Shown one piece after another: positions 1 through 64,000 of a DNA stretch of 64,000 nt. The notes beneath the pieces were generated by a model. It was not told the DNA's origin. It ran no database searches and was given only the letters and a program-made list of their open reading frames with translations. Position 1 is the first letter of the stretch. Each line of letters starts with the position of its first letter. The position numbers and the translations under genes are program-made. Origin of the DNA: an uncultured Ruminococcus sp. GTDB taxonomy: Bacteria; Bacillota; Clostridia; Oscillospirales; Ruminococcaceae. The stretch covers positions 1 to 64,000 of the forward strand of contig CANQWR010000005.1 in the NCBI GenBank assembly GCA_947627625.1. The letters are read 5' to 3'.

Positions 1-300
1 CCCCCAGCGGGGTCAAGGGGCGGAGCCCCTTGTGGGGGTTCAGGGGGCAACGCCCCCTGCCCCTTATCGTTCTAATGGGGGGCTTGGGGGGCAACGCCCC
101 CCAAATTTCAAGGGGGCAAAGCCCCTGCCTCCTATCGTTCTAATGGGGGGTGGGGCAACGTCCCCCAAATCTCAAGGGGGCAAAGCACCCAGTGGGGGTT
201 CAGAGAGCAAAGCCCCCTGCCCCTTATCGTCCTAATAAAGGGCTTGGGGGACAACGCCCCTGCCCCATGATAATCTTCTAACGTTTTAATTTTGGAAGTC
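1..300. repeat. GC-rich modular hairpin repeat cluster (copy 1)
   Basis: This stretch has no credible gene. It holds several units built from short inverted repeats of the type GGGGGC-AAA-GCCCCC, joined by the recurring tag CCCCTTATCGTTC. The right end carries an AT-rich tail (TGATAATCTTCTAACG and following) that recurs in related form at the other copies. Open frames here translate to Pro/Gly-rich nonsense shared by all copies, so they are not proteins. The same family occurs near 3.1, 20.5, 26.7, 32.0, 49.0 and 57 kb. Confidence 0.85.
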
Positions 301-394
301 CAGGGATGTCCCCCCACTCCTCCATTATATAGTAACATATCAACAGTCACAAAAAAAGAGACAGCCCGCAACTGTCTCTAATCAAAACTAAATA

Positions 395-470
395 TGGCAG
401 GGGCAGAAGGATTCGAACCCTCGGCACGTGGTTTTGGAGACCACTGCTCTACCAACTGAGCTATACCCCT
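395..470 (-). tRNA. tRNA-Trp (CCA anticodon)
   Basis: Read on the minus strand this is a 76-base cloverleaf. The acceptor stem AGGGGTA pairs with TGCCCCT, the D-arm contains AGCTCAGTTGGTAGAGC, the anticodon loop is CTCCAAA with anticodon CCA, and the T-arm contains GGTTCGAATCC. The discriminator base is G and the 3' CCA is encoded. A strong promoter lies just upstream. Confidence 0.97.
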
Positions 471-488
471 ATCTCTCACAACATCACT

Positions 489-517
489 ATTATATCACAG
501 CTTTTCGGAAATGTCAA
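489..517 (-). promoter_or_regulatory. promoter of tRNA-Trp
   Basis: On the minus strand a TTGACA -35 box is followed by 17 bases and a TATAAT -10 box preceded by TGTGA, which gives an extended -10. The start would fall about 10 bases before the tRNA. The whole element is nearly identical to the promoter of the serine tRNA pair at 26271-26299. Confidence 0.85.
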
Positions 518-544
518 TAGTTTTTAGAAAAATTCTTTTTTTAA

Positions 545-586
545 CTAAAACAAGAGGGGTTTTTATTCAAATCCCTCTTGTTTTAG
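545..586 (-). terminator. terminator of the VWA operon
   Basis: A perfect 14-base stem (CTAAAACAAGAGGG with its complement) and a 14-base loop lie 11 bases after the stop codon of the VWA gene. The T-rich 3' arm fits an intrinsic terminator. A long U-run after the stem is missing. Confidence 0.7.
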
Positions 587-596
587 TTTTTAATTC

Positions 597-2309
597 TCAC
601 ATCTGTGCATTGAACAGGGCAGTCAGTTCATAGACAACATCGTCCGTGTCAGCGTTTATGTAGACAGCTTCATTGACCTGAGAGAGGTCTTTGAGCGAGT
701 CAATGTCCTCATTATAACCTATAGTATATATCGGTATACCGTACTCCCGAACAACCTGTTCGGCGTATGAATATTCAAGTCCCTTGTTGCACTGTCCGTC
801 ACTCAAAAGGAAAATCATTGTATTTGCATCGGGAATTTGCTCCTTTGCCTCCCGTACCATCTTCACGCCCTGTATAAGTGCGTCATAAGTGGCAGTATTT
901 CCCACGGGTACGAGATTTTCGACCGCTCCCGCAAAGTAAGAACGCTGTTCAAGGTCAAACTCCGCAATCGGGAGATTTATCGTTATATCATCGCTGTAGG
1001 AAATCAGACCTATATAATTTTCGCTGTTTATCTTCTTTGACGCTTCAAGGAGCGAAGTTTTCAGCCTTGAGATCGGATCTCCCGTCATACTTCCCGAAAC
1101 ATCTGCTATAAACAACGCTATAGTGGGAGTTCCCGAATTTTTCTCCTTTTTCCAGAGAGCCTGTGCGTCTGATAGCTGTGAACCGTCAATATCTGTGGTG
1201 TTGAAACTGTAGTCTATATCCTGATTGAAACCGTACTCCGCTGCGAGTTTCTGCGAATCGCTCTCAGAGGCGTAGTCTGCGAACATCTCAATAGCCTCCT
1301 GTTGCTCCTCAGAGAGTTCCCCGACACTGTAGAGAGGGTTTTCGTGTTCATAGCCAAAGGGGATAAAGTCATAGGAAGTCTTCAGTGCGGAACTGTTCGT
1401 GAAGGACTGGTATTCCACAACTCCCGCCTGAAGTGAACCACTCTGCATTGCACTGACCATCTGGTCTGTGGTGTAGCACACAAACGGTATACCCTTTTGT
1501 AACTCACGGAATTTTTCAACAGATGAGTCACTCATAATGTCGGACGAATCGAAATATTGCAGTGAGTTCACAAGGAAGTTAAGACCTGTTGCGGAAGTGT
1601 ACGGATAAGTATAGCCCATTTGGAGTTCGCCGTCAATAACGGAGTCTATTATAGTCTCAAAAGTCACCTCGCCGTGCTTTTCCTCTATGCTCTTCTCAAC
1701 ACTCTTGTCTATCGCTATTCCTGCAGAATTTTTTACAAGACTTTCGGAGACAGTTTTCAGCTTTGCACCCTGATTTACGGCGAGTTCCCCAAATAGCGAA
1801 TTTGATGGACTGTAGCCCTGCGGAATGTAGACATTATTTGATATATAATCGGAAGACGCTCCCGACGGAATATTTCTTATGCTGACCGAAACACTCTTTC
1901 CGTCAGATAATTTCGCCCCCGATTTGTTGAACTTTTCGGCAATTTCGTTTATCCAACCGCTGTTTCCCTTGCCCGCCTTTTCGGAAGTCGCAAATATCTC
2001 AATGTTGACCTGTCCGTCTCCCGTGACGGTCAGAGGATATTTTGTCTCAATATTCGGCAGACTTAAAGCTGTGTTGTCGGCGTAGTCAACGGTACTCTGT
2101 ATTTTCTGTGCCTCTGTGACCTTGATCTCCGACAGAACCTTTTCCATAATTTCGTCCGCTGTCATACCCGAGGACGAACCTCCCGAGTCCGAACCCGTCT
2201 TTTCAGGACCTGAATTTCCCTCATCGCCGTCACCCATAACTCCCGTTATCAGAATGACTGCCGCAATAACTCCCACTATTGCAATTATAAACGGAACTAT
2301 ATTTTTCAT
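597..2309 (-). CDS. membrane-anchored solute-binding/VWA-domain protein
   Basis: The 570-residue product starts with a hydrophobic segment (about residues 5-26) and no lipobox cysteine, so it is probably an N-terminally anchored extracellular protein. After a Gly/Ser-rich linker the middle (about 80-390) resembles a periplasmic-type substrate-binding fold. The last 180 residues are a von Willebrand factor A domain with an intact MIDAS start (DVSGS). The ATG overlaps the stop of the upstream membrane gene by 4 bases, so the two are translationally coupled. VWA domains bind ligands through a divalent metal. The ligand here is unknown, and the binding-protein assignment is by general resemblance only. 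Confidence 0.75.
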   Translation of the reverse strand: MKNIVPFIIAIVGVIAAVILITGVMGDGDEGNSGPEKTGSDSGGSSSGMTADEIMEKVLSEIKVTEAQKIQSTVDYADNTALSLPNIETKYPLTVTGDGQVNIEIFATSEKAGKGNSGWINEIAEKFNKSGAKLSDGKSVSVSIRNIPSGASSDYISNNVYIPQGYSPSNSLFGELAVNQGAKLKTVSESLVKNSAGIAIDKSVEKSIEEKHGEVTFETIIDSVIDGELQMGYTYPYTSATGLNFLVNSLQYFDSSDIMSDSSVEKFRELQKGIPFVCYTTDQMVSAMQSGSLQAGVVEYQSFTNSSALKTSYDFIPFGYEHENPLYSVGELSEEQQEAIEMFADYASESDSQKLAAEYGFNQDIDYSFNTTDIDGSQLSDAQALWKKEKNSGTPTIALFIADVSGSMTGDPISRLKTSLLEASKKINSENYIGLISYSDDITINLPIAEFDLEQRSYFAGAVENLVPVGNTATYDALIQGVKMVREAKEQIPDANTMIFLLSDGQCNKGLEYSYAEQVVREYGIPIYTIGYNEDIDSLKDLSQVNEAVYINADTDDVVYELTALFNAQM

Positions 2310-2983
2310 AAAATATCGCCTCTTTCGATTTTTTCACGGTAGTCTTTTATAGACTGTGTAAGTATCTGTAGTGATTCCACCTCCCCGTTTGTCGGGGAGT
2401 CGCTCGACATCTGTGAAGCCTCCACAATCAGATTTGTGTAATCGCTGAGTATCTTTTCATTGCTTGCGACTATCTGTTTCAGATACTCCCTGTGCTGTGT
2501 CACCGACTCCCCCTTGTCGGCGGACTGAATTATAGCCACCCTCTTCATGAACATGACCATATTTCCAAGCATTACAGACTCAACGTCCCCGTTCACAACG
2601 TCATACACACCGCCCTCAAAGCTGACAGTGCTGAGGGTTTGTGACTTTTTCTGAAATAACTCCCACTGCTGTATAATCTTCTCTGCCTCGTAACCACACT
2701 TGCTGTAGCTCTTCAAATCTTTCATGACCTCTATATAATCTTCGGGCTTATCGAGATTTTTGAAAGTGTTCTGGTCTATTATGTAGTCTTTTTCAAAGAC
2801 ACTCTTTCCCGAATCCGCCTTTTTTATAAAGATTATATTTCCTCCGCACAAAACAGCAAGAAGTGCGAGAATTATAATAATGCGGACGGGTTTCCCCGCC
2901 GAACTCCCCACGGCACGGAGCAGAAACGTACCAAGCAATATGGCAATGACGTTGAAAATTATCTGAACCCCGTATTTTTTCAT
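2306..2983 (-). CDS. two-TM membrane protein, partner of the VWA protein
   Basis: Starting at the ATG behind a GGGGGG ribosome site gives 225 residues. An upstream in-frame start would overlap the promoter. The N-terminus has two hydrophobic segments (about residues 5-25 and 33-52), followed by a hydrophilic, helix-rich region that could be a coiled coil. No enzyme motif is visible and the family is not recognised. It is the first gene of a two-gene operon with the VWA protein, which suggests a joint role at the cell surface. Confidence 0.65.
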   Translation of the reverse strand: MKKYGVQIIFNVIAILLGTFLLRAVGSSAGKPVRIIIILALLAVLCGGNIIFIKKADSGKSVFEKDYIIDQNTFKNLDKPEDYIEVMKDLKSYSKCGYEAEKIIQQWELFQKKSQTLSTVSFEGGVYDVVNGDVESVMLGNMVMFMKRVAIIQSADKGESVTQHREYLKQIVASNEKILSDYTNLIVEASQMSSDSPTNGEVESLQILTQSIKDYREKIERGDIL

Positions 2984-3011
2984 TATATCAATCCCCCCTA
3001 TATTTTTGAAT

Positions 3012-3040
3012 ATTATAACACAGTGTTCAAAAAAAGTCAA
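3012..3040 (-). promoter_or_regulatory. promoter of the VWA operon
   Basis: TTGACT, 17 bases, then TATAAT on the minus strand, with TGT before the -10 box. It lies about 30 bases upstream of the chosen start of the membrane protein gene and supports that start over the longer frame. Confidence 0.8.
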
Positions 3041-3084
3041 GTGATTTTTTATTATTTGGGAACTTGGTACATTTGGAACGTTGC

Positions 3085-3385
3085 TTGTGGGGGGCTACGC
3101 CCCCCACACCCCCCGTTAGAACGATAGGAGGCAGGGGGCTTTGCCCCCTGAACCCCCATTGGGGGCTCTGCCCCCAAACCCCCGTCGGGGGGAAGAATCC
3201 CCCCGAACCCCCATGATATTCTACTGTTTCGGTTTTGGAGATTTAGACGTTTTCTCCCGCTCCGTAATAGTCTCCTATTTCCATCATGGGCGGGGTTTTG
3301 GGGTGTCCCCATTTTCAAATTTTCGGCGGGGTCAAGGGGCAGAAACCCCCTGCCCCTTATCGTTTAACTAATATCGTTTAACTAA
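3085..3385. repeat. GC-rich modular hairpin repeat cluster (copy 2)
   Basis: The gap between hisE and the VWA operon is filled by the repeat family. It begins with a GGGGGCTACGCCCCC hairpin and the tag TTAGAACGATAGG, and continues with GGGGGC-TTT-GCCCCC and GGGGGC-TCT-GCCCCC hairpins. A GGGGGGAAGAATCCCCCC hairpin and the AT-rich tail (CCATGATATTCTACTG) close the first unit. A partial second unit follows. No gene is supported here. The hairpins may also stop his transcription, since no separate terminator is seen after hisE. Confidence 0.85.
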
Positions 3386-3410
3386 AAAAAGTTCCCCCAA
3401 AAACCATATA

Positions 3411-3749
3411 TCAAGTATTTTTGTCCACTTCATGAAATTTTTTGAGATTGCCGATTTTTTCGTTCCTCTCGTCAAGCACTCTCTCCACGTCAGACCACTC
3501 AAGACCCTGATTTGCACAGAGTACCATCACATGATATAGCAAATCATTTATCTCGTTCATAAGTTCGTCATTGTCACCGTTTTTTGCGGCAATGACAGTC
3601 TCCGTTGCCTCCTCGCCGACTTTCTTGCAAATCTTGTCAACTCCCTTTTCAAACAGATAGCAGGTGTAGGAATTTTCCGCACTCGTGCCGTTTTCGTACT
3701 GCCTTTTTCTCTCCTTGATCACCTCAAAAATTTCCTCGTAAACTGTCAT
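3411..3749 (-). CDS. hisE: phosphoribosyl-ATP pyrophosphatase HisE
   Basis: HisE removes pyrophosphate from phosphoribosyl-ATP in the second step of histidine synthesis. The 112-residue protein has the usual length and the helical MazG-like signature (GEEATETVIA and a following NEINDLLYHV stretch whose acidic residues bind Mg). The start is set by a GGAGG site located inside the 3' end of hisI, 4 bases away. A longer frame would only extend into hisI. It is the last gene of the his operon, separate from hisI rather than fused as in many bacteria. Confidence 0.95.
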   Translation of the reverse strand: MTVYEEIFEVIKERKRQYENGTSAENSYTCYLFEKGVDKICKKVGEEATETVIAAKNGDNDELMNEINDLLYHVMVLCANQGLEWSDVERVLDERNEKIGNLKKFHEVDKNT

Positions 3750-3753
3750 AAAA

Positions 3754-4098
3754 TCATTCCTCCGTATTATAAATTTCTTCAAAGAAACAGCTGTAACTGC
3801 CCGTGTGACAGGCGTTTCCCGTCTGCTCAACGTTCACCAAAAGCGTGTCGGAATCGCAGTCGCCGTATATTGAGACCACTTTCTGAACGTGTCCCGAAGT
3901 AGCTCCCTTATTCCACAGCTCCTGCCGTGACCTGCTCCAAAACCACGTATAACCTGTTTCGAGAGTCTTTTTCAGGCTCTCCCTGTTCATGTACGCAAGC
4001 ATCAGGACAGTTTTTGTGTTCACCTCGTAGCATATAGCCGGGATAAGTTCCGACTTCACAAAGAATCTGTCCAGTTTGTTCATGTCAATTTTAATCAT
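3754..4098 (-). CDS. hisI: phosphoribosyl-AMP cyclohydrolase HisI
   Basis: HisI opens the adenine ring of phosphoribosyl-AMP in step three of histidine synthesis. The 114-residue protein shows the zinc and magnesium site pattern of the family: [11 protein letters not shown] carries the Asp and Cys ligands, and GNACHTG the second Cys/His set. [10 protein letters not shown] near the N-terminus is also typical. It is directly followed by hisE. Confidence 0.96.
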
Positions 4099-4114
4099 AT
4101 TTTTTAACTCCTGT

Positions 4115-4519
4115 TCACGTCCACAGAGAAGTTATGAACATAGGCGTTGAGACCTCCGACTTCCCGAAACCACAGTGTTCATAAAATCCCGTCTGACTGT
4201 TGTACGATATAACTACTATCCTCAGATAGTCTTTATATATTTTCTTGACCCTCTCTATCATCTCACGCCCGATACTCTTTCCCTGATAATCGGGTCTTAC
4301 AAGAACATAGTGTATATAGGCGTTCATTATGCCGTCATCCATAGCACACACCATTCCGACAAGTTTTTCGCCGTCCCATGCGGAAATTACAGTCCCGAAA
4401 TTTTTCATTGCCGTCACAAGTCTGTCGGGGTAGTGTCCCGACGACCACTCCACCGACAGAAACAGTTCCTCAAGCTGTTCAGCTGTGAAATCGTGCGTGT
4501 CGCTGTATACTATGTCCAT
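4115..4519 (-). CDS. GNAT-family N-acetyltransferase
   Basis: This 134-residue protein matches the GNAT fold: a central strand with [21 protein letters not shown] contains the acetyl-CoA pyrophosphate-binding Q/RxxGxG/A motif, and the end ([13 protein letters not shown]) is the usual last strand and helix. The substrate is unknown. It sits between hisI and an SdpI-like gene inside the histidine operon with tight spacing, so it is probably co-transcribed without being part of the pathway. Confidence 0.85.
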
Positions 4520-4563
4520 TTTATCACCAACCTTTTTTATATTGACTTTTTGTCAAATTTCTG

Positions 4564-4947
4564 TCAGTCCTTGACGTTTTTGTTTTTGTTTTCATCTTCA
4601 AATTTTTTCAGTCTGTCCTCTATATACGGAATTATTGCAAACAATATAACAGCCGTCAGGAGATTGACCGCCACGGAAGTCCAGAAAGCCGTATTTTCCC
4701 CCGAAATTATGTACGCCAAAAATACTGCACATATTGAAACAAACGCCGAGACAATTCCTCCGTAAAAAAGTATTTTTCCGCAGAGTTCATTTGCAAATAT
4801 CCAATTTTCACGGCTTTTCATTGAGCGTGATGTCCTGTAGCCGAATACGCTGTTTATATCACAGTCCGCATTTTTGTACAGTATCTTTCCGCAAATTATC
4901 ACAATAAGCGGTGTCAGAACCGCAAACACGCCCGATAGCGACAGCAT
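4564..4947 (-). CDS. SdpI/YhfL-family small membrane protein
   Basis: The 127-residue product has four hydrophobic segments and the family signature GYRTSRSMKSRENW followed by ANELCGK. In SdpI-type proteins this lies after the first membrane helix. SdpI of Bacillus gives immunity to the SdpC toxin and also acts as a signalling receptor. Most homologues, including this one, have no nearby toxin gene and their role is unknown. The ribosome site GGTTGGTGATAA is the same as that of the acetyltransferase gene downstream. Confidence 0.8.
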   Translation of the reverse strand: MLSLSGVFAVLTPLIVIICGKILYKNADCDINSVFGYRTSRSMKSRENWIFANELCGKILFYGGIVSAFVSICAVFLAYIISGENTAFWTSVAVNLLTAVILFAIIPYIEDRLKKFEDENKNKNVKD

Positions 4948-4953
4948 TATTTA

Positions 4954-5256
4954 TCACCAACCCATATATGCTATAAATTTGCTGACAATTTCCCATAGAC
5001 CCGACCAGATGAACAAAAAGCCCGAAAATGAAATAACAATTATTGCAAATTCAGTAAACAATTTGCGGAGTTTTTTCTCCTCATCTGTAAGCAAAATCAC
5101 ATCAAAACAAAAAACAGTCATACAGATAACAAGCGAAATTATCCCGGCAATAATGCAGAATGGGTGAGCGTATGGGTGTTCAGAAATTTTATAATCCAAA
5201 TCAAGAAAAATATTTGCAAAGCATAAAAGTCCCAAACTTCCAAAGATCCCATACAT
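4954..5256 (-). CDS. small membrane protein with a frameshifted N-terminus
   Basis: The open frame gives 100 residues with three hydrophobic segments and no recognised family. Its ATG lacks a good ribosome site. An excellent site (GAGGTGAG) and ATG lie upstream at 5290, 5 bases after the hisF stop, but that ATG runs through a tract of seven A into the wrong frame and ends after 29 codons. With six A the product would begin MKKLIRKIYPAMYGIF and join the long frame. The gene is therefore either disrupted, subject to slippage at the A tract, or affected by a base error. Its true extent is probably 4954-5290. Confidence 0.6.
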   Translation of the reverse strand: MYGIFGSLGLLCFANIFLDLDYKISEHPYAHPFCIIAGIISLVICMTVFCFDVILLTDEEKKLRKLFTEFAIIVISFSGFLFIWSGLWEIVSKFIAYMGW

Positions 5257-5295
5257 AGCAGGATAAATTTTTCGGATAAGTTTTTTTCATTTAAC

Positions 5296-6051
5296 TCACC
5301 TCATTCGGATATTTTTATTTCTGCAATATTGTTTTACTTCCTGAATGGTGAGTTCCCCGAAGTGGAAAAGCGATGCGGCAAGTGCGGCAGTAGCCCCCGT
5401 TTTTTCAAAGACTTCCGCAAAATCGTCTATTTTTCCTGCTCCACCGCTTGCAATTACAGGTATACTGCAATTGTCACAGACCGCTTTCAACATGGGAATG
5501 TCAAAGCCCTCCTTTGTGCCGTCCGCATCAATGGAGTTCAGACATATCTCCCCAGCACCGAGTTTTTCTATGGTGTGAACCCAATCTATCAAATCAAGTT
5601 TCATGTCCACACGTCCGCCGTTTATATAGACAGTCCACTTGTTTTCGGCGATTTTTTTAGCGTCTATCCCGACACATATGCACTGACTGCCGAATATATC
5701 AGCACCCTGTTTTATCAGTTCGGGATTTTTCACAGCCTGCGAATTTACGGAAACTTTGTCCGCTCCTGCTCTTAAAGTCTCCCTTATATCGTCAACTGTT
5801 TTAACTCCTCCCCCGACTGTGAGCGGTACGAAAACTCTCTTTGCCGTCTCCCTAACGACATCGAGGAATACTCCCCTGCCCTCAAAAGATGCGGTTATGT
5901 CGTAAAAAACTATCTCGTCCGCACCTGCCTTTGAATACCTCTCCGCATATGCAACGGGGTCTCCCACATCACGCACGCCCTCAAATTTCACGCCTTTTAC
6001 AACTTTTCCGTCCCTCACGTCAAGGCACGGAATTATTCTTTTTGCAAGCAT
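5296..6051 (-). CDS. hisF: imidazole glycerol phosphate synthase cyclase subunit HisF
   Basis: HisF, with HisH, converts PRFAR and ammonia to imidazole glycerol phosphate and AICAR. The 251-residue TIM barrel is of normal length and keeps the catalytic aspartates in [14 protein letters not shown] near the N-terminus and in CVGIDAKK around residue 130. The phosphate-binding glycines (VGGGVKT, ASGGAGK) are also present. A GGAGG site precedes the ATG. hisF is separated from hisA by three small genes, which is unusual for a his operon. Confidence 0.97.
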
Positions 6052-6086
6052 TTTTTCAGTCCTCCTTTTTATAAATCAGAATTTAC
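6044..6086. repeat. direct repeat, copy 1 (hisF start region)
   Basis: This stretch covers the ribosome site and first codons of hisF. It is nearly identical to 6470-6521 in the same orientation, apart from an 8-base extra TTATAAAT in the second copy and one change in the hisF start codon region. The two copies bracket the small gene at 6091-6420. Confidence 0.9.
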
Positions 6087-6090
6087 AGCT

Positions 6091-6420
6091 TCATATTCCC
6101 GGAAAATGTGTTGACTCACAAAAATCCGTAATTGCCTGATGGTCTTCAGCATCATCATAGGCGTGTTCCTTTTCATATTCTATATCACAAATAAACATCC
6201 CGATACTGTCACTATCAAACCAACCACTTTCTTTATCAGCCTCATATAGCCCTTCTACGCCAAACTTTTCAATAAGATAATCCCAACCATTTTTAGAAAT
6301 CATAGCCTCCATGATTTGACAATAATCAAATATACCCACAACATCATCAAGCGTTTTTATATCTTCTTCTGTATAAACAGTTCCATTCGGAAGAGGATAA
6401 ATTCTATATGCTATTTCCAT
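6091..6420 (-). CDS. hypothetical acidic protein, probable insertion
   Basis: A 109-residue acidic protein with no membrane segment, signal peptide or recognised domain. It is rich in Asp, Glu and aromatic residues. A clean AGGAGG site precedes its ATG. It lies between two direct copies of the hisF leader, and its codons look more AT-rich than the his genes around it, so it was probably inserted here. An immunity-type or other single-gene function is possible, but nothing in the sequence settles it. Confidence 0.6.
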   Translation of the reverse strand: MEIAYRIYPLPNGTVYTEEDIKTLDDVVGIFDYCQIMEAMISKNGWDYLIEKFGVEGLYEADKESGWFDSDSIGMFICDIEYEKEHAYDDAEDHQAITDFCESTHFPGI

Positions 6421-6469
6421 ATTATACCTCCTGATAAATTCCGATTTATCCTGTTATATTGACATTTGG

Positions 6470-6521
6470 GCAAGTATTTTTTTCAGTCCTCCTTTTTATA
6501 AATTTATAAATCAGAATTTAC
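6470..6521. repeat. direct repeat, copy 2 (relic of hisF start region)
   Basis: Same sequence as 6044-6086, read in the same direction, including the AGGAGG site and a degraded hisF start (ATG changed to ATA). It marks the other side of the small inserted gene. Confidence 0.9.
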
Positions 6522-6723
6522 GAAACATAACAATTGCCATCAACACACCTATGACAACCGAGGGAATAAGAGTTATGTACCCCAATATCCTGAGAACAAT
6601 TCCTGCTTTTTTATGTTCTGTCTTGTTGTACAGGACTGTTCCGAAAATAATGGGAGCTATTCCGATAGTCAAAATTATTACAACTGCGATAAACAGTACA
6701 AACAATAACCCGATAAAAGCCAT
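6511..6723 (-). CDS. small two-TM membrane protein
   Basis: From the ATG behind an AGAGG site the product is 70 residues with two hydrophobic helices (about 1-22 and 40-65) around a short basic loop. No family is recognised. It is followed closely by the hisF leader relic and preceded by another small gene, all in the his operon. The longer GTG-started frame lacks a ribosome site. Confidence 0.6.
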   Translation of the reverse strand: MAFIGLLFVLFIAVVIILTIGIAPIIFGTVLYNKTEHKKAGIVLRILGYITLIPSVVIGVLMAIVMFRKF

Positions 6724-6746
6724 ACTCTCAACCTCTGAATTTCGAT

Positions 6747-7007
6747 TTACCACTGCAAGATTTTTGCTTTGAATGGTCTGTCAGAATCATACATCATCTG
6801 CACCTCGCTCCCAACCGTGGGAACGGGGTTTCCGGCGTTAATCCATTTTCTTTTTGTATACGTTTTTCCATTTACAGTGTATTCAATCTTTATGATATAG
6901 GGGAAATCAGCACCGTCCAGTGCGTGCATTCTCACGGGTTTTCTGTTTACCTTTATCCACCACTGTTTTGTTACAGCAATAACAGTTCCTGTTGTCTGCT
7001 TATCCAT
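6747..7007 (-). CDS. small DUF3592-like hypothetical protein
   Basis: Starting behind a GGGGG ribosome site gives 86 residues. The sequence is rich in predicted strands, with a TGTVIAVTKQWW opening, a central KIEYTVNGKTYTKRKW hairpin and an ending of the type VMYDSDRPFKAKI. This pattern is similar to DUF3592-type beta domains, usually found attached to membranes, but no helix is present here. Function unknown. It is probably translated with the membrane protein encoded just downstream. Confidence 0.55.
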   Translation of the reverse strand: MDKQTTGTVIAVTKQWWIKVNRKPVRMHALDGADFPYIIKIEYTVNGKTYTKRKWINAGNPVPTVGSEVQMMYDSDRPFKAKILQW

Positions 7008-7057
7008 AAATATCCCCCTTTTCCCCAATAATTAAAGCAAATACCGGTTTATCTTAT

Positions 7058-7786
7058 TCACGTTCTTTCGGCGTATTCAATGGCCTCACGCAAATCAAGA
7101 GTACCCTTGTAAATAGACTTACCGCATATAGTACCGTATAAGCCCATTTCCTTACAGGCGACAATATCAGCCATTGTGTGGACTCCACCGCTTGCGACTA
7201 TATCAGCACGCCCTTTTGTAGCGTCCGCAAGAGCCTTTAACTGCTCCGTATTCACGCCCGAAAGAGTACCGTCCTTTGAAATATCCGTAAAGATAAAATA
7301 TTTAACTCCCACAGAAATCATCTTTTCGGCGAGTTCTATATAGTTCACATCGGAAGATTCAAGCCAGCCCTCCGTTGCGACCATGCCGTTTACTGCATCA
7401 ATACCAACAACAATTTTTTCACTGCCAAATTTTTCCACAGCATTGCTTACAAGTTTCGGGTTTTTGAGTGCCACGGAACCGAGAATTACCCTTGTAATGC
7501 CCATGTTCAGGTACTCCCGTATAGTATCAAGACTTCTGATACCCCCGCCGAGTTCCACTTTCAGATTGGTCTTTTCGGCAACGTCCGTGTAAATTTTTGT
7601 GTTCACAGGTCTGCCCTCTTTCGCACCGTCCAAGTCAACCATGTGAATCCATGTCGCACCCGCTTTTTCAAAACTCTCCGCTGTTTCAAGATAATCGCCT
7701 GCGACTTTTTCGACTGTCGAAAAATCTCCCCTGAAAAGGCGTACACAATTGCCGTCTTTAATATCAATAGCAGGTAAAATTATCAT
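7058..7786 (-). CDS. hisA: ProFAR isomerase HisA
   Basis: HisA isomerises the aminoaldose ProFAR to PRFAR, the fourth step of histidine synthesis. The 242-residue TIM barrel has the catalytic Asp in LPAIDIKDGNCVRL, a second Asp in VGIDAVNG, and phosphate-binding glycines (LGGGIRS, ASGGVHT). Its start overlaps the hisH stop by 4 bases, so translation is coupled to hisH. Confidence 0.97.
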   Translation of the reverse strand: MIILPAIDIKDGNCVRLFRGDFSTVEKVAGDYLETAESFEKAGATWIHMVDLDGAKEGRPVNTKIYTDVAEKTNLKVELGGGIRSLDTIREYLNMGITRVILGSVALKNPKLVSNAVEKFGSEKIVVGIDAVNGMVATEGWLESSDVNYIELAEKMISVGVKYFIFTDISKDGTLSGVNTEQLKALADATKGRADIVASGGVHTMADIVACKEMGLYGTICGKSIYKGTLDLREAIEYAERT

Positions 7787-8385
7787 ATAAGACCTCCGAA
7801 ATTTCTGAGTATATTCAGCCCCGTCTCACCGCTTTTTTCGGGGTGGAACTGTGAGCCGTATACATATTTTCCGTCATAGACAAGTGCGGGGACACGTCCG
7901 CCGTACTCACAGTACGCCGAAATATTTTTGTCATCGCACTGTGCCTTGTAGGAGTGTACAAAATATACATACTCCTCATCACCAAGCCCCGCCATAAGCG
8001 GACAGTCATTCAGCTTTTCAAGTTTATTCCAGCCCATGTGCGGAATTATCAGGTCGGGAGCGTCTATTTTCACGACTTCACCCTCTATAAGTCCGAGACC
8101 GTTGCACTCCTCAAATTCGTAACCCTTGCTGAATATCACCTGCATTCCCAGACATATCCCCAAAAACGGCTTTTTTTTCGACTCCTCTCTTATCACTCCC
8201 ACAAGCCCCGAATTTTCAAGTTTTTTCATTGCCCACGGAAACGCTCCCACTCCCGGGAGTATCACCGCATCGGCATCTCTCACGGACTTTTCGTCCGAGA
8301 CAAGACGATTTTCAAGCCCAAGATAGTCAAGGGCGTTCTTGACACTGAAAATATTTCCCGCACCATAATCTATTACAGCTATCAT
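7783..8385 (-). CDS. hisH: imidazole glycerol phosphate synthase glutaminase subunit HisH
   Basis: HisH releases ammonia from glutamine and passes it to HisF. The class I amidotransferase triad is present: Cys in GICLGMQ, and His and Glu in QFHPEKSG. The N-terminus IAVIDYGAGN is typical. The ATG at 8385 has a GGGAAG site at good distance. A GTG three codons upstream has no room for one. About 200 residues. Confidence 0.96.
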   Translation of the reverse strand: MIAVIDYGAGNIFSVKNALDYLGLENRLVSDEKSVRDADAVILPGVGAFPWAMKKLENSGLVGVIREESKKKPFLGICLGMQVIFSKGYEFEECNGLGLIEGEVVKIDAPDLIIPHMGWNKLEKLNDCPLMAGLGDEEYVYFVHSYKAQCDDKNISAYCEYGGRVPALVYDGKYVYGSQFHPEKSGETGLNILRNFGGLI

Positions 8386-8445
8386 AATTATCACTTCCCA
8401 ATGTGATTTTTTTATTTTTATTTTTTATTTTATATTTATATTTAT

Positions 8446-9048
8446 TTAATTATTTCTTATAAAGTCAGACACAAACTTTCTCAGTTCCGTCAGAGGGTGT
8501 CCGTGGAACATCTCGTCAAACTCCCTCCACTCCGACACATTCATCAGAAAACCCCTGTCAAAATCGTGGTCATAGGGGTCACAGAACCAGCCCTCCATGT
8601 CAGGCTTCACGGCGTTCAGCTTCCTCAAAAGTCTGTAGACCGTGTCGTCTCTCGCACCCGTCACGCCTTTTTCGTCAAAAGAACCGCTTATGCAGAAAAC
8701 TCCCTCAGCAGTCTCAATGTTGAAATTCAGATTATATTGCACTCCGTTCTGAATTTTCGTCTTGACTATGCTGTATATGTACCTCTTTCCCGAACCCGTC
8801 TTTCCCTTGTCGACTTCTACAATGCCCTGCTCATCGGAGAGACAGCTGCGTATGCCGTTTATGAAGTTCTGTGTGTCGTCAAATTGTATTGCACTCTCCG
8901 TCTTGCTCGGGAAAAACAGCACAAAACACGCCATTGTAGTCAGCTCTTTTACATAAGCCTCCGACTCCTCGGGATCATCAGGCATTGAGTTCACCTTTGA
9001 ATAGCCGTCTTCAATGTTAAAAATATTATTTTTTATCTTTATCTCCAT
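8446..9048 (-). CDS. hypothetical cytosolic protein in the his operon
   Basis: A 200-residue protein of unknown family with no signal peptide or membrane segment. It alternates strands and helices, has several Trp residues near the C-terminus (EGWFCDPYDHDF) and no catalytic motif that I recognise. An AGGAG site precedes the ATG. It sits between hisB and hisH, followed by a 60-base, almost pure A/T spacer. Position suggests co-transcription, not a role in histidine synthesis. Confidence 0.65.
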   Translation of the reverse strand: MEIKIKNNIFNIEDGYSKVNSMPDDPEESEAYVKELTTMACFVLFFPSKTESAIQFDDTQNFINGIRSCLSDEQGIVEVDKGKTGSGKRYIYSIVKTKIQNGVQYNLNFNIETAEGVFCISGSFDEKGVTGARDDTVYRLLRKLNAVKPDMEGWFCDPYDHDFDRGFLMNVSEWREFDEMFHGHPLTELRKFVSDFIRNN

Positions 9049-9085
9049 AGAATATCAAACTCCTCAAAAATTTACAGGCTTTATG

Positions 9086-9682
9086 TCAGATCACGCCCTT
9101 TGATGACAGGAAACTTCCGTCAGTGTTCTTTGAAACAGCCTTTTTCAGTGCGTGTGCGACTGATTTGTAAACCGCTTCTGCCTTGTGGTGGTCGTTTGAA
9201 CCGTAGAGAAGATTTATGTGCAGAGTTATCCCTGCATTGAACGCAAAAGCCCTGAAAAACTCCTCCGTCATGCACAAGTCGTACTGACCGCAGGACTGGT
9301 TCTTAAACTCACAGTTGAACACCAGAAAAGCCCTGTTTGATATGTCGAGACTGCACATTGCAAGTGATTCGTCCATCGGAATATATGCAGTGCCGTAACG
9401 CTCTATTCCCGATTTGCTCCCCAGAGCCTTGCTGAGAGCCTGTCCGAGAGTTATCCCGACATCTTCAACAGTGTGGTGACAGTCAACTTCAATGTCTCCC
9501 TTCGCCCTGACTATCATATTTATTCCGCTGTGTACCGCAAAAGCTGTGAGCATATGGTCAAAAAAGCCTATCCCCGTTGAGATTTCGGTCTCAAACTCCG
9601 ACTTGCCGTCAAGCTGTATTCTCACATAAATATCCGTCTCTTTGGTTTTTCGTGCAATTTCAGCAGTCCTCACAAATTCCAT
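9086..9682 (-). CDS. hisB: imidazoleglycerol-phosphate dehydratase HisB
   Basis: HisB dehydrates imidazole glycerol phosphate to imidazole acetol phosphate. The 198-residue, monofunctional form carries the manganese-binding histidine clusters (DCHHTVED near residue 70 and NDHHKAEA near residue 165) and the GIGFFDHML stretch. There is no fused histidinol phosphatase domain, and no separate phosphatase gene is visible in this operon, so that step must be encoded elsewhere. Confidence 0.97.
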   Translation of the reverse strand: MEFVRTAEIARKTKETDIYVRIQLDGKSEFETEISTGIGFFDHMLTAFAVHSGINMIVRAKGDIEVDCHHTVEDVGITLGQALSKALGSKSGIERYGTAYIPMDESLAMCSLDISNRAFLVFNCEFKNQSCGQYDLCMTEEFFRAFAFNAGITLHINLLYGSNDHHKAEAVYKSVAHALKKAVSKNTDGSFLSSKGVI

Positions 9683-9694
9683 ATAAAAAACTCC

Positions 9695-10759
9695 TCAAAG
9701 TATTTCTTTAAGTGCCTTGAAAAGCACGTCCATCTGTTCAGCCGTTCCGACTGTTATTCTTAGATAGTCCCTGATTACAGGCTTGTCCCAGTACCTCACG
9801 AATATCTTCTTTTCCCTCAGCTTCTCAAAGACTTCCCCTGCTGACTTTCCATTCGGACTTGCAAACAGAAAATTGCTTTTAGAATCGATCATTCCGAAAC
9901 CGAGTTCAGATAATTTCTTTTTGGAATACTCCCTTGTATCGACTATCTTATTGACAGTCTTTGAAAAATACTCCCCATCTTTGAGAGCTTCCGCACCGCA
10001 TAGCTGTGAGAGAGTGTTCATTGTGTAGGAGTTTATCGAAAACTTCACATCGTTCATATATTTAATCAGCTTTTCACTTCCCATTGCAAAGCCTATTCTC
10101 ACTCCCGCCATAGAACGTGATTTTGAAAAAGTCTGCACGACAAGAAGATTGTCATATTTTTTTATCAAAGGCAGACAGCTCGCCCCGTCACCTGCAAAAT
10201 CAATGTACGCTTCGTCTACTATCACGACAGAATCGGGGTTGTTTTTCACTATGTACTCCACCATCTCGACACTCTCCAAAACTCCCGTGGGGGCGTTCGG
10301 GTTCGGGAAAACAATTCCACCGTTTTCAGTTATATAATCATCGGGATTTATCCTGAAATCACTGTCAAGGGGTACAGTCCTGTATGGTATCCTGTACACG
10401 TCTGCCCACACATCATAGAACGAATACGTTATATCGGGAAACAGGACTGCTTTTTCGGAGTTGAAAAAAGTCAGAAAAGCCATTGACAGCACGTCATCAG
10501 AACCCACTCCGACAAAAATTTTATCACGACTTACTCCGTATGTCTCCGCTATCGCATTAACAAGGATACCTGCGTCGGGCTGAGGATAGAGACGCATTTC
10601 CGATATGTCAAAATTTTCAAGAATTTTCTTTACTCTCTCACACGGCGGATAAGGGTTCTCGTTCGTGTTCAGCTTCACAACGTTGATGTCTTTGGGCTGT
10701 TCTCCTGGGGTGTACGGGACTACCCTCCGCACACCTCTCTCCCAGTTGTTAATATTCAT
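9695..10759 (-). CDS. hisC: histidinol-phosphate aminotransferase HisC
   Basis: HisC transfers an amino group from glutamate to imidazole acetol phosphate, using pyridoxal phosphate. The 354-residue fold type I aminotransferase has the early NENPYPP motif, the PNPNAPTG stretch, the VVDEAYIDF Asp/Tyr pair, and the PLP lysine in TFSKSRSMAG. It starts behind an AGGTG site 19 bases after hisD. Confidence 0.96.
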   Translation of the reverse strand: MNINNWERGVRRVVPYTPGEQPKDINVVKLNTNENPYPPCERVKKILENFDISEMRLYPQPDAGILVNAIAETYGVSRDKIFVGVGSDDVLSMAFLTFFNSEKAVLFPDITYSFYDVWADVYRIPYRTVPLDSDFRINPDDYITENGGIVFPNPNAPTGVLESVEMVEYIVKNNPDSVVIVDEAYIDFAGDGASCLPLIKKYDNLLVVQTFSKSRSMAGVRIGFAMGSEKLIKYMNDVKFSINSYTMNTLSQLCGAEALKDGEYFSKTVNKIVDTREYSKKKLSELGFGMIDSKSNFLFASPNGKSAGEVFEKLREKKIFVRYWDKPVIRDYLRITVGTAEQMDVLFKALKEIL

Positions 10760-10778
10760 CTCTAATTCACCTGCCGTA

Positions 10779-12065
10779 TTATTCTCCGAAACGCACTTTT
10801 ATTGCATTTGCGTGAGCTGTAAGCCCCTCACGCTCCGCAATCAGGACTATATCGTCCTTTGCAGTCTCAAGAGCCTGTTTTGTGTAGTAAGTGTAACTCA
10901 TTCGCTTTGTGAAACTCGCAACGCCAAGCGGTGAAAAAAATCTCGCTGTACCACTTGTCGGGAGGACGTGATTGGGTCCCGCAAAGTAGTCCCCAAGCGG
11001 TTCAGAGGCGTAATTCCCAAAGAACACTGAACCCGCATTTTTTATACTTCCAAGAAGTTCAAGCGGATTTTCCATCAGGACTTCAAGGTGTTCGGGAGCT
11101 ATCTCGTTCGCAAATTCCACGCACTTCTCACGGCTTTCGGCTATTATCACCGCACCGTAATTTTCAAGAGACTTCTCTATAATCTCTCTTCTTGATAAAT
11201 ACTCCTTTTGCCTGTCTATCTCCGCAACAGTTTTTTCGGCAAGGTTTTCACTCGTTGTTATCAGAATAGACGACGCAAGGACATCGTGTTCAGCCTGTGA
11301 CATCAGATCCGCTGCCACAAATTCAGGCTTTGCGGAGTCGTCCGCTATTACAAGAATTTCGCTCGGTCCTGCAATCATGTCTATGTCAACAGTTCCATAG
11401 AGCAATTTTTTTGCGGTCGCAACGAAAATATTTCCAGGTCCGACTATTTTATCGCACTTCGGTATACTCTCCGTGCCGTACGCAAGACCTGCGACAGCCT
11501 GTGCACCTCCCGCAAGAAAAATTCTGTCCACTCCGCATATAGCCGCCGCAACGAGTATATCCTTGTTGGGTGTACCGTCTTTCAGGGGCGGTGTCACCAT
11601 TATTATCTCTTTAACTCCTGCTATTTTAGCGGGAATTGCGTTCATCAGCACGCTTGACGGGTACGCTGCCGTACCGCCGGGTACATAAAGTCCCACACGC
11701 TCCAGACCTCTGACGACCTGTCCCAGAATTACTCCGTTCTCTTTGGGTGCTATAAAACCCTGCTCCTTCTGCCTGTTGTGGAAGTCCGCAATATTCTCCT
11801 GTGCGTTGAGGAGTGCCGTCACAAAATCGGTGTCCGCCTCCGTGAGAGCGTCATTTATCACTTCACGGGGGACTTCATAGTATTCGGGCAGTTTCCCGTC
11901 AAATTTCTCCGTGTACTCCTTTATCGCCCTGTCACCGTTATTTCTGACATTCTCGATAATATCGGAAACTATCTCCGTGACTTTTTTATCTGTCTCCCCG
12001 GCACGCTTTTTCAGTTCCGCAAGAAAATTTTTCTCGTCCGTGCCGTTTGCAAAAATTTTTTTCAT
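10779..12065 (-). CDS. hisD: histidinol dehydrogenase HisD
   Basis: HisD oxidises histidinol twice with NAD to give histidine, the last steps of the pathway. The 428-residue protein has the family stretches VGPGNIFVATAKK, IAGPSEILVIAD and the zinc/base residues in the SQAEHD and AGPNHVLPTSG regions. Length and order are normal. A GGAAAGGA site precedes the ATG. Confidence 0.97.
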   Translation of the reverse strand: MKKIFANGTDEKNFLAELKKRAGETDKKVTEIVSDIIENVRNNGDRAIKEYTEKFDGKLPEYYEVPREVINDALTEADTDFVTALLNAQENIADFHNRQKEQGFIAPKENGVILGQVVRGLERVGLYVPGGTAAYPSSVLMNAIPAKIAGVKEIIMVTPPLKDGTPNKDILVAAAICGVDRIFLAGGAQAVAGLAYGTESIPKCDKIVGPGNIFVATAKKLLYGTVDIDMIAGPSEILVIADDSAKPEFVAADLMSQAEHDVLASSILITTSENLAEKTVAEIDRQKEYLSRREIIEKSLENYGAVIIAESREKCVEFANEIAPEHLEVLMENPLELLGSIKNAGSVFFGNYASEPLGDYFAGPNHVLPTSGTARFFSPLGVASFTKRMSYTYYTKQALETAKDDIVLIAEREGLTAHANAIKVRFGE

Positions 12066-12089
12066 TACAAAATTTCCTTTCCGAAAATT

Positions 12090-12722
12090 TTAATTTATAT
12101 TACTTTCTATAAGTTTGACAAGTCTCTCTATTTCAGCCTGACGCATTTTCAGGCTCACCGTGTTCACTATAAGCCTTGCAGAGATGTCCGCAACGTTCTC
12201 TATGACTTCAAGACCGTTTTCCCTCAAAGTCGTACCCGTCTCCACAATGTCAACTATACCGTCCGCAAGACCGAGAAGCGGTGCGAGTTCGACAGAACCC
12301 TCTATCTTGATAATTTCGGTGTCCATGCCCTTTTTTTCAAAAAAACTCCTTGCAACATTCGGGTACTTCGTGGCAATGGTCTTTATGCCGTAACCGCTGT
12401 AAAAATCGTTTCCCTTTTTGGTTGCAAGTGCAAATTTACACCTGCCGAAACCCAAGTCAACAAGTTCAAAAAACTTGCCCTTCATCTCCATTATAGTGTC
12501 CTTGCCGACAACTCCCATATCGCACACACCGTGTTCAACGTAAGTTATAACGTCATTTGCCTTTGCAAGCACCGCTTCAAGATTTCCATCGGGTACGGGC
12601 AGTATAAGTCTCCTGCCCTTTTCCCTGACAGCTGTGCAGTCAAAGCCTATTTTTTCCAGAAGATCAACCGTATCCTTTTCAAGTCTGCCCTTAGTAAGTG
12701 CTATTCTCACAGGTCTGTTCAT
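12090..12722 (-). CDS. hisG: ATP phosphoribosyltransferase, short form HisG
   Basis: HisG joins ATP and PRPP in the committed step of histidine synthesis. At 210 residues it is the short form without the C-terminal regulatory domain, which needs HisZ for activity and for feedback by histidine. The PRPP-binding loop is seen in DIVETGTTLRENGL. The gene follows hisZ with a single base between, as expected for two subunits of one enzyme. Confidence 0.97.
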   Translation of the reverse strand: MNRPVRIALTKGRLEKDTVDLLEKIGFDCTAVREKGRRLILPVPDGNLEAVLAKANDVITYVEHGVCDMGVVGKDTIMEMKGKFFELVDLGFGRCKFALATKKGNDFYSGYGIKTIATKYPNVARSFFEKKGMDTEIIKIEGSVELAPLLGLADGIVDIVETGTTLRENGLEVIENVADISARLIVNTVSLKMRQAEIERLVKLIESNIN

Positions 12723-12723
12723 T

Positions 12724-13911
12724 TTACATCTCCTCTCCTGCTATTACGATTCTCGCTATTTTTCTCTCCCTTGCGTACTCCCTCACGGAGTCTATGTCGC
12801 CCGAAAGAGCCGTCTCGACAACAAGCCCCTGTTCTCTGAGTTCCTGTGCCTTTCTGAAAGCGTCAGCTTCAAAGCCCTCTCTTGCAAAGACTATCGCATC
12901 AATGCGTGGGAGTGCGGGAAGTATGCCGTTTTTCTCTATAACTTTGGAAATTGCGTCTATATTGACCGCAAAGCCGACTGCGGGAACGTCATAGCCAAAT
13001 TCCGCTATGAGACCGTCATAGCGACCACCCGACACAACTTCATCGCCGTGTCCCTCCAGATAGCCCTTGAAAACAATTCCCGTATAGTAGTCCGTCTTGT
13101 TGACTATTCCCAGATCTACGGAGATATTTCCGCCCTCTCCGCAAAATTCGGAGGCGACAGAGTAGATCTCCCTCATGTAACTCAGAATACGTCTTATATT
13201 CAGACTGTCATCGGGGATAAGTTCCTCCGCCCTGTCAAAGACCTCCTCACCGCCAAAGAGTGCGGGAAGTCTCTTAAGAGCATCTGTCACGGGAGTTCTG
13301 CCGAAAGTGTCCAGATAGTCGTTGAGTGCGGGGAAGTCCTTGTTCTCTATAAGACGGCGTATTTTCTCCCTCTCACGCCTTGAAACGTCCAGACGGCTCA
13401 CAAGTTCCTTGAAAATTCCGATGTGACCGAGTTCAATTGAAAACTCCATATCAAGAGATTTCAGTGACTCCACCGCTGTTGAGATAACTTCAAGGTCTGC
13501 CATTTCGGAGTCGGAACCGACAAGTTCTATTCCCGCCTGCATTATTTCGTCACTCCTGCCTTTGAGCAGAGGTCCCGTCCTGTAGACGTTCTGTCTGTAG
13601 TAAAGTCTCAGCGGAAGCACCGCATCTCTCAGCCTTGTTGCGATAACTCTCGCTATAGGCATGGTGGAATCAGGTCTTATGACTATCAGTCTGCCCTTTG
13701 TGTCGGTCAGCTTGTAGAGATTTTCCTGCGGAAAATACCTCGAATTGAGACTGAAAACGTCGTAAAATTCAAGTCCCGAAGTTATCATCTCCGTGTAGCC
13801 CCTGCCCGAAAATATCCCCGTCAGGACGTTCTCCACACCTCTTCTTATTATGCACTCCTCAAAGAGCAAATCTCTCGTGCCCTCGGGAGTTATAAGGTCA
13901 TAGTTTTTCAT
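12724..13911 (-). CDS. hisZ: ATP phosphoribosyltransferase regulatory subunit HisZ
   Basis: HisZ is a paralogue of histidyl-tRNA synthetase that lacks tRNA charging and serves as regulatory subunit of short HisG. The 395-residue protein has class II synthetase motifs (TPEGTRDLL, the RPDSTMPIARV stretch, and YTGIVFKGY) but no anticodon-binding module of normal size. A strong GGAGGAG site fixes the start. A longer frame begins upstream without one. It is the first gene of the his operon. Confidence 0.95.
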   Translation of the reverse strand: MKNYDLITPEGTRDLLFEECIIRRGVENVLTGIFSGRGYTEMITSGLEFYDVFSLNSRYFPQENLYKLTDTKGRLIVIRPDSTMPIARVIATRLRDAVLPLRLYYRQNVYRTGPLLKGRSDEIMQAGIELVGSDSEMADLEVISTAVESLKSLDMEFSIELGHIGIFKELVSRLDVSRREREKIRRLIENKDFPALNDYLDTFGRTPVTDALKRLPALFGGEEVFDRAEELIPDDSLNIRRILSYMREIYSVASEFCGEGGNISVDLGIVNKTDYYTGIVFKGYLEGHGDEVVSGGRYDGLIAEFGYDVPAVGFAVNIDAISKVIEKNGILPALPRIDAIVFAREGFEADAFRKAQELREQGLVVETALSGDIDSVREYARERKIARIVIAGEEM

Positions 13912-14046
13912 AATGCTCCTCCTCTCGCAAATTATGAACGTGTGAGTAATCATATTAAATCGGATTAAATTAAATTAAATTAAATTATCTTATAACAAGC
14001 AACCACCCGTCAGCCCTGTTTTACTTTAGTCTGCTAACATGATAAT

Positions 14047-14075
14047 ATGATAACATAATAATACATTAAAGTCAA
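14047..14075 (-). promoter_or_regulatory. promoter of the his operon
   Basis: TTGACT, 17 bases, then TATCAT on the minus strand, with TGT before the -10 box. It begins 11 bases after the polC stop and leaves a leader of about 130 bases before hisZ. I found no T-box and no histidine-rich leader peptide in that leader, so regulation is probably not by classical attenuation. Confidence 0.65.
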
Positions 14076-14085
14076 GAGGTTTCAA

Positions 14086-17000
14086 TCAGAAAAACGACAG
14101 CTGTGCAGATTCGGACAAATCACCAAAAGCTCCCGCATTTCTGAGTGCCTCCATTGTGGGTTTTGTCACTCCGCTTACCATCTGAAATTCCTCTATCGAT
14201 ATGAAATCGTTGTTGCGGACTGCGTCATAGACCATTTTTGATGCACTCTCCCCTACCCCGTTCATTGCAGAAAAAGGTATTCTGAGTTTGCCGTCCTCTA
14301 TGAGGTACTCCGTGGCGTGGGACTTGAATATGTTGACGGGCAGAAACTCAAAGCCCCTTGACATCATCTCATTCACTATCAACAGTATTCCGTACAAATC
14401 GTTCTCTTTCTTGCTTCTCTCATTTCCAAGAGTGTTCAGCTCTTGAATCCTCTTCCTGACAGCCTCTTTTCCCGCAACGGCAAGTTCCGCATCAAAAGTC
14501 TCCCCTCGCACCGAAAAATATACGGCATAGTACTCAAGAGGTCTGTTCAGCTTGAACCAACCCAGTTTCATTGCCGCTATTACATATGCGGCGGCGTGTG
14601 CTTTCGGGAACATATATTTTATTTTCTTACAACTCTCTATATACCACTCGGGTACATCGTGTTCCCTCAGCATTTCTATTATTTCGGGTGTGAACTGCTT
14701 TGAAGCCTTTCCCTTTCTCGTCCACTCCATTATCTGGAAAGCCATTTTCGGTTCAACGCCTTTGTACAGCAGATAAGTCATTATGCTGTCTCTCGTTCCT
14801 ATCACGTCTGAAATTGTGCAGATTTTCTGTGCAATCAAGTCCTTTGCATTTCCGACCCACACGTCCGTACCGTGAGACAGTCCCGAAACTTGCAGAAAAT
14901 CACTGAATTTGGACGGCTTTGCGTCAAGAAGCATCTGTATTGTGAAATTTGTACCCATCTCGGGAATACCGAGACTTCCCGTCTTGCAAAATATATCCTC
15001 GGGAGTAACTCCCATTACGGAACAGTCCGTACACATTTTTATTACATCGGGGTCAGCTGCGGGAACGTCCTTTATATTTATTCCCGTCAAATCTTCAAGG
15101 TGCTTATATAAAGTCGGGACATCGTGTCCGAGTTCGTCGAGTTTTAGAATGGTGTCGTGCATGGAGTTAAAATCAAAATGCGTCGTTATGACTTCCGAAT
15201 CGTCCGCATCGGCAGGGTGCTGTACAGGCGTGAAGTCGTAAACTTCATACCCCGACGGCACTACCACCATTCCCCCCGGGTGCTGTCCCGTGGTCCTCTT
15301 TATTCCCGTGCAACCCATCGCAAGACGGCTGAGTTCCGCACTGTTCGGCATGGACAAATTGTTTTCCTCAAAATATTTTTTGACATATCCGTATGCAGTC
15401 TTTTCCGCTATAGCCGAAATAGTTCCCGCCTTGAAAACGTTGTCCTTTCCGAAAAGCTGTTCGGTGTACCTGTGTGCAAAGACGTGATATTCCCCCGAAA
15501 AATTCAGGTCTATATCGGGTTCTTTGTCACCGTCAAATCCCAAAAAGGTCTCAAACGGAATGTCGTGTCCCTCTCTCGTCAGATTGCTTCCGCACTCGGG
15601 ACACTCGGCAGGCGGCAGGTCAAATCCCGAACCGTATGAGCCGTCCGTGAAAAATTTGCTGTACTTGCACTTCGGACAGACATAGTGTGGCGGGAGCGGG
15701 TTCACCTCCGAAATTCCCGCCATTGATGCCACAAAAGACGAACCTACAGAACCTCTCGAACCGACCAGATAGCCGTGTTCCTCGGAATTTTTCACAAGTT
15801 TGTGTGCTATCATGTACAAAACCGCAAAGCCGTGCTTTATAATGGAGCTTAACTCCCTTTCAAGCCTTGCCCCGACTATCTCCGGTACAGGGTCCCCGTA
15901 AATCTCTCTGACTCTCCTCTGCGTTATCTCCCTCAACTCCTCCTCGGCACCGTCTATATTCGGAGTGAACGTTCCCTTCGGAATGGGTCTTACTCTCTCA
16001 ATCATGTCCGCAATCAGATTTGTGTTGTCGATAACTACCTCTCTCGCCTTTTCCTCACCAAGATAGGAAAACTCCCCAAGCATTTCGTCTGTAGTCCTAA
16101 GATAGAGCATAGCCTGATTTTCAGCGTCCCTGAAGCCCATTGATGAGAGTATTATCTTTCTGTAAAAAGAGTCCCTCTTGTCAAGAAAATGAACGTCACA
16201 GGTCGCACAGACGGGTATATTGAGTTTCTCACCAAGCTGTACTATATATTTATTTATATTTTCAAGTTCTTCGGAACTTTTTGCAGTCCCGTCCCTCAAC
16301 ATAAACTCGTTGTTGCCTATGGGCTGTATCTCAAGATAGTCATAGTACCCTGCTATCTTCTCAATGTAACTCTCGGGCTTTTTGTCGATTATAGCCCTGA
16401 AAAGTTCCCCCGCTTCACACGCACTTCCGAATATAAGACCCTCTCTGTATTTATCAAGTACAGACTTAGGCATCAGGGGCTTTTTGTAGAAGTAGTCAAG
16501 GTTGCTGAGCGACACAAGCTTGTACAGATTTTTCATTCCCGCCTGATTTCTGACAAGTATTATCTGGTGGTAGCTGTGCAGTTTCTTAATATCTATCTCC
16601 GAAACAAGTTCGTTAAGCTGATTAAGTTCCTCAAAACCACGCTCCCTCATCAGCTTGTTTATGACTTCAATATATATTTTCGACAGCATAACTGCATCGT
16701 CTGTAGCCCTGTGGTGGTCAAATTTTCCGAGTTTCAGATTTTTTGCAACGTCATTCAGCCTGTAGCGTTTCATCTGCGGGAGTGCCCCCTGACAGAGTAT
16801 AAGGGTGTCAATGTAATTATACTTGAAATCTATGCCGTTTCTCCGACAGGCTTCATTTATGAACGTCGTGTCAAAATCCGCATTGTGGGCACAAAGCACG
16901 GGATTTTCTCCGCAAAATTCCATAAAATCCCTGATAGCCTCTGCCTCTTCGGGAGCGTCCTTGACATCATAGTCGCTTATTCCCGTGAGTTCCGTTATCT

Positions 17001-18450
17001 TCTCGGGAATGTGTATTTTCGGATTGACTTTCGTGCTGAACGTGTCAACCGTCTGCAAGCCCTTTAGCTTGACAGCTCCTATCTCCGTTAGTCTGTCCTC
17101 TGAGAAATTCAGTCCCGTAGTCTCAACGTCAAAAATTATTACTTCATCATAGAAACTTCTGTCGTCGGGATTTTTCAGAATCATCTCCCTGTCAACGTCG
17201 TTCACTATATAAGCCTCACAGCCGTATATTATTTTCAGGTCTTTCGGGGCGTTGTACATACAGTCGGGAAAAGCCTGCACACAGCCGTGGTCTGTTATCG
17301 CAAGGGCGGGGTGTCCCCAGTAAGATGCTCTGTTCATCAGTTTTTCCGCACTCGTTATTCCGTCCATTGCGGACATATTTGTGTGACAGTGCAATTCAAC
17401 TCTCTTTTTCTGTGCGGTATCTTTTCTTATGAGTCTCTTTGTCTTTATGACGGAATTTGCCACAACGGTTATGTCACGGGAAAATTTGTCGTAGTCTATT
17501 TTTCCGCTTATCAGTATCGCATCGCCTTTGCCTATCTCCTCAACAGCTCTCAAATCCCTCTTGTCGTTTCTCTTTGCAAATATTTTGACTGTCACTGAGC
17601 TGCTGTAGTCGGTTATATTTATTGACGCAACTTTTATGTCTCCCTTGACCTCTTTGACTTCCATACTGAAAATATCGCCTACTACTATGACGTTCTGTCC
17701 GAGTTTGTCAAGAGCCTCCGCTATCGGCACGGGCTTTTCACGTATAGGCGAACCTCTCAGGAGTTCAGCGGATTCGGAGTCAAACTCCGTATCTATATGA
17801 CTGATGTCGATATGTCTCTCAGTCTTTTCCTGCTCCACGCTATTTTTGACATTTTCTTTGATAACACTCTCGTTTTTGGGTTTCTCCGCTCTCTCCCGTA
17901 CAGTTTCCCTCTCCGCCTTTTGGGAGACACTCTCGGCACACTCTTCCTCATTCCCGTCAAGCACAACTTCCGTCCCAACTCCGAATTGATTATATATAAG
18001 CTGTGAGAGTATATCGCAGAACCCTGCACCCGTCAGGATTTCCTTTCCACCGTGTGCAAGGTGGATATTAAAAACTCCGTCCGAAATAGTGACTTCCGAA
18101 TCATCAAGAAAACCGTTTGTCAGGGAGAGTTCCCTCTTCATCTGCTTTATCAGCATACCGTAAACGTCCAGACTAAAAAAGCGTGAGGGATAGCGACACT
18201 TCAGTTTTACGCACTCGATTTTCAGCAACTGTTCAACATTTTTCTCAAACAAAACAGTGTCCTCGTGCGGAATAACTCTGTTCTCTGACAGGACGTAAAA
18301 GCACATCTTTCTCAAGTCCTCCGAATGCGACAGCTTAAACAGTTCCGCACCACACAGAGACGGCGGTATATGCACGTCATATCCCGAGAAAAATTCGGAC
18401 AGCGTCGCCCTCCCCGAGACATCATTGCCCATGCCATTGTTAAAGTTCAT
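14086..18450 (-). CDS. polC: DNA polymerase III PolC-type alpha subunit
   Basis: PolC is the replicative polymerase of low-GC Gram-positives. The 1454-residue protein shows, in order, an N-terminal region of about 240 residues, an OB-fold (about 250-335), and a PHP domain (from about 350, HCHTNMSAMDG). The PHP domain is split by a DEDD 3'-5' exonuclease (about 436-610, FDVETTGL to ATDDAV). A zinc module (CPKC and CPEC) and the polymerase domain (GSRGSVGSSFVA, and PDIDLNF with catalytic Asp) follow. This order is diagnostic of PolC rather than DnaE. It lies 4 bases after ispG and ends just before the his promoter. Confidence 0.98.
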   Translation of the reverse strand: MNFNNGMGNDVSGRATLSEFFSGYDVHIPPSLCGAELFKLSHSEDLRKMCFYVLSENRVIPHEDTVLFEKNVEQLLKIECVKLKCRYPSRFFSLDVYGMLIKQMKRELSLTNGFLDDSEVTISDGVFNIHLAHGGKEILTGAGFCDILSQLIYNQFGVGTEVVLDGNEEECAESVSQKAERETVRERAEKPKNESVIKENVKNSVEQEKTERHIDISHIDTEFDSESAELLRGSPIREKPVPIAEALDKLGQNVIVVGDIFSMEVKEVKGDIKVASINITDYSSSVTVKIFAKRNDKRDLRAVEEIGKGDAILISGKIDYDKFSRDITVVANSVIKTKRLIRKDTAQKKRVELHCHTNMSAMDGITSAEKLMNRASYWGHPALAITDHGCVQAFPDCMYNAPKDLKIIYGCEAYIVNDVDREMILKNPDDRSFYDEVIIFDVETTGLNFSEDRLTEIGAVKLKGLQTVDTFSTKVNPKIHIPEKITELTGISDYDVKDAPEEAEAIRDFMEFCGENPVLCAHNADFDTTFINEACRRNGIDFKYNYIDTLILCQGALPQMKRYRLNDVAKNLKLGKFDHHRATDDAVMLSKIYIEVINKLMRERGFEELNQLNELVSEIDIKKLHSYHQIILVRNQAGMKNLYKLVSLSNLDYFYKKPLMPKSVLDKYREGLIFGSACEAGELFRAIIDKKPESYIEKIAGYYDYLEIQPIGNNEFMLRDGTAKSSEELENINKYIVQLGEKLNIPVCATCDVHFLDKRDSFYRKIILSSMGFRDAENQAMLYLRTTDEMLGEFSYLGEEKAREVVIDNTNLIADMIERVRPIPKGTFTPNIDGAEEELREITQRRVREIYGDPVPEIVGARLERELSSIIKHGFAVLYMIAHKLVKNSEEHGYLVGSRGSVGSSFVASMAGISEVNPLPPHYVCPKCKYSKFFTDGSYGSGFDLPPAECPECGSNLTREGHDIPFETFLGFDGDKEPDIDLNFSGEYHVFAHRYTEQLFGKDNVFKAGTISAIAEKTAYGYVKKYFEENNLSMPNSAELSRLAMGCTGIKRTTGQHPGGMVVVPSGYEVYDFTPVQHPADADDSEVITTHFDFNSMHDTILKLDELGHDVPTLYKHLEDLTGINIKDVPAADPDVIKMCTDCSVMGVTPEDIFCKTGSLGIPEMGTNFTIQMLLDAKPSKFSDFLQVSGLSHGTDVWVGNAKDLIAQKICTISDVIGTRDSIMTYLLYKGVEPKMAFQIMEWTRKGKASKQFTPEIIEMLREHDVPEWYIESCKKIKYMFPKAHAAAYVIAAMKLGWFKLNRPLEYYAVYFSVRGETFDAELAVAGKEAVRKRIQELNTLGNERSKKENDLYGILLIVNEMMSRGFEFLPVNIFKSHATEYLIEDGKLRIPFSAMNGVGESASKMVYDAVRNNDFISIEEFQMVSGVTKPTMEALRNAGAFGDLSESAQLSFF

Positions 18451-18454
18451 ATAG

Positions 18455-19495
18455 TCACAGCCTTTCGATTTCCTTCAAAAGTCTCTCCGTTATCTCTTCC
18501 TCACTGATTTTTTCCGTAGAGCCGTCCTTTCTGAATATGACCGCACAGCCCTCTCCGCCTGCAACACCTATGTCAGCCTCTCTCGCCTCTCCCGGACCGT
18601 TCACTATACAGCCCATAACTGCTACCGTTATATTCTTTTTGCAGTTTCTTAAAGCGTTCTCGACTTTTTCGGCAGTACCAATTAAATCTATTCCCGTCCT
18701 TCCGCAAGTCGGACAGGAGACTATTTTCACGCCCTCTCTCTTTCCTATTGATTTGAGTATGTCAATTCCTGCGTAAATCTCCCTCACAGGGTCTGCCGTC
18801 AGGGAAACTCTTATGGTCTCACCTATGCCGTCACAGAGGAGTGAACCTATCCCCATTGACGACTTTATAAGCCCCATTCGCTCCGTCCCCGCTTCGGTAA
18901 CTCCCAAATGCAGAGGGTAGTCGCATTTCTCCGCAACAAGCCTGTACGCACTTATCATTTTTCTAACATCGGACGATTTTATAGATATGACTATGTCATT
19001 AAAATCAAATCTCTCCAGAAGTGCAACGTGTCCGAGTGCACTCTCAACAAGTGCTTCGGGAGTGGGTGAGCCGTACTTTGCAAGAATTTCCTTTTCAAGA
19101 GAACCCGAATTTACTCCTATCCTTATCGGAATGCCCTTGCTCCTGCACTTGTCCGCAACAGCTTTTACCCTGTCCATATCACCTATATTCCCGGGATTTA
19201 TGCGTATCTTGTCCACTCCCGCTTCCGCACACTCCAAAGCTATTTTATAGTCAAAGTGAATGTCCGCAACCACGGGTATCTTCACGGCTTTTTTGAGTTC
19301 ATATATCAATTTTACGGACTCCAGATTCGGTACGGCAGTCCTTATTATCTCACAGCCTGCCTTTTCAAGTTCAACAGCCTGTCTGACGTTCCCCTCCACA
19401 TCTCTCCAGTTCACGTTCAGCATAGACTGTACATATATGTGACTTCCGTCAAGTACGCAATTTCCCACTTTAACAGGTCTGACTTTTCTTATCAT
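18455..19495 (-). CDS. ispG: 4-hydroxy-3-methylbut-2-enyl diphosphate synthase IspG
   Basis: IspG (GcpE) makes HMBPP in the MEP route to isoprenoids, using a [4Fe-4S] cluster. The 346-residue protein has the TIM-barrel start (VQSMLNV, VADIHFDY), and the cluster ligands in SCPTCGRTG and MGCIVNGPGEA with the downstream Glu. It belongs with dxr, uppS and cdsA in the same block, which together supply isoprenoid and lipid precursors. Confidence 0.97.
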   Translation of the reverse strand: MIRKVRPVKVGNCVLDGSHIYVQSMLNVNWRDVEGNVRQAVELEKAGCEIIRTAVPNLESVKLIYELKKAVKIPVVADIHFDYKIALECAEAGVDKIRINPGNIGDMDRVKAVADKCRSKGIPIRIGVNSGSLEKEILAKYGSPTPEALVESALGHVALLERFDFNDIVISIKSSDVRKMISAYRLVAEKCDYPLHLGVTEAGTERMGLIKSSMGIGSLLCDGIGETIRVSLTADPVREIYAGIDILKSIGKREGVKIVSCPTCGRTGIDLIGTAEKVENALRNCKKNITVAVMGCIVNGPGEAREADIGVAGGEGCAVIFRKDGSTEKISEEEITERLLKEIERL

Positions 19496-19507
19496 AACAA
19501 AAAACTC

Positions 19508-20422
19508 CTAAAGACTTATTTTCATTCCGTCACATGATATGACGGTATTTTCAAATATATTTTTTAACTCTTCTTCATATATTTCGGGACTTTTTTCGGC
19601 GGGAGAATAGTGTGTCAGCCAAAGTCTCTCCGAACCCGATTTCACGGCAATTTCACAAGCGTCCTGCATCAGCATATGCCCCTTTTCGTTCATGGACTTC
19701 TTTTTCTCCCTGTCGCCGTACATTCCCTCGCACACAAGCAAGTCCGAATTTTTTACAAATCCCACTATTTCCTCAATGGGCAGAGTGTCCGTCACATAGC
19801 TGATTTTCAGAGACTTCCGCTTTTCGGCTGTTACGTCTTCCTGATTTATAACTCTTCCGTCATCAAGCGTGACGCTCTCCCCCGAATGAAGTCTTTTCCA
19901 AAACTCCACAGGCACGCCGAGTTCCTTTGCCTTTTCGGGAGCGAAAACAGGTTTTTTGTCCAGTACAAGGGAGTACCCCAGACACGGCACACTGTGTTTC
20001 AGCGGAACGGCGTTCACGGTCAGCAAGGGGTCAATATCGGTCAACTTCACACTGCTCCCGCTGTCCTCCGGGAGACCGTGCAACCAGACGTCAAACGGCA
20101 GTCCACCACACGCATACAGCAGACTTTTTATCGTAAAACCCGCCTTTTCGGGAAAATATATATCTATTTTCTCCCTGTCCGAGGCGTTCCCCAGAGACAA
20201 CAGCAACCCCGGCAACCCCGTTATGTGGTCGGCGTGGGCGTGAGTTATAAATATCGCTTCGATACGGCTCATCTTCAGACCGTGTTTCCCGAACGCCACC
20301 TGCATACCCTCTCCGCAGTCTATCAAAACCGCTTTGCCGTTGAACTCCGCATAAAGCCCCGTGAGAAACCTGTCTTTCAGGGGCATCATCCCCCCCGTAC
20401 CGAGCAGACATATTTCGGGCAT
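19508..20422 (-). CDS. rnz: ribonuclease Z, tRNA 3' processing
   Basis: A 304-residue metallo-beta-lactamase fold protein with the phosphodiesterase signature HAHADHITGLPG at about residue 59 and a late WLTHYSPAE motif. RNase Z cuts the 3' trailer from tRNA precursors that lack an encoded CCA. One tRNA in this window (Ser-GCT) lacks an encoded CCA and could be a substrate. The gene lies between rseP and ispG, separated from rseP by a repeat remnant. Confidence 0.9.
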   Translation of the reverse strand: MPEICLLGTGGMMPLKDRFLTGLYAEFNGKAVLIDCGEGMQVAFGKHGLKMSRIEAIFITHAHADHITGLPGLLLSLGNASDREKIDIYFPEKAGFTIKSLLYACGGLPFDVWLHGLPEDSGSSVKLTDIDPLLTVNAVPLKHSVPCLGYSLVLDKKPVFAPEKAKELGVPVEFWKRLHSGESVTLDDGRVINQEDVTAEKRKSLKISYVTDTLPIEEIVGFVKNSDLLVCEGMYGDREKKKSMNEKGHMLMQDACEIAVKSGSERLWLTHYSPAEKSPEIYEEELKNIFENTVISCDGMKISL

Positions 20423-20489
20423 TCTATCATCTCCCTTTTCAGTAATTTAGATATTTAGACTTCTCTCTGTCCCCATGATAGTCTCCTGT

Positions 20490-20600
20490 TTCTATTTTGG
20501 GGGTCTGGGAGGATACTTCCCCCCCAGACCCCTCATGATTATTTCCACAGGGGAAACAAGAAAAAATTTAAGACAGGGAATGTCCCCCAAAACCCCATAA
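20490..20600. repeat. GC-rich repeat, degraded copy (copy 3)
   Basis: The gap between rseP and rnz holds a shortened member of the repeat family: the tail CCCCATGATAGTCTCCTG, a GGGGGTCTGGGAGG hairpin with its complement CCCCCCAGACCCC, and flanking CCCC tracts. The hairpin could weaken read-through within this operon. Confidence 0.7.
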
Positions 20601-20615
20601 TAGAAACTAAAATTT

Positions 20616-21677
20616 TTACTTTGTTATAAGTCTCACTATATCGTTGTAAGTCGCAAAAACCATTACTCCGAAAAGCAATATCATTCCCGCAAGGTGTACA
20701 TACCCCTCGTGTTCGGGCTTGACAGGTTTACGCCTTACAAGCTCTATCAGGCAGAACAGAAGCCGTCCGCCGTCAAGTGCAGGCAGGGGCAGGAGATTGA
20801 AAATGCCTATGTTTATAGTTATCAGTGCAGTCATATAGACTATATTGAAAACAGCGTCCCCCGTACTCTCGCTCTGTTCGGTGGACTCGCTTATCGCACT
20901 CACAACACCGACAGGTCCTGAAACTTCGTCCTTGTCAAGTTTTCCCGTCACAAGCTGTTTCAGTGACATTCCGACTATATGCCCCATCGACATAAATATT
21001 CTGCGTGATTCGTTCATGACGGACAGAAAATTCCTCTCCTTTGTGACAAGTCCGAAATCTATAGTCCCTCCGCCCGATTCGGGTGCATCGTCACGGAAAA
21101 CTACTTCGGGCAGAATTACCCTCTTCCCGTCACGCTTTACCTCCACTTCATGTTTATCAAGAGTAGTAGTCGCAAAGATGTAGTTCAGGTCGAGAATGCT
21201 GTATATACTCGTTCCGTCTATGGAAGTTATAACGTCACCGTGCCGCAAGCCCGTGTGGTAACTCTGTGCGTAGTAAGTCGGTGAACCGTCCTCGTTCCGC
21301 ACTCCGCTGAAACCGCTTATCTCCGTAGTCGTTATCTGTCCGAGCATACACACCATGACAGTCACCATTATGAAACCCAGTACGAAATTCATAAAAGCTC
21401 CTGCCACAAGGACAATCATTCTCTTCCAGAGTTTCGCATTTCTGAAAGCCCTCTCGTCATCAGACTCTATATCCTCGTCCATTGCACAGAAACCGCCTAT
21501 GGGGAGAAGTCTCAGCGAATAAACAGTCTCGCCCTTCTGCTTTTTGAGTATCTGCGGTCCCATGCCGACCGAAAATTCACTCACTTTTATATTGCTCAGT
21601 TTTGCACAGATAAAATGTCCGAACTCGTGAACTGTCACTATAACACCAAAAATAATTAACGCAATTATAATACCCAT
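20616..21677 (-). CDS. rseP: site-2 protease RseP/RasP
   Basis: This membrane zinc protease cuts transmembrane anti-sigma factors and signal peptide remnants. The product has the metal motif HEFGH within the first membrane helix, a PDZ-like domain in the middle (GLRHGDVITSIDG), and the third ligand in NLLPLPALDGGRL near the C-terminal helices. An ATG two codons further out sits too close to the GGAAAGGAA site, so the inner ATG is preferred, which gives 353 residues. The dxr-rseP order is usual in Firmicutes. Confidence 0.95.
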   Translation of the reverse strand: MGIIIALIIFGVIVTVHEFGHFICAKLSNIKVSEFSVGMGPQILKKQKGETVYSLRLLPIGGFCAMDEDIESDDERAFRNAKLWKRMIVLVAGAFMNFVLGFIMVTVMVCMLGQITTTEISGFSGVRNEDGSPTYYAQSYHTGLRHGDVITSIDGTSIYSILDLNYIFATTTLDKHEVEVKRDGKRVILPEVVFRDDAPESGGGTIDFGLVTKERNFLSVMNESRRIFMSMGHIVGMSLKQLVTGKLDKDEVSGPVGVVSAISESTEQSESTGDAVFNIVYMTALITINIGIFNLLPLPALDGGRLLFCLIELVRRKPVKPEHEGYVHLAGMILLFGVMVFATYNDIVRLITK

Positions 21678-21756
21678 AGACATTTCCTTTCCGAATCTGA
21701 TTTATATATCTCTCTATAATATATAAATATATATAATAAATATCTCTATACAAAAA

Positions 21757-22911
21757 TTAAATTCTGTCTCTGACATACTCCCTTGCAACTCTGTCCGCTC
21801 TCTTAATGTCCTCGTAACAGGTTATCTCCGAAAATTCAAAATTTTCAAGCACCGACGAAACAATCTCCCCTATCTGTATAAATTTTATTTTGTCGCACAG
21901 AAAAGCCTTTACAGCTTCCTCGTTTGCGGAGTTCACAAGACACGGATAAACTCCGCCCGCCTCAATTGCAGTTATTGCAGTTTCAAGGCACTTGAAAGTC
22001 CCGAAATCGGGCTTTTCAAAAGTGAGTGTGCCGTAATCCGTAAGGGACAGTTCCCCGACAGGACACTCCACCCTCTCGGGGTAAAGAAGTGCGTACTGAA
22101 TCGGTATCTTCATATCGGGTACGCCCATTTGTGCTATGACGGAGTTGTCCATATACTCAACCGCCGAGTGGACTACGCTCTGCCTGTGGACTACTATTTC
22201 TATCTGGTCAGGCTCTAAATCAAAAAGCCATTTAGCCTCTATAAATTCAAGTCCCTTGTTCATGAGAGTTGCGGAGTCTATAGTTATCTTACTGCCCATC
22301 TCCCAGTTGGGGTGGTGGAGTGCCTGCTGCTTTGTTACTTGTTTTAACTCTTCATAAGTCTTCCCGAAAAAAGGTCCTCCCGAAGCCGTCAGTATTATCT
22401 TTTTCAGCTGTTCACGCCTGTTGCCCTGCAAGCACTGGAATATTGCGGAGTGTTCGCTGTCCACGGGGTATATCTTCACGCCCTTTTCCCTTGCAAGTTT
22501 CATTACAAGTTCACCGCCTGCAACAAGTGTCTCCTTGTTGGCAAGTGCAACGTCTTTTCCTGCTCCTATCGCCGTGAGAGTGGGGAGAAGTCCCACCATT
22601 CCCACCACAGAATTTAGTACAATTTCATTCTCGTCAAGACCTGCTATCTCGCAAAGCCCCTCCTCTCCGCAAAGGACTTTTACCCCCGTGTCGGCAAGAT
22701 TTTTTTTCAGAAGTTTATATTTTTCAGGATTTCCTATGCAGACGTACTTCACACCGAATTTTCTCGCCTGTTTTTCAAGAAGTCCGATATTCTCGTTTGC
22801 GGTAAGTCCTATAACACTGAAACCGTGCTTTTCGCATATCTCCAGCGACTGAGTTCCTATCGAACCCGTTGAGCCGAGTATTGAAATTTTCTTTCCCTCT
22901 CCTGTGTTCAT
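21757..22911 (-). CDS. dxr: 1-deoxy-D-xylulose 5-phosphate reductoisomerase Dxr
   Basis: Dxr converts DXP to MEP with NADPH, the committed step of the MEP pathway. The 384-residue protein has the nucleotide-binding GSTGSIGTQSLEI, the metal-binding VDSEHSAIFQCL, and the NPNWEMG-like HPNWEMGSKI stretch of the active-site flap. It starts behind an AGGTGA site after a 140-base gap that holds two short GC hairpins. Confidence 0.97.
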   Translation of the reverse strand: MNTGEGKKISILGSTGSIGTQSLEICEKHGFSVIGLTANENIGLLEKQARKFGVKYVCIGNPEKYKLLKKNLADTGVKVLCGEEGLCEIAGLDENEIVLNSVVGMVGLLPTLTAIGAGKDVALANKETLVAGGELVMKLAREKGVKIYPVDSEHSAIFQCLQGNRREQLKKIILTASGGPFFGKTYEELKQVTKQQALHHPNWEMGSKITIDSATLMNKGLEFIEAKWLFDLEPDQIEIVVHRQSVVHSAVEYMDNSVIAQMGVPDMKIPIQYALLYPERVECPVGELSLTDYGTLTFEKPDFGTFKCLETAITAIEAGGVYPCLVNSANEEAVKAFLCDKIKFIQIGEIVSSVLENFEFSEITCYEDIKRADRVAREYVRDRI

Positions 22912-22934
22912 GATTTTATCACCTGTAACTACCC

Positions 22935-23035
22935 CCTGAATAAAAATTGAGGGCTTCGCCCTTTCCCACAGAAAATTTTTTTACAAAAAACCTCTGCGAC
23001 TATGGGGCGAAGCCCCTCGGCATAAATGCCTTGAG
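22935..23035. repeat. pair of short GC hairpins between cdsA and dxr
   Basis: Two small hairpins, AGGGC-TTC-GCCCT and GGGGC-GAA-GCCCC, lie about 55 bases apart. They differ in sequence from the main repeat family of this window and have complementary loops (TTC and GAA). No gene fits here. They lie within an otherwise co-directional operon. Confidence 0.65.
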
Positions 23036-23051
23036 TTTACAAATCTACTTG

Positions 23052-23921
23052 TCAGAAATTGTCCATAATACTTGACAAATCAAATATGCCCGTCAGCCGG
23101 ATAAAGCCGTAAAAAGTCGGCATAACAAATAATACGCTGTCGAACCTGTCCATCATTCCGCCGTGTCCGGGCATAATTTTTCCGTAGTCTTTTATACCTG
23201 TCTCTCTCTTTATCATTGACGCTGTCAGGTCTCCGAGAGTTCCCACAACTCCGCAGACCGCCCCCGCAAGTGCTATTATAAGATAACCTGTAAAGTGCAT
23301 CTCTATCCAATAAGAACCTGTATAAAAAAATTTTGAATAAAAGAACATTATCCCCACAAAAACAATTGCATCGGTCACTATTCCGCCTATGAAACCCTCT
23401 ACAGTCTTTTTCGGACTGATTTCGGGACAGAGTTTGTGCTTTCCTATGGCAACTCCTGTGAAATAAGCTCCTGCGTCCGCTATCCACGCTCCGCAAAGCC
23501 CCATAACAAGGAGTACAAGACCGTCGGAGCTGTACCTGTCGAGCCTCACCGCACAGCTCATTGACTGCGGTACGAGAAACATACACGCTATGCTGAAAAA
23601 TATCTGATTATAGCTGTACTTCTTGTGCTGTGCAAGCCATGAAAGAAATATTACAAAACAGCACACAAGTCCCATTACAAAAACAATTTTATTATAAGTC
23701 TCCCCCTCAAAACAAGCCGTGATCTCGGGAAGCGTCCCCTGCACAAGCACCGCATACAAAACAGGTACGCACTTGTGTATTTTTACGGCTCTGAGAAGTT
23801 CAAACAACATCATGCAGGTGACTATCGAAACGGCAAGCGGCAAAACAAAAGTCCTGTGGAACGCAAGCACAACAAGGGCTATTGCTATTCCCACACCTGC
23901 CGATATTATACGAGTAAGCAA
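23052..23921 (-). CDS. cdsA: phosphatidate cytidylyltransferase CdsA
   Basis: CdsA makes CDP-diacylglycerol, the precursor of all phospholipids. The 289-residue protein is a multi-pass membrane protein. Its C-terminal signature region has GDLTASMIKRETGIKD followed by the acidic GGMMDRFDS stretch. The start is a TTG behind GGAGGTG, 3 bases from the uppS stop, so it is probably coupled to uppS. Confidence 0.95.
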   Translation of the reverse strand: MLTRIISAGVGIAIALVVLAFHRTFVLPLAVSIVTCMMLFELLRAVKIHKCVPVLYAVLVQGTLPEITACFEGETYNKIVFVMGLVCCFVIFLSWLAQHKKYSYNQIFFSIACMFLVPQSMSCAVRLDRYSSDGLVLLVMGLCGAWIADAGAYFTGVAIGKHKLCPEISPKKTVEGFIGGIVTDAIVFVGIMFFYSKFFYTGSYWIEMHFTGYLIIALAGAVCGVVGTLGDLTASMIKRETGIKDYGKIMPGHGGMMDRFDSVLFVMPTFYGFIRLTGIFDLSSIMDNF

Positions 23922-23924
23922 CTC

Positions 23925-24668
23925 TCAGACACCTCCGAAACGCCTCTGTCTGCCCTGAAAATCTATCAGAGCCTTTTCGAGTTCTCTCGGGCTGAAGTCG
24001 GGCCACAGAACGTCCGTGAAGTAGTACTCCGCATAGGCACACTGCCATATCAGAAAATTTGAAAGCCTAAGTTCACCGCTCGGTCTTATCACCAAATCAA
24101 CATCGGGATAGCCTGCCGTATATAGACAGCTGTCAACCGCCTTTTCGTCAATGTCTTCGGGGGAAATTTCACCGTTTTTAACTCTCTCCGCAAGGATCCT
24201 TGCCGAACGTGCAATTTCGTCTCTTCCGCCGTAATTTATAGCAAGGAGCATTGTCATCTCGTCATATTCGGCGGTGTCCTTTTCGGTCTGTATCATTTTT
24301 TCCCTTATGTCATCGGGGAAAACGCTCTTGTCCCCAAGAAAAACCGCTCTCGTCTTTTCGCTCAGAAGTTCCGAAACATCGTCAAGATAGTCCCTCAGCA
24401 AGTCCATTATAGCCGAAATTTCGTCAGCGGGACGAACCCAGTTCTCCGTTGAAAACACATAGAACGAAATAGTTTTCAGACCTATGTCCTTGCAGTACCT
24501 AACTATCTTCCTGAAATTCTTTGCACCCTCAAGGTGTCCGAAAGTTCTCGGCAGTCCACGCTTTTTCGCCCACCTGCCGTTGCCGTCCATAATGAAACCG
24601 ACGTGTTTCGGGAGGAGTTCCGGAATTATCTTCTCCTCTTTTTCATCTTTTTTACCAAATATAGCCAT
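23925..24668 (-). CDS. uppS: undecaprenyl diphosphate synthase UppS
   Basis: UppS condenses isopentenyl diphosphate units to the C55 carrier used for peptidoglycan. The 247-residue cis-prenyltransferase has the family start FIMDGNGRWAKKRGLPRTFGH with the catalytic Asp, the FSTENW stretch, and the late RPSGELRLSNFL motif. The order frr-uppS-cdsA-dxr-rseP is typical of Firmicutes. The ribosome site is weak. Confidence 0.97.
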   Translation of the reverse strand: MAIFGKKDEKEEKIIPELLPKHVGFIMDGNGRWAKKRGLPRTFGHLEGAKNFRKIVRYCKDIGLKTISFYVFSTENWVRPADEISAIMDLLRDYLDDVSELLSEKTRAVFLGDKSVFPDDIREKMIQTEKDTAEYDEMTMLLAINYGGRDEIARSARILAERVKNGEISPEDIDEKAVDSCLYTAGYPDVDLVIRPSGELRLSNFLIWQCAYAEYYFTDVLWPDFSPRELEKALIDFQGRQRRFGGV

Positions 24669-24794
24669 ATCTCACCATTTTTTTATTTTTATATTTTATA
24701 AATAATCTTCATGTCCTGTTCCGCACAGAAAAGCCCTGTAGACTTCCCTGCACGGATACAGATATAATCAAATAATCTAAATAATCAATTTTTT

Positions 24795-25349
24795 TCAGAC
24801 TGTCATAATTTCCTTTTCCTTTTCGGCAACAGCTTTGTCAGCCTCCGCACAGAATTTGTCCGTCAGATCCTGTACTTTCTTCTCACAGTCTTTCAGGTCG
24901 TCCTCGGTTATCTCGGAATTTTTCTTCATAGCCTTGAACTTCTCCATAGCGTCACGCCTTGCACCTCTGATTGCAACTTTTGTCTCCTCGCCTATTTTCT
25001 TGACGCTCTTGCAGAGTTCCTTACGCCTTTCCTCCGTGAGCTGCGGAAACGCAAGTCTTATGACCGTTCCGTCACTTGACGGGTTTATTCCTATGTCGGA
25101 AGTCTGTATTGCCTTTTCTATGAGCTTCAGTGCAGACCTGTCCCACGGCTGTATCACGAGTATTCTCGCCTCTGATACGGAAACTGTCGCCATCTGGCTT
25201 ATGGGAGTGGGTGTGCCGTAGTAGTCCGCTGTCACCTTGTCGAGAATTGCAGGATTTGCCCTGCCTGCCCTTATCGAGGAGAACTCCTTTCCGAGAGCGT
25301 TTATGCTCTTCTGCATTTTCTCCTTTACGATGTTCAACTGTTCTTTCAT
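24795..25349 (-). CDS. frr: ribosome recycling factor Frr
   Basis: Frr with EF-G splits ribosomes after termination. The 184-residue protein has the standard L-shape signature: IRAGRANPAILDKV near residue 28, the YYGTPTPISQMATV loop, and the PQLTEERRKEL helix. A 126-base gap without visible signals separates it from uppS. Confidence 0.97.
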   Translation of the reverse strand: MKEQLNIVKEKMQKSINALGKEFSSIRAGRANPAILDKVTADYYGTPTPISQMATVSVSEARILVIQPWDRSALKLIEKAIQTSDIGINPSSDGTVIRLAFPQLTEERRKELCKSVKKIGEETKVAIRGARRDAMEKFKAMKKNSEITEDDLKDCEKKVQDLTDKFCAEADKAVAEKEKEIMTV

Positions 25350-25374
25350 GATAAAAAATTCCTTTCGTTTTTAT

Positions 25375-26082
25375 TCAGTCGGAAATGAATGTTCCTATGT
25401 TCTCACCCATACAAGCTCTGTATATGTTTTCGGGGTCGCTCAAATCAAAGACGAGCATCTTCATATTGTTGTCACGGCACATCGCTGCGGCGGTGCTGTC
25501 CATGACCGCAAGTTCCTCTCCTATGACCTGTGTAAAAGTGAGTTTTTCGTATTTTTTTGCATCGGGATACTTATGGGGGTCTTTGTCGTAAACTCCGTCG
25601 ACGAGAGTGGCTTTCAGGAGTACGTCCGCCTTTATCTCAACGGCACGGAGTGCTGCGGCGGTGTCGGTCGAGAAAAACGGGTTGCCCGTTCCACAGCCCA
25701 TTATCACGATTCTGCCCTTTTCAAGGTGGCTGACCGCCTTTCCACGGATATAAGGCTCTGCGACCTGTCGCATTGTTATAGCCGTCTGCACACGAACGTC
25801 ACAGCCCATTGACTCCAGAACGTCCGAAACCGCAAGGGCGTTCATGGCAGTTGCGAGCATTCCTATGTGGTCAGCCCTTGCCCTGTCCATAGTGTCACTT
25901 GAACGTCCTCTCCAGAAATTTCCTCCACCGACTACTATCGCAACCTGTACGCCTGCGTCCGAACACTTCTTGACACTCTTGCAGATTTCGGCGATTACAT
26001 CGTGATTCAGACCGATTTTTGCGTCTCCTGCGAGAGCCTCCCCGCTGAGTTTCAGCACAATTCTCTTAAATTCCATGTCCAT
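25375..26082 (-). CDS. pyrH: UMP kinase PyrH
   Basis: PyrH phosphorylates UMP to UDP. The product has the amino acid kinase fold: KLSGEAL at the N-terminus, [10 protein letters not shown] for phosphate binding, [14 protein letters not shown], and the late [11 protein letters not shown] stretch. An AGAGGTG site points to the ATG at 26082. A TTG five codons upstream overlaps that site and is less likely. It is the first gene of the pyrH-frr block and has its own promoter. Confidence 0.95.
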
Positions 26083-26114
26083 AATGCACCTCTTCAAAAA
26101 AATTATCTATGTAT

Positions 26115-26143
26115 ATTTTACACTAAAAATCCCCTCTTGTAAA
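26115..26143 (-). promoter_or_regulatory. promoter of pyrH-frr block
   Basis: TTTACA, 17 bases, TAAAAT on the minus strand, about 30 bases upstream of pyrH. It is weaker than the others in this window and has TG directly against the -10 box rather than one base away. The remaining bases up to the tRNA promoter show nothing I can name. Confidence 0.6.
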
Positions 26144-26270
26144 GTACTTTTCTGAAAAAATAAAAAAACCTGTGCGAAAAGGCTGTGAAAAACAGTGCTT
26201 TCAGAGACTTGTTGTGAAATATCCACAAAAATATCAAAAAATATTTGTGAATATTTTTCTCAAATCACTC

Positions 26271-26299
26271 TTGACTTTTCCGAAACACTGTGATATAAT
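26271..26299 (+). promoter_or_regulatory. promoter of the serine tRNA pair
   Basis: TTGACT, 17 bases, TATAAT, with an extended -10 (TGTGA before the box). Its sequence is almost the same as that of the tRNA-Trp promoter at 489-517, including the TTTCCGAAA spacer start. Confidence 0.85.
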
Positions 26300-26333
26300 A
26301 TAAAAGCTGACCGACGAACAGGCGGTTGGTTGT

Positions 26334-26422
26334 GGAGAGGTATCGAAGCGGTCATAACGAGGCGGTCTTGAAAACCGTTTGACTTAACGGTCACGTGGGT
26401 TCGAATCCCACCCTCTCCGCCA
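26334..26422 (+). tRNA. tRNA-Ser (TGA anticodon)
   Basis: An 89-base class II tRNA. The acceptor arm GGAGAGG pairs with CCTCTCC, the anticodon stem carries TCTTGAAAA with anticodon TGA, there is a long variable arm, and the T-arm contains GGTTCGAATCC. The 3' CCA is encoded. Confidence 0.97.
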
Positions 26423-26449
26423 CTTCTGAATTTTTATTTTCATATTCAT

Positions 26450-26537
26450 GCGGATTTACCCAAGCTGGTGAAGGGGCTCCCCTGCTAAGGGAGTAGGTCG
26501 GGAAACCGACGCGAGAGTTCAAATCTCTCAATCCGCG
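26450..26537 (+). tRNA. tRNA-Ser (GCT anticodon)
   Basis: An 88-base class II tRNA with acceptor GCGGATT/AATCCGC, anticodon GCT, a long variable arm (GTAGGTCGGGAAACCGACGC region) and T-arm AGTTCAAATCT. The discriminator G is followed by TAC, so CCA is not encoded. It shares a promoter and terminator with the tRNA-Ser 27 bases upstream. Confidence 0.95.
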
Positions 26538-26553
26538 TACCGAATTTACAGGG

Positions 26554-26585
26554 ACAGCCGTTCATTTTTGGACGGCTGTTTTTTT
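26554..26585 (+). terminator. terminator of the serine tRNA pair
   Basis: The stem ACAGCCGTTC/GGACGGCTGT has a short T-rich loop and is followed by seven T, a classical intrinsic terminator, 16 bases after tRNA-Ser(GCT). Confidence 0.92.
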
Positions 26586-26599
26586 GCTCTCTGAACCAA

Positions 26600-26850
26600 A
26601 TTTTTTTGGGGGAACGTTCCCCCCAAGTCCCAATTAAAGAATGAGAAACCTGTCGGGAGCTACGTCCCCCAAAATTTCAATGTCGTAAAGCAGTATAAAT
26701 TATTTTAGAACGATTAGGGGCAGGGGGCTTTGCCCCCTGAACCCCCACAAGGGGCTCTGCCCCTTGACCCCGCCGGGGGTTAAAAACCCCCGGACCCCCG
26801 TGATAGTCTACTGTTTTAATTTGGAGAGTCCGGATTAAAGTCACAGTTCC
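26600..26850. repeat. GC-rich modular hairpin repeat cluster (copy 4)
   Basis: Between the tRNA terminator and the lysR terminator lies one of the most complete units. An AT-rich head (GTCGTAAAGCAGTATAAATT with TTAGAACGATTAGG) is followed by the hairpins GGGGGC-TTT-GCCCCC and GGGGC-TCT-GCCCC, then a GGGGGTTAAAAACCCCC hairpin, and the tail GTGATAGTCTACTGTTTTAA. The head matches the copy at 57040-57090 in the opposite orientation. No gene is present. Confidence 0.85.
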
Positions 26851-26865
26851 CCAAATCTTAATTAA

Positions 26866-26895
26866 AAATACTCCGAAAATCTTCGGAGTATTTTT
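26866..26895 (-). terminator. terminator of the lysR-type gene
   Basis: The stem AAAATACTCCGA with its complement TCGGAGTATTTT and a short loop lies directly after the stop codon on the minus strand. The T-rich 3' arm fits intrinsic termination. Confidence 0.85.
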
Positions 26896-26896
26896 A

Positions 26897-27796
26897 TCAT
26901 TTTTGCACGTCCATCAGCTTTTGGACATATATCCTGCCCATCTCACTCAGATTGACGTTTTTTTTCGTTATATAGCCTATCTCCATAACACTCTGATTTC
27001 CCGAAACGGGCACGGCTGTGTACTCCGAACCGTTCAGTTCTCCCGAAATAAGCCCCGAACAGAACGTATAGCCGTCGAGACCTTTCATGAGGTTAAGCAT
27101 GGTACACCTGTCACAGGCGTGTATGACCCTTTGGAAATCCCCCGTGCTGAATATCTCCTCCGCAAAGTAAAAGGAACTCTTGTCGCCCTGTTCAAACGTC
27201 AGGCACGGATAATTTTCAAGTTCCTCAAGCGAAACCGATTTTTTGTCCGCAAGAGGGTGTCCGTTCCACATATACGCATAAACTCCGCACTTCACTATGC
27301 TGTGAAATTCAAGCTGACCCGTCTGGAATATCCTTGTCATTATCTGCCTGTTGAAATCGCTGAGGTACAGGACACCTATCTCGCTTTTCAGCGTCTTTAC
27401 GTCCTCTATGACCTGTGAAGTCTGTGTCTCCCTTATTGCGAACTCGTAATCGCAAGTCCCGAACTCCCTGACCATTCCGACAAAAGCCTCCACCGCAAAA
27501 GAGTAGTGCTGTGAGGAGACCCCGAATTTTTTCTTGGCTTTTGAGAGCATATATCTCTCGCTCAACATTTCGTACTGCTGATAGACCTGTCTCGCATAAG
27601 TTATGAACTCCGCACCGTCACTTGTCAGAGTAACTCCCCTACCGCTCCTGTTGAATATTACTATACCGATTTCTTTTTCAAGTTCCTTTACGGCGTTTGT
27701 CAGAGAGGGCTGTGTTATATAAAGTCTCTCTGACGCTTTGTTCATAGAGCCTGTCTCGGATATTGTTATGACATAATGTATCTGTTGTAAAGTCAT
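26897..27796 (-). CDS. LysR-family transcription regulator
   Basis: The 299-residue protein starts with a LysR winged helix-turn-helix (about residues 1-60; the helix motif SMNKASERLYITQPSLTNAV). A periplasmic-binding-like effector domain follows with several cysteines and no hint of the ligand. The ATG behind GGAGGT is preferred over a frame nine codons longer. It is divergent from an Rrf2-type regulator gene with about 90 bases between starts, so the two may share a control region. Confidence 0.92.
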   Translation of the reverse strand: MTLQQIHYVITISETGSMNKASERLYITQPSLTNAVKELEKEIGIVIFNRSGRGVTLTSDGAEFITYARQVYQQYEMLSERYMLSKAKKKFGVSSQHYSFAVEAFVGMVREFGTCDYEFAIRETQTSQVIEDVKTLKSEIGVLYLSDFNRQIMTRIFQTGQLEFHSIVKCGVYAYMWNGHPLADKKSVSLEELENYPCLTFEQGDKSSFYFAEEIFSTGDFQRVIHACDRCTMLNLMKGLDGYTFCSGLISGELNGSEYTAVPVSGNQSVMEIGYITKKNVNLSEMGRIYVQKLMDVQK

Positions 27797-27817
27797 GATT
27801 ACCTCCGGTTTATACAG

Positions 27818-27846
27818 TTGCAAATACTGAAAATATGTGATATAAT
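27818..27846 (+). promoter_or_regulatory. promoter of the rrf2-type gene
   Basis: TTGCAA, 17 bases, TATAAT with TGTGA before the -10 box. The box and the start region are very AT-rich and partly palindromic, which would suit binding of the Rrf2 protein to its own promoter, but this is inference. Confidence 0.75.
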
Positions 27847-27885
27847 ATTTTTATGTTATATTATTCTGAAAGGAGCAATTGATTT

Positions 27886-28323
27886 ATGAAAATCTCAACA
27901 AGGGGCAGATACGCTCTCAGAATGCTTGTGGACATAGCACTCCACAGTAAAGATGGGGCTGTAGTCCTGAAAGATGTCGCTGAGAGACAGAATATCTCAA
28001 AAAAATATCTCGAACAGATAGCCCCTCTGCTCAACCGAAGCGGTATCCTTAAAACGAGCAGAGGGAGCAAGGGCGGTTATATGCTTGCGAAAAATCCCGA
28101 GGAGATAACGGTCCTGCTTGTCATTGAAGCCACGGAGGGCAGTCTTGCACCCGTGTCTTGTCTTGAACACCAGCCCTCCGACTGTCCCAGATACGAAAGC
28201 TGTGCAACTCTCTATGTCTGGCAGGGGCTTTACGACGGCATAAAAGACTACCTCGGCGGTATAACCCTCAGAGACATAGTGGACAGAATTGATTCGGGAG
28301 ACAAAAAGATGTGCAATATATAA
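27886..28323 (+). CDS. Rrf2-family regulator with three cysteines
   Basis: A 145-residue Rrf2/IscR-type protein. The N-terminus (MKISTRGRYALRMLVDIALH) and the wing (TSRGSKGGYMLAKNPEEIT) are typical. Cysteines at residues 92, 100 and 106 are in the place where IscR-type members bind a [2Fe-2S] cluster. It could sense iron-sulfur status or oxygen, which would fit an anaerobe with hydrogenase, IspG and aconitase. CymR-type cysteine regulators are the main alternative, but those lack this cysteine set. The start follows an AAAGGAG site. Confidence 0.92.
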   Translation: MKISTRGRYALRMLVDIALHSKDGAVVLKDVAERQNISKKYLEQIAPLLNRSGILKTSRGSKGGYMLAKNPEEITVLLVIEATEGSLAPVSCLEHQPSDCPRYESCATLYVWQGLYDGIKDYLGGITLRDIVDRIDSGDKKMCNI

Positions 28324-28341
28324 AAGCCCTCTGTCCGCTTT

Positions 28342-29289
28342 TTACTCAAATTCTGCGTTCCTTGCCACTTCCTCAAACTCTCCTGCGGGGACGGACTCCA
28401 CAAATTCAAGTGCATTGCTGTCATAATAGAACCATATGCAGAAAGCTGCAAGACCTGTGTTGTTCTTGACGTTTATATAGTAGTCGAAAGTGTCACCCTG
28501 TTTTACGGCTACGTTGTCGCCGTACATTATCATATCACCGGTCTTGTCGGCTACGTCAACAGGCGTTGCCTCTCCGTTGTTTACCTTTATAGTTCCCTCT
28601 ATAACCTCGCTCGGTCTGACGGAAACTCCCGCTATATCGGACAAATCGGGGGATATTCTCACGGAATAGTCACCGTTCGGAGCGTCGTCCTTTACTTTGA
28701 ACTGTACTTTTATAAACTGTCCCTCAAAGGTGAAATTCTCGTTCTTGGAAATATCAAGCCACATAGCATACTTTCCCGTCATCTTCGGGGAGTAATTCCC
28801 GCTCTCGCCGCTCTCTCCATTTTCACCGCTCGCTTCGGCTTCCGTGACCTCCACAACTTCCGTAACTTCCTGCATTTCCGTGACTGCCTGTCCGCCCGAT
28901 TCCGTCACAGCCTGACCGCCCGACTCTGTCACGGCAACGGGTTCGGTGACAGTTTCACCCTGCGGAGTGGTGACTTTGCGGACTTCCGTCTGTACAACGT
29001 GTCCCGTGCTGACCGCCGAAACCTCACTCTCACTGCTGCCCTCGCTCGGTGAAGTGGGGTCTTCCTCGTCAAGAGCATCGGGGTCTTCGGGGTCTGCAAG
29101 CTCAAGCTCGTTTTCCTCGGAAGCGTCTCCGACCGAAAAAGGCGTGTAGAGTACTGCCTTTGAAGTCTCCTTCTCGGACTCCGAACTGCTCGTCTTATCG
29201 CTCCTGCTCGTTGTACTGCACGAAACAGATGTCACGGCTATGCACAGAACCGCAAATACTCCTGCTATTTTTCTGATGATATCTTTCAT
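28342..29289 (-). CDS. lipoprotein with rearranged cohesin-like domain
   Basis: The 315-residue product has a lipoprotein signal with the acylated Cys at about residue 24. A low-complexity Ser/Glu/Thr/Val linker follows (residues 25-165, with TESGGQAV repeated in tandem). The remainder resembles cohesin folds, but the order is odd. The segment with FIKVQFKVKDDAPNGDYSV looks like the C-terminal half of a cohesin, and it comes before GDTFDYYINVKNNTGLAAF, which looks like the N-terminal half. A dockerin-bearing protein is encoded next to it. Cell-surface binding of dockerins is possible but unproven. Confidence 0.7.
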   Translation of the reverse strand: MKDIIRKIAGVFAVLCIAVTSVSCSTTSRSDKTSSSESEKETSKAVLYTPFSVGDASEENELELADPEDPDALDEEDPTSPSEGSSESEVSAVSTGHVVQTEVRKVTTPQGETVTEPVAVTESGGQAVTESGGQAVTEMQEVTEVVEVTEAEASGENGESGESGNYSPKMTGKYAMWLDISKNENFTFEGQFIKVQFKVKDDAPNGDYSVRISPDLSDIAGVSVRPSEVIEGTIKVNNGEATPVDVADKTGDMIMYGDNVAVKQGDTFDYYINVKNNTGLAAFCIWFYYDSNALEFVESVPAGEFEEVARNAEFE

Positions 29290-29347
29290 TGATTATTCTC
29301 CTTCTACGGGCTGTAAAAAAATCCGCCCTTTGTGATTTCTATATGAT

Positions 29348-29376
29348 ATTATACACAAGTTACGGAAATTTGTCAA
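29348..29376 (-). promoter_or_regulatory. promoter of the cohesin-like lipoprotein gene
   Basis: TTGACA, 17 bases, TATAAT on the minus strand. The -10 region shares the 14-base sequence ATATGATATTATAC (plus strand) with the start region of the dockerin protein gene at 31897-31912. Confidence 0.85.
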
Positions 29377-29480
29377 GCGAATAAGACAATTATACTCATT
29401 TGTTACTAAAAATCACACAAGACTATCATATAATTTCACCTGTTTTTCACGCTCGCTGTTATATGCACAGTTTATAACGA

Positions 29481-29512
29481 AAAAAAGCCGTCTCCGCAGA
29501 GACAGCTTTTTT
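29481..29512 (-). terminator. terminator of the dockerin protein gene
   Basis: The stem AAAAAAGCTGTCTC with GAGACGGCTTTTTT and a short GC loop lies about 30 bases after the stop codon on the minus strand. The symmetric A and T runs allow termination in both directions. Confidence 0.88.
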
Positions 29513-29541
29513 GATTTTAATTTTAATTTTTCTGAATCTGC

Positions 29542-31884
29542 TTACTCGGGGAGTTTCTCCACGGGCAGAGCCTCTATAACTCCTGCATCGAGCATCTGTA
29601 TTGCAAGGGCATCGCTTGTGTTCACACCGTCGCCCGTTCCGCAAACATCAGCGTTTTTCTGTGCCTTATCCGAAAGACCGTATTCGTCACTGTTTGCAAT
29701 GTACTGCAATATTGCGACAGCGTCCGCAATGGAGACTTTTCCGTCAAGGTTTGCGTCTCCCGCACCTGCGTCACCCGTTGCCGTTGTCGTTGTCTCGGTA
29801 GTCGATGTTCCCGAAGGCGTTGTTCCCGTTGTAGAACCCGACAGGGATATATCCCCGAATCCCTGATTGAGAATCTCGTCATTTATTAGAGTGAACTCCA
29901 ACTGCTCTGCACCCTCAGGTATAGCGAAGAGATAGTAAGTCTCACCACTGGAAGTGTTGCTTGCAGCCCTGTATCCTGAAGTCTGATTTGTTCCCACAAC
30001 AGTCGCTTTTGTGATATAGCTCATATTTTCTACACTCTTCACCTGAATTATGTAATCGGACTTTCCGCTTCTGTATTCTTCGGGAACGTCTACCGTGAAT
30101 TTGTTCACAACGTTTTCGACATAGGAAATGTCAAGAATTTCGGCGTTTATAAATTTCAGGTCAACGCTTGTCGCACCCTCCTGAATTATAATCGGGTATG
30201 TATCATTGGTGATTTTGCTTCTCGACTCGTTGTAACGTGTGTCAACGTCAAAATCATAGTTATACTGTTTCGGGAGTTCGCTGTCTGCCTTTATCTTGGC
30301 AACTACAGAATAATTCTCACTCCTGTACTCCTCCGGAATTTCAACGTGCTTTTCATATAACTTGTTCTCAACAAACTTGTAGTCACCGAATTCCATGTTG
30401 TACATTGTGAGGTCAAGCTTGTCAACGCCATCACGGATAATCACGGAAAATTCTTTTCCGTCTGCAACGGGGTCTGTATTTGCACTTCTGATATTGAGAA
30501 CCGGACCTGTTGAATCCTCGTCAATCATCTTCATCATGAAATATCCCTGTGCGTCCATGTCAACGAAATTTCCCTTGAAAACAATGGAATAAGAGCCGTC
30601 ACGATACTCCTCCGGAATTTCAATGTTATAGTTGTTCTCGACAACTTCGGGAGTGGTAACACTTCCGGCAGGCTTTGTTGTGGTCGCTGTCGTTTTTGTT
30701 GTAGTCGCCGTGGTAGTCGCTGTCGTTGTGGAGGTGACTTTCGGCTGTGTTGTCGTGACGGGCAGATCTTCGCCCTCCGCCCAGACTGCTTCAAGGGTAA
30801 TTCCCTTTCCTGCTATCGCTCCGGGAACGACAAATTCCTGTCCTGCACCGTAAACGGCTTCCTCTCCGTTATCATCGGTGTACTTCCAACCCATAAATGT
30901 ATAACCTGCTCTTGTGGTGTTTATTTCGGGGCAGACTATAGCCGTGTCTGTCTTTCCGCTGACTTTCTGGTTTGCAGCTCCCGAAACACCGCTCTTGAAA
31001 ACTACGTTGTAATTGAGGGGTTCCCAGACTGCTGTGTAGACCACATCAACGGGCGGTGCGACAACTGTCTCAAGGGGCTTGTAAGTTTTGCCGTCATAAC
31101 TCGAAACCCAACCCGATATTGTAAAGCCCTTTCTTGAAATGCGGTCTTTTGCGGCGAGTTCGTCACTCATGCCCTCTGTCTTTGTGAACGTGAATGACTC
31201 GTTGCCGACAAGCCTGTCAACGCCCCCCGCATCATATGTGACGTTTACATATCTCGCCCATATCGGAACAGCAGTCAAATCGTGGTCGGGCATTATTATC
31301 CTCTTGCCAAGGGGGACTTCCTTATCATCAACGGTCCAACCTCTGAGAAGTGCCTTGTCACCAAAGTGGAGCATAGCCTCGTTGGGAGTTACAAGCTGTC
31401 CCTCACAAAATTCTCCGTCCTCAAGCTCCTCGGGTCTCTCTCCCTCCTGACCGTCCAAAGTGAAAGTATAACTCAGCTTGTGAGTTTTGTTCTCGGGATT
31501 GAAAAAAATCGGCTTGAACACCACTTCCGTCGCACCCTCTACGACGGCAGTATCTCCGGGGGCATAGCCGTAAAAGCCGTCAAGAGTCCAGCCACAGAAC
31601 GTGTAACCCTTTTTTGCAATATAACCGGCAGGTATGGCGGCTACATTTGAATTTTCAAGAGTCTGGTCGGCAAAGTCCTCGGGACTTACGTTCTTGGGGT
31701 AGGTTATCTCGGGGTCGGACAGGTCGAATTTTACCGTGATTTTCGCCTGTTCCTCGGCGTACGAAATGCCCATGGGAACGGCTGTTGTGAGTGTCACAGG
31801 AACTGTCGCAGAAAGACCAAGTACCACCGATGAGAGCAGACAGCTCACCCTTTTGAGAACTCTTTTTTTGTGTGATTTTTTCAT
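29542..31884 (-). CDS. secreted dockerin protein with InlB-type and PEEYR repeats
   Basis: The 780-residue protein has a signal peptide (basic N-terminus, hydrophobic stretch to about residue 42, cut near SYAEEQ). Three or four Listeria-Bacteroides (InlB B-type) repeats follow, ending in motifs such as YTFMGWKYTDDNG. A Thr-rich linker comes next, then three related modules that begin with (I/V)PEEYR plus a Ser/Asp-rich strand. The C-terminal dockerin (about 705-780) has a first loop DANLDGKVSIAD and an atypical second loop (ADVCGTGDGVNTSD), as in R. flavefaciens and R. albus dockerins. No catalytic domain is seen, so an adhesin or structural role is likely. Confidence 0.85.
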   Translation of the reverse strand: MKKSHKKRVLKRVSCLLSSVVLGLSATVPVTLTTAVPMGISYAEEQAKITVKFDLSDPEITYPKNVSPEDFADQTLENSNVAAIPAGYIAKKGYTFCGWTLDGFYGYAPGDTAVVEGATEVVFKPIFFNPENKTHKLSYTFTLDGQEGERPEELEDGEFCEGQLVTPNEAMLHFGDKALLRGWTVDDKEVPLGKRIIMPDHDLTAVPIWARYVNVTYDAGGVDRLVGNESFTFTKTEGMSDELAAKDRISRKGFTISGWVSSYDGKTYKPLETVVAPPVDVVYTAVWEPLNYNVVFKSGVSGAANQKVSGKTDTAIVCPEINTTRAGYTFMGWKYTDDNGEEAVYGAGQEFVVPGAIAGKGITLEAVWAEGEDLPVTTTQPKVTSTTTATTTATTTKTTATTTKPAGSVTTPEVVENNYNIEIPEEYRDGSYSIVFKGNFVDMDAQGYFMMKMIDEDSTGPVLNIRSANTDPVADGKEFSVIIRDGVDKLDLTMYNMEFGDYKFVENKLYEKHVEIPEEYRSENYSVVAKIKADSELPKQYNYDFDVDTRYNESRSKITNDTYPIIIQEGATSVDLKFINAEILDISYVENVVNKFTVDVPEEYRSGKSDYIIQVKSVENMSYITKATVVGTNQTSGYRAASNTSSGETYYLFAIPEGAEQLEFTLINDEILNQGFGDISLSGSTTGTTPSGTSTTETTTTATGDAGAGDANLDGKVSIADAVAILQYIANSDEYGLSDKAQKNADVCGTGDGVNTSDALAIQMLDAGVIEALPVEKLPE

Positions 31885-31984
31885 TTTTTACTCCTCCATA
31901 TGATATTATACTGTGAAAACAGATTTATTGCGGATAAAAACTGCTAATTAGACAGCGAGATACGGGGACGAGAAGTGTCTCCTC

Positions 31985-32095
31985 TGTGGGAATAATCATG
32001 GGGGGGTCGGGGGGATTCTTCCCCCCGACGGGGGTTTGGGGGGCAGAGCCCCCAGTGGGGGTTCAGGGGGCGTAGCCCCCCAACAGCTTAAAGCA
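31985..32095. repeat. GC-rich modular hairpin repeat (copy 5)
   Basis: A short member of the family, with the hairpins GGGGGG-ATTCTT-CCCCCC and GGGGGC-AGA-GCCCCC, GTTCAGGGGGC, and an end (CAGCTTAAAGCAGT) like the AT-rich head of other copies. The remaining bases between the dockerin gene start and the DUF4250 gene hold nothing else I can name. Confidence 0.8.
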
Positions 32096-32119
32096 GTCCG
32101 AAATGTATGTCAATAACGG

Positions 32120-32302
32120 TCAGGCAAAGCAATTTCTGCCACTGTCGTAAGTGTAGCCTATAGAGTTCAATTTCTCCTCTATGTCCTCCTTCTCCGTGCA
32201 AAAATACGCACAGAGTTCCTCAAATGTCGGAAACTCGTCCCTGAGCATGGTGTTTATACAGCTCAGAAGTATAACGGGGTCGTCGGGAAGTTTTGAAACC
32301 AC
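32120..32302 (-). CDS. DUF4250 small protein
   Basis: Starting at a GTG behind AGGAG gives 60 residues, the usual DUF4250 length. The signature is clear: LPDDPVILLSCINTMLRD, then FPTFEELCAYF and a final SIGYTYD. A longer frame adds an unrelated N-terminus that overlaps the promoter. DUF4250 proteins are small, helical, and of unknown function in Clostridia and relatives. Confidence 0.82.
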   Translation of the reverse strand: MVSKLPDDPVILLSCINTMLRDEFPTFEELCAYFCTEKEDIEEKLNSIGYTYDSGRNCFA

Positions 32303-32345
32303 CGGTGAGATCACTCCTATTCTGAAATATTTGCAAGTCAAGTTA

Positions 32346-32374
32346 AATATACCATATTGCAAGATAATTGTCAA
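32346..32374 (-). promoter_or_regulatory. promoter of the DUF4250 gene
   Basis: TTGACA, 17 bases, TATATT on the minus strand with TGG before the -10 box. It supports the short GTG start. The 320-base divergent gap between this gene and the micro-protein gene holds this promoter, the one at 32517-32545 and AT-rich sequence. Confidence 0.78.
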
Positions 32375-32516
32375 TAAACAAATCAAAAAATTATATCATA
32401 TAATTTTTAATTTTCTGTGAATTTATAATATCAGATAATTTATAGTGTACGCCTTTCACATAAAATCCACAATGCTGTCATGTTTTTGGCTGATTTGTGA
32501 AATTTATGCGAAAATC

Positions 32517-32545
32517 TTGACAATCAGGCATTGCCGTGGTAGAAT
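32517..32545 (+). promoter_or_regulatory. promoter of the micro-protein gene
   Basis: TTGACA, 17 bases, TAGAAT with TGG before the -10 box, about 80 bases upstream of the micro-protein start. Confidence 0.75.
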
Positions 32546-32625
32546 ATATATTGTCCGGGAAAACTCTCCGGGCTGCACAAAAATACATTGAAATGCCAAC
32601 AAAACAAAGTTCAGGAGGAAATAAT

Positions 32626-32772
32626 ATGTTTGACAAACTCGCTCTATCAGTCCTTGAAGCGTCTCCCGTGACAGGAGACAACTTCCCTCTGGTCGGAATT
32701 ATAATCATCGCTCTTGTTGCGGCGGTCATAGCTGTTGTGACTACCATAATAGCAAGGCGCAACAAAAAATGA
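32626..32772 (+). CDS. 48-residue micro-protein resembling a lone sortase signal
   Basis: From an ATG behind AGGAGG the product is only 48 residues. It consists of a short polar N-terminus, SPVTGD at residues 13-18, a hydrophobic helix of about 20 residues and the basic end RRNKK. This is exactly the layout of a C-terminal cell wall sorting signal (xPxTG, membrane helix, positive tail), but there is no signal peptide or body. A promoter and a hairpin terminator frame it as an independent unit. It may be a small membrane protein that only mimics such a signal. A longer frame runs upstream into the promoter. Confidence 0.7.
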   Translation: MFDKLALSVLEASPVTGDNFPLVGIIIIALVAAVIAVVTTIIARRNKK

Positions 32773-32842
32773 TTTCCCCGTGCAGAATATGGACCGTGTA
32801 ATATTTTTGTGAAATATCCTGCTGTAAGGACTAATTTCAGCT

Positions 32843-32882
32843 CTCCTGCATATAATTCCGTATCGGAATATTATTGCAGGAG
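32843..32882 (+). terminator. hairpin that is both terminator and ribosome-site arm
   Basis: An imperfect 17-18 base stem (CTCCTGCATATAATTCC with GGAATATTATTGCAGGAG, loop GTATC) is followed by seven T. It fits an intrinsic terminator for the micro-protein gene. Its 3' arm contains the AGGAGG ribosome site of the ymxH gene, 8 bases before that ATG. Confidence 0.7.
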
Positions 32883-32890
32883 GTTTTTTT

Positions 32891-33175
32891 ATGATACTTA
32901 GTCTTGACGATATGAGAAAAAAAGAGGTCATAGACATTGCAACGGGTGAGAGAATGGGCTTTGTCTCGGATGTGCGCATAGATATTGAAAACTGCCGTGC
33001 GGTTGACTTCGCTGTCTGCGGAAAATTCAGTCTCCTCTCACCTTTCGGCAGAGACGGCGTGAGGATACCCTTTTCGGATATAAAGACTGTCGGGGAGGAC
33101 ATTATTCTCGTCCGCAGACAGCAGTCCGCCGTAAATCACAAATTCGGCGACGGGACTATTTCGGAGACACTTTAA
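32891..33175 (+). CDS. YlmC/YmxH-family PRC-barrel protein
   Basis: A 94-residue PRC-barrel protein. The family pattern is present: LSLDDMRKKEVIDIATGERMGFVSD at the start and IPFSDIKTVGEDIILVR toward the end. YlmC/YmxH members are linked to sporulation in Bacillus and Clostridia, but their mechanism is not settled. Its ribosome site lies within a hairpin arm, so expression may be controlled. A diverged copy of its last 50 or so bases is found downstream, before rpsB. Confidence 0.85.
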   Translation: MILSLDDMRKKEVIDIATGERMGFVSDVRIDIENCRAVDFAVCGKFSLLSPFGRDGVRIPFSDIKTVGEDIILVRRQQSAVNHKFGDGTISETL

Positions 33176-33247
33176 CTCACACAAAATATCACATTCCCGC
33201 CGTCTTTTGTCCATAATACTGCGGAAAAATTGTCATAGATGTACACT
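33121..33247. repeat. tandem duplication, copy 1 (3' end of ymxH and spacer)
   Basis: This unit, of about 137 bases, starts with GCAGTCCGCCGTAAATC and includes TATTTCGGAGACACT and TAACTCACACAAAATATCAC. It is repeated at 33258-33396 in the same direction with about 80 percent identity by eye. Together the copies fill most of the 370-base gap before rpsB. Confidence 0.85.
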
Positions 33248-33257
33248 TTCGGAGACG

Positions 33258-33396
33258 GCAGTCCGCCGTAAATCCGAAATTTCGGGACTATTTCGGAGAC
33301 ACTCTAACTCACACAAAATATCACGTTTTCGCTGTCTTTTTGTCTGTAATTAACAAAATACGGCAAAAATACCGTGGAAAATTTGTGACAGATGTC
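33258..33396. repeat. tandem duplication, copy 2 (upstream of the rpsB promoter)
   Basis: Second copy of the unit at 33121-33247. It has lost coding sense, since the ymxH frame is shifted by small deletions, and it leads directly into the rpsB promoter. Confidence 0.85.
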
Positions 33397-33399
33397 CGC

Positions 33400-33428
33400 T
33401 TGAAATTTCGTGGCAACTGTGCTATAAT
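33400..33428 (+). promoter_or_regulatory. promoter of rpsB-tsf
   Basis: TTGAAA, 17 bases, TATAAT with TGTGC before the -10 box. Transcription would begin near 33435 and give a leader of about 110 bases. Confidence 0.88.
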
Positions 33429-33444
33429 AGTATGGCAATTCGCA

Positions 33445-33507
33445 CGTCGGTGTTTTTCCTGCGGATTGGTGCGGTGCAACAACCGTTGTCCGCTGTCAGA
33501 GCCGACG
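33445..33507 (+). promoter_or_regulatory. structured leader of rpsB, candidate S2 autoregulatory RNA
   Basis: Three nested stems can form in the leader: CGTCGG (33445-33450) with CCGACG (33502-33507), GCGGA (33461-33465) with TCCGC (33489-33493), and CGGT with ACCG around a six-base loop GCAACA. The ribosome site lies 24 bases after the last arm. Ribosomal protein operons often have leaders bound by their own product. Whether S2 binds this one is inference. Confidence 0.6.
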
Positions 33508-33545
33508 GAGGATTTAATAACCAATTTTTTAAGGAGGACTGCAAA

Positions 33546-34289
33546 ATGGCAGTAGTTTCAATGAAACAGCTTCTTGAAGCGGGCGTTCACTTCGGACACC
33601 TCACAAGACGCTGGAACCCCAAAATGGCACCCTATATCTTTACCGAGAGAAACGGTATCTACATCATCGACCTTCAGAAGACGGTCAAAAAACTGGAAGA
33701 GGCTTACAGCTTTATCCGTGACATTTCCGCTGAGGGCGGCGAAATTCTCTTTGTCGGCACTAAAAAACAGGCAGGAGATTCCGTCAAAGAGGAAGCTGTC
33801 AGAGCGGGTGCACACTATGTAAACGCAAGATGGCTCGGCGGTATGCTCACAAACTTCAAAACTATCCAGACAAGAATAAAGAGACTTGAACAGCTCCACA
33901 CTATGGAACAGGACGGCACTTTTGACCTCCTCCCCAAAAAGGAAGTTGTAAAGCTCACTCTTGAAATAGAGAAACTCGAAAAATACCTTGGCGGTATAAA
34001 GACAATGAAAAAGCTCCCCGCAGCACTCTTCATTGTTGACCCCAGAAAAGAGAAAATCGCTGTTGCTGAGGCTAAGAAGCTCAACATACCGATTATCGCT
34101 ATCGTTGACACAAACTGTGACCCCGATGAGGTGGACTACGTTATCCCCGGCAATGATGACGCTATCAGGGCTGTCAAGCTCATTGCAAGCACCGTTGCAA
34201 ACGCTATAATCGAGGGCAGACAGGGCGACGATGCAGGCGAAATCGACACAACCGAAACTGTAGTAGCAGAAGAGGAGTCCGCCGAGTAA
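33546..34289 (+). CDS. rpsB: 30S ribosomal protein S2
   Basis: S2 helps join the head and body of the small subunit and recruits S1-type proteins. The product is 247 residues with the standard start ([22 protein letters not shown]), the [14 protein letters not shown] stretch and a late [24 protein letters not shown] motif. An AAGGAGGA site fixes the ATG at 33546. An upstream frame only translates the leader. The C-terminus is acidic, as in other Clostridia. Confidence 0.98.
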
Positions 34290-34336
34290 ATAATAATAAA
34301 ACTAACAAAATATCAGGCTAAATGGAGGTTTTTACA

Positions 34337-35260
34337 ATGGGAAAGGTTTCCGTTGCAGAGATAAAGGAGCTTATGAAGTCCACGGGTGTCGGCATGATGG
34401 ACTGCAAAAAGGCTCTTGAAGCAAATGACGGCGATATGACAAAGGCTGTCGAATTTCTTAGGGAGAAAGGTCTTGCGACACAGGCTAAAAAAAGCGGACG
34501 TGCCGCTGCTGAGGGTATCGTCACGGCGATAGTTGACGGCAATACAGGCGTTCTCCTTGAAGTCAACACAGAGACAGATTTTGCCGCCAACACCGACGAT
34601 ATAAAGAATTTCGTCAAGAATACTGCCGAGACTATCGTAAAGAAAAATCCCGCAGATGTTGAGGCTCTCAAAGCCGAGACCATTGAGAACGGCTCTTCTA
34701 CCGTGGGCGAAGTTCTTACGGAGCTTGCGGGCATGAAGATAAGAGAGAATATAGTTATAAGACGTTTTGTGAGACTTGAAGGTGTCCTCGCCTCCTATGT
34801 CCACAACGGCGGAAGTATCGGAGTACTTGTAAAGCTCGACACTGACCTGCCCGCTGAGAAAGTCGCTGAAGTCGGAAAAGATGTTGCTATGCAGTCCGCT
34901 GCTCTCAACGCTCCCTATCTCAGACGTGAGGACGTTCCCGCCGAAGTTCTCGAACACGAAAAGTCAATCATCATCGCACAGATGGCTGAAGACCCCAAAA
35001 TGGCAAGCAAGCCTGACGCTGTAAAGGCTAAGATTGCAGAGGGCAAAGTCGGAAGCTACTACAAGGAAAACTGCCTGCTTGAACAGATGTTCGTCAAGAG
35101 CGACCTTTTTAAGGGTACGGTGGGCGAGTATGTAAAGGACGCTGCAAAAAAACTCGGCGGTTCAATCAGTGTGGCTGAAGTTGTACGCTATGAGCGTGGC
35201 GAGGGTGTTGAGAAAAAAGAGGACAACCTTGCGGACGAAGTTGCAAAGATGATAAAGTAA
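34337..35260 (+). CDS. tsf: elongation factor Ts
   Basis: EF-Ts exchanges GDP for GTP on EF-Tu. The 307-residue protein has the N-terminal UBA-like domain (VSVAEIKELMKSTGVGMMDCKKALEA) and the contact motif NTETDFAANTDDIKNF. GVLVKLDTDLPA and the C-terminal QMFVKSDL follow. A GGAGG site precedes the ATG 16 bases downstream of the longest frame start. It is co-transcribed with rpsB. Confidence 0.97.
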   Translation: MGKVSVAEIKELMKSTGVGMMDCKKALEANDGDMTKAVEFLREKGLATQAKKSGRAAAEGIVTAIVDGNTGVLLEVNTETDFAANTDDIKNFVKNTAETIVKKNPADVEALKAETIENGSSTVGEVLTELAGMKIRENIVIRRFVRLEGVLASYVHNGGSIGVLVKLDTDLPAEKVAEVGKDVAMQSAALNAPYLRREDVPAEVLEHEKSIIIAQMAEDPKMASKPDAVKAKIAEGKVGSYYKENCLLEQMFVKSDLFKGTVGEYVKDAAKKLGGSISVAEVVRYERGEGVEKKEDNLADEVAKMIK

Positions 35261-35273
35261 AAACAAAACTTTT

Positions 35274-35329
35274 ATGCGTTCGTGCTTTTGTATATTTTAT
35301 ACAAAAATACGGACGCATGATTTGTATTC
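35274..35329 (+). terminator. hairpin after tsf
   Basis: A long stem pairs ATGCGTTCGTGCTTTTGTAT with its imperfect complement (18 of 21 positions). It lies 13 bases after the tsf stop and just before the next promoter. There is only a weak T-run after it, so its strength as a terminator is uncertain. Confidence 0.6.
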
Positions 35330-35336
35330 AAAACTA

Positions 35337-35365
35337 TTGCAGTTATTGACAAAATGTGATATAAT
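35337..35365 (+). promoter_or_regulatory. promoter of the moxR operon
   Basis: TTGCAG, 17 bases, TATAAT with TGTGA before the -10 box. A better-looking TTGACA lies only 8 bases before the -10 box and cannot serve as its partner. Confidence 0.72.
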
Positions 35366-35405
35366 GTTCTTGGTGTTCTATAAACTAAAATCAGGAGCGT
35401 GAAAC

Positions 35406-36338
35406 ATGAACGATAATATCAATATTCTGTCCGAATCAATAGGAAAAGTAATAGTCGGCAAGGACGACACTGTTATAAAACTTATAACTGCTCTTTTGTG
35501 TGAGGGTCACGTACTTCTCGAAGACGTTCCCGGTGTGGGAAAAACCCAGCTTATAACTGCTCTCTCACGCTCTATAGGCGGGAAGTTCAACCGCATACAG
35601 CTCACCCCCGACGTTATGCCGTCCGATATTGCAGGATTTACTATGCTCGACCAGAGAACAAACGAATTTGTCTACAGGGACGGTGCTGTTATCTGCAATT
35701 TTCTCCTCGCCGACGAGATAAACAGAGCCTCCCCGAAAGTGCAGTCCGCACTTCTTGAGGCTATGGAGGAGAGACAGATCTCTCTTGACGGTCAGACACA
35801 CAAACTGCCTAAACCGTTCCTTGTAATGGCTACCCAGAACCCTGTTGAGACTTACGGCACTTTCCACCTCCCCGAAGCTCAGATGGACAGGTTCTTTATG
35901 AAACTCTCTATGGGCTATCCCTCTGAGGAAGAAGAGGTGAAAATTCTCGAACGCACCGAAATGCACAACCCTATTGTAAATATAGACAAACCCGTCATGA
36001 CTGTCGGGGATATAGTCAATATGCAGGAGGAAGTCAGGGAAGTGCGTGTCACGGAACAGGTGAAGCAGTACATAGTCAAGATAGTCTCCTCGACAAGAGA
36101 TGACAGAAATACCACTCTCGGAATAAGCCCCCGTGGAAGTATCGCCCTGTATAAAGCGTCAAAGGCTTTTGCTTATATATATGATAGACAGTTTGTCACT
36201 CCCGACGACGTAAAAAAAGCGTCCACAGCGGTTCTCTCCCACAGAATTATTCTCTCTCCACAGGGAAAGAGTGAGTTCGGCACAAGTGAGGAGTATGTAA
36301 AGCACATACTTGAAACTATCGTTGTTCCGTCTATGTGA
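35406..36338 (+). CDS. MoxR-family AAA+ ATPase
   Basis: The 310-residue ATPase has Walker A (EDVPGVGKTQ), Walker B (FLLADEINRASPK), a sensor stretch (VMATQNPVE) and the lid domain with SPRGSIALYKASKA. MoxR ATPases act as chaperones that activate or assemble partner complexes and often occur with DUF58 and transglutaminase genes, as here. The target is probably in the envelope but is not shown by sequence. Confidence 0.93.
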   Translation: MNDNINILSESIGKVIVGKDDTVIKLITALLCEGHVLLEDVPGVGKTQLITALSRSIGGKFNRIQLTPDVMPSDIAGFTMLDQRTNEFVYRDGAVICNFLLADEINRASPKVQSALLEAMEERQISLDGQTHKLPKPFLVMATQNPVETYGTFHLPEAQMDRFFMKLSMGYPSEEEEVKILERTEMHNPIVNIDKPVMTVGDIVNMQEEVREVRVTEQVKQYIVKIVSSTRDDRNTTLGISPRGSIALYKASKAFAYIYDRQFVTPDDVKKASTAVLSHRIILSPQGKSEFGTSEEYVKHILETIVVPSM

Positions 36339-36348
36339 GAGTGTCGCC

Positions 36349-37554
36349 ATGAAGAAGAAAACAAAAAAATTAAAAAATATTCAGATAGACTCTTTCAAAA
36401 GTATAATCTCCGCACTCGCTGTCGCATATTTGTTATATATTTTCACTTTCTATGTCGACGGCGAAATGGGTATAATACTTATAGCCTTTCTTGTCTCCGC
36501 ACCGATAATTTCTCTCATTCTCGCAACGGGTGCGGTAAAGAGGATAAAAGTCTCAATAGACTGCGACGGCTATGTCAATAAGGACAGTGTGCTGAATCTG
36601 AAAGTAGATGTTGAGAAGTCGGGGCTGTTCCCTATTGCAATCACTGAAGTAAATATAACGGCTTCGGAGGTTTTCGACTGTTTCAGCAAGTCATACAGGC
36701 TGTCAATTCTCGGCGAGGAAAAAAAGTCTTTTGAAGTTCCTATCAGGGCTGTTGTCGGCGGAAACGGTGAAATTTCCGTTGAGTCTGTCTATTCATGCGG
36801 TTTTCTGGGATTTATAAAATTCAGAGTAAAAAACACAGGTCTGCTGTCCGAAAATGTGGGCGTAATCCCCGAAATCCCCGAAATAAAGACTTCCTCTCAG
36901 CTTTTCAGAAATATTGCCGATGTTGTTATGACGAGTGACGATGAGGAGGACAACGACACCGCTATGCTGTTCAGCATGAACACCGTCCCAGGCTATGAAC
37001 ACAGGGAGTACGTTCAGGGCGACCCCCTCAAACGTGTCAACTGGAAACTGTCCTCAAAGAGAAATACTCTGATGGTGAGACTTGACGAGTCTGCATCTTC
37101 TGTTCAGCCTGTCATTGTCCTTGACCTGTTCAGAAAATCTGACGGTGAAGTCCGTGAGGCTGTCCAAAATGAAGAGAGACTTCTGCAATCCGTTTTCGGT
37201 CTGGTGAACGCTCTTGTCCGTCAGGGTATAGCCTGCGGTTTTGTCTATTACGGTTCGGGCGGTGAGATGATTTCCGAAAGTGTCGACAACCCCGACTATC
37301 CCGCACAGCTTTTATTAAAGGTGCTTGCCGTGAAAGTCGTCCCCGACAAAAGAGTATCGCTGAACATGGTAAATGAGTCGGTCTGTGCGTGCATTATAGC
37401 GACTACGGACTGCGGTGAGGGCATAGAAACTGTCACACAGCAAATTCACGACCCCGACAATGTAAGTCTTATGGGTACTTCTCAGGACATGAAAAATCTG
37501 ACTAATTTTCCGCTGTGGTATCTTGACGGTGACAACAATTTCAAAATTGTCTGA
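36349..37554 (+). CDS. DUF58-family membrane protein
   Basis: The 401-residue product has two close N-terminal membrane helices (about 18-65) and the DUF58 signature near residue 225: REYVQGDPLKRVNWKLSSK, followed by MVRLDE. This is a VWA-like fold in related proteins. The ATG lies 10 bases after the moxR stop, and an upstream frame overlaps moxR. DUF58 proteins are the usual MoxR partners. Confidence 0.92.
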   Translation: MKKKTKKLKNIQIDSFKSIISALAVAYLLYIFTFYVDGEMGIILIAFLVSAPIISLILATGAVKRIKVSIDCDGYVNKDSVLNLKVDVEKSGLFPIAITEVNITASEVFDCFSKSYRLSILGEEKKSFEVPIRAVVGGNGEISVESVYSCGFLGFIKFRVKNTGLLSENVGVIPEIPEIKTSSQLFRNIADVVMTSDDEEDNDTAMLFSMNTVPGYEHREYVQGDPLKRVNWKLSSKRNTLMVRLDESASSVQPVIVLDLFRKSDGEVREAVQNEERLLQSVFGLVNALVRQGIACGFVYYGSGGEMISESVDNPDYPAQLLLKVLAVKVVPDKRVSLNMVNESVCACIIATTDCGEGIETVTQQIHDPDNVSLMGTSQDMKNLTNFPLWYLDGDNNFKIV

Positions 37555-37569
37555 AACGGGGTGAGAAGT

Positions 37570-39849
37570 ATGGAAGATAGTAATAATATAAATAAAAATA
37601 ATAACATAAAAAATTTTCTGCTCAAAACCGCCTTTGATCCCGTGCTTATTTACACTGTCGTCATAATGATGTCCATAATGTACCACTACAGGGACAGTTT
37701 AACAATAGTTTACGGCATAGCCTCGTATATTATAGGCTGGGCTGTTTTCAGGTTTTTCGACTATATGTACAAACACAACTTCATAGGCGGTGTGGGGTAT
37801 GTCATACTCCTTATCGGCTTTATGAGAGTTACACGAATGTGCATAGAAAAAGGTCAGGAGAGCTATCCCCTCTCGTGGGGTGTCTGGTTCCTAACCCCGC
37901 AGGACGCTGTTGACTACAACTCTTGGTACACGCTTTCAATGTTCCTGCTTTTCCAGCTTTTCATGATGACTGTCATTTACTACTTCAACCGTGTGAGATA
38001 CAGAATATTCATGAATTTTCTGATTTTTATAATACCCTTTGCGATATACGGCAAGGAGTACGAAAAAATGCCTGTGAGATTCATAATTCTGATAGCTGTG
38101 GGATATATTTTCATGATGATTTACTTCAGGTCTCTGAGGGAGTCCGAAAATGTCACGGTAGTCAGAAAGAAGTCAACTTGGAAGTCCACGCTGGTCTATA
38201 TAGCACTGTTTGCCGTAATATCGACGGTCATACCAAAACCCGAAATTGAGGCGGACAGAACCGTCCTCGAAACTCTCATAAGTGCGGAGCAGTTCACGGA
38301 CAGACTTGTCGCCATGCTGAACGTCTTTCAGGACTCCACGGGCGGTGAGCAGTTCCGAACCCAGAACAGCAATATGCCGATATATTTTGCGGAGTCAGGG
38401 CAACCTCTGAGACTTAAAACAAGGAGTTTTTCATATTACGACTATGAAACCGATTCTTGGAGCGTCAGCGACCTTGACACGGAAATTCTTGAGAGCAATG
38501 TCCTCCCGCTCGGTTTCACGGGAAACGGAGATTTCTACAGTGCAGTTCTTAAGGCTGCACAGCTTGATTCCGATTTTGCCGAAAAATACGGTCTTGAAGA
38601 GTTTACGGGTATGGAGTTTTCAGTACCCGAACCGAAAAAAGTAAATATATATACCGTCTCCCAGAGAGCTGAATTTGCACCCGTCCCACAGTCGGCAGTC
38701 GAATTTCTGAGTACCTCCTATGACGGTTGGATTTCTATGACAACTTCGGGGCTCGCAAGGGCTTCGGGAGAAAAGTTCTCCTCAAATGAAAGATTCAGTT
38801 TCTCCTACTACCCCGACGGATTTATGTACAACGAAAAAAACAGGGCTTTTGTTGACGCACTCGGAAAAACCGATTACTCCGATTTGCTGTGGGATACTGC
38901 TTATATACTCGGCAAAAATTCAAACGGCGACGACGAACTCGGAAAACTGTCTGAGGAGGCAAGTTTTAATTATATCTATTACGATACCTACAGGAGCAGA
39001 CTCGTCGACTACGGTGACAATCAAAAAATATATGACCTCGCAAATCAGATTACAGCGGGTCTTGAATCGGACTTTGAAAAGGCAAAGGCTCTCGAAATTT
39101 ATTTTTACCAGAACGGTTATAAATATGATTTGGAGTACCAAAAATCAGAGGGCGAAAATGTTGAGGACTTCATTTTTGAGTCCAAAACGGGTGTCTGCTA
39201 TGAGTACGCAACCGCTATGACCCTTATGGCGAGAGCTTGCGGAATACCCGCAAGATACTGTGAGGGTTTCAATATGCAGCAGAGGTACACAGGAAACACC
39301 TACAGGGCGGACTACGTTGTCACGTCACAGGACGCTCATGGTTTCCCCGAACTGTATATAAAGGGGTACGGCTGGATGTCCTTTGAACCAACTATTTCTG
39401 ATGCTGCACAGAACAGCCAGGAGCGTGAGACAACGGGAAAACTGTCACAGGCAGGTCTTTTCATACTTGCGTTGTTGATAGTGGTCTTCTTGGGAATGTT
39501 GTTCTACCCCGAAATCTCACACAGAATATTCGTAATGACAAGCGGTAAAAAATCCGTGGAAGTCCTCACGGGACAGGCTTTCAGGAGAATATGCAAAATA
39601 TACGGCATAGAAAAATTCAAAACTTCACAGGAGTCCGAACAAATCGTCAAAAATACGTCGGGTGCGGATATATCGCAAATCAGGGAGCTTTTCGACAGGG
39701 TTCAGTACGGCGGTGAAAGCCTTGACGAAAATTGCAGAAAAATCGTCATGGAGAGTTACAATTCTGCAAGAAATTCCCTTAGAGAGACAAAGCGTCAGAA
39801 GCGGAAATTCCGTCACGAAAACAGGAGAAACACCGAAAAAACAGCTTGA
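37570..39849 (+). CDS. transglutaminase-like membrane protein (TgpA type)
   Basis: The 759-residue product has a block of membrane helices in residues 20-220, a large extracytoplasmic region with a transglutaminase core, and another helix near residue 635. The core Cys lies in TGVCYEYATAMTLMARACG, the His in SQDAHGFPELY, and the Asp-equivalent in the WMSFEPT stretch. The cytosolic end is basic. This architecture is the third member of the classic MoxR-DUF58-transglutaminase set, which may crosslink or cut surface peptides. The start follows GGGGTGAG. The name TgpA comes from Pseudomonas and applies to the type only. Confidence 0.9.
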   Translation: MEDSNNINKNNNIKNFLLKTAFDPVLIYTVVIMMSIMYHYRDSLTIVYGIASYIIGWAVFRFFDYMYKHNFIGGVGYVILLIGFMRVTRMCIEKGQESYPLSWGVWFLTPQDAVDYNSWYTLSMFLLFQLFMMTVIYYFNRVRYRIFMNFLIFIIPFAIYGKEYEKMPVRFIILIAVGYIFMMIYFRSLRESENVTVVRKKSTWKSTLVYIALFAVISTVIPKPEIEADRTVLETLISAEQFTDRLVAMLNVFQDSTGGEQFRTQNSNMPIYFAESGQPLRLKTRSFSYYDYETDSWSVSDLDTEILESNVLPLGFTGNGDFYSAVLKAAQLDSDFAEKYGLEEFTGMEFSVPEPKKVNIYTVSQRAEFAPVPQSAVEFLSTSYDGWISMTTSGLARASGEKFSSNERFSFSYYPDGFMYNEKNRAFVDALGKTDYSDLLWDTAYILGKNSNGDDELGKLSEEASFNYIYYDTYRSRLVDYGDNQKIYDLANQITAGLESDFEKAKALEIYFYQNGYKYDLEYQKSEGENVEDFIFESKTGVCYEYATAMTLMARACGIPARYCEGFNMQQRYTGNTYRADYVVTSQDAHGFPELYIKGYGWMSFEPTISDAAQNSQERETTGKLSQAGLFILALLIVVFLGMLFYPEISHRIFVMTSGKKSVEVLTGQAFRRICKIYGIEKFKTSQESEQIVKNTSGADISQIRELFDRVQYGGESLDENCRKIVMESYNSARNSLRETKRQKRKFRHENRRNTEKTA

Positions 39850-39882
39850 AAATCAACATGAAAGGAAGATCGTCTGCAACAT

Positions 39883-40854
39883 ATGGAATGGACAGAAGTT
39901 AATATATTTACTGCTCCCTGCGGAACTGAACTCCTCTGCTCAAAACTCATGGACATAGGTATTACGGGGTTCGTCATCAAAGACCCACAGGATTTCAGGG
40001 AATTTCTGGAGGACAAAAACGGAAAATGGGACTATATAGACGAAAGTCTCATGGAACTGTCCGACGGTGAGACTACCGTCACAGTGTACCTCCCCGACAA
40101 CAATCAGGGTGCCGATATGCTATCCTCTATAAAGACTGTCCTGACGGAAATGAAGTCCGCCGACAGCGAAAATCAATTCGGGAGACTTGAATACACTCTG
40201 TCGGGCGTTCACGAAGAGGACTGGGCTAACAACTGGAAACAGTATTTCAAGCCGTTCACAATCGGCACAAAACTTATAATAAAACCCTCTTGGGAGGAAC
40301 TCCCCGAAGAGGAAAAGGACAGAAAAGTCCTCGAAATAGATCCCGCATCAAGTTTCGGAACAGGTCAGCACCACACGACACGCCTTTGTCTTGAAGCTCT
40401 CGAAAAACTCATAAACGGCGGTGAGAAAGTCCTTGATATGGGCTGTGGAAGCGGTATACTCTCGATAGCCTCCGTAATTCTCGGTGCGGACAGTGCCTGT
40501 GCCGTGGACATTGAGGAAAATGCGGTCAATACCGCCCGTGAAAACGCCATGAGAAACGGTGTCAGCCCCGAAAAATATAAAACTCTTTTCGGGAACGTCA
40601 TCACAGATACTGAACTCGCCGAAAGCATTGAAGGCGACTACGACATAATTACCGCCAATATAGTGGCTGATATTATAATCGCTATGGGAGACTTTTTCCC
40701 GAAACACCTGAAAAAAGGCGGTACTCTGATAGTGTCGGGAATAATTGAGGAGCGTTCGGAAGAGGTAATCTCTGAACTTAAAAAATGCGGTTTCAGTCTC
40801 GTGGAGATTAGTGTCCGTGAGGGCTGGGCGTGTGCAGAGATGTGCAAGTGTTAA
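39883..40854 (+). CDS. prmA: ribosomal protein L11 methyltransferase PrmA
   Basis: PrmA trimethylates ribosomal protein L11. The 323-residue protein has the family start (MEWTEVNIFT), a substrate-recognition domain, and the class I methyltransferase core: DPASSFGTGQHHTTRLCLEA, VLDMGCGSGILSIA and the NIVADIII motif. It follows the transglutaminase gene with 33 bases between. The ribosome site AAGGAAG is rather far from the ATG. Confidence 0.96.
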   Translation: MEWTEVNIFTAPCGTELLCSKLMDIGITGFVIKDPQDFREFLEDKNGKWDYIDESLMELSDGETTVTVYLPDNNQGADMLSSIKTVLTEMKSADSENQFGRLEYTLSGVHEEDWANNWKQYFKPFTIGTKLIIKPSWEELPEEEKDRKVLEIDPASSFGTGQHHTTRLCLEALEKLINGGEKVLDMGCGSGILSIASVILGADSACAVDIEENAVNTARENAMRNGVSPEKYKTLFGNVITDTELAESIEGDYDIITANIVADIIIAMGDFFPKHLKKGGTLIVSGIIEERSEEVISELKKCGFSLVEISVREGWACAEMCKC

Positions 40855-40911
40855 GTTCTGCCGAAAAAAACGGCAGTTATATAAACAAAATTCACAAAGG
40901 AGAAGATGAAA

Positions 40912-42081
40912 GTGGCTTTATTCAAGAAAAAAAATCAGGAGAACGAACAGGCGGAAACCGAAAAAAAGACCGACCTCAAAGAACTTATTCTTGAGGGACT
41001 TCACGAAAAACTCGGCGGTCATATCTATGACGGCTGTCTCATAATCCCAAGGGGCGGTTTCACGATTGATGTCAACATCAGCAGGCGTGACCAGAGAGAT
41101 GAAGTCCGCATGGCTCAGATAATGTTTGTTATTAAAAATGACGAATTTGACGAGCCTATAATTGACCCTGTTGACTGTCAGGGCAGGAGTGAGGAGGAAC
41201 TCGCAAACCTCGCTGTGCAGATTTTCTACGGCGGTGTTTGGCACCCGATTGAGCAGTCTCAGGAGAGAAAGAACCCCCTCCCCGTCTCCGTTGACTACCT
41301 GCATCAACACTACGATTTCGATATGTACGCACAGTCGATAGTCAGAATAGGCATAAAGGAGAACGCAGGTCCTCCGAGATCTCTGGTGAGCTATATCAAG
41401 TCTGAGATACCGAAATACCTCGGTTCAAAGAAATACTACTGGATAAGGATATACCTCGCAAAACAGGGCGACAGAAAGATAGTGGACGTTCGTGTGAACG
41501 GTTCTATCTGCTATGAACTTGCAAAGTACTATCAGGCTTATGTTGACAGCTGGGACGCTTCAAAAGTTTTCCTCTGTGAAAAGCAGTACGCCCTCTTTGT
41601 TCAGCATGAGGACGACAAATGCCCGTTCACAAAGGAGACCGTCACAACTGCCGCAAAGACTGCTATAGACATGATGGTGAAAATACAGAACCGTGAACAG
41701 TACAATGAGATGGCTAAACGTCTGGACGAAATCACCGAAAACCCCTCTCTTGCCGCTGAAATAAGAATATTTGTCCCCGAAATTTTCGCCAAACTCACTC
41801 TCGGCTACTCAGAGGGAGACTCCCTCTTCCTCATCACCGACGACAATTCGAGAATTGAGTTTCGAAAAACACAGTTACGCTCCTACTTCTACATTCAGCA
41901 GGTCATTCTTGAGTACCTCTCGACAAATCCTCCGAAAGAGGACGTTGTCAGAATAGTCTCAAACAGCGTGGCTTTCAGGGAGCTGAAAAAGGCTAAGGAG
42001 GAGAGCGGTCACGAGCCGAAAGACCTCCATGTTCCGGGAACTTCCTACAGGATTCTCACTGACGATTACAAAGTATGGTAA
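40912..42081 (+). CDS. conserved hypothetical cytosolic protein
   Basis: A 389-residue protein of unknown family. A GTG at 40912 has an AGGAG site at good distance. An ATG two codons upstream is too close. The N-terminus is charged (KKKNQENEQAETEKK), then mixed alpha/beta sequence follows in two halves. One has a GGFTIDVNISRRDQRDEVRM stretch, the other KETVTTAAKTAIDMMVKIQN. No catalytic triad or nucleotide motif stands out. It is probably co-transcribed with prmA and ends at a strong terminator. Confidence 0.7.
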   Translation: MALFKKKNQENEQAETEKKTDLKELILEGLHEKLGGHIYDGCLIIPRGGFTIDVNISRRDQRDEVRMAQIMFVIKNDEFDEPIIDPVDCQGRSEEELANLAVQIFYGGVWHPIEQSQERKNPLPVSVDYLHQHYDFDMYAQSIVRIGIKENAGPPRSLVSYIKSEIPKYLGSKKYYWIRIYLAKQGDRKIVDVRVNGSICYELAKYYQAYVDSWDASKVFLCEKQYALFVQHEDDKCPFTKETVTTAAKTAIDMMVKIQNREQYNEMAKRLDEITENPSLAAEIRIFVPEIFAKLTLGYSEGDSLFLITDDNSRIEFRKTQLRSYFYIQQVILEYLSTNPPKEDVVRIVSNSVAFRELKKAKEESGHEPKDLHVPGTSYRILTDDYKVW

Positions 42082-42085
42082 AATT

Positions 42086-42124
42086 AAAAAAAGCGGACGG
42101 AATTGCTCCCGTCCGTTTTTTTGT
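42086..42124 (+). terminator. terminator after the prmA operon, also convergent
   Basis: A stem of seven GC-rich pairs (CGGACGG with its complement) with A tract before and T tract after. It separates the plus-strand prmA unit from the minus-strand lysis cassette and could serve both. Confidence 0.9.
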
Positions 42125-42145
42125 TTTATTTAATTTTATTTATTT

Positions 42146-42643
42146 TTAATTTTTATACAACTCTCCCGAATAGGTAACGCCGTCAATTGTCAGCGTGACC
42201 TTTTTTGAAGTCTCCCCCGAAATATAGCCGTCATCGTAAACCCCGAGGGCGTTCGGTATCCCCGAAAATGCGGAGATGTCAAACGAATTTCCCGCACAAA
42301 ATTCGGGTCTCACGCAATAGTGACAGTGCGAACCCGAACTGAAACCCGTGTTTCCCTCAATGCCTATAACATCCGTTATATTGACGTGCTGACCGTTCTG
42401 CACCCTGATTTCGGACAGGTGTCCGTAATAATAATAGTAGCCGTCCTCGTCCGACTGTATGCAGACGTACTGCCCGAAACCCTGAAAATAGTCTTTCGGG
42501 TTCTCCCAGTCGGCGTGGACTACCGTTCCCGATACCGTTGCGTGAATTTCCTTGCTGTCAAGCCCCACAAGGTCAAGACCGTCATGCTGTGTACCCTTGT
42601 ACTCCTGTGTCACCTGAAATTTGCCCATATATGGACTGTTCAT
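42146..42643 (-). CDS. M23-type endolysin, phage lysis gene
   Basis: The 165-residue product is a LytM/M23 metallopeptidase. The zinc ligands are His20 and Asp24 in QHDGLD and the HCH set in GSHCHYC, with the YGHLSE His as active-site residue. It lacks a signal peptide, which is normal for an endolysin that reaches the wall through a holin. A C-terminal piece of about 45 residues may bind the wall. It is the last gene of a three-gene lysis cassette. M23 enzymes cut peptide bonds in peptidoglycan crosslinks. Confidence 0.82.
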   Translation of the reverse strand: MNSPYMGKFQVTQEYKGTQHDGLDLVGLDSKEIHATVSGTVVHADWENPKDYFQGFGQYVCIQSDEDGYYYYYGHLSEIRVQNGQHVNITDVIGIEGNTGFSSGSHCHYCVRPEFCAGNSFDISAFSGIPNALGVYDDGYISGETSKKVTLTIDGVTYSGELYKN

Positions 42644-42648
42644 AAAAT

Positions 42649-42840
42649 TTATTCCCCTTTCTTGATTTCCTCACCCTTGCGGTACTGTGTGCCAAAGTAA
42701 AATGATATAACTGTTGTAAAGACAGTCTGGAACTGCTCGGGCGATATAGTCCCACAGCACGACAGCACTACAAAAGCGATCGTCAGCGTTATTGTGACGA
42801 TTGACTTCACGTCAATCAGACGCATCAGTTTCTCTCTCAT
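42649..42840 (-). CDS. phage holin-like small membrane protein
   Basis: A 63-residue protein with two hydrophobic segments (about 11-30 and 36-52) and a basic tail, in the manner of holins of Firmicutes phages. The stretch QFQTVFTTVISFYFGTQ is typical of this small family. It overlaps the upstream small gene by 29 bases and precedes the endolysin by 5 bases, so the three are coupled. Confidence 0.78.
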   Translation of the reverse strand: MREKLMRLIDVKSIVTITLTIAFVVLSCCGTISPEQFQTVFTTVISFYFGTQYRKGEEIKKGE

Positions 42841-43048
42841 GCTCCATCATCTCCACCCTGTGGTTTATATTTTTTATCTGCTCGTTCATGACGGGAATAC
42901 GCTCCGCAAAAGAGTTGTGCTTGTCGACTTTGCGTTCAAGCTGTTCGATTCGGTAACTCGTCAGCTTTGAACTGACAAGTATACCGCCGAGACTGCCCGT
43001 AAGAGTACCCAAGAGCGAAATAAGAGCTATGACGAAATCGCCGTCCAT
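42812..43048 (-). CDS. phage-type small membrane protein with coiled coil
   Basis: A 78-residue protein, starting behind GGGGTG: one N-terminal membrane helix (about 5-25) followed by an amphipathic helix (YRIEQLERKVDKHNSF and on) likely to form a coiled coil. Proteins like this are common just before the holin in Clostridia phages and resemble XhlA/BhlA types. A small hairpin (CCCTCT-TAC-AGAGGG) covers part of the ribosome site. The longer frame has no support. Confidence 0.72.
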   Translation of the reverse strand: MDGDFVIALISLLGTLTGSLGGILVSSKLTSYRIEQLERKVDKHNSFAERIPVMNEQIKNINHRVEMMEHERETDASD

Positions 43049-43157
43049 TTTAACACCCCCTCTGTAAGAGGGCTTTTTCGGGGGCATTTTCAACGGAAAA
43101 ACGTTTAACGGGGAATAATTTTTTATTTTTAATTTAATCCGACTCAATCTAATCAAA

Positions 43158-43195
43158 TAAAAAATGCGGACTGCACATTTCTGCACAGTCCACAC
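43158..43195 (-). terminator. terminator of the hydABC operon
   Basis: The minus strand stem GTGGACTGTGCAG with CTGCAGTCCGC-like complement (GTGCAGTCCGCATTTTTT) is followed by T. It lies about 20 bases after the hydA stop. Confidence 0.85.
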
Positions 43196-43213
43196 TGTAA
43201 TTATTAAATTAAA

Positions 43214-44962
43214 TCAGTTTACACTTCTCTTTACATATGATGTGTGGAGAACCTTGTGAGCTTTTCTGCTGCCGGGTTTGCCGAAGAATGTCTCGTACAT
43301 CTCCTGAATAGCAGGATTCTCGTGAGACTGTCTGAGAGGCATAGAAGAGTCAAGGTCATAGAGAACCTTTGCTCTCTCTTTCCTGATGTCCGTGAAGTTT
43401 CTGACACTCATAGGAACCTGTGGCTGTCCACCGCCGTTTACGCAACCGCCCGGGCAAGCCATAATCTCTATGAACTGATAATCAGCTTCACCGCTCTTTA
43501 TCTTGTCAAGGACAATTCTTGCGTTTGCAAGTCCGCTGACTACCGCAACTTTAACCTCGACACCGCCTACATCATAAGTAGCTTCCTTGATGCCGTCCGT
43601 ACCTCTGAGTTTGTTGAGGTCTGTAACGTTCTCGCCTGTGAGTTCGTGAATAGCAGTCCTGAGAGCAGCTTCCATAACTCCGCCTGTCGCACCGAAGATA
43701 ACGCCTGCACCTGTCGAAATTCCGAGAGGTTCGTCAAATTTGTCGTCGGGGAGTGCGTGGAAATTGATTCCCGCACGCTCAATCATTCTGCCAAGTTCCC
43801 TCGTTGTGAGAGCGTAGTCAACATCGGGACAGCCCGCAGCGGCACTTTGGTCGTCACGTCCTATCTCAAACTTCTTTGCAGTACAGGGCATTATTGAGAC
43901 TACCACTATATTCTTGGGGTCAATGCCCATCTTTTCAGCGTAGTAAGTCTTAGCCGTTGCACCGAACATCTGCTGAGGTGATTTGCAAGTTGAGAGGTGG
44001 TCAATGAGGTCGGGGTAGTAGTGTTCACAGAATTTTACCCAACCTGGTGAACATGAAGTAATCATCGGGAGTACTCCGCTCTTGTATTTAAGTCTGTCGA
44101 TAAACTCGTGTGCTTCCTCCATGATGGTCAGGTCTGCACCGAAATCTGTGTCGAATACCTTGTCAAAACCGAGCTTGCGGAGAGCGGCAACCATCTTGCC
44201 CTCTACGTTCGTTCCGACAGGCAGACCAAAGCACTCGCCAAGTCCTGCACGGACTGCGGGAGCTGTCTGGACAAGGACTGTCTTTTCGGGATCTGCAATC
44301 GCTGCAAGGACTTCCTTTGTGTAGTCCTTTTCGGAAATTGCTCCCACGGGACAGACTGCTATACACTGTCCGCAAGATACACAACTGGTCTCACCGAGAC
44401 CCATGTCAAATGCAGAGCCGATAAAGGTCTTGAAACCTCTCTCGTTCGCACCGATTACGCCTATGCCCTGAGTGTTCGCACAGACCGCAACGCACCTGCG
44501 GCAGAGTACGCACTTGTTGTTGTCACGGTACATATGTGCAGCGGAGTTGTCAACTTCATAGATATTTCTCTCGCCGTCAAACACGCCTGCATCGTCAACA
44601 CCGTAATCCTTACAGAGTTTCTGAAGCTCACAGTTTCCGCTTCTCACGCATGACAGACACTTTCTGTCGTGTGTGGAGAGGATGAGTTCAATAGTCTTCT
44701 TCCTCGCCTCGATTACTTTCGGTGAACTTGTGAGTATCTCCATGTTGTTTGAACAGGGATACACGCACGCTGCGACAAGTCTGAAACCTCTGCCCTCGTT
44801 CACTTCGGTCACGCATATACGGCACGCACCTATCTCGTTTATCTCTTTCATATAGCAAAGGGTGGGGATCTCAATACCTGCCATATGTGCGGCTTCAAGA
44901 ACGGTAGTTCCCTTGGGTACGGAGATCTCAGAACCGTTTATTTTAACTGTAATATTTTCCAT
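43214..44962 (-). CDS. hydA: [FeFe] hydrogenase catalytic subunit HydA
   Basis: HydA makes or uses H2 and is the catalytic subunit of a trimeric, NAD- and ferredoxin-linked hydrogenase. The 582-residue protein has in order: a [2Fe-2S] domain (cysteines in IPTLCYMKEINEIGACRIC), the His-bound [4Fe-4S] (HDRKCLSC), two [4Fe-4S] clusters (CVLCRRCVAVC and CVSCGQCIAVCP), and the H-cluster motifs TSCSPGW, MPCTAKK and MACPGGCVNGGGQP. All ligands are intact. hydB lies 15 bases upstream. This family is known for electron bifurcation in R. albus and others. Confidence 0.97.
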   Translation of the reverse strand: MENITVKINGSEISVPKGTTVLEAAHMAGIEIPTLCYMKEINEIGACRICVTEVNEGRGFRLVAACVYPCSNNMEILTSSPKVIEARKKTIELILSTHDRKCLSCVRSGNCELQKLCKDYGVDDAGVFDGERNIYEVDNSAAHMYRDNNKCVLCRRCVAVCANTQGIGVIGANERGFKTFIGSAFDMGLGETSCVSCGQCIAVCPVGAISEKDYTKEVLAAIADPEKTVLVQTAPAVRAGLGECFGLPVGTNVEGKMVAALRKLGFDKVFDTDFGADLTIMEEAHEFIDRLKYKSGVLPMITSCSPGWVKFCEHYYPDLIDHLSTCKSPQQMFGATAKTYYAEKMGIDPKNIVVVSIMPCTAKKFEIGRDDQSAAAGCPDVDYALTTRELGRMIERAGINFHALPDDKFDEPLGISTGAGVIFGATGGVMEAALRTAIHELTGENVTDLNKLRGTDGIKEATYDVGGVEVKVAVVSGLANARIVLDKIKSGEADYQFIEIMACPGGCVNGGGQPQVPMSVRNFTDIRKERAKVLYDLDSSMPLRQSHENPAIQEMYETFFGKPGSRKAHKVLHTSYVKRSVN

Positions 44963-44977
44963 CAGTAATTCCTCCGC

Positions 44978-46879
44978 TTATTTCTTGATAATTGCCTTGA
45001 ACTTGCAGGTACCGATACAAGCACCGCACTTTATGCACTTATCCTTGTCGATTTTGAGTGCAGGCTTTTTCTTTCCGGGAGCAGTGTAGTCCGTAACGGA
45101 AATGGCACTTGCGGGACAGTGTTTAGCACACATCGTACAGCCAAAGCACTTGTCGGGGATAATTTCATAGCTGAGAAGGTCTTTGCAGACGCCTGCCGGA
45201 CACTTCTTGTCAACAACGTGAGCTATGTACTCATCTCTGAAACATTTGAGAGTTGAGAGAACGGGGTTGGGAGCAGTCTGTCCGAGACCACAGAGGGAGT
45301 TTGTCTTGATGTGGTAAGCAAGCTCTTCAAGTTTGTCTATGTCCTCAAGAGTACCCTTGCCCTTTGTTATCTTGTCCAGAATTTCAAGCATTCTCTTTGT
45401 TCCGACACGGCAAGGTGTGCACTTTCCGCATGACTCGTCAACGGTAAATTCAAGGAAGAACTTAGCTATATCGACCATACAGTTGTCTTCGTCCATAACG
45501 ATAAGTCCGCCCGAACCCATCATTGAACCTATGCTTATAAGGTTGTCATAGTCAATCGGAATGTCGAAATGCTCTGCGGGTATACATCCACCTGAAGGAC
45601 CGCCTGTCTGTGCAGCTTTGAACTTCTTGCCGTTCGGGATACCTCCGCCGATTTCCTCAACGACTTCACGGAGAGTTGTACCCATGGGAACTTCAACAAG
45701 TCCTGTGTTGTTTATCTTTCCGCCGAGTGCGAAAACTTTAGTACCCTTTGACTTTTCTGTACCCATTGATGCGAACCAGTCAGCACCGTTCAGGATGATC
45801 TGCGGAATATTTGCGTAAGTCTCAACGTTGTTGAGGACGGAGGGCTTTGCAAAAAGACCTTTTTCTGCGGGGAACGGAGGACGGGGACGGGGTTCGCCAC
45901 GGTTGCCCTCGATAGAGGTCATGAGAGCAGTCTCCTCACCGCACACAAATGCTCCTGCACCAAGTCTCAAATCTATGTCGAAATCAAAGCCTGTGCCGAA
46001 AATGTCCTTTCCGAGCATACCGTACTCACGAGCCTGCTGTATAGCGATATTCAGACGCTCAACGGCTATGGGGTACTCCGCACGCACATATATATAACCC
46101 TGTTTTGCACCGATTGCGTAACCTGCAATTGTCATAGCTTCAAGCACTACATGGGGGTCACCCTCAAGAACCGAACGGTCCATAAATGCACCCGGGTCGC
46201 CCTCATCGGCATTACAGCAGACATACTTCATATCGGCGTTGGGGACTATATTCCTTGCGAGTTTCCACTTCATACCTGTCGGGAATCCTGCACCGCCTCT
46301 GCCACGCAAACCCGAATCAAGTACGGTCTGGATAACCTCTTCGGGAGTCATCTCCGTGAGTACCTTTCCGAGAGCCTTGTAACCGTCTCTGCCTATGTAC
46401 TCCATAATATTTTCGGGGTTTATGACACCACAGTTTCTGAGAGCCACACGGTGCTGTTTTTTGTAGAAATTGGTCTCGTCAAGAGCCTTGATGTGGTCGC
46501 CCTCAACTGTCTCTTCGTAGAGAAATTCCTTTACGGGGTGTCCCTCTGCAAGGTGTTCTTTTACTATTCTGGGTATCTCGTTCACGTCAACACGGGAATA
46601 GAAAGAGCCTTCGGGATAGACAATCATTATAGGACCTCTCTCACAGAGTCCGAAACAGCCTGTCTTGACTATCTGGATTTTGTCCGAGAGATTATTTTTA
46701 GCGAGTTCCTCTTCGAGTTTCTCTATAATCTTCGGAGAGCCCGAGGAAGTACAGCCCGTACCTCCGCAGACGAGAACGTGTTTCTGGTATTTTGAACAGG
46801 CATCACTGCCGTGGGTTCTGAGAGCAACTTCGCTCTCCATTGATTCCTTGGCAACCCTGAGTTCTTCAAGAGTCTTCAT
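44978..46879 (-). CDS. hydB: bifurcating hydrogenase NADH-binding subunit HydB
   Basis: The 633-residue NuoF-like protein has an N-terminal thioredoxin-like [2Fe-2S] domain (CGGTGCTSSG and KTGCFGLCERGP), then the FMN/NADH region (GRGGAGFPTGMKW and GADWF). The [4Fe-4S] site CGKCTPCRVGTKRM follows, and a C-terminal pair of clusters (CFGCTMCAKHC, CIKCGACIGTCK). This full layout is that of HydB, where NAD(H) chemistry and branching of electrons occur. The gene lies between hydC and hydA. Confidence 0.97.
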   Translation of the reverse strand: MKTLEELRVAKESMESEVALRTHGSDACSKYQKHVLVCGGTGCTSSGSPKIIEKLEEELAKNNLSDKIQIVKTGCFGLCERGPIMIVYPEGSFYSRVDVNEIPRIVKEHLAEGHPVKEFLYEETVEGDHIKALDETNFYKKQHRVALRNCGVINPENIMEYIGRDGYKALGKVLTEMTPEEVIQTVLDSGLRGRGGAGFPTGMKWKLARNIVPNADMKYVCCNADEGDPGAFMDRSVLEGDPHVVLEAMTIAGYAIGAKQGYIYVRAEYPIAVERLNIAIQQAREYGMLGKDIFGTGFDFDIDLRLGAGAFVCGEETALMTSIEGNRGEPRPRPPFPAEKGLFAKPSVLNNVETYANIPQIILNGADWFASMGTEKSKGTKVFALGGKINNTGLVEVPMGTTLREVVEEIGGGIPNGKKFKAAQTGGPSGGCIPAEHFDIPIDYDNLISIGSMMGSGGLIVMDEDNCMVDIAKFFLEFTVDESCGKCTPCRVGTKRMLEILDKITKGKGTLEDIDKLEELAYHIKTNSLCGLGQTAPNPVLSTLKCFRDEYIAHVVDKKCPAGVCKDLLSYEIIPDKCFGCTMCAKHCPASAISVTDYTAPGKKKPALKIDKDKCIKCGACIGTCKFKAIIKK

Positions 46880-46894
46880 AAGTAACCTCCTATA

Positions 46895-47389
46895 TTAAGC
46901 GTATTTAGCGATAATCTTGTCAACATCGTCAACAGTCAGACGGCCGTAAACGTCCTCATTGACGGTGAGAACGGGAGCAAGTCCGCACGCACCTATGCAG
47001 CGGCACGCCTCAAGTGAGAACTTGCCGTCGGCAGTACACTCACCGCCCGCAATTCCGAGCATCTCCTGCAACTTGTCGTAAATATCGCCCGAGCCTTTTA
47101 CATAGCAGGCAGTACCGAGACAGACGGAAATTGTGTACTCACCCTTCGGGTAGAGGGAGAACTGGGCGTAAAAAGTGACAACGCCGTAGATTTTTTCGAG
47201 AGAAATTCCGGTTCTGTCGGAAATAATCTTCTGAACCTCGATTGGAAGGTAGCCGTAAATCTCCTGGGCTTTCTGGAGAATGGGCATGAGTGCACCCTGA
47301 CTGTCCTTTTTTTCCTCGACAAAGGCGACAAGCTGAGCTTCCTGCTCGGGAGTGCCCTTGAAGGGAACGGTTGATTTCGATGAATTCAT
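46895..47389 (-). CDS. hydC: hydrogenase subunit HydC (NuoE-like)
   Basis: The 164-residue protein is of the NuoE type. The thioredoxin-like [2Fe-2S] domain has cysteines in SVCLGTACYVKG and EACRCIGACGLAP. The N-terminus is helical (QEIYGYLPIEVQ), as in NuoE. It is the first gene of the operon. HydC passes electrons between HydB and HydA. The start follows AGGAGG with a 10-base spacer. Confidence 0.97.
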   Translation of the reverse strand: MNSSKSTVPFKGTPEQEAQLVAFVEEKKDSQGALMPILQKAQEIYGYLPIEVQKIISDRTGISLEKIYGVVTFYAQFSLYPKGEYTISVCLGTACYVKGSGDIYDKLQEMLGIAGGECTADGKFSLEACRCIGACGLAPVLTVNEDVYGRLTVDDVDKIIAKYA

Positions 47390-47471
47390 TTGAAATGAAC
47401 CTCCTTTGTGATATTATTGGCAAAAACCGCATAGAAACGGTAAAAACAACGTGGTTTCCGCACCCTAAGAT

Positions 47472-47500
47472 ATTATAGCACATATTCAGAAAAATTTCTA
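47472..47500 (-). promoter_or_regulatory. promoter of hydCBA
   Basis: On the minus strand a TATAAT -10 box with TGTGC before it and a poorer -35 (TAGAAA) 17 bases upstream. This leaves a leader of about 75 bases. The 339-base gap up to ychF holds AT-rich sequence with two TGTGAA..CACA-like motifs near 47532-47548, but no clear terminator or gene. Confidence 0.62.
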
Positions 47501-47728
47501 CCGACAAATCAAACCAATTTGCAACGAATTTTTTGTGAATCTTCCACAAAAATTTTATTTCCATTTTGTTAGTGTGGTATAACTTATATATCCGCACAGC
47601 GATTTGTCTCCCACAGAAATTTTGTGAAATTTGTATTTGAATCTATATTTATTTATATTAACATACGACGGAAAATATCGGATAAAAATTTGTGTCTTTC
47701 TGCGATTTTCTGTAAAATTTTATATTTT

Positions 47729-48817
47729 TCAGACGTTGAACCTGAACAGCACAACGTCGCCGTCCTGCATGACGTAGTCTCTGCCCTCCAGTCTCACAAG
47801 ACCCTTTTCTTTTGCGGCAGTCATAGAACCACAGTTTATTAAATCTTCAAACGATATGACCTCCGCACGGATAAAGCCTTTTTCAAAATCCGTGTGAATT
47901 TTTCCGGCAGCCTGCGGTGCTTTTGTACCTTTTTTTATCGTCCAAGCACGGACTTCCTGCTTGCCTGCTGTCAGGTAGGAAATAAGTCCGAGAAGTGCAT
48001 AGCCGTCTTTTACTATCCTGTCGAGACCCGAATTTTCAAGACCGAGTTCCGCCAAAAACTCCTTTTTCTCCTCAACAGTCATTCCCGCTATCTCCGCTTC
48101 GGTCTCCGCACATATCGGCAGTACGACAGCGTTCTCTCTGCCCGCTATCTCACAGACTTTCTTGTAATTCTCACAGTTCTCTATGCTGTTCATGAAGTCC
48201 TCTTCGCTAAGATTGCAGGCGTATATGACGGGTTTTGCCGAGAGAAGCGGAATATCCCCCAGTTTTTCAAGCTTTTCACTGTCAAAACTCCTTGCGGTCT
48301 TTCCCTCTTCAAGGTGTTCTTTGAGACTTGTTAAAATTTCAATTTCAGCAAGGAATTTTTTGTCACCCTTTGCGGATTTTTTAGCCTTGTCAAGCCGTCT
48401 GTCTACAATTTCAATATCCGAGAATATCAGTTCAAGATTTATGGTCTCAATGTCTCTTTCGGGGTTTACACTGCCGTCAACGTGAATGATATTGTCGTCC
48501 TCAAAACAGCGTACAACGTGGACTATTGCGTCCACCTCCCTTATGTCTGCAAGAAATTTGTTTCCGAGACCCTCACCCTTTGACGCACCTCTCACAAGTC
48601 CCGCTATGTCCACAAATTCCAGAGTTGCAGGGGTAAATTTGTCGGGTTCGTACATCTCAGCGAGTTTGTCGAGTCTCTCGTCAGGAACAGAGACTATCCC
48701 GACATTTTTTTCGATTGTGCAGAAGGGGTAATTAGCCGACTCTGCACCTGCATCGGTCAGAGCGTTGAAAAGCGTACTCTTTCCGACGTTCGGAAGTCCT
48801 ACCATACCAAGTTTCAT
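47729..48817 (-). CDS. ychF: ribosome-binding ATPase YchF
   Basis: YchF (OLA1) is a universal P-loop ATPase of the Obg group that binds ribosomes. The 362-residue protein has G1 (GLPNVGKSTLFNALT), G3 (DIAGLVRGASKGEGLG), the altered G4 (NLSE) expected for ATP preference, and the TGS domain (TAGKQEVRAWTIKKGTKAP). The ATG behind AAAGGTGA is the true start. A much longer frame only translates repeat sequence. Confidence 0.97.
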   Translation of the reverse strand: MKLGMVGLPNVGKSTLFNALTDAGAESANYPFCTIEKNVGIVSVPDERLDKLAEMYEPDKFTPATLEFVDIAGLVRGASKGEGLGNKFLADIREVDAIVHVVRCFEDDNIIHVDGSVNPERDIETINLELIFSDIEIVDRRLDKAKKSAKGDKKFLAEIEILTSLKEHLEEGKTARSFDSEKLEKLGDIPLLSAKPVIYACNLSEEDFMNSIENCENYKKVCEIAGRENAVVLPICAETEAEIAGMTVEEKKEFLAELGLENSGLDRIVKDGYALLGLISYLTAGKQEVRAWTIKKGTKAPQAAGKIHTDFEKGFIRAEVISFEDLINCGSMTAAKEKGLVRLEGRDYVMQDGDVVLFRFNV

Positions 48818-48869
48818 AAAATCTTCACCTTTTTCAAATTTTATTTTTTTGATGTCACAGTTTTGGAGT

Positions 48870-49070
48870 TGGGGGACTATCTCCCAATATTCCAAGAAAA
48901 TTAAAGCAGTAGAATTATCATGGGGGGTTCGGGGGGATTCTTCCCCCCGATGGGGGTTTGGGGGCAAAGCCCCCTGCCTCTTATACTCACGGCGGGGGTT
49001 CGGGGGTGCAACCCCCGACAGGGGTTTGAGACAAATCCCCCTGCCCATTATCGTTCCCTTAAAATAGGAA
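48870..49070. repeat. GC-rich modular hairpin repeat cluster (copy 6)
   Basis: Between ychF and the EAL gene lie the AT-rich head or tail (TTAAAGCAGTAGAATTATCA) and the hairpins GGGGGG-ATTCTT-CCCCCC, GGGGGC-AAA-GCCCCC and GGGGGTTGCACCCCC type, with the end CCCATTATCGTTCCC. No separate gene is present. Confidence 0.85.
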
Positions 49071-49083
49071 CAAAAAGTCTTAC

Positions 49084-51810
49084 TCACAGACGGTCGGAAA
49101 TTTTACCGTTTATCTCGGACAATATTTCACAGTTATTTAATTTGACTTTTCCCTGTGAGACTATTTCATTCGGGTTTCTCGACAGAATTTTCATTTTAAG
49201 TTCCGAATTTTCAACGGAAATATCACCGTCTCCCGATGTGTCACCTATAGCTGTGACGCTGTCGCCCTCCGCATCTATCTCTATATCCGCATTTTTTATC
49301 AGTGTAGAGAGGTGTCCGTCGGAAGTTCCCACGCAGACCTGTGTCGCACAGCGTGAGCGTATTTTGACATTTCCGCCGTCAATTATTATCTCTCCCGAAC
49401 CCTTTTCGGAAACTCCTATTCCCGTGCAGTGCGTGCAGGCAAACGCCATTGATATATTTGCAGAAGTGTCAAGGTAAAGTTCTCCGCTTTCGGAACCTAT
49501 CCCGACTGTCTTTGTGCCTGAGAGTACAATATCGAGATTGCAATCCTTATTTGCGGTTATGCGTGTGTCTCCCGAAACAGCACCTATTGCCGTTCCGTTC
49601 TTTGCGGAAACTCCGAGGGATATGTCTCCCGAAATAAGATTTATTTCGGACTCCCCTCCCCCGAAACCTCCTCCTATGCAGACGACACTGTCACCCGAAC
49701 AGGATATGTCAAGATTTCCCGTCATATTTACGGATATGTCACCGAAACCGCTGTCTGTGCTGTTGCCTATTCCTATGCCCGAGTTCTCCGACACGAGCGA
49801 GAGACTGCCCTTGCCCTTTATGGCAAGCTGACTTCCCGACGGAACGCATATCCCCGAACCCGACAGCTTGTTTGTCCTCGATATATCAAGAATAAGCCTT
49901 GCGTACTCCCCCACGCTTATGACGGGCTTTCCGTTCCCGCTTATTATGTTCGTGTTTTTCAGAGTTAGTTCACAGCTGTAGTTGTCCATTATGGATATGT
50001 TCATTTTGACAGGCTTCCTGACATCGCCGTATATTGTCAGTTTACTGCGGTAGACGTGTATATCCGTGTACCTCTCAAGTGCGAGTTTCAGAATATCTAT
50101 CTCACTGTCACTTCTTGCACTGTATATCTTCCTGCCCGATTTTCGGGAGTCAAGATTTATATTTATTATCTCGTCCCTGACTTCCGTGGGAATGCTCTCC
50201 TGTATGGACGGTGACGGCTTTGAAATATAGAACCCCTGAACAAAATCTGCACCAAGTCTTATTACCGTGCGGAGTTCGGGGGAGGTCTCCACACCGACGG
50301 CAATGCACTGTATTCTGTTGTCGTGGCAAAATTCAGTAATCTGTGCAAAAAACTGCTGTTTTTTTGAGTCGGAATCTATCCCCGATATGAGACAGCGGTC
50401 CACTTTTACATAGTCGGGCTTGTACCTCAGAAGATTTGATATATTTGAACGTCCTGCACCGAAATTGTCCACCGCAAGGCGTGAACCCATTATCCCCGCA
50501 CGCTTTTTTATATTTGATATGTTTTCGGACGGTGATACGTCACTGCTCTCTGTTATCTCGGAGACGACGTTCTCCAGAAAACTGCCGTATTTCACATATA
50601 GTTCATTGAAATCATCGTCTGTGAGAGTGTACTCCGACATTGAATTTATAAACAGCTTCTTTGGACCGAAAATCTCCCGATTGTCCTCAATTATGCGTGC
50701 CGAGTTGAAAAAAGTGAGTTTTTCGATACTGTACAGAATATTCTGACGGCGTGCAATTGATAAAATTTCTCTGGGAGATATTTTCACGTCCCCTGAAACT
50801 CTCATCAGAAGTTCATAGCCGTAGACTTCCCCCGAAACTGCATCGACAATCGGCTGAAAACAGTACGACAGGAGATTGTCGTGGATAATTTTGGAGAATA
50901 TCTGTGTCTTTCTGTAGGAGTCCTTCTCACGCAGATAGTTCTTCTCCGAAAACCAGTTCACACAGCTGTGTCTTCTCGTGCGTGCCTCGTAGAGTGCGAA
51001 ACCCGAATAGCTGACAAAAGTGTTGAAATCACGGGCATCGTCGGGGTAACAGCAACAGCCTGCCGACAGACTGAGACTGCATTTATCCGATATGTCTATG
51101 ACTTCCCCGAAGTCATCGGTGAGAACGCACTCCCTGACTGCTGAATCCATATCAGTCAAAAGATTTGTCACATATCTCCTGTCGCAGTCCGTGAACATCA
51201 CAAATATCTCCGTCCCCGACTTTGAACCCATTATGACGTTCTCCCCCGAAAAGGACTTTATAAGATTGCAGACGGACGTTATACACTCGTTTACCGTGTC
51301 CACCGACAGGAACGAACTTAGCTTGTCAATGCCGTTTATGCAGACCGATGCGAGAAAACAGCACGTCATTTCGGGCAGAAGTTTCTTTACTTTTTTTGAA
51401 AAAGCCGTGTAGGACGGCAGTCTCATAATCGGTTCATACTCCTCATCGGTCTGTCTCATGCCCGCCTCGGACAGCTGTCTTGTGAAGTCCTGAACGAATC
51501 CGAGCCATCGCCCCGAACTCTCATATATATTCATTTTTATAAATCTGACGGAAAAGCCGTCCGAAATCGTGTATATGTGTTCGTGCCCCTCGGCAGGACT
51601 CCCCGAAATCTTTTCAAGGAGGTTAAAAAATTCAAATTCACTGAGAGTATTTTTCCTGCACGAGAGCATATGCGTGGCGGTATCATCAAAATAGGCGGTC
51701 TTGTACTCCGAAGAGTAGGTGAAAACGCCTATACTGCCGTAAAATTTCTGGAATATTTTCCAGTCTCCGCTTATTTCGGGCGGTCTTTTAGAAAAATCAA
51801 AAATACTCAT
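49084..51810 (-). CDS. degenerate GGDEF-EAL protein with beta-solenoid-like tail
   Basis: The 908-residue, soluble product has an N-terminal PAS-like region (about 15-110), a GGDEF-like domain (about 125-290) with SGTEI in place of GGDEF, and an EAL domain (about 303-545). In the EAL domain the first motif (ELLMR), the Asn in INS and the EITE set are kept. The DD pair is DN (448-449) and the catalytic EGVE is VGVE. Residues 600-905 form a tail with a VxIG/AIG motif near 679, 712, 742, 771, 798, 827 and 855, a repeat of 27-33 residues. It has no signal peptide or membrane helix. It could bind c-di-GMP without degrading it. Confidence 0.82.
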   Translation of the reverse strand: MSIFDFSKRPPEISGDWKIFQKFYGSIGVFTYSSEYKTAYFDDTATHMLSCRKNTLSEFEFFNLLEKISGSPAEGHEHIYTISDGFSVRFIKMNIYESSGRWLGFVQDFTRQLSEAGMRQTDEEYEPIMRLPSYTAFSKKVKKLLPEMTCCFLASVCINGIDKLSSFLSVDTVNECITSVCNLIKSFSGENVIMGSKSGTEIFVMFTDCDRRYVTNLLTDMDSAVRECVLTDDFGEVIDISDKCSLSLSAGCCCYPDDARDFNTFVSYSGFALYEARTRRHSCVNWFSEKNYLREKDSYRKTQIFSKIIHDNLLSYCFQPIVDAVSGEVYGYELLMRVSGDVKISPREILSIARRQNILYSIEKLTFFNSARIIEDNREIFGPKKLFINSMSEYTLTDDDFNELYVKYGSFLENVVSEITESSDVSPSENISNIKKRAGIMGSRLAVDNFGAGRSNISNLLRYKPDYVKVDRCLISGIDSDSKKQQFFAQITEFCHDNRIQCIAVGVETSPELRTVIRLGADFVQGFYISKPSPSIQESIPTEVRDEIININLDSRKSGRKIYSARSDSEIDILKLALERYTDIHVYRSKLTIYGDVRKPVKMNISIMDNYSCELTLKNTNIISGNGKPVISVGEYARLILDISRTNKLSGSGICVPSGSQLAIKGKGSLSLVSENSGIGIGNSTDSGFGDISVNMTGNLDISCSGDSVVCIGGGFGGGESEINLISGDISLGVSAKNGTAIGAVSGDTRITANKDCNLDIVLSGTKTVGIGSESGELYLDTSANISMAFACTHCTGIGVSEKGSGEIIIDGGNVKIRSRCATQVCVGTSDGHLSTLIKNADIEIDAEGDSVTAIGDTSGDGDISVENSELKMKILSRNPNEIVSQGKVKLNNCEILSEINGKISDRL

Positions 51811-51848
51811 AACAAAATGCTCCTGACTTTTTTTCTGTCGGCATATCT

Positions 51849-51877
51849 ATTATAACTCACAATTTTTACAAAGTCAA
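51849..51877 (-). promoter_or_regulatory. promoter of the EAL/beta-solenoid gene
   Basis: TTGACT, 17 bases, TATAAT on the minus strand, about 38 bases upstream of the ATG. It indicates a single-gene unit. Confidence 0.82.
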
Positions 51878-51970
51878 GCGGAAAAATATATAACAATCTA
51901 ACATATGAATTTCACGCACTACGAGTGTCCAGATGTGTAGTCGGGAATGATGAAAAAATTGTGAAAAGGG

Positions 51971-51999
51971 TTGTAATTTTCGGTGTCGGGTGTTATAAT
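51971..51999 (+). promoter_or_regulatory. promoter of the rlmB operon
   Basis: TTGTAA, 17 bases, TATAAT with TGT before the -10 box, about 60 bases upstream of the rlmB ATG. Confidence 0.82.
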
Positions 52000-52061
52000 T
52001 AAAGCGTGGCACGGTGTGCCTTAGAAAGAAAAGAACAGAAAAAGGAGAGCTTTTTACAGCT

Positions 52062-52829
52062 ATGAAAAAGAACAGTTCAAACAATACAGATTTACGGGAA
52101 AATAATATAGTATTCGGACGAAATCCCGTCATAGAGGCTCTTAAATCGGGTATGACTGCCGACACCCTCTACATATGTGGTGACGGCGGTAGTCTCGGTA
52201 TGATAAGAAAACTTGCATCCGAAAAAGGTGCAGTGATAAAAGAGGTCAGAGGGGAAAAACTCGACCGTCTCTCGGGTGGCGGGAATCATCAGGGAGTTGT
52301 CCTTGAGGGTGCCTGTGCGGAGTACGTCTCTGTTGACGATATTCTTGAAATATCCCGAAAAAACGACAAGAGGGCGTTTATAATAATCTGTGACGGCATT
52401 TCGGACCCCCACAACCTCGGTGCGATTATAAGGACTGCCGAAACAGCGGGGGCGGATGGTGTCATAATCCCGAAAAGAAACAGTTGCGGGCTGAATGCGA
52501 CTGTTTTCAAGACTTCCGCAGGGGCGGTCAGCTATGTACCCGTTGCAAGAGTGCCGAATCTGGTGTCTGCAATAGAGTACCTGAAAAAAAACAACGTCTG
52601 GATCTACGGGACGGATATATCGGGAACAGACTGCTATGAAAATGATTTCACGGGAAACTGTGCTTTCGTCATAGGCTCGGAGGGCAAGGGAATCAGCAGA
52701 CTTGTAAAAGAAAAGTGCGACTTCCTCCTGAAACTCCCCATGTACGGAAATATAAACTCCCTTAACGCATCTGTCTCAGCAGGCATATTCATGTACGAAA
52801 CCGTCAGACAGCGGAGAATTTCAAAATAA
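52062..52829 (+). CDS. rlmB: SpoU-family rRNA 2'-O-methyltransferase (RlmB type)
   Basis: The 255-residue protein has the small N-terminal L30e-like domain (FGRNPVIEALKSG), the NHQGVVLEG stretch and the SPOUT knot motifs: DPHNLGAIIRTAETAGADGV, then VIGSEGKGISRLV and LPMYGNINSLNASVSAG. RlmB methylates G2251 of 23S rRNA. Related enzymes modify other positions, so the site is not certain. The ATG follows AAGGAGAG. The upstream frame has no support. Confidence 0.88.
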   Translation: MKKNSSNNTDLRENNIVFGRNPVIEALKSGMTADTLYICGDGGSLGMIRKLASEKGAVIKEVRGEKLDRLSGGGNHQGVVLEGACAEYVSVDDILEISRKNDKRAFIIICDGISDPHNLGAIIRTAETAGADGVIIPKRNSCGLNATVFKTSAGAVSYVPVARVPNLVSAIEYLKKNNVWIYGTDISGTDCYENDFTGNCAFVIGSEGKGISRLVKEKCDFLLKLPMYGNINSLNASVSAGIFMYETVRQRRISK

Positions 52830-52842
52830 CAGGGGGGATATT

Positions 52843-55158
52843 ATGTCAGAACAGAAAATTTCAGTGAACGAACCCGATGAACTCTCCGCACCCTCAGACG
52901 GTGAAAAAGCCAATGCGGACAGCAATAAAAAATATATCCCGCTCGGTCTGTCGGACGACAGGGTGACTATGACAAACCCCGAAGATATTGGTGAAATGCG
53001 TTCGGGGAACTCCGTAAAGCCCGATGAGTCCGATTTGTACGACTTCTTTTCCGATGACAGTCTCCCGCAGATAAGGAGAATGAGCAACTCCACAAGGGCA
53101 AGAGAGGCTGAGGCTATGAAGAAAAACAGGAAAAAGAAAAAGCGTACGGTCTCTACAAATATTCCCTATGAGAAAGATACTCCCGACGGTGAATATATGT
53201 TTTCCCCGCCGAAGTTCAAAAAGAAAAAGCGTTCAAGAAAAAAGATAATTCAGGAAGCCGAAAGCCCCGAGGGCAGAAAAAATATAACGGACATTGTTCC
53301 TGCTCCGCCAAGAGAAGACACTAAAAAAAGCGGTGAGAGCGTAAAAACCGAAACCGAAGGCGTTACCGAAAAAAAGTCCGCAAAAAGGCGTATAGTCGAC
53401 TTCAACTATTACGGTGATGTTGAGGACGTCGGTCTCGATATAACGGAGCTGAAAAGTATTCTCTCGTCAAGAGTTATCCTCCTGACCTGCATTTTTATTT
53501 TCAGTTTCTATGTGACGGTCTGCAACCAGTTTGGTCTCGGAATAGTCGGCATACTCGACAAAAATGTCAATATATACGGTTTTTTGGGTGCAAATCTTCT
53601 GACAGGCATTCTCGCTATGGCTCTGTCCGCACCCGTCATATCAAAGGGAGCAAAAAACCTTGTGAAATTCAGGTCTGACGGGGATTCAATGTCCGCACTC
53701 TCCGCAATATCATGTGTAATCGGCAATATATCCGCATTTTTCAGCCCCGAAATGGCTATGTCGGACGTTATTCAGGTCTTCACGACAGTGGGGATAATGT
53801 CACTCCTGACAAATGCCGTCGGGAAACTCCTGATTTTAAGGCGTGCCGACAGAAATTTTGACTTTGTGTCGGAAAATTCGGGGAGATACGGCGTTGTCTA
53901 TGTAAAGGACGAAGAGCGTGCGGAACGTCTTACAAGGGGTGCTGTGGGGGATTTTCCAATACTGTGTGCCATGAAAAAGACCGACTTTATGACGGATTTT
54001 CTCAAATATACATACTCGGCGGACTTGGCTGATTCATACTGCAAATCGGCTGTACCGCTGTGTCTTATCGTTTCTGTGTTAGTCTCCTGCCTGCTGTCCT
54101 TTATGAGAATGGGCACACTCCTCTCGGCGGACTCCGTGGCTTTCGGTTTTTCAATATACACAATGTTCATATCCGCCTGTTCCTGTATAGGACTGCCCTT
54201 TGCGGTAAACGTACCTCTTGAAAGAGTATCCGCAAAGACGCTCCGGAATGGCGGTATAATGCTCGGATACCAGAGTGTGGACGATTTATATGACGTGAAC
54301 TCGGTTCTTATTGATGCGGGAAAAATTTTCCCCGACGGCTCTGTGAGTGTCTCTGCCGTAAAAATATTCTCAAATATAAAAACGGACGAAGCTATGCTCG
54401 AAGCCGCAAGTCTCGCCCACGCCGCAGGGAGTATAGTCTACCAGATATTCAGTGACGTTGTTGCGGACAGTCTCGGCACTCTCTACAACGTCGACAACTT
54501 CTCCCTTGAGGAAAACGGCGGTTTTTGCGGTTGGATAAACAACAAGCGTGTACTCCTCGGCGGTCGTGAACTCATGAGCAGTCACAACATAGAGGGTGTC
54601 CCCACAAAGTCAAAAGAGGCGGAATATGCGGCATCTTGTCAGGAAGTTTTATATCTGTCCGTTTCGGGAAACCTCGCTGCTATGTTCATAATAGACGTTA
54701 AAGCGGACAGGGGCGTTAAAAACTGGATTCAGAAACTCAGCAGGAACAGGGTGTCAGTCATAATAAAGAGTACCGACAGTTTCCTGACCGCAAAGAAAAT
54801 ATCAAGACTTTTCTACATTCCGCAGGAACACGTCAGGATAATTCCCATGAAACTCCACGAAGATTTTGACGAGGAGACTAAGGACACCGTGAGACTTAGT
54901 GCGTCAATGGCTTGTTCGGGCAAATTCACCTCCCTTGCACAGCTTATAACGGGTACTAAAATTATACACTCCTCAGCCGTTGCAGGTCTCATCTGTCAGA
55001 CAGTCTCAATATTCATAGGTCTCGGAATATCACTTCTGCTGATACTCTCAAAGGCTTTTGAGTCCGATTATATCTATATGTCATCGTCCGCAATGATACT
55101 CTACCAGCTCATCTGTACCTTTATGACCATTGTGGCGGTGAGTCTGAAAAAACTCTGA
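52843..55158 (+). CDS. P1B-type ATPase homologue lacking catalytic motifs
   Basis: The 771-residue product has a charged, likely disordered N-terminus of about 205 residues rich in Lys and Glu, followed by a P1B-type ATPase layout. Membrane helices lie around 208-262 and 400-455. The CPC motif is changed to CSC (446-448), the phosphorylation site is DAGKIFPDG (from 491) instead of DKTGTLT, and the TGD motif reads STD near 643. The GDGxND hinge is missing. The N-domain-like WINNKRVLLGG and the final helix pair remain. It cannot form the phospho-enzyme and is probably a pseudo-transporter or scaffold. It lies 13 bases after rlmB. Confidence 0.8.
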   Translation: MSEQKISVNEPDELSAPSDGEKANADSNKKYIPLGLSDDRVTMTNPEDIGEMRSGNSVKPDESDLYDFFSDDSLPQIRRMSNSTRAREAEAMKKNRKKKKRTVSTNIPYEKDTPDGEYMFSPPKFKKKKRSRKKIIQEAESPEGRKNITDIVPAPPREDTKKSGESVKTETEGVTEKKSAKRRIVDFNYYGDVEDVGLDITELKSILSSRVILLTCIFIFSFYVTVCNQFGLGIVGILDKNVNIYGFLGANLLTGILAMALSAPVISKGAKNLVKFRSDGDSMSALSAISCVIGNISAFFSPEMAMSDVIQVFTTVGIMSLLTNAVGKLLILRRADRNFDFVSENSGRYGVVYVKDEERAERLTRGAVGDFPILCAMKKTDFMTDFLKYTYSADLADSYCKSAVPLCLIVSVLVSCLLSFMRMGTLLSADSVAFGFSIYTMFISACSCIGLPFAVNVPLERVSAKTLRNGGIMLGYQSVDDLYDVNSVLIDAGKIFPDGSVSVSAVKIFSNIKTDEAMLEAASLAHAAGSIVYQIFSDVVADSLGTLYNVDNFSLEENGGFCGWINNKRVLLGGRELMSSHNIEGVPTKSKEAEYAASCQEVLYLSVSGNLAAMFIIDVKADRGVKNWIQKLSRNRVSVIIKSTDSFLTAKKISRLFYIPQEHVRIIPMKLHEDFDEETKDTVRLSASMACSGKFTSLAQLITGTKIIHSSAVAGLICQTVSIFIGLGISLLLILSKAFESDYIYMSSSAMILYQLICTFMTIVAVSLKKL

Positions 55159-55162
55159 TTAC

Positions 55163-55203
55163 AGCCGTCAGCACCCAAAAAGACTATCAAAACGCTGACG
55201 GCT
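55163..55203 (+). promoter_or_regulatory. hairpin between the dead ATPase gene and the LCP gene
   Basis: A perfect ten-base stem (AGCCGTCAGC with GCTGACGGCT) with a 21-base loop lies 5 bases after the stop of the ATPase-like gene. There is no T-run, so it may be an mRNA processing or partial stop signal, not a full terminator. Confidence 0.55.
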
Positions 55204-55231
55204 CTTGTGTTGAATACGGAAAGGAGCAGTT

Positions 55232-56860
55232 ATGCAGACAAAAAATAATCACAGACACCACGAGGAAAATACCGACGACCAGAACACTATGGAGATACCC
55301 AAAACAACTGATGACGAGTATTTCAAAAATCCTCCGCAACAGCAGGAGAGTGCCGTAAAAAACAGTGCTCCGAAACCCTACCCGCAGCCGACAAGATTTC
55401 ACAACGACACATATAACCCACAGCAACAGCAACGGCAACAACAGCAAAGGACGGTACAAAATCAGCGGTCAAACTATGACAGAAATAATAATTACGGCAA
55501 TTACAACGGCGGCTATTACGGGGGAAGTCCACAGCCCTACCCTCAGCAAAACAACGGCAACTATTACGGCAGTCCCCCTCCGTATGCTCCCCAAAACTAC
55601 GGTTACGGGGGAAACCCTCAGCCGTACTATCCCGACTATGATGACTCCGCTCCCGAATATTACAGTCAGCAACAACAGCGTGAACAGTACTATGCGGAGA
55701 GGAGTCCCCAACAAAACAGGAGGTCAAGCAGTCCAAACTCGGGGAAAAGTTCCGGAAAGACTAAAAATTCTTCAAGTTCAAAGACAAAATCGAAATCAGG
55801 CTCAAATTCCTCAAAATCCAATCCGAAATCTTCAAAGTCAAGTTCAAAATCAAATAAAAGAAAATCCGCACCCGAACCGTCTCCAAAGAGAAAAAAGAAA
55901 AAAGGCGGTGGTTGTCTCGGCAGGATAGTTAAAAAAATAATCTCAACTCTGCTTGTGATATTTCTTATCCTGCTCGCCATATACTCCGCAATCGCTCTGT
56001 TCTTTATAGGCAAGGTGAACAAAGTCCCCATAGGAGAGCGTTCACGGAACAATAATGCCGTCAGCTCCGCCGAAATATCAAATGTACTCGTCATAGGAAG
56101 TGACGGCAGGAGTTCGGACGACAAGGGGCGTTCCGACACCATGATTCTCCTGTCCTTGAACCCCATAAAAAGACAGCTGACTATCACCTCTTTTATGCGT
56201 GACTGCTATGTCGAAATAGACGGCTACGGTTGGGACAAGCTGAACTCCGCTTACTCATACGGCGGTGCGGAACTGCTTATGGACACAATAGAGGGCAATT
56301 TCGGCATAAAAATAAATCACTATGTTCAGGTGAACTTCATGTCTTTTGCGTCCGTTATAGATGCCGTGGGGGGCGTGGACGTGGATATAACCGATGAGGA
56401 AGCTCAGGAGATAAATAATATACTCATTTCGGAAGTAAACGGTCTCATGGGAGACGGCGTTTCGGACGACCTTCTTTCGGGCGGCGGAGAAATCCACCTC
56501 AGCGGAAAACAGGCTCTCTCCTATGCAAGAATAAGATATGTCGGAAATGCAGACTTTGAACGCACTCAGCGACAGCGTTATCTTATGTCACAGCTTGCAA
56601 AGAACGCCATAAAAATAAAACCGTCCTCGATAGGCGACATAGCAAATAACGTCATGCCGCAGACTTCTTCCGATATGAACACGGCTCAGATGTACCTGCT
56701 ATCCCTGCAAATTCCTCTGTTTGCCGTCTACGACATACAGCAACTGAGGATTCCCTCCGACGGCACTTTCTACTCCGAATACAACGACAGCGGTGATGTC
56801 CTGCAAGTGGATTTGGACACAAATCACAAAATTATCAGACAACAGGTTTACGGCTATTGA
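55232..56860 (+). CDS. LCP-family protein with prion-like and Ser/Lys-rich N-terminus
   Basis: LytR-CpsA-Psr proteins attach teichoic acids or other glycopolymers to peptidoglycan. The 542-residue protein has a cytosolic N-terminus rich in Gln, Asn, Tyr, Pro and Gly (about 60-160), then a Ser/Lys-rich stretch (165-225) and a membrane helix (about 234-260). The LCP domain (about 285-540) shows GSDGRSSDDKGRSDTMIL, an Arg in SFMRDCYV, and KLNSAYSYGG. The N-terminal tail of about 230 residues is far longer than in most members. An AAGGAG site precedes the ATG. Confidence 0.9.
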   Translation: MQTKNNHRHHEENTDDQNTMEIPKTTDDEYFKNPPQQQESAVKNSAPKPYPQPTRFHNDTYNPQQQQRQQQQRTVQNQRSNYDRNNNYGNYNGGYYGGSPQPYPQQNNGNYYGSPPPYAPQNYGYGGNPQPYYPDYDDSAPEYYSQQQQREQYYAERSPQQNRRSSSPNSGKSSGKTKNSSSSKTKSKSGSNSSKSNPKSSKSSSKSNKRKSAPEPSPKRKKKKGGGCLGRIVKKIISTLLVIFLILLAIYSAIALFFIGKVNKVPIGERSRNNNAVSSAEISNVLVIGSDGRSSDDKGRSDTMILLSLNPIKRQLTITSFMRDCYVEIDGYGWDKLNSAYSYGGAELLMDTIEGNFGIKINHYVQVNFMSFASVIDAVGGVDVDITDEEAQEINNILISEVNGLMGDGVSDDLLSGGGEIHLSGKQALSYARIRYVGNADFERTQRQRYLMSQLAKNAIKIKPSSIGDIANNVMPQTSSDMNTAQMYLLSLQIPLFAVYDIQQLRIPSDGTFYSEYNDSGDVLQVDLDTNHKIIRQQVYGY

Positions 56861-56867
56861 TTTTGTG

Positions 56868-57430
56868 ACAGTGGGGGCGGGGGTGGAGTTCCTTGTGGGA
56901 GTTCAGGGAGGCAAGGTCCCCTGCTATTTATCGTTCCCTCCGTGGGAATAATTATGGGGGGTCTGGGGGGATTCTTCCCCCCAGCGGGGTCAAGGGGCGG
57001 AGCCCCTTGTGGGGGTTCAGGGGGCAAAGCCCCCTGCCCCTTATCGTTCCTAAAATAATTTATACTGCCTTACGGCATTGGGATTTGGGGGGCGTTGCCC
57101 CCCAAGCCCCCCACCAAAGGGGCAAAGCCCCTTTGGAAACCCATAATTAAATATTTTTAGTTGTGCGACTATTCAAGTTTTTGTTTATCATGGGAGTGTC
57201 TCCCCTATTCCTGATTGTTTCTTCTGTGGAATAATCATGGGGGGTTCGGGGGGACGGAGTCCCCCAGTGGGGGTTCAGGGGGCAAAGCCCCCTGCCCCTA
57301 ATAGTTCCAATTAAAATTTGCACAGCCCCCAAAAGTCCACAAGCCAAAGAATTTTCTAAAAAAATATAATTTTAATAAAATTATTTTTTGGACAAAGCCC
57401 CCTGCCTCCTATCGTTCCAATTAAAATTTG
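56868..57430. repeat. GC-rich modular hairpin repeat cluster (copies 7 and 8)
   Basis: This is the largest array. At least two full units and one partial unit lie between the LCP gene and the transglutaminase-dockerin gene. Features include GGGGGC-AAA-GCCCCC hairpins with CCCCTTATCGTTC tags, the complement of the AT-rich head seen at copy 4 (CCTAAAATAATTTATACTGC), GGGGGG-ATTCTT-CCCCCC hairpins, and CATGGGGGGTTCGGGG starts. No gene fits. Confidence 0.88.
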
Positions 57431-57544
57431 CACGAAATCCCCAACAGGAGTTCGGGAGCGTCTCAAATCGTTCACATAAAAAGTCTAAATAAAAAATTCA
57501 AATTTATAGATAAAGGGGAAAATATATTGACGGAGGTATGTTTT

Positions 57545-58864
57545 ATGAAAAACATCACAAAAAATCTCGTAGCTTTAGCCGTTGCCCTTGCGGTGTGTCC
57601 CGTGGGGGAGTGCCTCGGCACGTCCGCTGAAGATTCGCTCTTTGAGTACGGTTCTGTTGATTTGTCCGATATGGTAATGTTCTCGGACGAACTGACAGAT
57701 AATTCGTCCCAAACGGCAATACTCGCAAATTACAGCGACAATGCACACAATTTCGGCTACTATCTCGATGAAAACAATGTTGAGGTCTACAAAAAATTTA
57801 TGACGCTTGTAAACCCCTCTGACGAAAATTTCACGATAACTCTCCCCGAACCCGTCAGCTTTGAAGTGTCCTCACTGCCGAACTCTCCCGATTTTTCCGA
57901 AGAAGATATGAACTCTCTCAGGACTGCCGTTTTCTCAAGCTGTAAGCCCGGCTTTGACTCCGCTCTTTTCGACATTCCCGATATTTTCTGGCTCGATGAC
58001 ACGGGAATAGGTGTTGCAATAGGCAATATGACCTATCAGAGAAATAAAAAATACAACACTTATACCTGTACCGTAAAATCCCTGACTTTCAGTATCTCCC
58101 CGCTTGACAGCTTTGAATCTGTAGAGGAAATAGCGGAGTATAAAACTATTCTCAGCAATGCCGTGAACAGTTTCAGCCCACAGGGTGAGACAAGGTACGA
58201 AATGCTCATGAATATTCATGACCGCATGGCTCAGGATACTTTTTACAGCCTTGACGGAAAATTTTCAGGCTCTGCACTAAGTGTCCTCGCTGACGACACA
58301 GGTGCGGTCTGTGAGGGTTACTCAAAGGCTTTCAAACTCATGTGCGACACCCTCGACATACCGTGTGTACTCGTTTTCGGAAACTATGATGAGGAAAAAA
58401 ATACTGCACATATGTGGGATTACGTCATGATGGAGGACGGGAACTGGTACGCTGTCGACCTGACGTGGGATGACCTCGACGGCAAGGACGGTCTCGAATA
58501 TCAGCACGACTATTTTCTGAAAGGTTCGGAGAGTTTCAACACAAATCACACCCCCGAACCGAATTACGGTCTGACATACCTGACATATCCCGAACTGTCC
58601 GAAAAAGACTACTCCCCCGTGTCGGGAACTGTCACGACCGAACCCGTTACCGAAACTGCACCGACAACTTCATCTCAGGAAACTCCCGTCACTGTTATAG
58701 GCGACATAAACAGGGACGGCTCTATAAATACTGCCGACCTTGTAACCATTTCAAAAGTCCTCTTTGGACTGTCTGAACAGACTGACGACTGCGACATAAA
58801 CGGCGACTCCCGCTGTGATGTCTTTGACCTCACGGCTCTCCGACAGATTATAATTTCAATCTGA
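57545..58864 (+). CDS. secreted transglutaminase-like protein with dockerin
   Basis: The 439-residue protein has a signal peptide (about 1-28), a long N-terminal region without a known domain, and a transglutaminase-like core with Cys256 (GAVCEGYSKAF), His289 (HMWDYV) and Asp305 (VDLTWDD). A Thr-rich linker follows, and a C-terminal dockerin (386-439) with loops DINRDGSINTAD and DINGDSRCDVFD. Transglutaminase-like folds act as crosslinkers or peptidases. The dockerin suggests attachment to a cohesin on the cell surface. A GGAGG site marks the ATG. A longer frame has no support. Confidence 0.88.
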   Translation: MKNITKNLVALAVALAVCPVGECLGTSAEDSLFEYGSVDLSDMVMFSDELTDNSSQTAILANYSDNAHNFGYYLDENNVEVYKKFMTLVNPSDENFTITLPEPVSFEVSSLPNSPDFSEEDMNSLRTAVFSSCKPGFDSALFDIPDIFWLDDTGIGVAIGNMTYQRNKKYNTYTCTVKSLTFSISPLDSFESVEEIAEYKTILSNAVNSFSPQGETRYEMLMNIHDRMAQDTFYSLDGKFSGSALSVLADDTGAVCEGYSKAFKLMCDTLDIPCVLVFGNYDEEKNTAHMWDYVMMEDGNWYAVDLTWDDLDGKDGLEYQHDYFLKGSESFNTNHTPEPNYGLTYLTYPELSEKDYSPVSGTVTTEPVTETAPTTSSQETPVTVIGDINRDGSINTADLVTISKVLFGLSEQTDDCDINGDSRCDVFDLTALRQIIISI

Positions 58865-58997
58865 TTTCAATATAATTACTAAAATTACTGAAATTACTAA
58901 AAAATTTTCACTGAAAAATATGCGTCCACGCTCACCCTTTCTGCAAAATATAACAAAAATCACGCCGATTCGGTGACAGCATTTGTTATTTTGTCAC

Positions 58998-59026
58998 TTG
59001 AAAACTTTTCTGCACTGTGGTATAAT
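58998..59026 (+). promoter_or_regulatory. promoter of the aminotransferase gene
   Basis: TTGAAA, 17 bases, TATAAT with TGTGG before the -10 box. Its site also makes the longer frame of the downstream gene unlikely. Confidence 0.85.
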
Positions 59027-59074
59027 CTAAATGTAATCCAAATACAATCCGATTCAGAAAGGTGTTGCTGTAAA

Positions 59075-60355
59075 ATGAAATTATCCGAAATGAACAGAGA
59101 GGAACTATTGCAGTTTCGAGAGAAAAACGAGTCTCTCTATGCCGTTTTCAAGGCTCAAAATCTCAGCCTGAATATGTCAAGGGGAAACCCCTGCAAAGAA
59201 CAGCTCCAGCTCAGTCTTGATATGCTGAACGTCTTTGACGATGGCGACTTCATGAGTGAAAACGGTGTCGATGTCCGCAATTATGGCGTTCTTGACGGTA
59301 TACCGGAGGCAAAAAAACTGTTTTCGGATATGATTGGTGTCGAGGACGATGAGGTTATTATCTTCGGCAATTCAAGTCTCAACGCCATGTACTGGACAGT
59401 ACAGACGGCTTTCAACAAGGGCATTCTCGGAAGTCAGCCGTGGTCAAAGTACGACAGAGTGAAATTCCTCTGCCCCGTTCCCGGCTACGACAGACACTTC
59501 AAACTGACCGAATTTTTCGGAATCGAAATGATAAATATCCCCATGACACCGACAGGTCCCGATATGGATATGATCGAAAAACTTGTCTCGGAGGACGAAA
59601 CTGTCAAGGGAGTGTGGTGTGTACCGCAGTACTCAAACCCCGACGGCATATCCTACAGTGACGAAACCGTCAGACGTTTCGCAAATCTCAAACCAAAGGC
59701 AAAAGATTTCAGAATATTCTGGGACAACGCCTACTGTATCCACCACCTAACCGAAAACCCCTCCTATATTCTCAACATACTCGACGAGGCAAAAAAAGTC
59801 GGAAACGAGAATATTGTCTACATATTCGGCTCAACTTCAAAGATAACTTTCCCCGGAGCAGGTGTAGCAGTAATGGGTGCAAGCAGACAGAATGTTGAGG
59901 AACTCAAAAAATATCTCGGCATAAGCATTATAAGCTACGACAAAATGAACCAGCTCCGCCACGTCAAATTTTTCGGGAACTTTGACAACATGATTGAACA
60001 CATGAAAAAACACATGGAGATTATCGCTCCGAAATTCAGACTTGTGTGCGATATGTTGCAAAGGGAAATTGCCCCTCTCGGAATAGGTTCTTGGACTGAC
60101 CCCGAAGGCGGTTACTTTGTCTCTTTCAACTCCCTTGACGGCTGTGCAAAGAGAATAGTGAAACTCTGTAGCAAGGCAGGCGTGACACTCACCCCCGCAG
60201 GTGCTACTTTCCCGTACGGTGTTGATCCGCACGACAGAAATATAAGAATTGCCCCCACATATCCCCCTCTTGACGAACTCGAAAAGGCTATGGAACTGTT
60301 TGTGATATGTGTCAAGATAGCGAGTGCGGAAAAACTTCTCGGATATGTGAGGTGA
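59075..60355 (+). CDS. aspartate/alanine-type aminotransferase, class I-like
   Basis: A 426-residue PLP enzyme of the group typified by bacterial aspartate aminotransferases with NMSRGNPCKEQL near the N-terminus. The PLP lysine lies in FGSTSKITFPGAG, and the sheet Asp/Tyr in WDNAYCIHHL. The CSKAGVTLTPAGATFPYGVDP stretch is also typical. Aspartate is the probable substrate, but alanine or other specificities cannot be excluded. It is followed 46 bases later by aconitase. Confidence 0.88.
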   Translation: MKLSEMNREELLQFREKNESLYAVFKAQNLSLNMSRGNPCKEQLQLSLDMLNVFDDGDFMSENGVDVRNYGVLDGIPEAKKLFSDMIGVEDDEVIIFGNSSLNAMYWTVQTAFNKGILGSQPWSKYDRVKFLCPVPGYDRHFKLTEFFGIEMINIPMTPTGPDMDMIEKLVSEDETVKGVWCVPQYSNPDGISYSDETVRRFANLKPKAKDFRIFWDNAYCIHHLTENPSYILNILDEAKKVGNENIVYIFGSTSKITFPGAGVAVMGASRQNVEELKKYLGISIISYDKMNQLRHVKFFGNFDNMIEHMKKHMEIIAPKFRLVCDMLQREIAPLGIGSWTDPEGGYFVSFNSLDGCAKRIVKLCSKAGVTLTPAGATFPYGVDPHDRNIRIAPTYPPLDELEKAMELFVICVKIASAEKLLGYVR

Positions 60356-60401
60356 AAATATACACAGGCAAAACAAGACAAGTTAAGAAAGGATGATTAA
60401 A

Positions 60402-62339
60402 ATGGGTTCAACTCTCACTGAAAAGATCTTAAAGGCTCACCTTGTCGACGGTGAGTATGTCAAAGGTCAGGAAATAGGCATAAAAATCGACCAGACTCTC
60501 ACTCAGGACGCAACAGGTACTATGGCTTATCTCGAATTTGAGGCTATGGGCGTACCCCGTGTAAAGACAGAGCGTTCTGTCGCCTATATCGACCACAATA
60601 CTCTACAGAGCGGTTTTGAAAACGCTGACGACCACAGATTTATAGGAAGCTGTGCCAAAAAACACGGTATTTACTTTTCACGCCCCGGCAACGGTATCTG
60701 CCATCAGGTTCACCTTGAAAGGTTCGGCATTCCCGGAAAAACTCTAATAGGTTCGGACAGCCACACACCTACAGGCGGCGGAATAGGTATGATTGCCATA
60801 GGTGCAGGCGGTCTCGATGTCGCTGTAGCTATGGGAGGCGGTGCGTACTATATAACCTGTCCGAAAGTTGTAAAAATAAACCTCACAGGCAAACTCAATG
60901 CTTGGGTTTCCGCTAAGGACGTTATTCTTGAAGTCCTGAGAAGAATGTCCGTAAAGGGCGGTGTAGGAAAAGTAATAGAGTACACAGGTGAGGGCGTGAA
61001 GACTCTCTCAGTACCCGAAAGGGCTACCATTACAAATATGGGTGCGGAACTCGGTGCGACTACTTCTATTTTCCCGTCCGACGAAATCACAAGGCAGTTT
61101 CTCAAAGCTCAGAAGCGTGAGGAAGTCTGGACGGAGCTGTCTGCTGACGAAGATGCTGTATACGATGAGGAGATAAATATAAATCTCTCCGAACTTGTAC
61201 CGCTCTCCGCCTGTCCGCACTCCCCCGACAACGTAAAGACTATATCCGAAATAGGAAAACTCAAAATAGACCAGGTGTGCATAGGTTCGTGTACAAACTC
61301 CTCTCTGCTCGATATGCTCAAAGTGGCACACATTCTCAAAGGCAAGACGGTACACCCCGATGTGTCACTCTCGATTGCACCCGGTTCAAAACAAGTTCTG
61401 AATATGCTTGCACAGAACGGTGCACTGTCTACACTTATAGAGGCTGGTGCAAGAATACTCGAAAGTGCGTGCGGACCTTGCATAGGTATGGGACAGTCTC
61501 CAAACTCAAAGGGTATCTCTCTCCGTACGTTCAACAGAAACTTTGAGGGACGTTCAGGCACAAAGGACGGTCAGATTTACCTTGTTTCACCTGAAACCGC
61601 TGCTGTCTCGGCTCTCACAGGCTATCTCACAGACCCCCGTGAGCTTGGCGATATGCCCGAATTTAAGTTACCGAAAGAGTTCACAATAAACGACAACATG
61701 ATTGTACCGCCTGCTCCCGTTGAGGAGATGGACAGCGTTGAAATTCTGAGAGGTCCGAATATCAAGCCATATCCGCAGACTTCTCCCCTGCTTGAGACTA
61801 TTGACGCTCCTGTATCTCTCAAAGTGGGCGACAACATCACTACAGACCACATCATGCCCGCAGGTGCGAAAATACTCCCCCTCCGTTCAAACGTTCCGAA
61901 AATTTCACAGTTCTGCTTTGCGGTATGTGATGACAGTTTCCCGAAACGTGCGGAGAGACTCGGCAAGAGTATTATTGTCGGAGGTTCAAACTACGGTCAG
62001 GGTTCGTCACGTGAACACGCTGCACTCGCTCCTCTCTATCTCGGAGTAAAAGCCGTACTTGTAAAATCTTTTGCAAGAATCCACAGAGCTAACCTTATAA
62101 ATGCAGGTATACTCCCCCTCACTTTTGTGAATGAGTCCGACTACGACAAAATAAACGAGGGCGATGAGCTTCTCCTTGCCGACATAAGAAAGGATATTCA
62201 GGACGGCAAAACACAGTTCACGGTACTCGACAAGACAAACGGCACTGAAATTCCCGTTCTGTGCGAACTGTCGGGACGTACAAAGGACATCATTCTTGCG
62301 GGCGGTCTCCTTGACTACACAAGAGAGAGTATGAAGTAA
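60402..62339 (+). CDS. aconitate hydratase
   Basis: Aconitase interconverts citrate and isocitrate. The 645-residue, single-chain form has the [4Fe-4S] cysteines in CIGSCTNSS and ESACGPCIGMG, SDSHTPTGGGIGM in the first domain, the GSNYGQGSSREHAA swivel-domain loop, and the ITTDHIMPAGAKILPLRSN joint. The length is closer to the mitochondrial-type and archaeal forms than to the longer AcnA. The chosen ATG follows AGAAAGGA. No citrate synthase or isocitrate dehydrogenase gene is next to it. Its role is probably glutamate supply, not a full cycle. Confidence 0.93.
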   Translation: MGSTLTEKILKAHLVDGEYVKGQEIGIKIDQTLTQDATGTMAYLEFEAMGVPRVKTERSVAYIDHNTLQSGFENADDHRFIGSCAKKHGIYFSRPGNGICHQVHLERFGIPGKTLIGSDSHTPTGGGIGMIAIGAGGLDVAVAMGGGAYYITCPKVVKINLTGKLNAWVSAKDVILEVLRRMSVKGGVGKVIEYTGEGVKTLSVPERATITNMGAELGATTSIFPSDEITRQFLKAQKREEVWTELSADEDAVYDEEININLSELVPLSACPHSPDNVKTISEIGKLKIDQVCIGSCTNSSLLDMLKVAHILKGKTVHPDVSLSIAPGSKQVLNMLAQNGALSTLIEAGARILESACGPCIGMGQSPNSKGISLRTFNRNFEGRSGTKDGQIYLVSPETAAVSALTGYLTDPRELGDMPEFKLPKEFTINDNMIVPPAPVEEMDSVEILRGPNIKPYPQTSPLLETIDAPVSLKVGDNITTDHIMPAGAKILPLRSNVPKISQFCFAVCDDSFPKRAERLGKSIIVGGSNYGQGSSREHAALAPLYLGVKAVLVKSFARIHRANLINAGILPLTFVNESDYDKINEGDELLLADIRKDIQDGKTQFTVLDKTNGTEIPVLCELSGRTKDIILAGGLLDYTRESMK

Positions 62340-62343
62340 AAAA

Positions 62344-62553
62344 GTGAACGAAACGGAATTTATAAATTCTGTAAAATTTATGATTTTCCTGCTTGCTGTC
62401 ACGCTGTCTTTCTGGGGACTTAATATCTTCAGACACATCAATTCGGGTAACTGGAGAGGTCTCCGAAAGACAGCCGACATAGCAGGGGCTTTGATACTCC
62501 TGATTGCTCTTGTCGGACTTGCCGTGCCTGTCGTGGCACTGAAAGGCAGGTGA
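62344..62553 (+). CDS. small two-TM membrane protein
   Basis: A 69-residue protein starting at GTG 4 bases after the aconitase stop, with two hydrophobic helices (about 10-28 and 45-66) around a basic loop. No family is recognised. The ribosome site is weak. The stop codon directly abuts the start of the TraX-family gene, so the two are translated together. Confidence 0.6.
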   Translation: MNETEFINSVKFMIFLLAVTLSFWGLNIFRHINSGNWRGLRKTADIAGALILLIALVGLAVPVVALKGR

Positions 62554-63288
62554 TTGTTTATTAAAAATAATTCAAGAGGTCTTACAGCGTCCGAAATAAA
62601 ATTTATAGCGATAGTCTGTATGCTTATAGACCACACAGCTTCGATGTTCGTCTATGCGAGCGAACAACCTTTGCTCTACGGCACTATGCGGTTTATAGGC
62701 AGAGTTACCGCACCCGTCATGTGCTTCTTTATCTCGGAGGGCTACCACTACACTCACAATCTCAAAAAATACTTCCTGAGAATGGGCGTTTTTGCGGTCA
62801 TATCGCACTTTGCATTTATGTACTCCCACCAAGGCAGTTTTTTTGCAATAGGCAAGGAGAGTGTCATAGCCACGCTGACGATGTGCCTGCTGTGTATACA
62901 TATTTATAACGCTCCCAGAGTAAAAACTGCTCTCAAATTTCCTCTGATAGTCCTGATAGCCTGTCTGTGCCAGTACTGCGACTGGGGAAGTCAGGCTGTT
63001 ATTTTCACGATGTGCTTTGAGCTTGCAAGGGGCAACAGGAAAAATCAGATTATCGCCTACAGTATATCCGCACTCGCCTATGTGTTCCCAATTGTCCTCT
63101 CTATTGCCAGAGACACCGGTACTCCAAAGATAAATTTGTTTGTCCTCGGAGTTTTCCTCCCGTCACTCCTGCTTAGCCTTTACAACGGCGAAAAGGGCGG
63201 TGGAAAGTACAGCAAGTGGGTTTTCTACATTTTCTACCCCGCACACCTTATCATTCTGGGATTTATAAAATTCAAATACTGGAGTTGA
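62554..63288 (+). CDS. TraX-family membrane protein
   Basis: A 244-residue, multi-pass protein that starts with TTG behind AGGCAGGTGA. The TraX signature is present: IKFIAIVCMLIDHTASMF near the N-terminus, then RFIGRVTAPVMCFFISEGY with a following H in YTHN, and a final YIFYPAHL. TraX acetylates pilin in F plasmids. Chromosomal homologues in Firmicutes are O-acyltransferase-like and of unknown substrate. No conjugation genes are near, so a role in acetylating a surface polymer is more likely. Confidence 0.85.
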   Translation: MFIKNNSRGLTASEIKFIAIVCMLIDHTASMFVYASEQPLLYGTMRFIGRVTAPVMCFFISEGYHYTHNLKKYFLRMGVFAVISHFAFMYSHQGSFFAIGKESVIATLTMCLLCIHIYNAPRVKTALKFPLIVLIACLCQYCDWGSQAVIFTMCFELARGNRKNQIIAYSISALAYVFPIVLSIARDTGTPKINLFVLGVFLPSLLLSLYNGEKGGGKYSKWVFYIFYPAHLIILGFIKFKYWS

Positions 63289-63295
63289 TTGAAAA

Positions 63296-63715
63296 GTGTA
63301 CGGGAAATTCAGAAAATACCGTCCGGGAAGCATTTACGGCGTGGAAATTTTTACGGCAGTCCTGTTTGCCACAGAGTGCATTATTAAAAATATTTTTTCG
63401 GACACATACAATATATTCAAAATTTTTGACAATTTCTACGAAAACCAAACCGCCTTGACAGTTATGTCTGTCGCTGTCACACTGTTAACGGTCGGACTGC
63501 TCTGTCTGTGCAACTGTGTCGGCAAAAAAATTTTTACCGCAACGGAAAAGTTCTTTGAGAAAAAAATAAAAGAAAAACCGGTTATCAGTGAAGTTCCCGA
63601 TGAAAATTTGATAAAAAGACAGGTCTCCGAAAAGGCTGAGAGAACAGAGTCCCTTATATTTCTCGGACTGTTGGTGCTTTTTGGTGTGTTGTGTACGCAA
63701 TTTGAGCGAGTATAA
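63296..63715 (+). CDS. hypothetical membrane protein
   Basis: A 139-residue protein from a GTG start behind GGAG. It has hydrophobic segments at about 18-32, 53-75 and 118-133 and a Lys/Glu-rich stretch between. No family is recognised. It lies 7 bases after the TraX-family gene and 26 bases before the PARG-like gene, so it is probably in the same operon. Confidence 0.6.
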   Translation: MYGKFRKYRPGSIYGVEIFTAVLFATECIIKNIFSDTYNIFKIFDNFYENQTALTVMSVAVTLLTVGLLCLCNCVGKKIFTATEKFFEKKIKEKPVISEVPDENLIKRQVSEKAERTESLIFLGLLVLFGVLCTQFERV

Positions 63716-63741
63716 ATTTTTTTACAGGGAGTGCCAAAAAA

Positions 63742-64000
63742 ATGAACTATCTGAAAATAAAATTCCAGAATGACACTTTTTTCAGAGAAAATAATTTCCC
63801 CGATATGAAGTCCGAAGTCTTTACGGCTTACAAACCGCTCGAAAAAGTCCAGAGAAAAAATTATTACTCTGTGCAGGAAAATATAGTCAAAAAAACTACC
63901 GTGCAGACGGTTCTGGAATGTCCGCAGGGAAAACGTGTAACCGCCCTGAATTTCGCAAACGCCATGTACGCAGGCGGTGCGTATGTCCTCGGCGGAAACG
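63742..64000 (+). CDS. PARG-like (TIGR02452-type) protein, 5' part
   Basis: The frame starts at ATG 63742 behind GGGAG and is cut by the window end after 86 codons. The segment VTALNFANAMYAGGAYVLGG matches the start of the macrodomain-like core of microbial poly(ADP-ribose) glycohydrolases (TIGR02452), which bind ADP-ribose through this glycine run and a following QEE motif that lies outside the window. Upstream residues form a helical cap (ENNFPDMKSEVFTAYK). If complete, it would remove or bind ADP-ribose. Only the partial sequence supports this. Confidence 0.72.
   Translation, partial: MNYLKIKFQNDTFFRENNFPDMKSEVFTAYKPLEKVQRKNYYSVQENIVKKTTVQTVLECPQGKRVTALNFANAMYAGGAYVLGGN

Follow-up and report, generated by a model that had tools for sequence, protein, structure and literature searches.

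The systems that come closest to the protein described here are those in which a GGDEF and an EAL domain are joined, such as FimX, LapD and proteins of the PA0861/RbdA type, for none of which we know of a C-terminal beta-helix. FimX and LapD have in addition lost the catalytic residues of the EAL domain, which most of the proteins considered below have kept. YkuI of Bacillus subtilis (2bas, 2w27), which was matched by Foldseek, also continues from its EAL domain into a C-terminal domain, but this domain is PAS-like and not a beta-helix. Bactofilins, MinC and SufB/SufD have right-handed beta-helices with a cytosolic function; they are not fused to c-di-GMP domains and can be likened to our protein by fold alone. 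The preliminary description of this locus had proposed a soluble c-di-GMP-binding protein with an intracellular solenoid as a new type. No EAL or GGDEF protein with a beta-helix or solenoid tail was found in open-access full texts (subscription papers and preprints lay outside this search). For the intracellular beta-helix as such, the cytosolic proteins listed above are precedents. We give slightly better than even credence to the view that the locus belongs to a family of cytosolic proteins built of a sensor, an EAL domain and a beta-solenoid, and that in this particular copy the EAL domain has lapsed, leaving a c-di-GMP receptor or scaffold that acts through the solenoid.

The window (the whole stretch of 64,000 nucleotides that was analysed) comes from an uncultured rumen bacterium within the Ruminococcus flavefaciens group, whose assembly measures 2.04 Mb and is 87% complete (G000). 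Eleven GGDEF and five EAL domains pass the cut-off in this genome, and therefore a c-di-GMP metabolism exists to be sensed. The minus strand of the window contains an open reading frame of 908 codons (51810..49084) that begins with ATG and is translated without internal stops. The gene, its parts and the next gene downstream are as follows:

49084..51810, minus strand: PAS-like / degenerate GGDEF / EAL / predicted beta-solenoid protein, 908 aa (open reading frame, translation)
51466..51810, minus strand: putative PAS-like N-terminal domain, residues 1-115 (order of secondary structure elements in the model; PA0861 alignment)
50947..51453, minus strand: degenerate GGDEF domain, residues 120-288 (site SGTEI at 51205-51219)
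50203..50913, minus strand: EAL domain, residues 300-536 (N449 at 50464-50466, V505 at 50296-50298)
50041..50190, minus strand: helix and strand between EAL domain and solenoid, a predicted N-terminal cap, residues 541-590 (secondary structure, model of EAL plus tail; gap data)
49087..50040, minus strand: predicted right-handed beta-helix, residues 591-908
51849..51877, minus strand: promoter-like site (11 matches out of 12), some 40 bases 5' of the start codon
47729..48817, minus strand: YchF, next gene downstream on the same strand (Pfam)

The promoter evidence is weak, since the region contains eight such sites where 5.3 are expected. Pfam recognizes the EAL domain at residues 307-532 (E 9.5e-49), while the GGDEF domain at residues 172-280 stays below the threshold (E 0.019, 15.1 bits against a cut-off of 23.8). 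The model of the full-length protein is poor overall (pLDDT 73, pTM 0.43); PA0861, a PAS-GGDEF-EAL protein, aligns to it with E 5.3e-19 and an rmsd of 19.9, a value that is large because the domain arrangement differs. For residues 1-115 no Pfam match was obtained at E 0.01, so that we infer a PAS-like domain there from the model and from this alignment.

Orthologues of the protein are present in all 35 same-genus genomes searched; 31 of them align from residue 1 to at least residue 901 at 50-57% identity, and four align over a part only. Within the family to which the host belongs, the profile of the tail matched strongly (E <1e-60) in 61 of 297 genomes and at E 0.001 in 68, the other seven being partial, repeat-type matches. 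At the level of the order, matches were found in 18 of 394 genomes, all within the host's family, plus six weak ones outside it; at the level of the class, the 18 matching genomes of 391 comprised four from the host's family, nine with strong matches from two other families (f52 and f67), and five with partial matches to repeat proteins. Because relatives, nearly all of them intact-looking in their catalytic residues, occur in other gut-type Clostridia, the protein seems to be a member of an undescribed signalling family. In a tree of 90 representatives calculated by a quick method, 61 sequences of the PAS-GGDEF type form one clade, and 29 LacI-type and short sequences the other. The N-termini were assigned by Pfam in single examples: L035 combines a Peripla_BP_3/LacI domain (E 3.5e-34) with EAL, L209 combines GGDEF with EAL, L046 (704 aa) has EAL only, as do L139 and L193 within the part of the sequence covered; the LacI-type part of the f52 and f67 proteins is a by-eye call from partial open reading frames. 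The neighbours of B-type paralogues at L045 5272-8001, L042 2-1516 and L035 968-3307 are an open reading frame with GH10, GH11 and deacetylase domains, another protein of the LacI type and one that combines GAF, GGDEF and EAL.

The N-termini vary. The junction between the EAL domain and the tail is nearly constant. The tail and EAL profiles together detect 181 open reading frames, in which the two are separated by four residues in 141 cases, three in 23, five in 14 and another number in three. A tail scoring above 60 bits without EAL was encountered in three open reading frames, of which two are halves of split genes (L041, L049) and one is open at the contig edge (L220); secreted relatives of the tail, discussed below, score under 60 bits and are not part of this count. 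An intact solenoid was never encountered without a preceding EAL domain, and in this set the pairing is obligate. The two split paralogues belong to one genome (G015); in each the break separates the EAL part from the tail, through a stop codon in one case and a frame change in the other.

According to the preliminary description, the tail begins at residue 600 and has the look of a right-handed beta-solenoid with an IG motif every 27-33 residues. We modelled the solenoid both within the full protein and within residues 300-908. When residues 631-900 of the full-length model are divided into 27 ten-residue blocks, 24 of these have a mean pLDDT of at least 88; in the model of EAL plus tail (pLDDT 92.4, pTM 0.84; 91.0-92.4 among five models) the tail blocks range from 85 to 98. 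The tail, with regular coils of parallel strands, is accordingly predicted to be a right-handed beta-helix, as had been proposed, although it starts near residue 585 and not at 600. The model further suggests that the arrangement of EAL domain and solenoid is fixed; a fold search with residues 300-908 returned a match list filled by the EAL domain. The proposed periodicity survives as regards spacing but not as regards counts: the number of IG dipeptides in residues 600-908 is ordinary (seven against a shuffled mean of 5.2, matched by 509 of 2000 shuffles), and a plain autocorrelation is likewise unremarkable, be it for G, for IG or for hydrophobic residues, but a chain of seven [IVL]G dipeptides at steps of 27-31 residues arises only once in 5000 shuffles (11 times when steps of 26-34 are permitted). 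An alignment of 39 tails has 11 invariant columns, every one of them Gly, and polar residues of the tail are hardly conserved across the family, so that none marks a docking site. The window tail has no accepted Pfam family up to E 10 (the sole match, DUF6758 with E 0.22, is a chance one), the best match of the 39 tails to Pfam and NCBIfam has E 0.016, and sequence searches of the PDB gave no match for the window tail and one match each for the tail profiles (E 0.072 and 0.58). The possibility that the tail is a known catalytic domain, which had been named as a potential refutation, was rejected on the basis of these sequence searches, and the solenoid is without a model in Pfam or NCBIfam.

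A possible origin of this module is suggested by the tail profile, which extends to secreted proteins with beta-helix repeats (lowest E 3.2e-17, obtained in G602); the match is collinear over about 160 residues, with a high compositional bias and with E-values that are relative to four sequences only. Three of these four proteins pass the cut-off of PF18889 (Beta_helix_3), while L203 fails it; the window tail does not match the same Pfam model up to E 10, nor do the 39 tails up to E 0.1. The secreted proteins (e.g. L203, L211, L213) share with the tail the segment N-x-L..GIxVP..S..L..G.GSL and GIG turns, but they differ from it in being long repeat proteins, in the absence of EAL and, where the N-terminus is visible (L211, L240), in a hydrophobic leader. 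Judging from these resemblances, the tail appears to be a surface-type beta-helix fold used intracellularly. The Cthe_2159 carbohydrate-binding lipoproteins (PF14262) are likewise of the beta-helix type, but they have lipoprotein-like N-termini, and the similarity lies below accepted cut-offs: none of 39 tails exceeds the Pfam threshold, two of 39 match at all with E 0.025 at best, and the profile-profile comparison gives a probability of 36% over 91 columns. Membership of the tail in that family was rejected on these grounds. Cthe_2159-type proteins with lipoprotein-like N-termini (L159-L173) are present in all 40 same-genus genomes in which they were sought.

It is tempting to regard the solenoid as an intracellular carbohydrate-binding module, which would tether the EAL protein to a stored or imported polysaccharide (e.g. 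glycogen) and thereby tie c-di-GMP to the carbon state of the cell. Besides the similarity to secreted beta-helix repeats, this idea can draw on the polygalacturonases and AlgE6 among the structural neighbours, on the paralogue located beside the GH10-GH11-deacetylase gene and on the LacI-type sugar-binding domain of the B-type protein L035. We nevertheless consider it unlikely, as the window tail has eight aromatic residues and no Trp among 322 residues, the tail alignment is devoid of invariant residues of the catalytic type, and the match to Cthe_2159 is not acceptable. The solenoid is most likely, we infer, a partner-docking or allosteric arm.

The substitutions on which the preliminary description was based are all present. 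The GGDEF site reads S-G-T-E-I (198-202), which does not conform to the GG[DE]EF pattern of diguanylate cyclases, and it is degenerate in all 30 orthologues examined, the 29 others reading SNYEI or similar. In the EAL domain, D448-N449 replaces DD and V505-G-V-E508 replaces EGVE, of which E505, the first Glu, is the catalytic base; moreover, ELL stands in place of the EAL motif, and R454 in loop 6 corresponds to Y in the orthologues. The substrate-side residues E333, N389, E418, K469 and Q525 are retained. The window protein thus has the EAL fold but not the complete catalytic set. Among the 30 orthologues, E333, E418, D448, K469, E508 and Q525 are conserved in 30, N389 and E505 in 29, and D449 in 28, and of the 141 distinct EAL-solenoid proteins, 139 are intact at all nine positions, the two exceptions being the window protein (N449, V505) and L029 (S389, N449). 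D449N and E505V are therefore almost private to the window species. Loss of the EGVE glutamate is used to call EAL domains inactive in PMC12900916, which agrees with the earlier suggestion that phosphodiesterase activity is unlikely as far as this copy is concerned. As a general property of this type of protein, inactivity is ruled out by the 139 intact sets, and from these it follows that the window copy is likely a pseudo-enzyme, a lapsed member of a family in which an EAL domain, probably a c-di-GMP phosphodiesterase, is joined to a cytosolic solenoid. Degeneracy of both catalytic sites, as in receptors of the FimX/LapD kind, is found in the window protein and not in its family.

One may ask whether the window protein has just been decaying since it lost its activity, has no specific role, and leaves only its orthologues of interest. 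The two lost catalytic residues, the changes in the EAL motif and loop 6, and a long branch (0.68 substitutions per site against 0.34 for L133) would fit such a scenario, but the frame is intact across 908 codons and the species is deep-branching anyway (mean identity of its YchF to the others 81.8%, against 86.3% for that of L133). The ratios of branch lengths between the window sequence and L133 are 2.02 for EAL, 1.17 for the tail, 1.36 for PAS, 1.41 for GGDEF and 1.33 for YchF, so that tail and PAS have evolved no faster than YchF when measured against L133, and we regard decay as quite improbable. While these branch lengths hint at relaxed constraint on the window EAL domain, counts of lost conserved sites do not support it (Fisher p 0.21 for EAL against the tail, 1.0 against YchF, 0.37 pooled), and we do not claim a relaxation confined to EAL. 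It is very doubtful that the EAL domain is still an active phosphodiesterase by virtue of an altered site: six of eight classic catalytic positions are kept, but the catalytic base has changed from Glu to Val and a metal-ligand Asp to Asn, and the published rule (PMC12900916) classes such domains as inactive.

With respect to cellular location, no 19-residue stretch of the window protein exceeds 1.6 on the Kyte-Doolittle scale (maximum 1.36), and the same is true of 30 of 30 orthologues, all of which begin with M[SG]IF; for this reason an alternative start adds no export signal. The lack of a signal peptide or membrane helix noted earlier thus stands, and together with the degenerate GGDEF and EAL domains and the solenoid tail it upholds the notion of a soluble protein. 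Among the 43 proteins from groups A, B and C none has a membrane-like stretch, as opposed to five of five GGDEF-EAL sensors without the tail taken for comparison. Two further family members go over the limit: L138/L225 does so marginally (1.82), at a place within its GGDEF-like region, and L147, the one membrane-anchored relative encountered, has two hydrophobic stretches at the N-terminus, preceding EAL, which would return EAL and solenoid to the cytosolic side. These observations support a soluble window protein whose solenoid presumably resides inside the cell. Export, with the solenoid acting at the surface like its secreted relatives, is hardly credible given the absence of signal or membrane stretches from the 43 proteins, the cytosolic ligands of EAL and sensor domains, and the probable topology of L147.

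In the reading that we prefer, i.e. a cytosolic sensor-EAL-solenoid family with a lapsed copy in the window, the phosphodiesterase of most members would be controlled by whichever module stands at the N-terminus (PAS-like, of the LacI type that binds sugars, or another), and the solenoid, rigid against the C-terminal end of EAL, would dock a cytosolic partner or relay the conformational state. Intact members may cut c-di-GMP near whatever the solenoid arm holds. In the window species, where the phosphodiesterase would have lapsed, the EAL domain probably only binds the nucleotide, and the protein may serve as a receptor or scaffold working through an unchanged solenoid. The window protein most likely binds c-di-GMP without cutting it; the parallel for binding is FimX, which has degenerate GGDEF and EAL domains and binds c-di-GMP with a KD of about 90 nM (PMC5595344). 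It is also conceivable, although we put this forward tentatively, that a secreted-type beta-helix was moved to the cytosol and fixed to EAL as a novel type of c-di-GMP output, with EAL, whether active or lapsed, setting the state of the solenoid as a rigid scaffold, which would recruit or assemble partners, and with different sensors, including those for sugars, sharing the same arm. There is no simple link to flagella: of the 61 genomes of the family in which the tail profile matches strongly, 26 have flagellin, as does none of five same-genus genomes drawn, and in the same-genus genomes flagella are not the target because all five lack flagellin.

If our interpretation is true, a large group of EAL proteins from fibre-degrading Clostridia of gut and rumen is added to the c-di-GMP field, with a C-terminal module beyond Pfam and NCBIfam that adjoins EAL in everything examined here. 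They would offer a testable route to the use of c-di-GMP in mostly unstudied bacteria and an example of cytosolic signalling that employs a beta-helix fold of the surface type, for which the window copy would be a natural inactive variant to set against intact orthologues.

Of 247 candidate stretches, 113 encoded a relative, and the best 80 of these 113 were kept as named loci (76 labelled Ruminococcus, one each Anaerotruncus and Clostridiales, two Alistipes). The ychF gene comes next on the same strand in 75 of these best 80, and in 57 of these 75 the gap does not exceed 110 bases. Among the remaining five, four stretches stop less than or at 160 bases past the gene, and L119 continues for about 790 bases without a ychF match. 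This adjacency may be plain synteny, and no open-access literature pairing YchF with c-di-GMP was found. The gene was unmatched in a search of a plasmid collection. In the window the gap to ychF is about 266 bases, and this stretch (48818-49083) resembles positions 7726-7926 of L050, which lies elsewhere in this genome (42% across 57 residues in translation); it is perhaps a dispersed repeat. Just past ychF lies a three-gene set for an Fe-only hydrogenase (large subunit, NuoF-like and NuoE-like; 43214-47389, minus strand). On the plus strand, a gene at 52843-55158, situated between those for an rRNA methylase (SpoU) and a LytR-CpsA-Psr protein, encodes a protein of 771 aa that contains several hydrophobic stretches and matches nothing in Pfam at E 0.01, and another at 57428-58864 encodes a transglutaminase-like domain with a type I dockerin, likely a part of the cellulosome.
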